Origin: Bacteroidaceae bacterium
GTDB lineage: Bacteria > Bacteroidota > Bacteroidia > Bacteroidales > Bacteroidaceae
Assembly (NCBI GenBank): GCA_024401225.1
Contig: JAKSLM010000026.1
Span: forward strand, 1 to 36,242
Length of the DNA stretch: 36,242 bases
Reading direction: 5' to 3'
Shown: one piece after another, positions 1-36,242 of the stretch
Layout of the letters: each line of letters begins with the position of its first letter
Numbering within the stretch: the first letter of the stretch is position 1
Notes under the pieces: generated by a model
Told to the model about the DNA's origin: nothing
Database searches by the model: none
The model's input: the letters and a program-made list of their open reading frames with translations, nothing else
Translations under genes and position numbers: made by a program

Positions 1-6
1 TACTTA

Positions 7-774
7 TTACTTAACAGCCACCGCTCTAACCACAAACCACAGGTGCTGCATGATGGCTGTCAGCGTGCCATAGTGGGTAGCCATGATCCGAAAGCGCTCA
101 AGGAGCGAAGCACGGTGATTGGCAGTGGTCATGCCTTCCGACAGGTAGTCGGTAAGGACGGCAATGCTGCCATTGGATTGACGTACTGCGCTGTTTGCCA
201 TGTCCATGCGTTCACCCTCCCTCATGCATCGGATGCACCAGTCGATGTCGGCAGAGAAGCGATACGCGAGGTCGTACTGCTGGGCTATGAGGCGATTGAC
301 ATAGAACGACTGGTGGCACACCAGCATGCCATCCTTGAACGAACGCCAGGTGAGGCACTCAGGAGGCGAGAGGCGTCGGGCTCGGAGTCGCTGGCCCTCG
401 GCATCCACAATGTCCGTGTCGCCGTAGATCACGCCCACGGAGGTGACATCAGCCTGCTGGATTACCGCCGAAAGGGTGTCGGGCGAATGGAGCTTGTCGC
501 CTGCATTGAGGAAGCACACATAGTCGCCTGTGGCACGTTGCAACACCTTGTTCATGGCATCGTAGAGCCCCTTGTCGCGCTCACTCACCACTACCACCTC
601 GTAGCGTCCAGCCACCCTCTGTCGGTAGGCCTGCGCTATGGACACGGTGGCATCCTTTGACCCTCCATCCATGATGATGTGCTGGATGGCGTCGGTGTGC
701 TGCGACTCCACGCTCAGGAGCGTACGTTCGAGCGTATCGGCTGCATTATAGGTGACTGTTGCTATCGTTATCAT
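7..774 (-). CDS. Family 2 glycosyltransferase
   Basis: A 255-residue GT-A fold glycosyltransferase that would transfer a sugar from a nucleotide-sugar donor during surface polysaccharide assembly at the cytoplasmic face of the inner membrane. The N-terminus has the typical first strand (ITIATVTYNAADTLERTL), then IIMDGGSKDAT, and a FLNAGD segment near residue 90 in the place of the usual DXD metal site. The protein resembles WcaA-like or colanic-acid type enzymes; donor and acceptor cannot be inferred. Its ATG lies inside the 3' end of the upstream glycosyltransferase gene (29-nt overlap in another frame), which suggests translational coupling. Its stop codon lies in a short ACTT-rich heptamer repeat at the window edge. 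Confidence 0.88.
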   Translation of the reverse strand: MITIATVTYNAADTLERTLLSVESQHTDAIQHIIMDGGSKDATVSIAQAYRQRVAGRYEVVVVSERDKGLYDAMNKVLQRATGDYVCFLNAGDKLHSPDTLSAVIQQADVTSVGVIYGDTDIVDAEGQRLRARRLSPPECLTWRSFKDGMLVCHQSFYVNRLIAQQYDLAYRFSADIDWCIRCMREGERMDMANSAVRQSNGSIAVLTDYLSEGMTTANHRASLLERFRIMATHYGTLTAIMQHLWFVVRAVAVK

Positions 775-2005
775 AAACCTCTTTATATTTTTTTGCTACT
801 GAAGCCTCGCTGTAAGTGTCGACCGCCTTGCTTCGTGCATTGCTGCACAGGGTGGCGTAGCGAGTGGAGTCGAGTGTCCACATGATGCCGTATGCCAGAT
901 CGGTAGCATCCTTGTATGCTGCCACGTAGCCGTTAGTCCGATGATCGATCATCTCCGGGATGCCTCCCACATTGAATCCCACGCATGGCACTCCACAAGC
1001 CATAGCCTCGACGATGGTGTTGGGCAGGTTGTCCTGGAGCGATGGTGTGACATAGATGTCGGCAAGGTTGTAGATGTCGGCCATGCGATTCATATCGCTC
1101 ACATAGTCGGGTATCCACGTGTTGAAAGGCAGCACCTCGGCAGCCGTTCTGCCATCGCCACCCATGATGATGACAAGTAGGCGTTTTGCCAACTCGGCAT
1201 TACACTCGTGGATGATATTGCACGCCTCGACGAGGTAGCGGAAGCCCTTGCGCTCGTCCGTGATGCGCTGAGCACCGAACAGAATGACCCTCACATCTTC
1301 ATCCCAACCCTGAGCGCGGCGCAAGGCTGCCTTGTCCCTTGGGCAGAAGAGTGCCGTGTCGATGGCATTAGGGATGTTGGTCACCACATGACCCACGGTC
1401 AGTGCCGATCGGCGTGCCAGGTCGGCCATCCAACGGCTGCAACCTACGAAGGTGATGGGTGCATTCTGATAGATCGTACGTTTGGTGTTGAACACGCTCT
1501 TCGCCAAATCCATTCCACATGGGCCAAGAAGCTCACAATGAGTACATTGGTGCTCATATCGGCTGCAATCGGCAGAGTAATGGCATATTCCTGTGAAGTA
1601 CCACTGGTCGTGGAGCGTGATAACAATCTTTTTACCCGAATGAAGTATCGACTTCAAGTTTGACAACGAGAGAAATCCCTGATTAACCCAATGTAAATGA
1701 ATCACATCAGCCTCCTTGAACTCAGGATAGGAGGTGATATCAGTACCCACATTGGCTATGTCGGCTTGAAACACCTTGCCGTACTTGAACCCGTTGTTAA
1801 GGAAAATCATCAATCGTTCCCACACGAATATCAGCGGCAGAGTCCATCGACGCCTCAGCTGTACCACATCGGGACAGTCGGTCTGCTTGTCGCGCACCAG
1901 CATCGATGCCTTGATGCCATTATGGTTCAAAGCATCCATCAACCGATGGCACGCAATGCTTGCACCGCCTACTTTTTCCGATGTATTTATCAGTAAAACT
2001 CTCAT
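746..2005 (-). CDS. Family 4 glycosyltransferase
   Basis: A 419-residue GT-B fold (GT4) glycosyltransferase, probably acting with the overlapping GT2 gene in capsule, exopolysaccharide or O-antigen synthesis. The N-terminus (MRVLLINTSEKVGGASIACHRL) matches WcaC-like enzymes with the Gly-rich acceptor-side loop. The C-terminal domain carries TPSLQDNLPNTIVEAMACGVPCVGF, the donor-binding E-x7-E type region, followed by GGIPEMI. A cysteine-rich stretch (residues about 142-165, several Cys/His) is characteristic of this subgroup. A TAnnTTTG box (complement of 2014-2021) ends only 8 nt before the ATG, so the transcript may be nearly leaderless. The family is certain; the sugar specificity is unknown. 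Confidence 0.9.
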   Translation of the reverse strand: MRVLLINTSEKVGGASIACHRLMDALNHNGIKASMLVRDKQTDCPDVVQLRRRWTLPLIFVWERLMIFLNNGFKYGKVFQADIANVGTDITSYPEFKEADVIHLHWVNQGFLSLSNLKSILHSGKKIVITLHDQWYFTGICHYSADCSRYEHQCTHCELLGPCGMDLAKSVFNTKRTIYQNAPITFVGCSRWMADLARRSALTVGHVVTNIPNAIDTALFCPRDKAALRRAQGWDEDVRVILFGAQRITDERKGFRYLVEACNIIHECNAELAKRLLVIIMGGDGRTAAEVLPFNTWIPDYVSDMNRMADIYNLADIYVTPSLQDNLPNTIVEAMACGVPCVGFNVGGIPEMIDHRTNGYVAAYKDATDLAYGIMWTLDSTRYATLCSNARSKAVDTYSEASVAKKYKEVYDNDSNSHL

Positions 2006-2013
2006 TTTCGGTG

Positions 2014-2021
2014 CAAAGTTA
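2014..2021 (-). promoter_or_regulatory. -7 box upstream of the GT4 gene
   Basis: The minus strand reads TAACTTTG, matching the Bacteroidetes sigma-ABfr -7 consensus TAnnTTTG. It lies 8 nt from the start codon. No clear TTTG -33 box was found at the usual distance. Confidence 0.5.
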
Positions 2022-2060
2022 ACTATTTTTATGATAATACTTATATTTTTTAATAAAATA

Positions 2061-2092
2061 TTTGGTCGTTAGCCATAATCTGCTTACCTTTG
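2061..2092 (+). promoter_or_regulatory. Promoter of tRNA-Asn
   Basis: TTTG at 2061-2064 and TACCTTTG at 2085-2092 are separated by 20 nt, which fits the Bacteroidetes -33/-7 promoter pattern. Transcription would start about 20-25 nt before the mature tRNA end. Confidence 0.75.
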
Positions 2093-2118
2093 CAGCGCTT
2101 TTCGAAACCACTAAACCT

Positions 2119-2195
2119 GCTTCAGTAGCTCAGTTGGTTAGAGCACATGACTGTTAATCATGGGGTCGTTGGTTCAAGCCCATCCTGAAGCGCCA
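2119..2195 (+). tRNA. tRNA-Asn (anticodon GTT)
   Basis: A full cloverleaf can be drawn. The acceptor stem pairs 2119-2125 with 2185-2191, the D arm uses GCTC/GAGC, and the anticodon stem CATGA/TCATG encloses loop CTGTTAA with anticodon GTT at 2153-2155. The T arm pairs GTTGG with CCATC (one U-U mismatch) around TTCAAGC. The discriminator is G2192 and CCA is encoded at 2193-2195. A promoter precedes it and a hairpin terminator follows directly, so it is a monocistronic tRNA gene. Confidence 0.95.
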
Positions 2196-2227
2196 AAAGA
2201 GACATGCGATCATCGCACGTCTCTTTT
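2195..2227 (+). terminator. Terminator of tRNA-Asn
   Basis: AAAAGAGAC (2195-2203) pairs with GTCTCTTTT (2219-2227), and an inner TGCGAT/ATCGCA extends the stem. The right arm supplies a T-rich tail (TCTTTTGCTTTT). The first A of the stem is also the A of the encoded CCA. Confidence 0.8.
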
Positions 2228-2317
2228 GCTTTTAAATCATAGCTGAATATTATTCACATTTCTTTCCGCATGGCGCTCCCCATAGAGGGAGAGCTGTCCA
2301 AAGGACTGAGGAGATCC

Positions 2318-2893
2318 TTACTTTTCGCACCACGAATACACATATCCCTTCTCCCTGCACACCACAGTATGCATCTGCACATCGGCATGAGTGGAGAGTA
2401 TGGACTTCAAGTCGTCGGTGATTCCGGTGCCAAGCATCTTCACGAGAGCCTCCTTTTGAGTCCAGTACTTGGCAAACTCCACATCCCTGTCGGCCGACTT
2501 CACCACACGTTCAAACTCCTCATCGTTCAACACATAACGCGCCACGCCCTCCCGGTAGCGGTCCGTACACTCTACATCGATGCCTACCCTACCCTTACTG
2601 CTCACTATGCAAGCCACAGCACGTTTGCAATGGCTCAGATTGAAGTGGATCTCGGGATGGGAGGCGATGAATGGTTTGCCATGTTCATTATACTCAAACA
2701 CAGGTTGTTCCATCATGCCATACTCCTCCTCCAACACATTGCACAGCAAGCGGTACGCAAGCACATTCTCCTTGCGGCCCTGCTCATGTTTGAACTTCAG
2801 AGCCTGCTCACGTCGCTGTGGAGGAAGCTGCGCTATGGCAGCATCCAGTTGGTCGGCAGTAAATGATTCGAGCTGGTCAAATATACTTATCAT
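2318..2893 (-). CDS. 4'-phosphopantetheinyl transferase (Sfp-type)
   Basis: A 191-residue Sfp-superfamily enzyme that moves 4'-phosphopantetheine from CoA to a serine of acyl or peptidyl carrier proteins. Family motifs are clear: GIDVE at 104-108 (Mg/CoA ligands) and WTQKEA at 144-149 (the WxxKEA motif), preceded by FNLSHCK near 84-90. The length suits a single Sfp-type chain. It is monocistronic between a tRNA gene and the divergent murF-alr gene. A TATCTTTG -7 box on the minus strand lies only 4 nt before the ATG, which predicts a leaderless mRNA. The target carrier protein is not visible here. Confidence 0.9.
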   Translation of the reverse strand: MISIFDQLESFTADQLDAAIAQLPPQRREQALKFKHEQGRKENVLAYRLLCNVLEEEYGMMEQPVFEYNEHGKPFIASHPEIHFNLSHCKRAVACIVSSKGRVGIDVECTDRYREGVARYVLNDEEFERVVKSADRDVEFAKYWTQKEALVKMLGTGITDDLKSILSTHADVQMHTVVCREKGYVYSWCEK

Positions 2894-2897
2894 GATG

Positions 2898-2905
2898 CAA
2901 AGATA
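2898..2905 (-). promoter_or_regulatory. -7 box of the phosphopantetheinyl transferase gene
   Basis: The minus strand reads TATCTTTG with 4 nt between the box and the ATG. With a start point about 4 nt past the box, the transcript would begin at or within a base of the start codon. Confidence 0.55.
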
Positions 2906-2979
2906 TGAAAAATGTGTGAAAGGAGATTATTTTTTGTGATAAAAACATTACAAAATTTTCATATTAATTCAAGAAGCCG

Positions 2980-2987
2980 TACCTTTG
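2980..2987 (+). promoter_or_regulatory. -7 box upstream of murF-alr
   Basis: TACCTTTG lies 20 nt before the ATG at 3008. At the -33 position there is TTTC (2957-2960) instead of TTTG, with 19 nt spacing, so the promoter is plausible but imperfect. Confidence 0.6.
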
Positions 2988-3007
2988 TGGGAAAATAGAA
3001 AAACATC

Positions 3008-5467
3008 ATGCAATATAAGATTTCACAAATAGCAGAGCATATTGGTGCCAAGCTTATCGGCTCGGTCGAGTCGAGAATCAATTGGCTGCTCATCGACAGC
3101 CGTTCGCTGTGCTTCCCCGAGGAGACTCTCTTCTTCGCCCTCAAGACACAGAAGAATGATGGTCACAAATATATCGAAGAACTGTATCGCCGAGGCGTGA
3201 GAAACTTCGTGATCGAAGAGGGCAACCACAACATCGACCTCAACGCAAACAAGCATAATGACGCAAACTACCTGGTGGTGAGGAATTCGCTCACCGCGCT
3301 TCAGGCATTGTCGGCCTACCACCGTAGCCAACTCGACATTCCCGTCATCGCCATAACCGGATCGAACGGCAAGACCACGGTCAAGGAATGGCTCTACCAA
3401 TTGCTGTCGACCGACTACAACGTGTGCCGTTCGCCTCGCAGCTACAACTCGCAGGTGGGAGTGCCGCTCAGCGTGTGGCTCATGAACCATCACCACGATC
3501 TCGCCATCATTGAGACGGGCATCTCGCAACCGGGTGAGATGGAACGCCTAGAGGCCATCGTGCAACCTACCATCGGCGTGATGACCAACCTCGGTGCTGC
3601 CCATCAGGAGAACTTCCTGTCGTACGACATCAAGTGTACGGAGAAGATGAATCTCTTCAAGCATTGCAGCAAGGTGGTGATCAACTCAAAGAGCACTACT
3701 ATACAGCGCTGTGCCTCGCTCCTGCCAGGCAACATAGAGCGCATCGCACTCGATGTGCGCAACATAGAAAAGGATAATAGCCACGCCATCATCCACTTCG
3801 AATATGAAGGCAAGGCAGGACAATACACCCTCAATTTCATCGACGATGCTGCCATCGAGAACAGCATCACCTGCTTCTCGACCGTGCTGACTCTGGGCAC
3901 TAACATCTCCATCGACGAACTATGCCGCCGCATGTCAAAGCTGGAGCAGGTAGCCATGCGACTGGAGGTGAAGGACGGAAAGCACGGATGCACACTCATC
4001 AACGACTCCTACAATAGCGATGAGCATTCGCTTGACATCGCCCTCGACTTCATGTCGCGCCGTCCGGAGACCACCCTTCAGCATCGCACGCTCATCCTCT
4101 CCGACATACTGCAGACGGGCGAGAACCCACGCAGCCTCTATTCGCGAGTAGCACAGATGGCGGACTCAAGAGGCATAGAGAAGGTGATCCTTGTGGGCGA
4201 CGAGATCAGCTCGTGTGCCGAATATTTCCCTATGGAGCACTATGCATTCCGCACTACCGACGATCTCATAGCCAGCAGCACGTTCGCTTCGCTCCACGAT
4301 GAGTTCATCCTCATCAAGGGCGCACGACGCTTCCGCTTCGACAAATTGAGCGACCTCCTCACGCTCAAGGTGCATCAGACCATCCTCGAGGTCAACCTCA
4401 ATGCCCTGCGCAACAATGTGGCCTACTACCGCCAGTTCATGAAGCCCGAGACAAAGATGGTATGCATGGTCAAGGCAAGCGCCTACGGAGTAGGTTCGCT
4501 CGAGACGAGCAAGACCCTACAGGATGCAGGCGTCGACTATCTGGCAGTAGCCGTGGCCGACGAGGGAGCCGACCTCCGCAAGGCTGGCATCACTAGCAAC
4601 ATTATGGTCATGAATCCTGAGATGACTTCGTTCAAGATGCTGTTTGACTACCGCCTCGAGCCCGAAGTGTTCAGCTTCGAGCTGCTGGAGGCCCTGATCA
4701 GGGCTGCAGAGAAGGAGGGCATAACCAACTTCCCTGTCCACATCAAACTGGACACCGGCATGCACCGTCTCGGCTTTGATCCCGACCACGATATGCCACG
4801 CCTCATAGACCGCCTCACACGCCAGACGGCACTCGTGCCATGCTCTGTGTTCAGCCACTTTGTAGGCAGCGATGGCGATCTGTTTGATGAGTTCTCACAC
4901 AGTCAGTTTGCCCTCTTCGACCGTGGCAGCCGACAGCTTCAGGATGCCTACTCGCACAAGATACTGCGTCACATCTGCAACTCGGCCGGCATAGAGCATT
5001 TCCCTCAGTACCATCTTGACATGGTGCGACTCGGGCTAGGACTCTACGGCATCAATGCCCGCAACAATAATATTATTAATAATGTGGCAACACTCAAGAC
5101 TACCATCCTGCAGATTCGCGATGTTCCTGCTGGTCACAGCATAGGCTATAGCCGACGTACTACCTTGACACGCGACTCACGCATCGCTGCCATACCTATC
5201 GGCTATGCCGACGGACTGGACCGCCACCTCAGCAACCGCAACTGCTACTGTCTGGTGAACGGCAAACGTGCCGACTACGTGGGCAACATCTGCATGGATG
5301 TGTGCATGATCGATGTGACCGACATCGAGTGTCAGGTGGGCGATCACGCCATTATCTTCGGCAACGATCTGCCTGTCACCGTGCTTAGCGATGTGGTAGG
5401 AACCATCCCTTACGAGATTCTCACGGGCATCAGCACACGCGTTCAAAGGGTGTATGTGCAGGAGTAG
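3008..5467 (+). CDS. murF: Bifunctional MurF / alanine racemase
   Basis: An 819-residue fusion of two cytoplasmic peptidoglycan-precursor enzymes. Residues 1 to about 450 form MurF (UDP-MurNAc-tripeptide:D-Ala-D-Ala ligase), with the ATP loop ITGSNGKTT at 116-124 and INDSYNSDEHS near 331-341. Residues from about 455 to the end form a PLP-dependent alanine racemase, with the PLP lysine in MVKASAYG (K489), HIKLDTGMHRLGF, SIGYSRR carrying the catalytic tyrosine, and IGYADGLDR near the C-terminus. The same fusion is known in other Bacteroidetes, so it is lineage-typical. Joining D-Ala production to the step that uses D-Ala-D-Ala is suggestive, but Ddl acts between them and is not in this window. 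Confidence 0.95.
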   Translation: MQYKISQIAEHIGAKLIGSVESRINWLLIDSRSLCFPEETLFFALKTQKNDGHKYIEELYRRGVRNFVIEEGNHNIDLNANKHNDANYLVVRNSLTALQALSAYHRSQLDIPVIAITGSNGKTTVKEWLYQLLSTDYNVCRSPRSYNSQVGVPLSVWLMNHHHDLAIIETGISQPGEMERLEAIVQPTIGVMTNLGAAHQENFLSYDIKCTEKMNLFKHCSKVVINSKSTTIQRCASLLPGNIERIALDVRNIEKDNSHAIIHFEYEGKAGQYTLNFIDDAAIENSITCFSTVLTLGTNISIDELCRRMSKLEQVAMRLEVKDGKHGCTLINDSYNSDEHSLDIALDFMSRRPETTLQHRTLILSDILQTGENPRSLYSRVAQMADSRGIEKVILVGDEISSCAEYFPMEHYAFRTTDDLIASSTFASLHDEFILIKGARRFRFDKLSDLLTLKVHQTILEVNLNALRNNVAYYRQFMKPETKMVCMVKASAYGVGSLETSKTLQDAGVDYLAVAVADEGADLRKAGITSNIMVMNPEMTSFKMLFDYRLEPEVFSFELLEALIRAAEKEGITNFPVHIKLDTGMHRLGFDPDHDMPRLIDRLTRQTALVPCSVFSHFVGSDGDLFDEFSHSQFALFDRGSRQLQDAYSHKILRHICNSAGIEHFPQYHLDMVRLGLGLYGINARNNNIINNVATLKTTILQIRDVPAGHSIGYSRRTTLTRDSRIAAIPIGYADGLDRHLSNRNCYCLVNGKRADYVGNICMDVCMIDVTDIECQVGDHAIIFGNDLPVTVLSDVVGTIPYEILTGISTRVQRVYVQE

Positions 5468-5479
5468 GAGTTAAACAAT

Positions 5480-5535
5480 AAGTAAGAAGTAAAAAGTAAA
5501 AAGTAAAAAGTAAGAAGCAAGAAATAAGAAGTTAA
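5480..5535 (+). repeat. Heptamer tandem repeat (AAGTAAR)x8
   Basis: Eight consecutive 7-nt units with consensus AAGTAA(A/G) fill the gap between murF-alr and the TPR gene and end one base before the TPR start codon. The purine-rich tract may stand in for a ribosome-accessible leader, but no Shine-Dalgarno sequence is present. Confidence 0.8.
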
Positions 5536-5536
5536 T

Positions 5537-6367
5537 ATGAGACGTAAGATCCTATTGGCAGTTTGGATTGCAGCCTGTTGTTGCAGCAATGTGTGTTCGG
5601 CGCAGACCTACGAGGACTGTGTGGAGCGAGGACTGGCATACGCCAAGACCGACAGTCTGCAGCAAGCAGAAGAGTGGTTCCGTCAGGCGCTGCGTCTCAA
5701 GCCCGACGACTTCCGCAACGCTCTAATCTATGCCAACATGGCAAAGATTGAGGTGGCACAGGGACAGACGGAGAGAGCTCTGTCATCCTACGACCGAGCA
5801 CTTGCTATCGTGCCAAAGAATGTGCCGATACTTCAGAGCCGTGCCGACCTCTACCTGTCGCTTGGCAATCTTGGCAAAGCACTCATCGACTACCGCAACA
5901 TCATCGATGTCGATCCCAACAACGTGAATGCGCTGCAAGCCATGGGCTACATCTTCACCCAGCAGCGCGAATACACCAAGGCTAAGACTCACTACGAGCG
6001 CCTGCTCAGCATCGAGCCCGACAATTACACCGCGCTGCTTGGCGTTGCGATCCTGTTTCAGGAATGTGGCAAACCGTCCGAAGCCATCTCGCAGCTCACC
6101 CGCCTCATTGAGAAATATCCCGACCGTGCCGAGATATACAGCGTACGTGCCGAGATTGAGGCCGAAGCCAAGCAGACCGAACTTGCGCTCATGGATCTGG
6201 ACAAGGCCATCAACCTTGAACCAAACAACAAGAACATGATCCTCACGCGTGCGTACCTTCATCTTAAAGAAGGAAAGAAACACCTCGCCAAACTCGATTT
6301 CGAACGTGCCATCGCACTCGGTGTGCCACGCGCTCAGCTAAAAAAAGAACTAAAGCAAGTGAAATAA
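5537..6367 (+). CDS. Exported tetratricopeptide repeat protein
   Basis: A 276-residue protein with an N-terminal signal sequence (positively charged start, hydrophobic stretch, cleavage probably after CSAQ near residue 23). About six TPR units follow, for example from YEDCVERGLAYAKTDSLQQAEEWF through INLEPNNKNMILTRAYLHLKEGKKHLAKLDFERAI. TPRs build a superhelical protein-binding scaffold; no catalytic domain is visible. It lies 69 nt downstream of murF-alr on the same strand, so co-transcription is possible, but no specific partner is indicated. The run of cysteines in the signal region does not form a clear lipobox. The stop codon is inside the following terminator stem. Confidence 0.85.
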   Translation: MRRKILLAVWIAACCCSNVCSAQTYEDCVERGLAYAKTDSLQQAEEWFRQALRLKPDDFRNALIYANMAKIEVAQGQTERALSSYDRALAIVPKNVPILQSRADLYLSLGNLGKALIDYRNIIDVDPNNVNALQAMGYIFTQQREYTKAKTHYERLLSIEPDNYTALLGVAILFQECGKPSEAISQLTRLIEKYPDRAEIYSVRAEIEAEAKQTELALMDLDKAINLEPNNKNMILTRAYLHLKEGKKHLAKLDFERAIALGVPRAQLKKELKQVK

Positions 6368-6409
6368 AAAGTGTCATCGTCCATGCAGACGATGACACTT
6401 TTTATTTCA
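6360..6409. terminator. Perfect bidirectional terminator
   Basis: A 22-bp perfect stem (6360-6381 with 6388-6409) has a 6-nt loop. The stem has A-rich and T-rich ends (AAAAAGTG / CACTTTTT), so it gives a U-tract on both strands. It separates the convergent TPR gene (plus) and pyrH (minus) and contains the TPR gene's stop codon. Confidence 0.9.
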
Positions 6410-6422
6410 TTTACATTCACTA

Positions 6423-7133
6423 TCAATTGTGCACCAGCGTGCCAATCTCTTCGCCTTCCATCACCTTCTTCAGATTGCCAAGGATGTCCATGTTGAACAC
6501 ATAGATTGGAAGGTTGTTCTGCATACACATTGCTGTGGCTGTGATATCCATCACCTTGAGGCCCTGTGCAATCACATCCTCGTATGTGATGTCGTGGTAC
6601 TTTGTGGCTGTAGGATCCTTTTCTGGGTCGGCAGTATAAACGCCATCCACGCGTGTACCCTTCAGCATCACGTCGGCCTCAATCTCGATGCCACGTAGAC
6701 TTGAGCCTGTGTCGGTAGTGAAGTAAGGGCTGCCTGTGCCTGCACTCATGATCACTACCTCGCCATTCTCCATAGCCTCGATGGCCTTCCACTTGTTGTA
6801 GAACTCGCCGATTGGTTCCATGCGGATAGCTGTGAGCACACGGTTCTTCTGGCCTATGGCACCCAGTGCGCTTGAAAGTGCCAGTGAGTTGATCACTGTG
6901 GCACACATTCCCATCTGGTCACCCTTTACTCGGTCAAATCCCTTGCCAGCGCCTGTCAGTCCGCGGAAGATGTTTCCACCACCAATCACGATACCAATCT
7001 GAACGCCCATCTCAGCGATTTCCTTGATCTGCTGAGCATACTGATTCAGACGTTCCACGTTTATTCCCTGTTTCTGTTCGCCTGCCAAGCTCTCACCCGA
7101 AAGCTTCAGCAGTATTCTCTTGAATTTTGCCAT
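6423..7133 (-). CDS. pyrH: UMP kinase
   Basis: A 236-residue amino-acid-kinase-fold enzyme that phosphorylates UMP to UDP with ATP in pyrimidine nucleotide synthesis. The N-terminus (FKRILLKLSGESLAG) is the phosphate-binding LKLSGE signature. GIVIGGGNIFRG (about 46-57) and DTGSSLRGIEIEADVMLKGTRVDGVYTADP follow, as in bacterial PyrH. The length matches the family. It is the last gene of a minus-strand run (argF', hflX, DUF4954, rsgA, pyrH); frr or tsf, common neighbours elsewhere, are not beside it. Transcription ends at the bidirectional terminator 13 nt downstream. Confidence 0.96.
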   Translation of the reverse strand: MAKFKRILLKLSGESLAGEQKQGINVERLNQYAQQIKEIAEMGVQIGIVIGGGNIFRGLTGAGKGFDRVKGDQMGMCATVINSLALSSALGAIGQKNRVLTAIRMEPIGEFYNKWKAIEAMENGEVVIMSAGTGSPYFTTDTGSSLRGIEIEADVMLKGTRVDGVYTADPEKDPTATKYHDITYEDVIAQGLKVMDITATAMCMQNNLPIYVFNMDILGNLKKVMEGEEIGTLVHN

Positions 7134-7155
7134 ATTGTAATTATTAAGATTATCT

Positions 7156-7190
7156 TTTCACTTTAACCTCTCAACTCTCACCTCTAAACT
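7156..7190 (-). repeat. Heptamer spacer repeat between rsgA and pyrH
   Basis: Read on the minus strand the spacer is a chain of 7-nt units (AGTTTAG, AGGTGAG, AGTTGAG, AGGTTAA, AGTGAAA). The rsgA stop codon TAG is part of the same pattern. Confidence 0.7.
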
Positions 7191-8207
7191 CTAAAACTTA
7201 GCCCTATACTTCTCCTCGTCCTCATCATCAAGCATCGAGAGGTAGGAGTTGTAACGCGACTCGGAGATGTCGTGACGCTCCAAGGCCTCAAGCACCGCAC
7301 AATGTGGTTCGTGGGTGTGCGTGCAGTTGTTGAAGCGGCAGTCGTGCGAGAAGTGGAATATCTCCCGGAAATAGTGTCCCACCTCTTCCTTCTTCATCTC
7401 AAACGTGCCAAATCCCTTGATGCCCGGAGTGTCTATCAGGCCGCCGTTTTCCCATTGAGGTGTTCCATCAGGGGCGTATGAAGTAGGGTACATCTCCGAG
7501 AATGTGGTCGTATGCTTACCCGTGTTGTAGGCATCCGAAATCTCCGATGTGCGCAGCTCCAATCCAGGAAACAGCGTATTGATGAGTGTCGATTTTCCCA
7601 CTCCGCTATTACCACTCAGGCATACTATCTTACCTTCCAAGTCCCGGCGCAGAGCCTCAACACCTTCGCCAGTCTTAGCCGAAATCCTGCGGCAAGTATA
7701 ACCGATGTTCTCGTACAGATTGATCACGCTATCAAGGTACTCCTGCCAGTCCACTTCACTTTCATCGGAACTGTCGTTCTCTTTCCTCACCAAGTCCACC
7801 TTGTTGAACACCAGCATCACCGGCACATTGTATGCCTCAGCGGATGCAAGAAAGCGGTCGATGAATGTCAGCGAGGTCTCAGGCTGAGTCACCGTGACAA
7901 TAAGCAGACACAGGTCCACATTGGCAGCAATGATGTGCGACTGCTTTGAAAGGTTGGTCGACTTGCGGATGATGTAGTTCTTGCGATCCTCCAACTGAGT
8001 GATAAGTCCTTGATGAGCCTGCTCGATGTCAGCATCGGTCGTGTCCTGAGGCACAAACTCCACCCTGTCGCCTATCGCCACCGGATTGGTGGTGCGAATG
8101 CCCTTGATGCGGAATTTGCCCTTGACCTTGCAGTCGTATATCTCTTCCGTGCCGTCAGTCTTTACCGTGTAGCTGTAGCCTGTGTTTCTTATTACGAGTC
8201 CTTTCAA
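7191..8207 (-). CDS. rsgA: Ribosome small-subunit GTPase RsgA
   Basis: A 338-residue circularly permuted GTPase that acts in 30S subunit maturation. In order: an OB-fold ([25 protein letters not shown]), the permuted G domain with NKVD (G4) before the P-loop [24 protein letters not shown] (G3), and a C-terminal zinc site [14 protein letters not shown]. The start is TTG: an in-frame TAA lies 21 nt upstream (six codons between) with no ATG or GTG, and the protein begins MKGLVI as RsgA does in related species. Intergenic spacing suggests co-transcription with DUF4954 upstream and pyrH downstream. Confidence 0.95.
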
Positions 8208-8253
8208 TTCGTCTTCTTGTTTTCTTTATTGTTGTTTGATTCCCAAGCTCCAT

Positions 8254-8306
8254 CCCCCGTGGATAATCAAGGGGTCTGACCCTTTGATTATCCATTTCTC
8301 TCGGGG
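8254..8306. repeat. Intergenic inverted repeat between DUF4954 and rsgA
   Basis: GGATAATCAA (8261-8270) pairs with TTGATTATCC (8284-8293). The stem continues inward through one G.U (271/283) and three G-C pairs to a 5-nt loop (8275-8279), and CCCCG (8255-8259) can pair with CGGGG (8302-8306) outside it. There is no U-tract in the direction of the flanking minus-strand genes, so a simple terminator is unlikely; an mRNA processing or attenuation hairpin is possible. Confidence 0.65.
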
Positions 8307-8320
8307 AGCCGGAAGGGGAG

Positions 8321-10084
8321 TTACTTTACCTTCTCTATAAACTCTCTCAGCTGCTCTTCCTCCACATCGCCCATTTGGAATTCCTTCTCGGCATCTTCTC
8401 TTACCAGGCGCAACCACTGGCTGTGGGCTTCCTCTGCCTCGCGCATCCAGCGGTCCTGATCGATGAAGAGGTTCTGTGCCAGCTGCTGAACGACAAACAT
8501 GGCATAGTTCTTTGCGCTGCGAGTGTAGTCGTCATTGATGGTGCGCAGTATGTCAGACAGTTGTTCGAGCGACTCGATCTTTCCTGATTCAATGTCGCGT
8601 GCCACGCCCAGGATCTCGCTCTTTGGAGCAAGCATGCCGCAGAGGTCGACCCATGCGCCTCCCTGTGCCTCGTCCCAGTCGGTCTTGGAGTTGGCAAAAT
8701 AGTCGTAGAGGAAGAGTCGAATCACCATGTCGTAGTATTGAATGCCGTTGAGCAATGCGTTACGCTTTATGTAGCATCCGTGGTACTCATATTCCTGCAT
8801 GTCCTTGCCCTGCTTCTGTTCGAGGCGAAGGAGCAATTCCTTGCCTTCCATCACATACTGAATGATGTAAGGGTTAGGAAAAGCGAAGTTGATGAGGTCG
8901 CGGCGTGCCGACTGCGGACGGAGGTCGCGCTTTGGCCACTTGCCCACATCGCGCCATGTGCCTACGGTCTTTATGTTGATGCCAGGCACCACGTATGTCT
9001 TCTCGCCCTGGGCTATGACATACGAGAATGGCAGCTTATGCACATCAGGATGGTTCTGTATCTTACCCATCACCATCGAGAATGGACCTATATGTGCTGG
9101 CCACAGGATGTGGCTGCCGCTGGCAGTCTTCGAACCTCGGTCGAGCGTTCCCCAGTGTATTGGTCCCATCTTGTAGGCATGGTTGCTCTGGTTGGTTCCC
9201 GATCCTGCATTGTAGAATGAGAAGGCACCGCCGATGAGGAGTGTACTCTTGTGGTGGGATGTAGAGAATGGACCACACAGGGCTGCACACGCTTCTCCGT
9301 TATCCATGTAGCTGTTGGCGAAGAACACGCTTGCCTCAGCGCTGAATCCCTTGCCAACATGCACCGATTCGCCTACGAAGCAATTGTCCACCTTGGCTCC
9401 GTCGGTGATGCTTGCACCCTGAGCCACGATGGTGTTCTCCATTATCACATCAGTACCGATGAAGGTTGCTGCATCCTCGCTACTCAGGATGGTCACATTG
9501 TTCAGATGACTGGCACCGTGAATGTCGCACGAGCAACCAATCATCACGTTTTCAATATCCTTTGCGCCTACTATGCGCGAATATGCTCCTATGCTTCCCT
9601 TAGTCTGTGCCTGACGTCGTGTGAGTCGTCTGACACTTGGGAAGTTGATCATCATCCATGCCAGCTGCGAAGTGAGTTCTTCACACAACACGATGTTGCC
9701 ATCTCCTCCTTCGTTCAGCACCGAGATGGTGTTGCCCTGTCCGAAGGTGCTTCCCTCCTGGGTGGTGATGGTTCCCACATTCGATATCAGGCAGTGGTCG
9801 CCAATGGCATAACCGCTTATGTAGCCACGCACATTCTCAATGAGACATTCGTCACCTATGGTTACGTTGCGCAGCGTGGCGTTCTTGATGCAGCAGCGGC
9901 GCAGGAATCCCTCCTCCACCTCCATCACTCCATTCTGGTTGCCAATCTCCACGTGTCCGTAGAGCTGCACGTTGCTCATCACCGATGGCATGAAGTCATC
10001 ATCCACCATTACGTTCTGCCAGTCCTCAGCCCAGCATCCTTGCTCTTCAAGCTGAGATATCTCTATCGATGTCAGTTCTCGCAT
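8321..10084 (-). CDS. DUF4954 family protein (beta-helix, acyltransferase-like)
   Basis: A 587-residue cytoplasmic protein recognised as the Bacteroidetes DUF4954 family. From about residue 35 to 370 it has hexapeptide-like repeats with regularly spaced hydrophobic and Gly/Asn residues (VEIGNQNGVMEV, ATLRNVTIGDECLIENV, TILSSEDAATFIGTDVIMENTIV, AKVDNCFVGESVHVGKGF), as in left-handed parallel beta-helix sugar nucleotidyl- or acyltransferases. The C-terminal 200 residues are mainly alpha-helical and charged. No signal peptide is visible. Its reaction is not known to me; a nucleotide-sugar or UDP-GlcNAc-related role is only an inference from the fold. It sits between hflX and rsgA on the same strand. 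Confidence 0.8.
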   Translation of the reverse strand: MRELTSIEISQLEEQGCWAEDWQNVMVDDDFMPSVMSNVQLYGHVEIGNQNGVMEVEEGFLRRCCIKNATLRNVTIGDECLIENVRGYISGYAIGDHCLISNVGTITTQEGSTFGQGNTISVLNEGGDGNIVLCEELTSQLAWMMINFPSVRRLTRRQAQTKGSIGAYSRIVGAKDIENVMIGCSCDIHGASHLNNVTILSSEDAATFIGTDVIMENTIVAQGASITDGAKVDNCFVGESVHVGKGFSAEASVFFANSYMDNGEACAALCGPFSTSHHKSTLLIGGAFSFYNAGSGTNQSNHAYKMGPIHWGTLDRGSKTASGSHILWPAHIGPFSMVMGKIQNHPDVHKLPFSYVIAQGEKTYVVPGINIKTVGTWRDVGKWPKRDLRPQSARRDLINFAFPNPYIIQYVMEGKELLLRLEQKQGKDMQEYEYHGCYIKRNALLNGIQYYDMVIRLFLYDYFANSKTDWDEAQGGAWVDLCGMLAPKSEILGVARDIESGKIESLEQLSDILRTINDDYTRSAKNYAMFVVQQLAQNLFIDQDRWMREAEEAHSQWLRLVREDAEKEFQMGDVEEEQLREFIEKVK

Positions 10085-10102
10085 ATTCTTGTTTTTTTAT
10101 AA

Positions 10103-10133
10103 AGGTTAAAGGTTAGAGGTTAGAGGTTAAAGG
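10103..10133 (+). repeat. Heptamer repeat AGGTTAR
   Basis: Four units of AGGTTA(A/G) in exact 7-nt register lie between hflX and DUF4954. On the minus strand, the direction of these genes, the sequence is YTAACCT-rich. Confidence 0.75.
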
Positions 10134-10137
10134 AGCT

Positions 10138-10172
10138 CTCACTTCATACTTCTTACTTTTCACTTCAAACTT
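10138..10172 (+). repeat. Heptamer repeat NNNACTT
   Basis: Five units (CTCACTT, CATACTT, CTTACTT, TTCACTT, CAAACTT) in 7-nt register run into the hflX stop codon at 10171-10173. Confidence 0.75.
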
Positions 10173-11640
10173 ATCCTTCTTCGTACTTCTCGTACAAGAA
10201 GTCGTTGTATGGATATTTCTGCACATGCATCTCGCGTACCTTCTTGTACAGCACTTCGCGAAACTCCTCCATGTTGGCCTTTGTTTTTGCCGAGATGAAG
10301 AACGAGCCGAGTATGCTGCCCTTCTCCACCTCAGTTGGCACAATCTTCAGGTCATCGTTGACCGTAAATGAAGTGATGGCCTTCTCCTCGTCGCTTGCTT
10401 TTGCACCCTTCACCTTCAGCGGTTCGCTGCCCAGGCGTGCCATCCATGTGTTCATGAGTTCGTCGAGCGGTATGTTCTCCTTTGTTCGTGGAGTGAGATC
10501 GTCTGCCTCCTTCTCCACCCATGTGTAGGCATCAATCTTGTTGAACACGATGATCTGAGGCTTATCGGCTGCCCCAAGGTCGGCAAGCGTATTCTCCACC
10601 ACCTTTATCTGATCTTCAAAGTCAGGATGACTGATGTCCACCACGTGCAACAGGAGGTCTGCCTCTCGCACCTCGTCGAGCGTGCTCTTGAACGACTCCA
10701 CAAGGTCGGTAGGCAACTTGCGAATGAATCCTACGGTGTCCGACAGCAGGAATGGCAGATTGTCGATAATCACCTTTCGCACAGTGGTGTCGAGAGTGGC
10801 AAAGAGTTTGTTTTCTGCAAAGATGTCGCTCTTCGAGAGAAGGTTCATCAGCGTACTCTTTCCCACGTTCGTATATCCCACCAAAGCCACGCGTATCAGT
10901 CGGCCACGGCTCTTGCGCTGCGTGGTCTTTTGAGTATCGATGTCAGCCAGTCGCTGTTTGAGCAGGGCCATACGGTTGCGAATGATTCGTTGGTCCATCT
11001 CGAGCTGCGTCTCACCCGGACCACGCAATCCCACCGAACCGCCTCGCTGACGCTCAAGGTGAGTCCACAGTCGTGTGAGTCGTGGCAGCATGTACTTGTA
11101 TTGTGCCAGTTCCACCTGAGTCTTCGCTGCCGAGGTCTGTGCACGCATGGCGAAGATATCGAGGATGAGCGATGTACGGTCCAGGATCTTGACTTGCAGC
11201 ACCTTCTCGATGTTGCGTATCTGCTTGGCCGACAACTCATCATCAAATATCACCATACCCACAGGCTGCGGAGCATTGTTGCGTATGGCATCGTCGCTCT
11301 CATACTTATCGCCATGGCGAGCCTTCCTGCCCGTCACAATGGTCTGCTGGTATGGATTGCCGAGTGCCATCTGCTCCTCCCAATACTGATCCACCTCGTC
11401 CTGCTTCTCTTTGATGTACTGTGCTATCTCCTCAAGCTTACCCGTACCGAGATATGTCACCTGACTCGGTCCATTCACCCTCTGAGTATAGCGACGTATC
11501 ACCTGCGCTCCGGCAGTCTCTGCCAGAAACGCCAGTTCGTCCAGATACTCGTTTGTCTTCCTCTCATTCTGCTGAGGAGTGATCAGACCCACCAGAATGG
11601 CAGTCTCCACCTTAGCTTCTGATATTACAAATTCCTTCAT
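10171..11640 (-). CDS. hflX: GTPase HflX
   Basis: A 489-residue ribosome-associated GTPase that splits stalled or stressed 70S ribosomes in well-studied species. The N-terminal HflX domain spans residues 1 to about 200 (VGLITPQQNERKTNEYLDELAFLAETAG, YLGTGKLEEI, VIFDDELSAKQIRNIEK, DRTSLILDIFAMRAQTSAAKTQVELAQ), followed by the helical linker with GPGETQLE. The G domain has VALVGYTNVGKSTL (P-loop), DTVGFIRKLP and FNKID. A C-terminal region rich in Lys/Glu makes it longer than the E. coli protein (about 426 residues). It lies in a minus-strand run with argF' upstream. Confidence 0.95.
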   Translation of the reverse strand: MKEFVISEAKVETAILVGLITPQQNERKTNEYLDELAFLAETAGAQVIRRYTQRVNGPSQVTYLGTGKLEEIAQYIKEKQDEVDQYWEEQMALGNPYQQTIVTGRKARHGDKYESDDAIRNNAPQPVGMVIFDDELSAKQIRNIEKVLQVKILDRTSLILDIFAMRAQTSAAKTQVELAQYKYMLPRLTRLWTHLERQRGGSVGLRGPGETQLEMDQRIIRNRMALLKQRLADIDTQKTTQRKSRGRLIRVALVGYTNVGKSTLMNLLSKSDIFAENKLFATLDTTVRKVIIDNLPFLLSDTVGFIRKLPTDLVESFKSTLDEVREADLLLHVVDISHPDFEDQIKVVENTLADLGAADKPQIIVFNKIDAYTWVEKEADDLTPRTKENIPLDELMNTWMARLGSEPLKVKGAKASDEEKAITSFTVNDDLKIVPTEVEKGSILGSFFISAKTKANMEEFREVLYKKVREMHVQKYPYNDFLYEKYEEG

Positions 11641-11698
11641 CTATAAAAAATCAACGTCCCTGCTTTCGCTTTTATTCTAATTCAACTACGAAGTTTTT

Positions 11699-11719
11699 CT
11701 TACTTCATACTTATTACTT
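11699..11719 (+). repeat. Heptamer repeat NNNACTT (three units)
   Basis: CTTACTT, CATACTT and ATTACTT lie in 7-nt register between argF' and hflX. This is the same family as at 10138-10172 and at the left window edge. Confidence 0.65.
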
Positions 11720-11727
11720 AAACATCT

Positions 11728-12762
11728 TCACTTTCCCAGCGCTTCCAGCATCCTCTTCACCACTACCGTAGCCGAGATCTCGCGGTTGGCAGCTTCAGGA
11801 ATCACGAGCGATGTTGGCGATTCAATCACATCGTCAGTCACGATCATGTTGCGGCGTACTGGCAGACAATGCAGGAAGAATGCGTTGTTGGTCACAGCCA
11901 TCTGACGCTCACCTACGGTCCAGTCCTTGTAGTCGTGATAGTCGCCGAGCACCTTGCCATAGTCCTCAGGACGAGTCACTCCTGGACACGACCAGTTCTT
12001 GGCGTAAATGAAGTCAGCACCTTCAAATGCCTTCATCTGGTCATACTCCACCTTTGCATCTCCTGCAAACTCAGGATCCAACTCATAGCCCTCTGGGTGA
12101 GTAATGACAAAGTCCACATCGGCAGCGTTCATCCATTCTGCAAATGAGTTTGGCACAGCCTGAGGCAGAGCCTTTGGATGTGGAGCCCATGTCAGCACCA
12201 CCTTAGGGCGCTTGTTTGGTGTGCGCTTCACCGGACTACCGCCAAACAGCGGATTAGCCTCGATGTAGTCGCAGTTCTTGTACTCCTCGATGGTTATCAA
12301 GTCAGCAAAAGCCTGCAAAGGATGCACCGTTGCACTCTCCATGAAGAACACCGGACGGCCGCTGTACTTGATAAACTGATTCAGGATCTTCTCCTCATAG
12401 TCGTCCTTGCGGTTCTCGAAGCGTGCAAAGCTGCGCACACCGATGATGTCGCAATAGCTTCCCATCACAGGGATAGCCTCCAACAGGTGCTCGCTCTTGT
12501 CGCTGTCCATGATCACGCCACGCTCAGTCTCGAGCTTCCATGCACCCTGGTTCACATCGAGCACAATCACGTTCATGCCGAGGTTCATACATGCCTTCTG
12601 AGTCGAGAGGCGCGTGCGAAGCGAATTGTTGAAGAATATGAGGAGGGCAGTCTTGTTCTTGCCCAGTTCCTGATACTTAAAGCGGTCTTTCTTGATCTCG
12701 AAAGCCTCATCGAGTGCCTGCTTCAGGTCACCGATATCCGATACATGCTGAAATACTTTCAT
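11728..12762 (-). CDS. argF': N-succinyl-L-ornithine carbamoyltransferase
   Basis: A 344-residue transcarbamylase of the Bacteroidetes arginine pathway, transferring a carbamoyl group from carbamoyl phosphate to N-succinylornithine (or N-acetylornithine). The phosphate-binding motif SLRTR is at 47-51, then GAWKLETERG, HPLQAFADL and HCLPVRRNMIVTDDVIES near the C-terminus. The segment EAIPVMGSYCDIIGVRSF has proline at 98, where the acetyl-specific Xanthomonas enzyme has glutamate; this Pro/Glu switch is the known determinant for succinyl versus acetyl substrate. About ten extra residues (near 172-185, NPLFGGSPVKR) follow the ITIEEYKN helix compared with the Bacteroides enzyme as I recall it. 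It heads the minus-strand run toward pyrH. Confidence 0.9.
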   Translation of the reverse strand: MKVFQHVSDIGDLKQALDEAFEIKKDRFKYQELGKNKTALLIFFNNSLRTRLSTQKACMNLGMNVIVLDVNQGAWKLETERGVIMDSDKSEHLLEAIPVMGSYCDIIGVRSFARFENRKDDYEEKILNQFIKYSGRPVFFMESATVHPLQAFADLITIEEYKNCDYIEANPLFGGSPVKRTPNKRPKVVLTWAPHPKALPQAVPNSFAEWMNAADVDFVITHPEGYELDPEFAGDAKVEYDQMKAFEGADFIYAKNWSCPGVTRPEDYGKVLGDYHDYKDWTVGERQMAVTNNAFFLHCLPVRRNMIVTDDVIESPTSLVIPEAANREISATVVVKRMLEALGK

Positions 12763-12808
12763 ATACTGATAATTCTTATTTTCCTTAATTTATAAATAAA
12801 TCATTGCG

Positions 12809-12816
12809 CAAAGATA
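12809..12816 (-). promoter_or_regulatory. -7 box of argF'
   Basis: The minus strand reads TATCTTTG, 46 nt upstream of the ATG. No clear -33 TTTG was found. It is divergent from the DUF4861 promoter about 85 nt away. Confidence 0.5.
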
Positions 12817-12876
12817 AGACTTTCTTTGGTTTTATATTACATTTTGCATTAAAAACAACAAAATCGGGTACAAAAT

Positions 12877-12907
12877 TTTGTAAAATCAAAACCATTCTTT
12901 AACTTTG
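12877..12907 (+). promoter_or_regulatory. Promoter of the DUF4861 gene
   Basis: TTTG at 12877-12880 and TAACTTTG at 12900-12907 have 19 nt between them, a good Bacteroidetes promoter. The ATG follows 26 nt downstream of the -7 box. Confidence 0.75.
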
Positions 12908-12933
12908 CCATCCAATTATCACATACAATCACC

Positions 12934-14163
12934 ATGAATAAAGTACTATCCTTCATAGCACTCCTCACCATGAGTGCAGCAGCATTTGCTGCCGACCGAG
13001 TTAATATCACCGTAAGCAACAGCCTCAGCACCGACCGTCAGTTTGAAGTGGTCGAGACCGATGCCGCCCTCATCCGCAAGCGCCTTGGCACCGATAGCTT
13101 CATCATCACCGATGCCGACGGCAAGGAGATTGCAAGCCAGACCACCTACGACGGCCTGCTCATCTTCCAGGCAAGCGTGCCAGCACGCGGCAAGTCCGTC
13201 TACTATGCCGTACCAGGCACGCCGAAGGCTTACGAGCCTCAGGCAAAGGGACGCCTCTTCACCGAGCGTGGCGATGAATTCGGTTGGGAGAATGATCGCG
13301 TGGCATACCGCGTCTACGGACATGGAGCAGCAGTAGGCTACGACCTTTTCAATAAAAGCACCACCGAGCTTATGCTCGACTACTGGTATGCCAGCGAGCA
13401 GAACCAGGAGATGCGCAGCGTCAGCAAGCAGCTACACGACCGTGGCTACCACGACCTTGCCGATCAGGTATACAACGCCTTCTGCTACCACATCGACCAT
13501 GGTAAGGGTATGGACTGCTACACCGTTGGCCCTACCCTCGGAGGTGGAGCCGATGCACTCCTCAATGCTGATGGCAGCCTCTGCCTTCCACAATGCTACA
13601 AGACATACGAGATCCTCGATAAGGGTCCCCTCCGTTTCACCGTACGCATGACCCACCCATCCGTCACCTACCAAGGTACACAGGTCACCGAGACACGCCT
13701 CATCACCCTTGATGCTGGCAGTCACTTCAACCGCGTCAGCATCACCTTCTCCGACCTCGTTCCATCTGCCCAAATAGCATCCGGCATCGTCATCCACAAG
13801 CAGAACCCTAACGCCTACGTCCTCAATGCCGAGGCCGGCTACATGGGCTACGAAGACCTTGGCGACCCATCTCCATACAACAAGAAATATGCCGACGAAC
13901 TCGCACGCCACATGGGCAAGATCTACGTCGGCACCATCTACCCTGCCAAGGTCAGCAAAACCCAGTTCCTCAGCGGCGAGAATGGCATTGCCACAGGCCA
14001 CATACTTGCCATCTCCAACTACACACCAGGCTACACTTACTACTTCGGCTCTGGATGGGACAAGAATCCGAACACAGGCCTCCAGTCCCTCTCCGACTGG
14101 GAAGCACTCCTCGCTCGCAAGGCAGCCGAAGTACGCACACCGATGAAGGTTAAGATCAAGTAA
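12934..14163 (+). CDS. Secreted DUF4861 family protein
   Basis: A 409-residue protein with a clear signal peptide (MNKVLSFIALLTMSAAAFAA, cleavage near residue 20), so it acts in the periplasm or outside. The body is recognised as DUF4861, a beta-rich Bacteroidetes family: it opens with VNITVSNSLSTDRQFEVVE and contains GWENDRVAYRVYG and an active-site-like stretch YHIDHGKGMDCYTVGPTLGGG. DUF4861 genes often sit in carbohydrate-use loci near polysaccharide lyases or glycosidases; here the neighbours are housekeeping genes, so the substrate is unknown. It is monocistronic, has its own promoter, and is convergent with the ComF-like gene 25 nt away without a visible terminator. Confidence 0.82.
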   Translation: MNKVLSFIALLTMSAAAFAADRVNITVSNSLSTDRQFEVVETDAALIRKRLGTDSFIITDADGKEIASQTTYDGLLIFQASVPARGKSVYYAVPGTPKAYEPQAKGRLFTERGDEFGWENDRVAYRVYGHGAAVGYDLFNKSTTELMLDYWYASEQNQEMRSVSKQLHDRGYHDLADQVYNAFCYHIDHGKGMDCYTVGPTLGGGADALLNADGSLCLPQCYKTYEILDKGPLRFTVRMTHPSVTYQGTQVTETRLITLDAGSHFNRVSITFSDLVPSAQIASGIVIHKQNPNAYVLNAEAGYMGYEDLGDPSPYNKKYADELARHMGKIYVGTIYPAKVSKTQFLSGENGIATGHILAISNYTPGYTYYFGSGWDKNPNTGLQSLSDWEALLARKAAEVRTPMKVKIK

Positions 14164-14188
14164 GTATCGTATGAAGGTCAGATAAGGA

Positions 14189-14929
14189 TCAATCGACTGA
14201 TTCCGGCACAGGATTCTTGTCTGCATGTGCTACGGCAAGAATGGTGACCTTTGTGCCTGGTAGCTTCAGGATCGCGTTGGCACACTCCATGATGGTGGAG
14301 CCCGTGGTTATCACATCGTCGAGGAGCAGGATGTGCTTGCCCTCCAGACGCTCGGGATGCACTACGGCAAAAGCACCTGCTACATTCTTTCGGCGCGCTT
14401 CGTGATCCAACGTGGTCTGCGAAGGGGTATGGTGCACACGCTTTACCGACTGGGTATCAACCCCGATACCCGTCACCTTGCTCACTCCCTTGGCTATATA
14501 ATCACATTGGTTATATCCACGGCTCATCTGTTTCTTACGGTGCAGAGGCAGAGGTACTATCACATCTATGCTATCAAAGATGGAAGGCTGGTGAGATGCA
14601 TCCATCATCTCCTTTGCCATCCATTCGCCCAGTTGGATGCCGAGCGATAGCATGCCTTCGTACTTCACCTTATGCAGTAGCAATCGGCTGTTGCTTGTAT
14701 AGAATATGAAGGTGGCTGCTCTCTCTATTACGCGATGCCCATTGCCCATATCCTGCATTCCCCACAGTATCCTTTCCAATCTGCCATGCTCCTTCTCCAC
14801 CTGCCTGGTTCGTGGCAGATACATGTAGCAGGTCGTGCATAGGTGACGCTCGGACACAGATAGTCTTTTGTCACACAACACACAGAATCGTGGAAAAAGA
14901 AAGTCGCCAATCTCACGGATAATATTCAT
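14189..14929 (-). CDS. ComF family phosphoribosyltransferase-like protein
   Basis: A 246-residue protein like ComF/GntX, associated with DNA uptake in naturally competent bacteria; the biochemical role is unclear in most species. The N-terminus has a four-cysteine zinc site (CVLC near 15-18 and CTTC about 14 residues later). The C-terminal half is a type I phosphoribosyltransferase fold with DVIVPLPLHRKKQMSRGYNQCDYIAKG and the PRPP loop ILLLDDVITTGSTI. I chose the ATG at 14929 (MNIIREIGDFLFPRFC) because the 58 codons further upstream run through the 22-bp palindromic repeat array and do not resemble ComF. Confidence 0.85.
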   Translation of the reverse strand: MNIIREIGDFLFPRFCVLCDKRLSVSERHLCTTCYMYLPRTRQVEKEHGRLERILWGMQDMGNGHRVIERAATFIFYTSNSRLLLHKVKYEGMLSLGIQLGEWMAKEMMDASHQPSIFDSIDVIVPLPLHRKKQMSRGYNQCDYIAKGVSKVTGIGVDTQSVKRVHHTPSQTTLDHEARRKNVAGAFAVVHPERLEGKHILLLDDVITTGSTIMECANAILKLPGTKVTILAVAHADKNPVPESVD

Positions 14930-15028
14930 AATGGAATGGATAAGATATTTCGGTTTGTAATGTTTCAAGGAAAGGTTTTCAATGTACTTTATGGGACTCG
15001 GAGAAGCCTTTACTAGGACTTTGAAGAG

Positions 15029-15106
15029 TCCTTGCAAGGAATCAGCAAAGTCCTTGCAAGGAAATAGCAAACTCCTTGCAAGGAGTTGACGATGTCCTTG
15101 CAAGGA
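15029..15106. repeat. Four-copy palindrome array with a 22-bp period
   Basis: The self-complementary 12-mer TCCTTGCAAGGA occurs at 15029, 15051, 15073 and 15095, exactly 22 bp apart. The linkers are 10 nt of unrelated sequence. A degenerate copy (8 of 12 matches) sits in register at 15007. The third copy extends to an 18-bp perfect palindrome (15070-15087). The fourth is followed by a run of T. The array lies between the typA stop and the comF-like start. Confidence 0.9.
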
Positions 15107-15148
15107 GTTTTTTTGATCGTTACCTATCGGTTGTAGAGTACGGTTGGA

Positions 15149-16957
15149 TTATTCTGCATCGCGGTTGGCACGCTTACGCTCGAGGTGGTCGAGGATGATC
15201 TTGCGGATACGCATGGATTTTGGAGTCACCTCTACGTATTCGTCCTCCTTGATGTATTCGAGTGCCTCTTCGAGCGAGAGGACTACCGGAGGAATGATGC
15301 GTGCCTTTTCATCTGTACCTGAGGCACGTACGTTGGTGAGCTGCTTTGCTTTGGTGACGTTTATGACGAGGTCGATCTCGTGGATATGTTCTCCGACCAC
15401 CTGACCTGCATAGACCTGATCCTGTGGGAAGATGAAGAACTTGCCTCGGTCCTGAAGCTTGTCCATCGAGTAGGCGAAGGCGGTTCCGGATTCGAGTGCT
15501 ACGAGCGATCCGTTAGTGCGGCGTGTGAGCTCGCCCTTGAATGGCTGGTAGTTCTTGAAGCGGTGGGCCATGATAGCCTCTCCCTGGCTGGCTGTGAGTA
15601 CATTGGTACGAAGTCCAATGATGCCTCGCGATGGGATCTCAAATTCGATGTTGATGCGTTCGCCCTGTGCCTCCATGCTGACCATCTCGCCCTTGCGGCG
15701 TGTGACCATATCAATCATCTTGGACGAGAACTCCTCCGGTACGTTGATGGTGAGTTCCTCGATTGGTTCGTGGCGCACACCGTTGATCTCCTTATAGATA
15801 ACCTGTGGCTGACCAACCTGAAGCTCATAGCCTTCGCGACGCATGGTCTCAACGAGGACAGAGATGTGGAGCACTCCACGTCCGCTGACTATCCAGGCAT
15901 CGGTGCTGTCGTCCTTCTGCTCTACGCGGAGGGCGAGGTTCTTCTCAAGCTCCTTCTGCAGACGGTCGTTGATGTGACGGCTGGTGCAGAACTTACCTTC
16001 CTTGCCGAAGAATGGCGAGTTGTTGATGGTGAAGAGCATGGACATGGTTGGCTCGTCGATGCTGATGGTTGGGAGTGCCTCTGGAGTCTCGAAATCGCAG
16101 ATGGTGTCGCCAATCTCGAAATTGGAGAGTCCGATGACGGCACAGATGTCGCCCGAGCTGACTGACTCGGTGGCACGATGGCCCATGCCCTCGAAGGTGT
16201 GGAGTTCCTTGATCTTGGTCTTCTCAAGCGATCCGTCGCGGTGGGCGATGGTGATGTTCTGTCCGGAGCGGATGGTGCCTCGGTGCACACGGCCCACGGC
16301 GATACGTCCGGTATAGGTTGAGTAGTCGAGCGAGGTGATGAGCATCTGAGGTGTGCCATCAATCTGAGTTGGTGCTGGGATCTTCTCGAGGATGGTGTCG
16401 AGAAGGTAAGTGATGTCGGATGTTGGGTTGGTATAGTCAGGTCCCATCCATCCGTTCTTTGCCGATCCATAGACTACTGGGAAGTCGAGCTGCTCCTCGG
16501 TAGCATTGAGCGAGAACATGAGGTCGAATACCATCTCGTAGACTTCCTCAGGGCGGCAGTTTGGCTTGTCGACCTTGTTGACTACGACTACTGGCTTGAG
16601 TCCGATCTCAAGTGCCTTCTGGAGTACGAAACGCGTCTGAGGCATTGGACCCTCGAAGGCATCGACAAGGAGGATGCATCCGTCGGCCATATTGAGCACA
16701 CGCTCTACCTCACCACCGAAGTCGGAGTGTCCCGGAGTGTCGATGACATTAATCTTCACTCCCTTATAGTTGATCGATACGTTTTTGGAAAGGATTGTTA
16801 TTCCGCGCTCACGTTCCAGTTCGTTATTATCCAAAATGAGATCGCCTGTCTGTTGATTTTCGCGGAAGAGGTTGCCTGCGAGTAGCATCTTGTCGACCAG
16901 TGTAGTCTTTCCGTGGTCGACGTGTGCAATGATTGCAATGTTTCGTATATCCTGCAT
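15149..16957 (-). CDS. typA: Translational GTPase TypA/BipA
   Basis: A 602-residue ribosome-binding GTPase of the EF-G family that acts in 50S assembly and stress adaptation. The G domain has [15 protein letters not shown] (P-loop), GITILSKN (G2), [16 protein letters not shown] (G3) and NKVD (G4). Domain II, III and V segments follow, ending in the TypA-specific C-terminal domain ([46 protein letters not shown]). The start at [17 protein letters not shown] (16957) fits the family; 16 upstream codons read unlike it. A TAACTTTG box on the minus strand at 17057-17064 gives a leader of about 95 nt. Confidence 0.95.
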
Positions 16958-17056
16958 CTTGAGAATTGAAAATATGTATGGAAAACCTGAGAATGGCCAG
17001 CACAATCTGCCATGAGTCTCTGCCTTCCCTATGTTATGTTATTTCGAAATCGGGTG

Positions 17057-17064
17057 CAAAGTTA
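17057..17064 (-). promoter_or_regulatory. -7 box of typA
   Basis: The minus strand reads TAACTTTG. The following transcribed sequence (complement of 17045-17056) is nearly the same as the first bases of the divergent rpsO leader. The 310-nt gap between typA and rpsO holds these two promoters, the AATT heptamer repeat and the rpsO leader; no gene is seen in it. Confidence 0.55.
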
Positions 17065-17121
17065 CGCATAATTATTGAAAACAAGTGTAAAAACGAAGAA
17101 AATAGTGGTGTAAAGGATAAA

Positions 17122-17149
17122 TAATTCCTAATTCTTAATTTATAATTCA
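17122..17149 (+). repeat. Heptamer repeat TAATTNN
   Basis: TAATTCC, TAATTCT, TAATTTA and TAATTCA lie in 7-nt register, followed by a related partial unit. The array occupies the place of the -33 region of the rpsO promoter. Confidence 0.65.
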
Positions 17150-17160
17150 TAAATAATTCT

Positions 17161-17220
17161 TACCTTTGCAGCCGATTTCGGACGAGTGAGCAATTCAGCT
17201 GATAGAATACTGACACGTCC
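17161..17220 (+). promoter_or_regulatory. rpsO -7 box and structured leader
   Basis: TACCTTTG at 17161-17168 is the -7 box. The roughly 95-nt leader contains GGACG (17180-17184) pairing with CGTCC (17216-17220), enclosing further pairing sequence. S15 represses its own mRNA through leader structures in several phyla, so autoregulation is a reasonable inference, but no known S15-binding motif is proven here. Confidence 0.45.
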
Positions 17221-17267
17221 AGAAACGTAAATAAACATTTTTTTCAAACTAAAAAAACGATTTCAAA

Positions 17268-17537
17268 ATGTATCTCGATTCAGCAAAGAAGGCAGAAATC
17301 TTCGCACAGTATGGTGCTTCTGCTACTGACACAGGTTCTTGCGAGAGCCAGATCGCTCTCCTCACTTACCGTATCCAGCACCTTACAGAGCATGTAAAGG
17401 CTAACCACAAGGACTACTCTACTAACCGTGCCCTTGTAAAGCTCGTAGGTCAGCGTCGTAGCTTCCTCTCTTACCTCAAGAGAAAGGACATCAACCGCTA
17501 CCGTGCTATCGTTAAGGCTCTCGGTCTTCGTAAGTAA
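17268..17537 (+). CDS. rpsO: 30S ribosomal protein S15
   Basis: An 89-residue S15, the usual length. It binds 16S rRNA helices 20-22 early in 30S assembly. Diagnostic sequence includes DTGSCESQIALLTYRIQHLTEHVKANHKDYSTNRALVKLVGQRRSFLSYLKRKDINRY. Codon use is strongly biased toward a few codons, as expected for a highly expressed gene. It is monocistronic, with its own promoter, a leader of about 95 nt and a strong terminator directly downstream. Confidence 0.98.
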   Translation: MYLDSAKKAEIFAQYGASATDTGSCESQIALLTYRIQHLTEHVKANHKDYSTNRALVKLVGQRRSFLSYLKRKDINRYRAIVKALGLRK

Positions 17538-17561
17538 TCAAGCACCTCAGGCGCAAGAATC

Positions 17562-17600
17562 TGCAGTTTCCAAGATTGTTTGGAGACTGCATTTTTGTTT
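17562..17600 (+). terminator. Terminator of rpsO
   Basis: A 12-bp stem (17562-17573 with 17580-17591, including one T.G pair at 568/585) and 6-nt loop is followed by TTTTTGTTTT. Confidence 0.85.
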
Positions 17601-17638
17601 TAAAAATGTATTGCCCACAGATGTATGCGAGCAAGGCA

Positions 17639-17809
17639 TCACCAAAACTTGTTGTTCTCGGCAGAGTACTCAAATCCTGCAGCAGCAAGGTCGCTGATAA
17701 GTTTTGACTGGTCAACATCTTCAGCCTCACAGAAGGCTTCGAGCGATGGATACTGGTCGCGCAGTTTCATGTTGACATAGGAAAGAAGCATGAATGGATC
17801 GGTTGGCAT
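17639..17809 (-). CDS. DUF4250 domain microprotein
   Basis: A 56-residue open frame, MPTDPFMLLSYVNMKLRD at the start and FEYSAENNKFW at the end. It matches the small DUF4250 family as I know it (typical pattern MLPNDPxMLLSxxNxKLRDxYxSLxxLCxxxxVDxxxLxxxLxxxGYEYxxExNxF). Function is unknown. It is probably a small soluble helical protein; no membrane segment or signal is visible. It lies downstream of the recX/methyltransferase pair on the same strand, separated by about 95 nt that include an AATT heptamer repeat. Confidence 0.8.
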   Translation of the reverse strand: MPTDPFMLLSYVNMKLRDQYPSLEAFCEAEDVDQSKLISDLAAAGFEYSAENNKFW

Positions 17810-17819
17810 GATTTGGGGG

Positions 17820-17854
17820 AATTATGAATTGTGAATTAAGAATTATGAATTAAG
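17820..17854 (+). repeat. Heptamer repeat AATTNNG
   Basis: Five exact-register units: AATTATG, AATTGTG, AATTAAG, AATTATG, AATTAAG. It sits just upstream of the DUF4250 start (minus-strand gene). Confidence 0.75.
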
Positions 17855-17904
17855 TTATCGACGCAGTCGCTGGGAGCGTAGCGGAAAGAATTAATATTCA
17901 TCAA

Positions 17905-18243
17905 TTATGAGTTGTTGGCATCCGAGGAGGAAGAAGACAGAGGCAGCTTTTCCTCGTTTAGAAGTCGGCGCTTCTTGTCTATCATCTCGCCTTCGCGCTG
18001 GCCATGGAATCCGCCAAGGGTGCCATCGCTTGCCACCACTCGATGGCATGGCACATCGGGGGCGAAAGGATTGCGCCGAAGGGCCTGACCAACAGCCTGG
18101 GCACTACCGCATCCAATGCGACGCGCAAGTTCACCATAGGTGATGGTGGAGCCACGAGGGACATCAAGCAAGGCGAGGTAGACTCGGCGCTGGAAGTCGG
18201 TGATGGTGGTGGACGAAAGGACACGCTGACGAATGTTATTCAT
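17905..18243 (-). CDS. Small methylated-DNA cysteine methyltransferase (MGMT-like)
   Basis: A 112-residue protein containing only the C-terminal catalytic domain of O6-alkylguanine-DNA alkyltransferases: DFQRRVYLALLDVPRGSTITYGELARRIG (DNA-binding helix region), the active-site motif VPCHRVV with the acceptor cysteine present, and GGFHGQREGEMIDKKRRLL. The intact cysteine argues for true methyltransferase rather than alkyltransferase-like (ATL) activity, in which this position is usually Trp. The N-terminal Ada/Ogt domain is absent, as in other short MGMT-family proteins. The ATG overlaps the recX stop by 8 nt, so the two are translated together as a small DNA-repair unit. The Ser-rich C-terminus (about 102-112) looks disordered. 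Confidence 0.88.
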   Translation of the reverse strand: MNNIRQRVLSSTTITDFQRRVYLALLDVPRGSTITYGELARRIGCGSAQAVGQALRRNPFAPDVPCHRVVASDGTLGGFHGQREGEMIDKKRRLLNEEKLPLSSSSSDANNS

Positions 18244-18742
18244 CTCCCATGACTTTTAGAATATCGTCCATACTGTAGCCTCGGCCGAGGGCGAAGCGGA
18301 TGAGTTTGCCGCGGATCTCGTAGTCAGAGCGTCCCTTGACCGAAGGGCGTTTTCGGTCTATCAGTTGGCGAAGTGTGGCAAGGCAGTCGTCCTCATCGAT
18401 CTCCTCGAGAGCCTCAGAGATGATGGACGAATCGATGCGACGCATACGCAGTTCCTGCGAGATGCGAGTGCTGCCCCAGCGATTGTAGCGGAACTTGTCG
18501 CGTACGAAGGCATGGGCATAGCGACGCTCGTCGATGAATCCCTCCTTCACCAGTCGCTCGATGACGGCATCAGCAAGTGCCTGCTGGCCCGACTCATCAG
18601 CATTGGTATCGACGCTTTTGCTGCCATCGGGCACAAGTAGCCAGCGCGACATTTTGCGGCGCATGTCGAGGATGCAGTATTCGGCTGCTGCACATAGTGC
18701 GGAGAGCTTCATGTAGGCTTCGTGCTGGGTATAGACTGTCAT
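18236..18742 (-). CDS. recX: Regulatory protein RecX
   Basis: A 168-residue RecX, which binds RecA filaments and modulates recombination. It is made of three-helix repeats with the family pattern: [62 protein letters not shown] and [36 protein letters not shown] chose ATG 18742 ([17 protein letters not shown]) because an earlier in-frame ATG at 18772 overlaps the likely -7 box (complement of 18770-18777) and would not be transcribed. It overlaps the downstream methyltransferase gene. Confidence 0.88.
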
Positions 18743-18769
18743 ACGGAATGGATATGGAGGTTTTCGCTG

Positions 18770-18777
18770 CAAAGGTA
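18770..18777 (-). promoter_or_regulatory. -7 box of recX
   Basis: The minus strand reads TACCTTTG, 27 nt upstream of the chosen ATG. It is divergent from the parE promoter and decides the recX start. Confidence 0.55.
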
Positions 18778-18821
18778 AGAAAAAAACATATGTTTTTCTT
18801 TTTTATAAGACCAAAAAATCG

Positions 18822-18829
18822 TACCTTTG
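18822..18829 (+). promoter_or_regulatory. -7 box of the parE operon
   Basis: TACCTTTG lies 19 nt before the ATG. A T-rich tract (18792-18804) occupies the -33 position instead of a clear TTTG. Confidence 0.6.
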
Positions 18830-18848
18830 CACAAAATTTGCAAATTTA

Positions 18849-20804
18849 ATGGAAGAACTTAACCTTGAAACACCTAAAACGGATAATTACGGGGATGCGA
18901 ATATCATCACTCTGACCGGAGTGGAGCATATTCGTCTGCGACCTGGTATGTACATCGGACGCCTCGGCGACGGTTCGCATGCCGAGGACGGTGTCTACGT
19001 GTTGCTGAAGGAGGTGATAGATAATTCTATCGACGAATTCAAGATGGGTGCGGGCAAGCGCATCGAGGTAGACATAGAGAACGACCTCACCGTAACCGTA
19101 CGCGACTATGGACGAGGCATTCCTCAAGGCAAGATGATCGAGGCGGTCAGCGTGCTCAACACTGGCGGTAAGTACGACTCAAAGGCTTTCCAGAAATCCA
19201 TCGGACTGAACGGAGTGGGTACGAAGGCGGTAAATGCGCTTAGCACCAAGTTTGAGGTGCGAAGCTACCGTGAGGGCACAGTGCGCATAGCAAAATTCGA
19301 AAAGGGCAAACTGGTGGACGACCAGACCATGAAGACTGACGAGGAGAACGGTACGTTCGTACGCTTCGAGCCAGACAACAGCCTTTTCCTCAACTATAAG
19401 TACCAGGGCGAATTTGTGGAGACCATGCTCCGCAACTACACCTACCTGAACACAGGTCTGGAGATATTCTACAACAGTCGCCGCATCACGAGCCGCAACG
19501 GATTGAAGGACCTCCTGACCGACACCATGACCACCCAGCCTCTGTATGACATCATACACCTGAAGGGCGACGACATCGAGATAGCCTTCACGCACACCAA
19601 CCAGCAGTATGGTGAGGAGTACCACTCGTTCGTGAATGGACAGCACACCATACAGGGAGGTACGCATCAGAGTGCATTCAAGGAGCACATTGCCCGTACT
19701 ATTAAGGAGTTCTTCCAGAAAAACTACGAATACGGCGACATACGAAGCGGCATCGTGGCTGCCATAGCCATCAATGTGCAGGAGCCACAGTTTGAGAGTC
19801 AGACAAAGATTAAGCTCGGTTCGCTGACCATGGAGCCAAACGGAGGCGTGAGCGTGAACAAGTTTGTGGGCGACTTCATCAAGACCGAAGTGGACAACTA
19901 CCTGCACAAGCACCTCGACGTGACCGAAGTGATACAACAGAAGATACAAGAGAACGAGCGCGACCGCAAGGCAATAGCAGGCGTGACCAAGCTGGCACGC
20001 GAACGTGCGAAGAAGGCCAACCTGCACAACCGCAAACTGCGCGACTGCCGCATACACCTCAACGACGCCAAGGGCGACAAGAAGGAGGACTCATGCATCT
20101 TCATCACCGAGGGTGACTCGGCAAGCGGAAGCATCACCAAGAGCCGCGATGTGAACACACAGGCGGTATTCTCGCTGAGAGGAAAACCGCTCAACACGTT
20201 CGGACTGACAAAGAAGGTGGTGTACGAGAACGAGGAGTTCAACCTGCTGCAAGCTGCACTCAACATCGAGGATGGCATTGAGGGTTTGCGCTACAACAAG
20301 GTGATCGTGGCTACCGATGCCGATGTGGACGGTATGCACATCCGACTGCTGATGATCACATTCTTCCTGCAGTTCTTCCCTGAGTTGATACGCAAGGGCC
20401 ACGTGCACATACTGCAGACTCCATTGTTCCGTGTTCGCCAGCGCAAGAAGAAACTGAAGAAGGAGTCCATGAGTGCCATAGCGGAGAAGTATCCAAACGC
20501 TGCTGCATCGAAGGGCGACTTCGTGACACTATACTGCTACACCGAGGATGAACGTCAGGAGGCCATCCGCCTGCTCTCGCCCGATCCGGAGATAACACGA
20601 TTCAAAGGCCTTGGAGAGATCTCGCCTGATGAGTTCAAGAACTTCATCGGAGAGGATATGCGACTCGAGGAGGTAACCCTGAAGAAGACCGACAAGGTGA
20701 AGGAACTTCTGGAGTACTACATGGGCAAGAACACCATGGAGCGTCAGAACTTCATCATCAACAATCTGGTGATAGAAGAGGATGTGACAGAGGAAGAAGA
20801 ATAG
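18849..20804 (+). CDS. parE: DNA topoisomerase IV subunit B
   Basis: A 651-residue type IIA topoisomerase ATPase subunit that works with ParC to decatenate chromosomes. GHKL ATPase motifs: [11 protein letters not shown] (N box), GRGIPQGKM and [14 protein letters not shown]. The transducer domain follows, then the TOPRIM domain with EGDSASGS and [17 protein letters not shown], and the C-terminal LKGLGE-like [18 protein letters not shown]. It is called ParE rather than GyrB from overall sequence and from the order parE-coaD-S41 peptidase that I recall in Bacteroides; the distinction is an inference. It is the first gene of a four-gene plus-strand operon with gaps of 15-24 nt. Confidence 0.88.
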
Positions 20805-20826
20805 CTGACCCTACGAAAAATTTGAA

Positions 20827-21303
20827 ATGGAAAGAATAGCTTTGTTTGCCGGGTCGTTCGACCCTTTCACCAAAGGCCACAAGTCAATAGTGGACCGCGC
20901 GCTTGGCAGCGTTGCCGACAAGGTGATAGTAGCAATCGGCGTGAACTATAACAAGAAATATATGTTCTCGCTCGACGAACGCCTCGAAGCAATAAAGAAG
21001 ACATTCGGCAACGAGCCGAGGGTAAGCGTGACAAGCTACGACGGACTGACCACCGACTACGCCAAGAAGGTAGGAGCTGCATTCCTGCTGCGAGGCGTGA
21101 GAAGCACGAAGGACTTTGAGTTCGAACGCGACATAGCCGAGGTCAACCGCCGACTGACAGGCATCGAAACCATTCTACTATACACCGAGCCTGAGTTGGC
21201 ACACATCAGTTCGAGCATCGTTCGCGAACTGCTTACCTACGGCAAGGATGTTAGCGAATATATGTCAGACATTGAATTAACAAGAAACAACAAACAGATC
21301 TAA
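20827..21303 (+). CDS. coaD: Phosphopantetheine adenylyltransferase
   Basis: A 158-residue enzyme of the nucleotidyltransferase superfamily that converts 4'-phosphopantetheine and ATP to dephospho-CoA, the fourth step of CoA synthesis. Motifs: FAGSFDPFTKGHKSIVDRAL (TxGH nucleotide site, here TKGH), YDGLTTDYAKKVGAAFLLRGVRSTKDFEFE and the C-terminal ISSSIVRELLTYGKDVSEYM. It is of usual length, 22 nt after parE and 15 nt before the peptidase gene. Linkage of CoA synthesis to topoisomerase is by operon only. Confidence 0.96.
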   Translation: MERIALFAGSFDPFTKGHKSIVDRALGSVADKVIVAIGVNYNKKYMFSLDERLEAIKKTFGNEPRVSVTSYDGLTTDYAKKVGAAFLLRGVRSTKDFEFERDIAEVNRRLTGIETILLYTEPELAHISSSIVRELLTYGKDVSEYMSDIELTRNNKQI

Positions 21304-21318
21304 AGAATACACATAACG

Positions 21319-22950
21319 ATGAAAAGGTATTTATTCCTTGTATTGGGATTAATAACAATCACTGCAACGGCGCAAAGAAAGAACGACGACACACAATTGC
21401 GTAAATTCTTCTATGTGGAGAACGCCATCAGCCAGCTGTACGTTGATGACATCAATGAGACAAAGCTTGTGGAGGATGCAATAACTGGTATGCTCAAAGA
21501 ACTTGACCCCCACTCTACCTACACCCCTGCAAAGGATGTGCAGCAGATGACGGAGAACCTGAACGGTTCGTTTGAGGGTATCGGTGTGCAGTACAACATC
21601 AACGAGGACACGCTCGTGGTCATCAACACCATCACCAACGGTCCATCGGAGAAAGTGGGCATCATAGCTGGCGACAAGATCATCACAGTCAACGACTCAT
21701 CGATAGCAGGTGTGAAGATGACAAAGGAGGAGATAATGAAGCGCCTGCGCGGTCCGAAGGGCACAAAGGTCAACCTCGGCATTGTGCGTCAGGGCGTGAA
21801 GGGTGTGCAGAAGTTTGTAGTGACCCGCGACAAGATTCCTGTACACACTCTCGATGCATACTACATGATCAACGACCATACAGGCTACATCAAGCTGAGC
21901 AGCTTCGGAGCCACCACTCACGATGAGTTTGCTGACGCCGTGAAGGACATGCAGAGCATAGGCATGAAGGACCTCGTGCTCGACCTTCAGAGCAACGGAG
22001 GCGGATACCTTCAGTCGGCAGTTGCGTTAGCTGACGAACTGTTGCAGAAGGGCGAGATGATAGTTTACACCGATGGTCGCTCAACAGGCCGTCACGACTA
22101 CTATGCTACCGATGCCGACATGAAGGTGGGCAAGATCACGGTGCTCGTGGATGGATACACAGCCAGCGCAGCCGAGATTGTATCGGGCGCCATTCAGGAT
22201 AATGACCGAGGCACCATCGTAGGCCGACGCACATTTGCCAAGGGACTTGTGCAGCGCCCTATCGACCTGCCTGACGGAAGCATGGTCAGACTGACCGTAG
22301 CCCACTACTACAGTCCTGTGGGACGCTGCTTCCAGAAGCCATACGTAAAGGGCGACAAGAAGTCGTATGACAACGATATGCTCGAGCGCTTGAACAGCGG
22401 CGAGCTCATGTCGGCCGACAGCATCCACTTCCCTGACTCGCTCAAGTACTTCACTAAGGGCGGACGCGTAGTGTACGGAGGAGGAGGCATCATGCCTGAT
22501 GTCTACGTGCCACTCGACACAACGCTCTACACACATTTCCACCGCGAACTGAACGCCAAGAGCTGCATCATCCAGACCACACTCAAGTATCTCGACCAGC
22601 ACCGCAAGCAGTTGATTAAGGACTACGACGTGGCATCGTACCGCAAGCAGCTCTCGCTCAAGGAGGCAGGCAAGAAGTACGATGTGCAGATGATACTTCA
22701 CCACCCTGGCTATGAGCGCTTCAAGAGTTCGTTCCAAGTGCCAGAAGAGATGATCAGCACCTTGCTCCAGAAGGCAAAGGAAGAGAAGATAGAATACACA
22801 GACGAGGCTTTGAAGTCAAGTCTATCATATATTAAGGTGCAGCTCAAGGCCCTCTTGGCTCGCGACATCTGGGACATGTCGGAATACTACCAGATCATGA
22901 ACCCAACAAGCGAAATATACATGGCGGGACTGAAGACCCTGAACAATTAA
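21319..22950 (+). CDS. S41 family C-terminal processing peptidase (first copy)
   Basis: A 543-residue exported serine peptidase with a signal peptide (MKRYLFLVLGLITITATAQ), an N-terminal helical part, a PDZ domain (about 85-170, FEGIGVQYNINEDTLVVINTI, GLxxGD-like IIAGDKIITV) and the S41 catalytic core. The Ser-Lys dyad is visible: S283 in YTASAAEIVSG and K308 in RRTFAKGLVQ. The 200-residue C-terminal extension is common in Bacteroidetes CTPs. Likely role: trimming periplasmic or lipoprotein substrates. It is third in the parE operon. A second S41 peptidase lies at 31464. Confidence 0.92.
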   Translation: MKRYLFLVLGLITITATAQRKNDDTQLRKFFYVENAISQLYVDDINETKLVEDAITGMLKELDPHSTYTPAKDVQQMTENLNGSFEGIGVQYNINEDTLVVINTITNGPSEKVGIIAGDKIITVNDSSIAGVKMTKEEIMKRLRGPKGTKVNLGIVRQGVKGVQKFVVTRDKIPVHTLDAYYMINDHTGYIKLSSFGATTHDEFADAVKDMQSIGMKDLVLDLQSNGGGYLQSAVALADELLQKGEMIVYTDGRSTGRHDYYATDADMKVGKITVLVDGYTASAAEIVSGAIQDNDRGTIVGRRTFAKGLVQRPIDLPDGSMVRLTVAHYYSPVGRCFQKPYVKGDKKSYDNDMLERLNSGELMSADSIHFPDSLKYFTKGGRVVYGGGGIMPDVYVPLDTTLYTHFHRELNAKSCIIQTTLKYLDQHRKQLIKDYDVASYRKQLSLKEAGKKYDVQMILHHPGYERFKSSFQVPEEMISTLLQKAKEEKIEYTDEALKSSLSYIKVQLKALLARDIWDMSEYYQIMNPTSEIYMAGLKTLNN

Positions 22951-22974
22951 ACAAAACTAAAATACAATATCATT

Positions 22975-24510
22975 ATGGCAAAGAAAGCACTTCTTATGAT
23001 TCTCGACGGATGGGGAATCGGCAATCAGACAAAGGGTGACGTGATCTTCCAGACACCAACACCTTACATGGATTATCTCAACGCAAACTACCCACACTCT
23101 GCACTTCAGGCTTCGGGTGAGAACGTAGGTTTGCCTGACGGACAGATGGGTAACTCGGAGGTAGGTCACCTCAACATCGGTGCTGGACGCATCGTGTACC
23201 AGGACCTCGTAAAGATCAACCGCGCATGCGCTGACAACTCTATCCTTGAGAACCCACAGATCAAGGCTGCATACGGATATGCAAAGGAGAACGGCAAGAA
23301 CGTTCACCTCATGGGTCTTACTTCAACAGGTGGTGTACACTCAAGCTTCGGTCACATCCTCAAGCTTGTTGACATCGCTAAGGAGTACGGCATCAACAAC
23401 TGCTACGTACACTGCTTCATGGACGGTCGTGACACCGACCCAAAATCGGGTAAGGGATTCATCGCCGATCTTCAGAAGCACATTGACGAGGTAGGCGTAG
23501 GTGCTATTGCAAGCATCATCGGACGTTTCTACGCAATGGACCGCGACAAGCGTTGGGACCGCGTAAAGGTAGCTTACGATCAGCTCGTGAATGGCGTAGG
23601 CCGCAAGGTGACTGACATGGTAGAGGCTGTACAGTCATGCTACGACAGCCACACAGAGGAGCACAAGAACACAGACGAGTTCATGGAGCCACTCGTAAAC
23701 GCTAACGTAGACGGCACAATCAAGGAAGGCGACGTAGTGATCTTCTACAACTACCGTCCTGACCGCGCTAAGGAGATGACCATCGTACTCACTCAGCAGG
23801 ACATGGAGGCAGAGGGCATGAAGACTATCCCAGGGCTCCAGTACTACTGTATGACTCCATACGACGCTTCATTCACAGGCGTAAACATCATCTTCCCTAA
23901 GGAGAACGTTGAGAACACACTCGGCGAATACATCTCATCGAAGGGTCTCAAGCAGCTCCACACAGCTGAGACTGAGAAGTACGCACACGTTACATTCTTC
24001 TTCAACGGTGGCCGCGAGGCTCCATACGAGGGTGAGGAGCGCGTACTCGTAGCAAGCCCTAAGGTTGCTACCTACGACCTCCAGCCAGAGATGTCGGCTC
24101 CTGAGGTTAAGGACAAGCTCGTGGCTTCAATCAAGGAGGACAAGTACGACTTCATCGTTGTCAACTTCGCCAACCCAGACATGGTAGGTCACACAGGCGT
24201 ATACTCAGCTATCGAGACTGCAGTAAAGACTATCGACCAGTGTGTGAACGAGGTTGTAGAGGCAGCAAAGGCCACTGGTTACGAGACTATCATCATCGCT
24301 GACCACGGTAATGCAGACAACGCTCAGAACCCAGACGGATCGGTCAACACAGCTCACTCACTCAACCCAGTACCATTCATCTATGTGACAGAAAACAAGA
24401 ATGCAAAGGTAGTGGACGGTGTGCTCGCTGACGTTGCTCCATCCATCCTCCACATCATGGGCCTCGAGCAGCCAAAGGAGATGACTGGTAACAATCTCAT
24501 CACAGACTAA
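22975..24510 (+). CDS. gpmI: 2,3-bisphosphoglycerate-independent phosphoglycerate mutase
   Basis: A 511-residue Mn-dependent glycolytic enzyme of the alkaline phosphatase superfamily converting 3-phosphoglycerate to 2-phosphoglycerate. The N-terminal metal site is [10 protein letters not shown] (D11), the phosphorylated serine is S61 in [15 protein letters not shown], and the later metal ligands are in [12 protein letters not shown] and [10 protein letters not shown]. Codon use is more biased than in the upstream operon genes (for example many GTA, CTC, TCA codons), suggesting high expression. It lies 24 nt after the peptidase gene; a separate promoter was not seen. Confidence 0.96.
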
Positions 24511-24527
24511 GCTTCTTGATGCAGAGA

Positions 24528-24607
24528 CTTAATCGGATAAACGGTTAATCGGATGATCGATTAATCGACTAAACGGATAATCGACTAAACGATTAAACGA
24601 TTAAACG
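24528..24607 (+). repeat. Ten-unit octamer tandem repeat
   Basis: Exactly ten 8-nt units, each ending in CG, with consensus NNTAA(T/A)CG (for example CTTAATCG, GATAAACG, ATTAATCG, ACTAAACG, ATTAAACG). They start 17 nt after the gpmI stop codon. The units are degenerate but the period is exact over 80 bp. Confidence 0.85.
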
Positions 24608-24643
24608 CTTAAGATTCCCCTCAAGAAAAATATCTATAGGGAA

Positions 24644-24683
24644 AATCCCCTCGCAAATAGGCAAAGTCCTTTGCGAGGGGATT
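24644..24683 (+). terminator. Hairpin after gpmI overlapping the next promoter
   Basis: A perfect 14-bp stem (24644-24657 with 24670-24683) has a 12-nt loop. It is followed by ATTATT, a weak U-tract, so termination is probable but may be partial. The first bases of the right arm, TTTG at 24670, also form the -33 box of the downstream promoter. Confidence 0.7.
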
Positions 24684-24701
24684 ATTATTGCCGTATCTTT
24701 G
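24670..24701 (+). promoter_or_regulatory. Promoter of the Arg/Gly-rich secreted protein gene
   Basis: TTTG (24670-24673) and TATCTTTG (24694-24701) are separated by 20 nt, matching the Bacteroidetes consensus. The ATG at 24750 follows after a leader of about 45 nt. Confidence 0.75.
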
Positions 24702-24749
24702 CAGCAGAAAAATAACAAAAACGAATAGTAACCATTAAAATTGAATGAT

Positions 24750-25808
24750 ATGAAGACTCTAAGAACACTACTCGCAGCAATGATGCTCCTCATCGGATCG
24801 GCAGTAATGAATGCTCAGCCTATGAGCTACAACGCAATCCGCAACAATGCGCGATTCCTCACCGACCGCATGGCTTATACACTCGGCATCAACGATCCAT
24901 ACCTCATCGATGACATGTACCGTATCAACTACGACTTCATCTGCGGTGTGAATGACTATCTCGACGATGTGGCTCTTGGATACCGATATGATGACTACAT
25001 GTCAATATGCGACTATCGCGACTACGCACTCCGTTCTCTCCTGGGCGACATCATCTGGTCACGACTCATGGGTTACGACTACTTCTATCGCCCTATCATA
25101 TTCGAGAACTATCGCTGGCGCTTCAGCATCTATGCATTCGACAACCTGCGCACACACTACTACTGCAGCATACCAACCTACTACAACACCTATCGTGGAG
25201 GACACTTCTTCACAGGTATGCGTCCAGGCGTATCGCGCGGACCTCGTCCAGCCGACTACCACGGAGGCTTCAGAGATGGCCGCAGAGGCGTGACAGTCAA
25301 TAGCCACGTACGCGACTACAGAGACCCAGGACGTCCAGGCAGCATGCACCCAACACGCACTGGCGACATGAGAGGCGAGCGCCCTAACGCAGGCAATCGC
25401 GGAGGAGATGTGAACCGTGGCGAACGCCCTAATATGGGAAATCGCGGCGACATGAACCGTCCAGGCAATAACGCAGGCGTAAGCCGCCCAGGCAACAACA
25501 ATGCTGACATGAACCGCCCAACTGTAGGCGATCGCGGCCAGGTGAACCGTGGCGAACGTCCAAGCATGGGTGAACGCGGTGGACAGGTGAACCGCAGCGA
25601 ACGTCCAAGCATGAGTGAGCGCCCAAGTACCAGTGCTCCTTCACGCAACAGTGGTACAGTATCAGGCCCTTCACGCAGCGGCGGTACAGTATCTGCACCA
25701 TCACGCATCGGCAACTCAGGCGGCATGACTCGCGGAGGCAGTTTCGGTGGCGGTAGCTCATCACGCGGTGGCAACGCAGGTGGAGGTGCACGCGGCGGAC
25801 GCAGATAA
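24750..25808 (+). CDS. Secreted protein with disordered Arg/Gly/Asn-rich tail
   Basis: A 352-residue protein of unknown function. I use the ATG at 24750 (MKTLRTLLAAMMLLIGSAVMNAQ), which gives a normal signal peptide; an upstream TTG would add three residues. Residues about 24-150 are rich in Tyr, Asp and Arg (for example YLIDDMYRINYDFICGVNDYLDDVALGYRYDDY) and look like a small folded domain. From about 165 to the end the sequence is low-complexity, with repeats like RGERPxMGxRG and NRPGNN, then SGTVSxPSR units and a Gly/Ser/Arg end. The high positive charge suggests binding to nucleic acid, polysaccharide or the cell surface; this is inference only. It has its own promoter and terminator. Confidence 0.8.
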   Translation: MKTLRTLLAAMMLLIGSAVMNAQPMSYNAIRNNARFLTDRMAYTLGINDPYLIDDMYRINYDFICGVNDYLDDVALGYRYDDYMSICDYRDYALRSLLGDIIWSRLMGYDYFYRPIIFENYRWRFSIYAFDNLRTHYYCSIPTYYNTYRGGHFFTGMRPGVSRGPRPADYHGGFRDGRRGVTVNSHVRDYRDPGRPGSMHPTRTGDMRGERPNAGNRGGDVNRGERPNMGNRGDMNRPGNNAGVSRPGNNNADMNRPTVGDRGQVNRGERPSMGERGGQVNRSERPSMSERPSTSAPSRNSGTVSGPSRSGGTVSAPSRIGNSGGMTRGGSFGGGSSSRGGNAGGGARGGRR

Positions 25809-25866
25809 CAAAGTATACTCTTTCTACTAAATAAATTTGAACACTTTAATTTTATTGGTTCTTTTG

Positions 25867-25899
25867 GAACGGTTTTTCGTGAGAAAGACCGTTCTTTTT
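25867..25899 (+). terminator. Terminator of the Arg/Gly-rich protein gene
   Basis: A 12-bp stem (25867-25878 with 25883-25894, one T.G pair at 874/887) with tetraloop GTGA is followed by TTTTT. Confidence 0.85.
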
Positions 25900-25911
25900 A
25901 TTTAAAATCAC

Positions 25912-25919
25912 TATCTTTG
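25912..25919 (+). promoter_or_regulatory. -7 box of argS
   Basis: TATCTTTG lies 20 nt before the ATG at 25940. The -33 region overlaps the preceding terminator and has no clear TTTG. Confidence 0.6.
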
Positions 25920-25939
25920 CACCAAAATTGCATACAATC

Positions 25940-27760
25940 ATGACTATAGAAGAGAAAATCATAGCAGGAGTACAGGCTGCAGCCAAGGCTTTGTACGACC
26001 TCGAGGCTGACACAAAGATGGTACAGCTTCAGAAGACAAAGGCAGAATTTGAGGGTCACCTCACAGTTGTTGTATTCCCATTTGTCAAGGCAGCACGCAA
26101 GGGTCCTGAGCAGGTAGCAAACGAGATTGGCCAGTACCTCCAGGACAACCTCAGCGACATCGTTGCAAAGTACAACGTGGTTAAGGGCTTCCTCAACCTC
26201 GTCATCAGCGATGCACCATGGATCACCCTTCTCAACAAGATCAATGCTGAGGAGAAGTTTGGCTTCACACCTGCAGGCGAGTCATCACCTCTCGTAATGA
26301 TTGAATACTCATCGCCTAACACCAACAAGCCACTCCACCTCGGACACGTGCGCAACAACCTTCTCGGTGCTGCCCTTGCACGCATCGTAGAGGCCAACGG
26401 CAACAAGGTGGTAAAGACCAACATCGTCAACGACCGAGGCATCCACATCTGCAAGTCGATGCTTGCATGGCTGAAGTACGGCAATGGTGAGACACCTGAG
26501 TCGAACGGCAAGAAGGGCGACCACCTCATCGGCGACTACTATGTAGCCTTCGACAAGCACTATCGCGAAGAGGTGAAGCAGCTCAAGGCCCAGTTTGTTG
26601 CTGAAGGCATGGACGAGGAGGCTGCTGAGGCAAAGGCAAAGAATGAGGCTCCACTCATCGTCGAGGCTCACGACATGCTCGTGAAGTGGGAGCAGAACGA
26701 CCCTGAGGTGCGCGGACTCTGGAAGAAGATGAACGAATGGGTATATGCCGGATTCGATGAGACATACAAGATGATGGGAGTATCGTTCGATAAGATATAC
26801 TACGAGTCAAACACCTACCTCGAGGGTAAGGACAAAGTGATGGAAGGACTGGAGAAAGGATTCTTCTACCGCCGCGAGGACGGATCGGTATGGGCCGACC
26901 TCACAGCCGAAGGACTGGACGAGAAGCTCCTCCTCCGCAGCGATGGCACATCGGTCTACATGACTCAGGACATCGGTACTGCAAAGCTCCGCTTCCAGGA
27001 CTTCCCTATCGACAAGATGATCTACGTAGTGGGCAACGAGCAGAACTACCACTTCCAGGTGCTCTCCATCCTTCTCGACAAGCTCGGTTTCAAGTGGGGC
27101 AAGGACCTCGTTCACTTCTCGTACGGCATGGTTGAGTTGCCAAACGGTAAGATGAAGTCGCGCGAAGGAACTGTGGTTGATGCCGACGATCTCATGGCAT
27201 CAATGATCAGCGATGCCTACACCGCAAGTGCCGACAAGATGAAGACACTCGACATCCCTGAGGAAGAGGCACGCGAAGTGGCTCGCAAGGTAGGTCTCGG
27301 TGCTCTCAAATACTTTATCCTTAAGGTCGATGCACGCAAGAACATGCTCTTCAACCCAGAGGAGAGTATCGACTTCAATGGCAATACAGGTCCATTCATC
27401 CAGTACACCTATGCCCGCATCCAGAGCATCCTTCGCAAGGCACAGGCACAGGGCATCGACATTCCTGCAGCATTGCCAACATCAATCTCCATCTCAACCA
27501 AGGAGACAGAACTCATCCAGAAGCTCAATCAGTTTGGCGCAGCAGTCAAGGCAGCAGGTACCGACTACAACCCATCTACCATCTGTAACTACTGCTACGA
27601 ACTCACAAAGGAGTTCAACCAGTTCTACCACGACTTCACTATCCTTGGTGAGGAGAACGCCGACCTCAAGCTCTTCCGCCTTTCGCTCGCAAAGGCTGTA
27701 GCAAAGGTTGTCAGCCTCGGCATGGGATTGCTCGGCATCGAAATGCCTGAAAGAATGTAG
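25940..27760 (+). CDS. argS: Arginyl-tRNA synthetase
   Basis: A 606-residue class I aminoacyl-tRNA synthetase that charges tRNA-Arg. The N-terminal tRNA-recognition (ADD1) domain is followed by the ATP site SSPNTNKPLHLGHVRNN (HIGH variant HLGH at 133-136), then KMKSREGTVV (KMSK variant) around residue 400, and a C-terminal anticodon-binding DALR domain ending LLGIEMPERM. The start is taken at ATG 25940 (MTIEEKII); a TTG 12 nt upstream is less likely. Codon bias resembles gpmI and indicates good expression. Confidence 0.97.
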   Translation: MTIEEKIIAGVQAAAKALYDLEADTKMVQLQKTKAEFEGHLTVVVFPFVKAARKGPEQVANEIGQYLQDNLSDIVAKYNVVKGFLNLVISDAPWITLLNKINAEEKFGFTPAGESSPLVMIEYSSPNTNKPLHLGHVRNNLLGAALARIVEANGNKVVKTNIVNDRGIHICKSMLAWLKYGNGETPESNGKKGDHLIGDYYVAFDKHYREEVKQLKAQFVAEGMDEEAAEAKAKNEAPLIVEAHDMLVKWEQNDPEVRGLWKKMNEWVYAGFDETYKMMGVSFDKIYYESNTYLEGKDKVMEGLEKGFFYRREDGSVWADLTAEGLDEKLLLRSDGTSVYMTQDIGTAKLRFQDFPIDKMIYVVGNEQNYHFQVLSILLDKLGFKWGKDLVHFSYGMVELPNGKMKSREGTVVDADDLMASMISDAYTASADKMKTLDIPEEEAREVARKVGLGALKYFILKVDARKNMLFNPEESIDFNGNTGPFIQYTYARIQSILRKAQAQGIDIPAALPTSISISTKETELIQKLNQFGAAVKAAGTDYNPSTICNYCYELTKEFNQFYHDFTILGEENADLKLFRLSLAKAVAKVVSLGMGLLGIEMPERM

Positions 27761-27766
27761 GATTGT

Positions 27767-27811
27767 AGGTTTAGAGGTTAAAGGTTAGAGTGGAGAGGTG
27801 AGAGGTTAGAG
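27767..27811 (+). repeat. Heptamer repeat AGGTTAG family
   Basis: Units AGGTTAA, AGGTTAG, AGTGGAG, AGGTGAG and AGGTTAG in 7-nt register fill the gap between argS and the GH92 gene and end 7 nt before the GTG start. Confidence 0.75.
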
Positions 27812-27818
27812 AAAAAAC

Positions 27819-30437
27819 GTGAAGACACTACTTATTATCATACTTACAATGTTCGTCACTTCTGCTTACGGGCAGAACGTGACGAATTTTGTTGATCCCC
27901 GTATAGGTTCCGAAGGCCTGGGCCGTGTGTTCATCGGTCCGTCGTGTCCCTACGGCATGGTGAAGCCCGGTCCCGACTGCGGAGTGGGCAACAATCCAGG
28001 CTGGGCACCGATGCCTGCCGAAGTGTCAGGATTCTCCCAGCTTCACGTTAGTGGCACGGGAGGAGGACCGAAATACGGCAACATACTTATTAATATAAAA
28101 GGTACGCGCGTGGAGGAGGACATACGCCTGGGCTACTACTCATGCACATACAGCAGCGGAGTGAAGACCGAGATCACTACTGCCGAACGCGCTTCCTTCT
28201 ACCGCTTCACAGGCATAGCCAGCACCACCTTCGACCTCCAGCACTTCCTGGGACGAAGCGATGTGCCTAAGGCACGCGAAGCGCAGCAATACGAGGACTC
28301 TCACCTCGAAGTCGTCAACGACAGCGTAACCACTGGTTATCAGACCATCAGCGGTGGTTGGAACAATGGCGGTCCCTACACCGTCTACTTCTACTCCGTC
28401 ACCCATAAGTCAGGCAATGAACTCCTGCAGAAGGTGGGCATCTCGTTCATATCCATCGATCAGGCACAGCATAACCTATACGAGGACATACCCCATTGGG
28501 ACTTCTCGCGCACCTACAGGGAGTGCATACAGAAATGGGAGTCATTGCTCTCCAGAGTGCAGTTGGCCGACGACACACCCTACGAGCAGAAACGCATGTT
28601 CTACACCGCCCTCTACCACACCATGATCATGCCTGTCGACCGCACCAAGGACGACATCTGGAAGGATGGGCGATGGGTCAACGGACGGTGCTACGACGAC
28701 TACTATGCCATCTGGGACACCTACCGCACCTCCACCCCACTCATCACCCTGCTCGACCCAGAGCGAGCTACAGCCATCATCGAGTCGCTCCTCAACATAT
28801 ACCGCATCACAGGCTATATGCCCGATGCACGCAGCGGCAACTCCAACGGACGCACGCAGGGCGGATCGAACGCAGAGATCGTGGTGGCCGATGCACTTGC
28901 CAAGGGACTACACATCGACTACGAACTGGCTCTTGAAGCCATGCTCAAGGATGCCGAGGTGGCACCTGCCGACGATGAGGCAGAAGGACGAGGCGGACTG
29001 GAGGAGTACAACACGCTCGGCTACATACCATACGGAGTGGCACGAGGTGGCAACCGCACCGTCGAGTACTCATTCTGCGACTGGGCCATAGCTCAGGTGG
29101 CAGCCTATCTGCGTGGCAATGCATGTCCGAAGAATCAGGCCGACTGTACAGCCTATCAACGCTACGACTCCATCTATCAGCAATATAGCAAACAAAGCGA
29201 ACGCTGGAAGAACCTCTGGCGCAAGGACTACATGCACGATGGCGCGCAGGGCTTCATCATGCCAAAGAGCCGCGATGGGCGATGGCTCGACACCGTGCCT
29301 TTCGGCCATAGCAAGCGACAGTCGCGCACCTTCCCTTACACTCCCGACATCTCGTACGAGGGTCCATGGTACTGTGCTTGGTGGGACTGCTACTTCTACG
29401 AAGCCTCATCGTGGGAATACTCCCTGTCCATCCCCCACATGGTGCCATCGCTCATCGACTATTGCGGAGGACGGGATGCCTTCGAGCGCCGCCTCGACAC
29501 TTTCTTCGAACATGGTTACTACAACGTAGCCAACGAACCGTCCTTCCTCACCCCAATGCTCTACCATTGGATAGGACACCCGGAGAAGAGCGATGCACGA
29601 GTGCGACAGATCATCGATGCCAACTTCAACGCTTCGCCTACAGGCATACCAGGCAACGACGACTCCGGATCCATGTCCTCATGGCTTGCATTCCACATGA
29701 TGGGACTCTACCCTAATGCTGGCCACGACTACTACCTCATCCACACACCCTTCGTCCCTTCCGCTACCATCTCGCTCGCCAATGGTCGCACGCTCACCAT
29801 ACGCAGCATGGAGTCGGACCGCAACCATGCCACATTCAATGGCGCTCCGCTCACCGACTGGCGCATCACCCACCAGCAACTGCTGCAGGGAGGCGAACTC
29901 ATAATTGAGTACACCGCCCAGCCAGCCAACGTAGGCGACATACCTGTGGTCGTGCCATCGAAGCAGGACAAACCTACCCGCTACCTCTTTACTTACAAAC
30001 TGCATGGACAGACACGCCGCTTCAATGTCGACATCACCGAAGCAGGCGACTCGCTCATCCTCTCCTACGGCATTCAGCGCAACCTGCGATACTGGAAGGG
30101 CACCTACACCATGACACCCGAGGCACGCCGCCACGCCACTTCCATCAGTTATGCGCAACCGCTCGACAATCAGCACCTCACCCTTCCCGACGATGAGCTC
30201 TTTGCCATCGTTTCGCACGATGTACTCATGCAGATAAAGGAAAAAGGTGCGTGCACCCTGTGCAACACACCTTTCAAACTCATTGATAACCATAACGGGC
30301 TGCTCCACCTCATCGACTCCATCGAAGGAGCAGAGATATGGGTGCTCGACAATCCTCGCCTCCCACTCATCATGAAGATGCAGAACAACCCCGTGGAGAT
30401 TGATTGGGAGATAAAAGCCCCTCAGCCCTTAGGCTGA
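27819..30437 (+). CDS. GH92 family glycosidase with C-terminal extension
   Basis: An 872-residue exported enzyme of the GH92 family, Ca-dependent inverting exo-alpha-mannosidases that trim mannose from N-glycans or mannans. A signal peptide (MKTLLIIILTMFVTSAYGQ) starts at GTG. The N-terminal beta-sandwich has FVDPRIGSEGLGRVFIGPSCPYGMVKPGPD. The (alpha/alpha)6 catalytic part includes YYAIWDTYRTSTPL, ARSGNSNGRTQGGSNAEIVVADA, YEASSWEYSLSIPH (general-acid region), NEPSFLTPMLYHWIGHP and the catalytic-base motif PGNDDSGSMSSW. Family members are usually near 750 residues; here about 160 residues (709-872) form an additional beta-rich domain. No SusC/SusD genes are adjacent. The end overlaps the convergent xerD gene by 9 nt. 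Confidence 0.9.
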   Translation: MKTLLIIILTMFVTSAYGQNVTNFVDPRIGSEGLGRVFIGPSCPYGMVKPGPDCGVGNNPGWAPMPAEVSGFSQLHVSGTGGGPKYGNILINIKGTRVEEDIRLGYYSCTYSSGVKTEITTAERASFYRFTGIASTTFDLQHFLGRSDVPKAREAQQYEDSHLEVVNDSVTTGYQTISGGWNNGGPYTVYFYSVTHKSGNELLQKVGISFISIDQAQHNLYEDIPHWDFSRTYRECIQKWESLLSRVQLADDTPYEQKRMFYTALYHTMIMPVDRTKDDIWKDGRWVNGRCYDDYYAIWDTYRTSTPLITLLDPERATAIIESLLNIYRITGYMPDARSGNSNGRTQGGSNAEIVVADALAKGLHIDYELALEAMLKDAEVAPADDEAEGRGGLEEYNTLGYIPYGVARGGNRTVEYSFCDWAIAQVAAYLRGNACPKNQADCTAYQRYDSIYQQYSKQSERWKNLWRKDYMHDGAQGFIMPKSRDGRWLDTVPFGHSKRQSRTFPYTPDISYEGPWYCAWWDCYFYEASSWEYSLSIPHMVPSLIDYCGGRDAFERRLDTFFEHGYYNVANEPSFLTPMLYHWIGHPEKSDARVRQIIDANFNASPTGIPGNDDSGSMSSWLAFHMMGLYPNAGHDYYLIHTPFVPSATISLANGRTLTIRSMESDRNHATFNGAPLTDWRITHQQLLQGGELIIEYTAQPANVGDIPVVVPSKQDKPTRYLFTYKLHGQTRRFNVDITEAGDSLILSYGIQRNLRYWKGTYTMTPEARRHATSISYAQPLDNQHLTLPDDELFAIVSHDVLMQIKEKGACTLCNTPFKLIDNHNGLLHLIDSIEGAEIWVLDNPRLPLIMKMQNNPVEIDWEIKAPQPLG

Positions 30438-31346
30438 GGTAGTCTTCTTATTCCTTGGATGATGCTCCAACACCTCCTGCCTCAGATGCGTCATGTCGAT
30501 ATGCATGTATATCTCGGTAGTTCCTATCGACTCATGTCCCAGCATGGCCTGGATGGCGCGCAGGTTGGCACCACCCTCCAGCAGCGAGGTGGCAAACGAA
30601 TGTCGGAACGTATGGGGCGACACCGTCTTCCTTATGCCTGCCTTCTCCACATATTCCTTTATCATATGGAACACCATGATGCGCGACAGATTCTTCTTTC
30701 TCGCCTGACTCACAAACACATAGTCCTCGTACCCCTCCTTGATCTTCACCCTGCATCGGTCGTCAAACCATAGGTGCAACTCATTGATGGCCTTCTCCGA
30801 TATGGGCACCAGTCGCTGCTTCGAGCCTTTGCCCTCCACCTTGATGAAATGCTCGTCCAGGTAGAGGTCCGACATCTTCAGGTTGCACAGCTCGCTCACA
30901 CGCAGTCCGCACGAGAACAGCACCTCTATTATCGCCCTGTTGCGATGGCCCTCGGCAGCCGACAGGTCTATGACCGACTCTATGGCATCCACCTCCTCCA
31001 CCGTAAGCACATCGGGCAGCTGGCGTCGCTTCTTCGGGAAGTCCAGCAGCTCCGTCGGGTCCACGCTTATCACATCCTCCAGCAGCAGGAAGTGGTAGAA
31101 GCTCCTCACCCCCGACAGAATCCTCGACAGCGATGTAGGGTTGATGCCCACATCCATCATCAGCGACGAGAAGGCATGCATGTCCTCAAGCTTCACCGTT
31201 AGCACATCCAGTCCCTCATCCCTGAGGAATATCAGGAACTTATCCAGATCCCTCTGGTAGGCATCGATCGTGTTGGGCGAAAAGGCCTTCTCCAGCTTCA
31301 GATACTGGTAATAGCGTCGCAGCAGACGTTGTAAATCTTTCTCCAT
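30429..31346 (-). CDS. xerD: Tyrosine recombinase XerD
   Basis: A 305-residue site-specific tyrosine recombinase of the usual Xer length, expected to resolve chromosome dimers at dif with a XerC partner. The N-terminal SAM-like core-binding domain spans residues 1-105. All catalytic residues are present: R149 (CGLRVSEL), K173 (EGKGSKQRL), H245 and R248 (SPHTFRHSFAT), H271 (LGHESIGTTEIY) and Y280. It is a lone chromosomal gene without integrase-type neighbours, which favours a housekeeping role. A TAATTTTG box on the minus strand (31351-31358) lies 4 nt from the ATG. No dif-like site was recognised in this window. Confidence 0.93.
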   Translation of the reverse strand: MEKDLQRLLRRYYQYLKLEKAFSPNTIDAYQRDLDKFLIFLRDEGLDVLTVKLEDMHAFSSLMMDVGINPTSLSRILSGVRSFYHFLLLEDVISVDPTELLDFPKKRRQLPDVLTVEEVDAIESVIDLSAAEGHRNRAIIEVLFSCGLRVSELCNLKMSDLYLDEHFIKVEGKGSKQRLVPISEKAINELHLWFDDRCRVKIKEGYEDYVFVSQARKKNLSRIMVFHMIKEYVEKAGIRKTVSPHTFRHSFATSLLEGGANLRAIQAMLGHESIGTTEIYMHIDMTHLRQEVLEHHPRNKKTTSA

Positions 31347-31432
31347 AGTGCAAAATTACTAAATAAAACTAAAAACTGAAACACAAACCATCAAAAAAAC
31401 ACTACGATAGCGACAAAAACTAAAATAATACG

Positions 31433-31440
31433 TATCTTTG
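31433..31440 (+). promoter_or_regulatory. -7 box of the second S41 peptidase gene
   Basis: TATCTTTG lies 23 nt before the ATG at 31464. No TTTG was found at the -33 position. Confidence 0.6.
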
Positions 31441-31463
31441 CAATCAAAATAAACTATCAGACG

Positions 31464-33125
31464 ATGAAAAAACTATACACCATACTTGCGCTCATCCTTC
31501 TGCAGTCGCACCTCGTGGGAGCGAGCGCACAGAACAAGGAACACAACTTTGAGGTCATGCAGAACCTTGAGATCTTCAACACCCTCTTCCGCGACCTCGA
31601 CATGTACTACGTCGACTCGCTCGATGCCAAGTCGCTCATCACCACCGGCATCGATGCCATGCTCGGCAGCCTCGACCCCTACACTGAGTACTATGCCGAG
31701 GAGGACATGGACGACCTCAAGATGATGACCACCGGCAAGTACGGCGGCATCGGAAGCGTCATACGCCAGCGCAAGGACTCCACCATCATCATCTACGAGC
31801 CTTACGAAGGCATGCCAGCCGCCGAGGTGGGACTCCAGGTGGGCGATGTCATCAAGAGCATCGATGGCAAGGCTATCACCAAGGGCATGAGCACAGCCGA
31901 TGTGAGCGACATGCTGCGCGGCGAACCAGGCACCACCTTCATCCTCAAGGTGCTTCGTCCGGGCGAGAAGAAGGAGCGTGAATTCAAGATCACGCGCCAG
32001 AGCATCAAGGTGGCAGCCGTGCCATACTACGGCCTCTACGGCACCGTGGGCTACATCGACCTCACCCAGTTTACCGAAGGTTGCTCGAAGGACATACGCC
32101 GCGCCGTCATCAACCTCAAGGACCGTGGTGCCACAAGCATCATGCTCGACCTCCGAGGCAATGGAGGTGGACTGCTCAGCGAGGCCGTCGAGATCGTCAA
32201 CCTCTTTGTCAACAAGGGCCTCACCATCGTGCAGACCAAGGGCAAGGTGGCAAATGCCAACAGCACCTACATCACAAAGTCCGAACCGCTCGACCTTGAC
32301 ATTCCCCTTGCTGTCCTCGTGAATGGCAACACAGCCAGCGCAGCCGAGATCGTGTCCGGATCGCTTCAGGACCTCGACCGTGCAGTCATCATAGGCAGCA
32401 AGACCTTCGGCAAGGGACTCGTACAGTCGCCACGCCAGCTTGCCTACAACACCAGCTTCAAGCTCACCACCTCCAAGTACTACATCCCAAGCGGACGTTG
32501 CATCCAGGCCATCGACTACAAGAAGCTGCGTGCCATCCGCGACAAGAAGGGTGGCTCTACCGAAGCCGACGACAGTCTCAAGCACATCTTCCACACCGCA
32601 GGTGGCCGCATAGTGCGCGACGGTGGAGGCATCATGCCCGACATCACCATCCAGCACGATACCCTCGCCAACCTCCTCTACTACATCAGCAACGACAATG
32701 TCATGACCGATTGGGGCACACGCTACACCCAGTCGCACGCAGCCCCTTCGGCAGTCCGCGACCTCGTCATCACCGATCAGGACTTTGCCGACTTCAAGCA
32801 GATGGTCAAGGACAGCGGATTCACCTACGACCGCATCAGCATCAAGCGCTTCGAAGAGCTGAAGAAGACAGCCCAGTTCGAAGGCTACTACGACGATGCA
32901 AAGGCCGAGTTCGAAGCCCTCGAGAAGATGCTCGAGCACAACCTCGACCGCGACCTCGACAAGCATCAGAAGGACATACGCCGCCTCATGGCAGTCGAAG
33001 TCATCAAGCGCTACGCCTTCCAGGCAGGACAGGTAGAGGTGACACTTCAGGACGATGACGACTTCAGCCGCGCCATCACCATCCTCACCGATCGCGACCA
33101 ATACAACAAGATCCTGCATCCATAG
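31464..33125 (+). CDS. S41 family C-terminal processing peptidase (second copy)
   Basis: A 553-residue exported peptidase paralogous to the one at 21319: signal peptide (MKKLYTILALILLQSHLVGASAQ), shared N-terminal pattern DxYYVDxxxxxxLxxxGIDAMLGSLDPYTEYY, PDZ domain (about 88-180, YGGIGSVIRQRKD, GLQVGDVIKSIDG), and catalytic S292 in NTASAAEIVSG and K317 in KTFGKGLVQ. The C-terminus adds about 190 helical residues. Likely a periplasmic processing protease; substrate unknown. It may form a unit with the small membrane protein 58 nt downstream. A 551-residue antisense open frame opposite this gene is a codon-bias shadow. Confidence 0.92.
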   Translation: MKKLYTILALILLQSHLVGASAQNKEHNFEVMQNLEIFNTLFRDLDMYYVDSLDAKSLITTGIDAMLGSLDPYTEYYAEEDMDDLKMMTTGKYGGIGSVIRQRKDSTIIIYEPYEGMPAAEVGLQVGDVIKSIDGKAITKGMSTADVSDMLRGEPGTTFILKVLRPGEKKEREFKITRQSIKVAAVPYYGLYGTVGYIDLTQFTEGCSKDIRRAVINLKDRGATSIMLDLRGNGGGLLSEAVEIVNLFVNKGLTIVQTKGKVANANSTYITKSEPLDLDIPLAVLVNGNTASAAEIVSGSLQDLDRAVIIGSKTFGKGLVQSPRQLAYNTSFKLTTSKYYIPSGRCIQAIDYKKLRAIRDKKGGSTEADDSLKHIFHTAGGRIVRDGGGIMPDITIQHDTLANLLYYISNDNVMTDWGTRYTQSHAAPSAVRDLVITDQDFADFKQMVKDSGFTYDRISIKRFEELKKTAQFEGYYDDAKAEFEALEKMLEHNLDRDLDKHQKDIRRLMAVEVIKRYAFQAGQVEVTLQDDDDFSRAITILTDRDQYNKILHP

Positions 33126-33130
33126 CACAT

Positions 33131-33183
33131 TGCTCTTACTTATTACTCTAACCTCTCAACTCTCAACTCTAACCTCTAACCTC
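33131..33183 (+). repeat. Heptamer repeat TCTAACC family
   Basis: Units CTCTTAC, TTATTAC, TCTAACC, TCTCAAC, TCTCAAC, TCTAACC and TCTAACC in 7-nt register run directly into the ATG at 33184. Confidence 0.75.
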
Positions 33184-33387
33184 ATGTCCCGTAAAGCCGA
33201 CAAATTCAATCGCACAGTCATGCTTAGCATGATGTTCATGGCAGTCGTAGTCATAGGCTGCGTATTCTTCTTCCTCTACTGGGCGGGCAACGCTTACGAC
33301 CAGAAGGAGGAGCAGTCATCCCTCAAGAGCGAAGGCGATAGTCTCGTCATCGAGGTGTCCGATTCCACATTCCTTGAGGCAGAATAA
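33184..33387 (+). CDS. Small single-pass membrane protein
   Basis: A 67-residue protein starting at MSRKADKFNRTVML. One hydrophobic helix (about 14-36, LSMMFMAVVVIGCVFFFLYWAG) is preceded by a basic N-terminus, which predicts N-in topology. A charged acidic tail follows (DQKEEQSSLKSEGDSLVIEVSDSTFLEAE). I do not recognise a family with confidence. An upstream extension of the frame passes through the heptamer repeat and is rejected. Adjacent to the S41 peptidase gene; it could be an accessory or substrate, but this is only positional inference. Confidence 0.65.
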   Translation: MSRKADKFNRTVMLSMMFMAVVVIGCVFFFLYWAGNAYDQKEEQSSLKSEGDSLVIEVSDSTFLEAE

Positions 33388-33424
33388 AAAAAATACCGCA
33401 CCTAACTTCACAGCCGGGTGCGGT
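33386..33424 (-). terminator. Terminator for the minus-strand accessory genes
   Basis: ACCGCACC (33395-33402) pairs perfectly with GGTGCGGT (33417-33424), and on the minus strand the hairpin is followed by eight T (A-run 33386-33393 on plus). It stops transcription coming from the frameshifted gene at 33464-33875. It overlaps the stop codon of the small membrane protein gene. Confidence 0.85.
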
Positions 33425-33463
33425 GGGGCATGCCATAGTTTTACTAATCTTATATTCAACTAT

Positions 33464-33875
33464 TTATTTCTTCTTAGCCTTCTTCGCCTTTGCATTGTAA
33501 GTTAAACTACTGCTCATACGGAAATACTTGCCCAAGGCACGGTCGTAAGCTACTCTTGCATTCCAATTCTGACGGTCATCCACATTGACCTTGGTAGAAG
33601 TAAAACTCCTTCATCTTCAGTTCCTCGTAACCGAAGTAGTTGATGGTCATGTTCACACGGCACATGAAATTACCAGTATCGATAGTTATGATTCCGCATG
33701 AGTCTGTGGTCATGTCATACATATACCAACTATTGCCTTCAACCCGAGTTACTTGCACCTGAGCACCTTCAAGAGGTTCGTTGCTTTCGGCATCGACTAC
33801 TCGTCCTGTGACCACGTCTGCGGACATAATTAGGGCTTGCAGGCATAGGAATGCCAACATACAAATTCGTTTCAT
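33464..33875 (-). pseudogene. Exported carboxypeptidase-regulatory-like protein, frameshifted
   Basis: The intact part (33576-33875, 99 codons) encodes a signal peptide (MKRICMLAFLCLQALIMSAD) and a carboxypeptidase-regulatory-like beta-sandwich (VVTGRVVDAESNEPLEGAQVQV, ITIDTGNF). The frame then leaves the coding path after KMKEF and stops. Removing one base of the A4 run at 33602-33605 (T4 on the coding strand) restores a continuous frame: KMKEF-TSTKVNVDDRQNWNARVAYD, ending in a lysine-rich tail (NAKAKKAKKK) at 33464, 136 residues in total. Explanations are a real null mutation, phase variation by slippage, or a sequencing error. It follows the lipocalin-like gene by 32 nt and is followed by a terminator. 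Confidence 0.75.
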
Positions 33876-33907
33876 AAAGTCTGGGATTGGGTTGCTAAAA
33901 GTAATTG

Positions 33908-34417
33908 TTACTTCTTAGGTTTGCTAAGGATGAATTTATTCGTGAGAGTCTGGATATTCTTCGGATCATTCTGGCGCTTGCACTTGTCCACTACATAATC
34001 CACAAGCTCAGCAGGCATGTTTGTCACCTTGCGCCACTTGTCGTGACGGTTGTTCCATTGGCCTTCGAAGTGAGTCTTGTCGAGCATGATGACCGTACCA
34101 TTGCGACCGCACTCGGTGTATTTTCCACCCTTATATGTATATGTGCCGTACTCGTGAGGGAGAATCATAGTCTCCGTTCCATCGACTCGTGCCACTTCGG
34201 CACAGGCATATTCGCCATTCGCGCGAAACACCTTTATCTGATTGTAATCTTCACCTATATAATTGTCCTTCTTACCTTCAAACTTCATTGACTCCAGTAT
34301 CCATACGCCAATGAGGTCCTTGTCGGTAGTCTTGGCTTTCTGTGCCATTACGCTTGATGAGATAAACATCGCAAACAACATCATTGCGAGTCGTGCTACA
34401 GTTCTGTTCTGTTTCAT
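33908..34417 (-). CDS. Secreted lipocalin-like protein
   Basis: A 169-residue exported protein. The signal peptide (ARLAMMLFAMFISSSVMAQ, cleavage near residue 25) is followed by a beta-rich domain beginning DLIGVWILESMKF and including IKVFRANGEY, YGTYTYKGGKYTECG and TVIMLDKTHFEGQW, then a helical C-terminal part (MPAELVDYVVDKCKRQND). It resembles Bacteroidetes lipocalin-like/DUF4488-type proteins; ligand unknown. Its N-terminal 65 residues align by eye with the sensor domain of the regulator encoded directly upstream (D.. GVW.LE ... VF....Y). A strong promoter and two 20-bp direct repeats precede it. Confidence 0.75.
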   Translation of the reverse strand: MKQNRTVARLAMMLFAMFISSSVMAQKAKTTDKDLIGVWILESMKFEGKKDNYIGEDYNQIKVFRANGEYACAEVARVDGTETMILPHEYGTYTYKGGKYTECGRNGTVIMLDKTHFEGQWNNRHDKWRKVTNMPAELVDYVVDKCKRQNDPKNIQTLTNKFILSKPKK

Positions 34418-34463
34418 GATTTAATGATTTTAGAGTTGAACATGTGTGAATTGAATTTGCCTG

Positions 34464-34495
34464 CAAAGATAGATGTTACATGGGAGGTAACCAAA
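34464..34495 (-). promoter_or_regulatory. Promoter of the lipocalin-like gene
   Basis: On the minus strand the -33 box TTTG (complement of 34492-34495) and the -7 box TATCTTTG (complement of 34464-34471) are separated by 20 nt. The ATG is 46 nt downstream of the -7 box. Confidence 0.8.
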
Positions 34496-34500
34496 GATTT

Positions 34501-34562
34501 TTGTTTGCAAATTGTTCACATTTTTGCAAACCACCCAAAACATTGTTTGCAAATTGTTCACA
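34501..34562 (-). promoter_or_regulatory. Direct-repeat operator candidate
   Basis: Two identical 20-bp repeats, TTGTTTGCAAATTGTTCACA on the plus strand, lie at 34501-34520 and 34543-34562, 42 bp apart (four helical turns). Each contains the palindrome TTTGCAAA, and a third TTTGCAAA sits between them at 34523-34530. The block is directly upstream of the -33 box of the lipocalin-like gene and just after the stop codon of the HTH regulator gene, a position typical for activator sites. Confidence 0.7.
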
Positions 34563-34579
34563 AATCGGCCTTAACTCAC

Positions 34580-35587
34580 TTATAATGAAAGGATAAACTC
34601 ATCCCACTCTTTTGCACCGCCTTTATCATGAAAAACCTTGCCATAAAGGCGGCTTCTCATGGTGCTTATGGCACTTGTGCTCTTGTTCAGGGTGTTTGCA
34701 ATGTCCGTTGTTGATACCCTCATCTTGATGAGAAGGCATGTTTGCATCTCCAATTGCGACATCGGGAAGAGGCTGAAGAGGTGATTGGTGAAACCTGGGT
34801 AGGCGCTGTTCACCTGACGTTCTATCTCTTCCCAGTCAGCCTTCTTAAACTGTTCGCCATTGCTGATTCGCTTTCGGCTGGAGAGGTAGAATTCGGAGTT
34901 GAGGAACTCATCCTCCACAGTCATCAAGGCTTCCCGAACCACCTTAGGGCGTTCTTCTATTTCCTTTTGGATCTGCTTAAACTGCTGTTCGATGCGTGCC
35001 TTTTCGCGGAACACATTGCGGGTATGATAAATAAACAAGGCAAATGCAAGCACTATGCACAGAATGGCTACCACAAGGTTCTGCCTATCGCTCTCCAACG
35101 AACGCTCCCTTTCCGATATCACATAAGTGGTCTTGTCCTCATCCCACGCTTCCTTATTCTTTTCTACGATGCTAAGCACATCACCCACATTTGGATTCTT
35201 GCTTCCATCCATCTTATGCCACTCGTACGTTCTGCCCACATCCTCTATATTGATTACCGAGTCATTAACCACGGAAAACGCGTGCCGTTTTCCGTCTTCA
35301 AAGTACAGCCATTCGCCTCCACCCTTGCCGATGAGCTTATACCTGCCGCTGTATGTTGGTTCAAATTCGAACCTGCCAGGCTCCGAATACTTACGGCCTA
35401 CATAATATGTACTGTCAGCAAACACCTGCAACACCCTATTGTGTTCATCATAAACGTAGTCGTTCCCATCAGAGATGTGAATACATTCCAACGTCCACAC
35501 ACCGTGGATGTCAAATTCTGTATCATCCTTTCCCTTGCAGGCAATGATGGTGAGGATGACTATTAAGATGCTTGAAAGATTCTTCAT
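34580..35587 (-). CDS. Membrane-anchored one-component regulator (lipocalin-like sensor, LuxR-like HTH)
   Basis: A 335-residue protein in an unusual order. Residues 1-17 form a lipoprotein-type signal (LTIIAC, Cys17). Residues 24-125 form a beta-rich lipocalin-like domain (DIHGVWTLECIHI, VLQVFADSTYYVGRKY, GRYKLIGKGGGEWLYFEDG). After a charged linker a transmembrane helix spans about 169-188 (LVVAILCIVLAFALFIYHT), a coiled coil about 192-215, and the C-terminal DNA-binding domain about 250-335, with the HTH MSQLEMQTCLLIKMRVSTTDIANTLNKSTSAISTMRSRLYGKVF. Bacteroidetes have related TPR-TM-HTH regulators; I have not seen this sensor described. Topology predicts a periplasmic sensor and cytoplasmic HTH. 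It is upstream of, and co-directional with, a secreted paralog of its sensor. Confidence 0.8.
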   Translation of the reverse strand: MKNLSSILIVILTIIACKGKDDTEFDIHGVWTLECIHISDGNDYVYDEHNRVLQVFADSTYYVGRKYSEPGRFEFEPTYSGRYKLIGKGGGEWLYFEDGKRHAFSVVNDSVINIEDVGRTYEWHKMDGSKNPNVGDVLSIVEKNKEAWDEDKTTYVISERERSLESDRQNLVVAILCIVLAFALFIYHTRNVFREKARIEQQFKQIQKEIEERPKVVREALMTVEDEFLNSEFYLSSRKRISNGEQFKKADWEEIERQVNSAYPGFTNHLFSLFPMSQLEMQTCLLIKMRVSTTDIANTLNKSTSAISTMRSRLYGKVFHDKGGAKEWDEFILSL

Positions 35588-35604
35588 TTGGAAATGTGTA
35601 TTAT

Positions 35605-35616
35605 TTTACGCGTAAA
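35605..35616. promoter_or_regulatory. Perfect palindrome upstream of the regulator gene
   Basis: TTTACGCGTAAA is a 12-bp perfect palindrome 18 nt upstream of the regulator ATG. It could be an operator; no factor is implied by the sequence. Confidence 0.35.
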
Positions 35617-35640
35617 CGAATTTTGAACGCGAAGCATATT

Positions 35641-35786
35641 TTTTCTTTCGACGATAAGCAGACCTCGGTACGAGGTTGATGCGGAGTCATTCCGAGGCTA
35701 TCGATGAGCTCGCTCATCAGGAGGATCGGGATGGCTCTGCATCAAGACTGCCCAAAGGCAGGCACTCATCAAGAAAGCATTTTTTC
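35641..35786 (+). ncRNA. Candidate structured RNA
   Basis: A compact fold can be drawn. CTTTC (35645-35649), GAT and GC pair with GC, ATC and GAAAG (35773-35777) to close a junction. Inside are hairpin CCTCG-GTA-CGAGG (35663-35675), a 20-bp continuous stem (35676-35695 with 35726-35745, three G.U pairs) capped through an internal loop by GATGAG/CTCATC (35703-35718), and hairpin CTGCC-CAAA-GGCAG (35748-35761). A T-run (35780-35785) follows the closing stem like a terminator. A weak GAATTTTG box at 35618-35625 may be its -7 element. The family is not recognised. Confidence 0.5.
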
Positions 35787-35873
35787 ATTTTTCTATATTT
35801 TTATTTATTGATATTTCATGGCCTACGGCAAGAACATTAAGAAATTATGTATTAACGACTCCGCGTTTCCATG

Positions 35874-36071
35874 CTAATACATGAATCCAAAGATCCATAG
35901 AGGAATCTTGTTTCCCATTCCAACTTCCGTGTTATCAGCAACCACATAACTGCCATTCATGTCCTTTATTTGTTTGTAGCTTTTCTTTTTCCCTCCTATC
36001 TCAAAGAGGTATTTGCCATCCACCAGACAATCGCCAGTTTCAGGGATACATATTGTGTGTGAGTTGGTGAT
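35874..36071 (-). pseudogene. C-terminal remnant of an AAA-type ATPase gene
   Basis: The minus strand has about 65 open codons without a start, ending ...KYLFEIGGKKKSYKQIKD and then NKIPLWIFGFMY-stop. I recognise this as the typical C-terminus of Bacteroidetes AAA/DUF4143-type ATP-binding proteins, which end in IPLW-FG-Y. An in-frame TAA precedes it and no ATP-binding part is present. Directly upstream is an intact-looking leader with a TATATTTG box (complement of 36080-36087) and an ATG (36049-36051) now out of frame. The simplest reading is an internal deletion joining the 5' end to the 3' end of the gene. Confidence 0.6.
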
Positions 36072-36079
36072 TTATGTTG

Positions 36080-36141
36080 CAAATATAGCAATTATTTACT
36101 TTACAAAGTGAATTTTCTGCGATTATTTCACTTTACAAAGT
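36080..36141 (-). promoter_or_regulatory. Promoter and paired palindromes of the ATPase remnant
   Basis: The minus strand has TATATTTG (36080-36087). Upstream are two copies of ACTTTACAAAGT (plus strand, 36098-36109 and 36130-36141), 32 bp apart, each inside a longer shared context (ATTATTT before, A/G-rich after). They look like paired operator sites. No gene is seen from 36142 to the window end. Confidence 0.55.
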
Positions 36142-36242
36142 AAGATTCGCTTACATGTGTGGATTATAGGGCATGAAACATCAATAAATAAAAATAGATA
36201 AAAAGGTAATTGGATTAATAGAGAAAAATAGTAACCCTTGCC

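Follow-up and report, generated by a model that had tools for sequence, protein, structure and literature searches.

A 335-residue protein encoded on a 36,242-nucleotide stretch of DNA from a Bacteroidaceae bacterium (contig JAKSLM010000026.1; the whole stretch is referred to below as the window) is probably a one-component transmembrane activator, in which a lipocalin-like sensor would direct a LuxR-like helix-turn-helix (HTH) domain onto 11-bp direct repeats and switch on the adjacent gene for a secreted lipocalin-like protein. The architecture of the protein, its conservation, the neighbouring gene, the repeats and the fixed position of the repeats can all be seen in the sequences themselves.

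Domain architecture and topology of the regulator

The regulator gene (34580..35587) is an intact open frame of 335 codons. A preliminary description of the window had given these coordinates, which held with one correction: the gene runs on the minus strand, from 35587 to 34580. In 35 of the 45 genomes of the genus there is a relative that spans 313 or more of the 335 residues, which excludes a chance frame.

The protein begins with a signal peptide (35537..35587, minus strand) that ends, as had been described, in a lipobox-like I-I-A-C with Cys17; among 31 aligned homologues, a relaxed lipobox is present in 20 and a strict one in 12. It is followed by a predicted periplasmic sensor domain (residues 18-128; 35204..35536, minus strand), which has no Pfam match of its own and is lipocalin-like by profile comparison. 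The previously proposed transmembrane helix (residues 169-188; 35024..35083, minus strand), assigned here from hydrophobicity and a positive-inside count, has an equivalent in all 31 aligned homologues, each with a 19-residue hydrophobic segment at the corresponding place in a count confined to the surroundings of this position. The C-terminal side of the helix is the more basic by K+R count in 29 of the 31, which favours a cytoplasmic C-terminus.

The remainder of the chain is a conserved, presumably cytoplasmic C-terminal module (34583..34924, minus strand), in which the HTH would occupy about residues 275-318 (34634-34765). In the alignment of 31 relatives, from which loci L035 and L069-L076 were left out, conservation is highest over the C-terminal 114 residues, where 33 positions are invariant or nearly so and the mean column identity is 67% versus 46% in the sensor. 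A domain search of the regulator protein for a kinase or receiver domain matched none. The predicted layout of a signal with lipobox-like Cys17, an extracytoplasmic sensor, a transmembrane helix and a conserved C-terminal module is confirmed at the level of sequence; the earlier interpretation of this domain order as that of a one-component regulator is upheld, and is strengthened by the DNA repeats described below.

The probable double anchor among paralogues

The combination of a lipid and a transmembrane anchor had been considered unusual for a transcription factor, a view that did not survive comparison with the rest of the genome. Further proteins encoded there have a similar transmembrane and C-terminal end, and all seven paralogues that were read (L002-L008, 451-587 aa) combine a signal ending in cysteine, lipoprotein-like by eye, with N-terminal parts other than the regulator's sensor and with the same C-terminal module, so that a lipid anchor together with a transmembrane helix looks like a habit of the protein class. 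A Pfam scan of four of them gave TPR repeats and a sub-threshold DUF6377 match for L002, sub-threshold TPR and GerE matches for L007, a sub-threshold DUF6377 match for L004 and none of these for L003.

The tree of the 31 homologues divides, with support 100/99, into 20 members with the relaxed lipobox and 11 without it. To judge from this sister clade of 11 aligned members, the lipobox is dispensable. The 20 lipobox members are accompanied by a lipocalin-like gene, and the other 11 by a thioredoxin-type gene in ten cases and by another kind in one; as lipobox and neighbour type both follow the two clades, they may reflect a single event. In another genus, locus L100 has a lipobox-like signal together with a thioredoxin-type neighbour.

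Profile matches of the sensor and the putative HTH

The sensor domain appears lipocalin-like by its profile similarity to the secreted neighbour family. In a single hhalign comparison, the sensor profile matched the profile of that family with a probability of 97% (E 6e-11, 103 columns), and some pairs of individual sensors and neighbours reached blastp E-values as low as 5e-13. The window's own sensor and its own neighbour, compared as two proteins alone, gave an E-value of just 0.13. The cut-off of Lipocalin_4 (PF13648) was not reached by the sensor, with one of the 31 members matching at E 0.021 and the window's sensor unmatched.

An HTH in the C-terminal module is suggested by matches that are weak but recurrent, falling on the same region in many members. 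BT3442_fam matches there in 27 of the 31 homologues, HTH_38 in 17 (best E 0.0066) and the UvrY/GacA HTH region in nine (best E 9e-4), all of them below the curated cut-offs. The LuxR/GerE HTH (PF00196) was matched, again below its cut-off, by three paralogues from the same genome, the window protein not being among the matches. DUF6377 (PF19904) matched the window protein over the transmembrane region at 14.5 versus a cut-off of 36.7 bits and gave a weak match in 11 of the 31 homologues. When the whole protein, its sensor, its HTH module and the neighbour were each compared with solved structures, no match was better than E 0.1.

Genes next to the regulator

The likely target of the regulator is a gene on the same strand (33908..34417, minus strand) for a predicted secreted lipocalin-like protein of 169 aa, homologous to the sensor at the profile level. 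Neither this gene nor the repeats in front of it figured in the preliminary description. The protein passes Lipocalin_4 (24.1 versus a cut-off of 22.4 bits), a family matched by only five of 21 lipocalin-like neighbours. In the alignment of these neighbours, the signal ends in Ala-Gln and, by eye, no second hydrophobic helix was seen.

We compared 40 loci (L038-L076 and the window, some of them near-copies). Downstream on the same strand, the conserved gene belongs to the lipocalin-like kind in 23 loci, to the thioredoxin type in 14, as assigned by blastp clustering and confirmed by Pfam for two members, from L057, and to a third kind in two; in L074 a lipocalin-like gene lies upstream of the regulator instead. 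In L061, L067 and L075 the gene calls put a small and perhaps spurious frame (79-103 codons) between the two genes, and in L051 and L038 the regulator, lipocalin and thioredoxin-type genes stand in a row.

Farther along in the window, a 99-aa stub (33576..33875, minus strand) is akin to the N-terminus of ~900-aa proteins that are encoded after the lipocalin gene in L040 and L041. The ~900-aa protein of L040 has an outer-membrane barrel match, and the stub is apparently a truncated remnant of such a protein. On the other side of the regulator, at about 35,875-36,060 on the minus strand, there is what looks by eye like the end of a small-protein gene, and a similar small frame seems to lie downstream of paralogue L004.

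Direct repeats and promoter in the window

Between the regulator and its same-strand neighbour we found 11-bp direct repeats of the form TGNNAAC-N4-TGNNAAC. The same 18-mer, TGTGAACAATTTGCAAAC, with half-sites TGTGAAC-N4-TGCAAAC, makes up both putative operator pair 1 (34545..34562, minus strand) and putative operator pair 2 (34503..34520, minus strand), the latter being separated by 42 bp from pair 1 and ending 8 bp short of the -33 box of a predicted promoter. This promoter (34464..34494, minus strand), with a -33 TTGG at 34491-34494 and a -7 TATCTTTG at 34464-34471, is of the Bacteroidota type. With up to two mismatches allowed, the 18-mer had no further match in the window, and none in 100 shuffles.

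Terminator prediction in the window gave none, and no unusual fold was found at the repeats (z -0.34). In L057, a locus of the thioredoxin-type clade, pair 1 (about 7505-7540) comprises a strong hairpin (z -5.0) and a T run after the regulator, and clade relatives look alike; this makes pair 1 ambiguous in that clade, where one sequence may serve as both terminator and binding site. A sigma-70-like match is present on the plus strand of the window at 34557-34586 (0.8 expected).

Within the 655 bases available upstream of the window regulator, no autoregulatory sites were seen. Two near-palindromic copies of ACTTTGTAAAGT, unlike the regulator's repeats, were noticed by eye upstream of it at about 36,095-36,150, with a TATATTTG box after them at 36080-36087. 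An interspersed repeat around GGGCATGAAATATCAATAAATAAAAATA, also recognised by eye, occurs at about 35,815 and 36,180 in the window, at about 4740 in L122 and in the downstream flank of L006; it seems recurrent in this genome, near contig ends among other places.

Recurrence of the repeats across loci

The 40 loci gave 36 spacer regions (four gave none), from which we dropped the near-copies L053, L058, L059 and L069 and the very short L055 and L065. Direct repeats with a step of 11 occur in 28 of the resulting 30 regulator-to-next-gene regions, versus 2.5 on average and 9 at most in 200 dinucleotide shuffles, which ignore the kinship of the related species remaining among the 30. Other repeat steps are near chance, with smaller peaks at 22 (10/30) and 23 (7/30).

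A promoter match was present in 22 of 32 regions, and among the ten without one, the start of the next gene had been called too far upstream in four. When the 22 regions were aligned on the promoter, the half-sites at -26 and -15 from TTGG agreed in at least five of seven letters in 20, the two that failed this fixed-place test being L051 (2 letters) and L067 (4 letters). Among control promoters in the same contigs, 11 of 40 carried pairs; ten of these promoters, missed by the gene calls, were reassigned to the system itself after the result was seen, which leaves one of 30 (L056).

The arrangement extends to other genera. Among 13 high-scoring loci from eight of them (L087, L088, L090-L100), 12 carry an 11-bp pair in the fixed position ahead of the promoter, and L091 has pairs but no promoter match; the neighbours in these loci are lipocalin-like in six, thioredoxin-type in four and of no recognised kind in the other three. 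One more locus of another genus, L165, has a pair, no promoter match and no recognised neighbour. Sites also precede the regulator's own gene in three loci of the genus, and upstream promoters with pairs are found in L088, L098 and L099 as well.

Beside relatives without the lipocalin-like sensor, step-11 repeats were present in 10 of 27 flanks (17 loci), with a mean of 0.9 and a maximum of 3 in 100 shuffles; L137 and L106 had been brought in by repeat-pattern searches and are hence biased, and without them the count is 8 of 25 flanks. In the paralogue flanks, steps 18 and 19 also stand out, with counts of 5 and 4 where the shuffles reach at most 4, and the best repeat window in L155, L152 and L160 is not a convincing operator. 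Half-sites of paralogues vary by gene, for instance CGTGAAT in L005 and TGTGAAC in L137. Such variation, observed in a minority of flanks, is the pattern expected from a regulator family with diverging specificities. In L138, L141 and L145, which belong to another branch of the regulator class, the half-sites are TGTGAAC/TGTAAAC and the target seems to be a DUF4419 protein, confirmed by Pfam for L138 only.

Genome-wide searches with the repeat pattern

Searched through the 45 genomes of the genus, the strict pattern TTTGCAAACNNTTTGCAAAC was found at 15 places (16 hits, one place being seen on both strands), while its reversed control gave none. Fourteen of the places lie directly after a lipocalin-type regulator, and the remaining one directly follows a frame at a contig edge that belongs to a different protein of the regulator class; 12 of the 15 belong to the thioredoxin-type clade.

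The pattern combining a pair with a promoter identified 24 places in 19 of the 45 genomes, again with none in the control. Nine of them are directly after a regulator of the class (six of lipocalin type, three of other type) and three directly before a lipocalin-type regulator. Five precede genes for proteins of 486-487 aa, among which that of L131 is confirmed as thioredoxin-fold; one precedes a DUF4369 gene, one a Porph_ging (GLPGLI) gene, and among the other five are contig ends and genes that lack a clear name. Similar sites are thus also present before envelope genes remote from the regulator.

A narrower pattern was found at 14 places in 12 of 301 genomes sampled from the family. Each of these 12 genomes also has a match to the regulator, as do 114 of the 301 in all, and 10 of the 14 places are within about 1.4 kb of such a match. 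This pattern misses most of the regulator-bearing genomes (12 of 114 found), the genome of the window included among the misses.

In that genome, the looser pattern TGNRAACNNNNTGCAAAC gave five matches and its control none: two in the window, two at the end of contig C103 and one inside a coding frame on C66. The C103 matches (L122, 4578-4637) form a second double operator pair with the same sequence and spacing as in the window. The promoter-like stretch next to them, in which TATGG replaces TTGG, points off the end of the contig, and its target gene is missing from the assembly. Upstream of the pair there is an 882-aa gene as well as a Porph_ging (GLPGLI) gene.

Distribution of the family

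Within its own genus, the regulator has a match at E 1e-20 or better in 38 of the 45 genomes, and the same threshold is reached by the regulator model in 114 of the 301 genomes of the family sample. About 70 of the 301 match at 1.8e-70 or better, the threshold that we used for the lipocalin type, with a few members cut by contig ends. In the class sample, a match at 1e-50 was obtained in only two of 395 genomes, both of the regulator's own family. A scan of genome contigs returned just two loci, from a Bacteroidaceae bacterium (horse faeces) and an uncultured Paraprevotella.

Proposed mechanism

We propose that the lipocalin-like N-terminal domain lies outside the inner membrane, where it would be held by the transmembrane helix and, probably, by a lipid on Cys17 as well. 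There it would sense the envelope, the likeliest signals being the state of the envelope or a small hydrophobic ligand, the latter suggested by the fold class and the case of VtrC. The signal would travel through the transmembrane helix and a coiled coil to the cytoplasmic part, bringing two or more LuxR-like HTH domains onto the 11-bp direct repeats abutting the -33 box. The adjacent gene would be switched on, its product being the secreted lipocalin-like relative of the sensor; in relatives, the genes switched on would further include some for thioredoxin-fold proteins, others related to the outer membrane and, in some cases, that of the regulator. We infer both that the regulator binds DNA and that it activates rather than represses, and the location of the sites upstream of the -33 box suits an activator.

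A wider proposal seems to us possible but less likely than not. The class of lipid- and transmembrane-anchored Bacteroidota proteins, which has largely escaped counting and includes some members with TPR repeats, might as a whole be direct activators that read 11-bp repeats placed against the -33 box, every gene having beside it the half-site particular to its protein. Within the lipocalin branch, the sensor and the related protein made from the activated gene might share a hydrophobic ligand of the envelope, for instance a bile acid or fatty acid. The protein produced would then act back on its own control by sharing this ligand or passing it on.

Compatible with the activator reading, and possible though on the whole rather unlikely, is an arrangement in which the secreted lipocalin-like neighbour binds the sensor and forms part of the receptor, as VtrC does for VtrA. 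The neighbour is homologous to the sensor and lipocalin-like in 24 of the 40 loci (23 downstream and one upstream), and lipocalin-like partners of such regulators are noted in the accessible part of PMC10269533; yet in the sister clade the gene beside the regulator is of thioredoxin type or another kind, and the lipocalin-like neighbour itself has a cleavable-type signal and no transmembrane helix was seen in it.

The same sites and the same neighbour would also serve a repressor, which would occupy the repeats and block the neighbour's promoter until the signal releases it. The three genus loci with sites before the regulator's own gene resemble simple autorepression, but the pair, on the upstream side of the -33 box, stops 8 bp short of it and leaves the promoter uncovered (20/22), and we consider repression improbable. 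We give a similarly small chance to regulated proteolysis, by which an inactive membrane-held precursor would be cut in or near the transmembrane helix, freeing the coiled-coil-HTH part into the cytoplasm. The single transmembrane helix and the separable, highly conserved cytoplasmic part would fit such a release, as would open frames of 229-242 aa that match the C-terminal part only (G116, G201, G263); known membrane regulators, however, act from the membrane according to the accessible part of PMC10269533. That the repeats are unrelated to the regulator, for example another regulator's sites or the remains of a terminator such as the hairpin and T run of pair 1 in L057 might indicate, is very improbable, since the sites track the regulator class (15/15 strict places, 12/12 genomes), half-sites differ beside some paralogues and no terminator is predicted in the window.

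Relation to known systems

Several transmembrane transcription regulators of the ToxR, TcpP and VtrA type have an associated protein. A lipocalin-like domain is present in many of these partners, and in VtrC it is important for the binding of bile (Demey et al. 2023, PMC10269533, in its accessible part). The same part of that source describes the Bacteroidia as rich in membrane-held regulators. The window regulator resembles this type in having a putative DNA-binding domain, a transmembrane helix and an extracytoplasmic part in one protein, and differs from it by a LuxR-like HTH, a lipocalin-like sensor of its own, a probable lipid anchor, a soluble secreted neighbour and the 11-bp repeats. 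ToxR has a winged HTH. Because the HTH of the regulator passes no Pfam cut-off, a census built on such models may miss it. With the VtrA/VtrC co-component system, the window shares an adjacent gene for a lipocalin-like protein. Partners of the VtrC type are membrane-anchored, whereas no such anchor was found in the neighbours of the present system.

In the accessible part of PMC3878776, SusR of Bacteroides thetaiotaomicron is described as a membrane regulator that senses the periplasm, and direct repeats spaced by 67 or 77 bp are predicted as its sites. By description, the window regulator would have in common with it a membrane location, a periplasmic sensor, a C-terminal HTH, a role as activator and direct-repeat sites; the window differs in its 11-bp pairs with 42 bp between them. 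The hybrid two-component systems of Bacteroides, with direct-repeat sites on average 21 bp apart (PMC3878776, same part), likewise unite a membrane sensor and a DNA-binding domain in one chain and read direct repeats, whereas the window regulator has no matched kinase or receiver domain. The DUF6377/BT3442 family of Bacteroidota, of which BT_3442 is called a TPR-containing protein in the accessible part of PMC2954219, is linked to the regulator by the BT3442_fam match at the HTH region and has a larger N-terminal part in place of the lipocalin-like sensor.

Our literature search found no description of the family, an absence that is not proven, as most subscription journals lie outside its coverage, and the accessible part of PMC10434189 holds nothing on this regulator system. 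Among the membrane-held regulators of Bacteroidia in the papers covered, predicted DNA sites were found only for SusR-like proteins and hybrid two-component systems (PMC3878776). As a predicted binding element, the DNA repeat beside the regulator is newly found. For a family represented in about 70 of 301 sampled genomes, sites, promoter geometry and likely targets can be read straight from the sequence, and this may perhaps be extended to the paralogues. A lipocalin-like sensor that is coupled with a secreted protein related to it would be a fresh form of the VtrA/VtrC idea.
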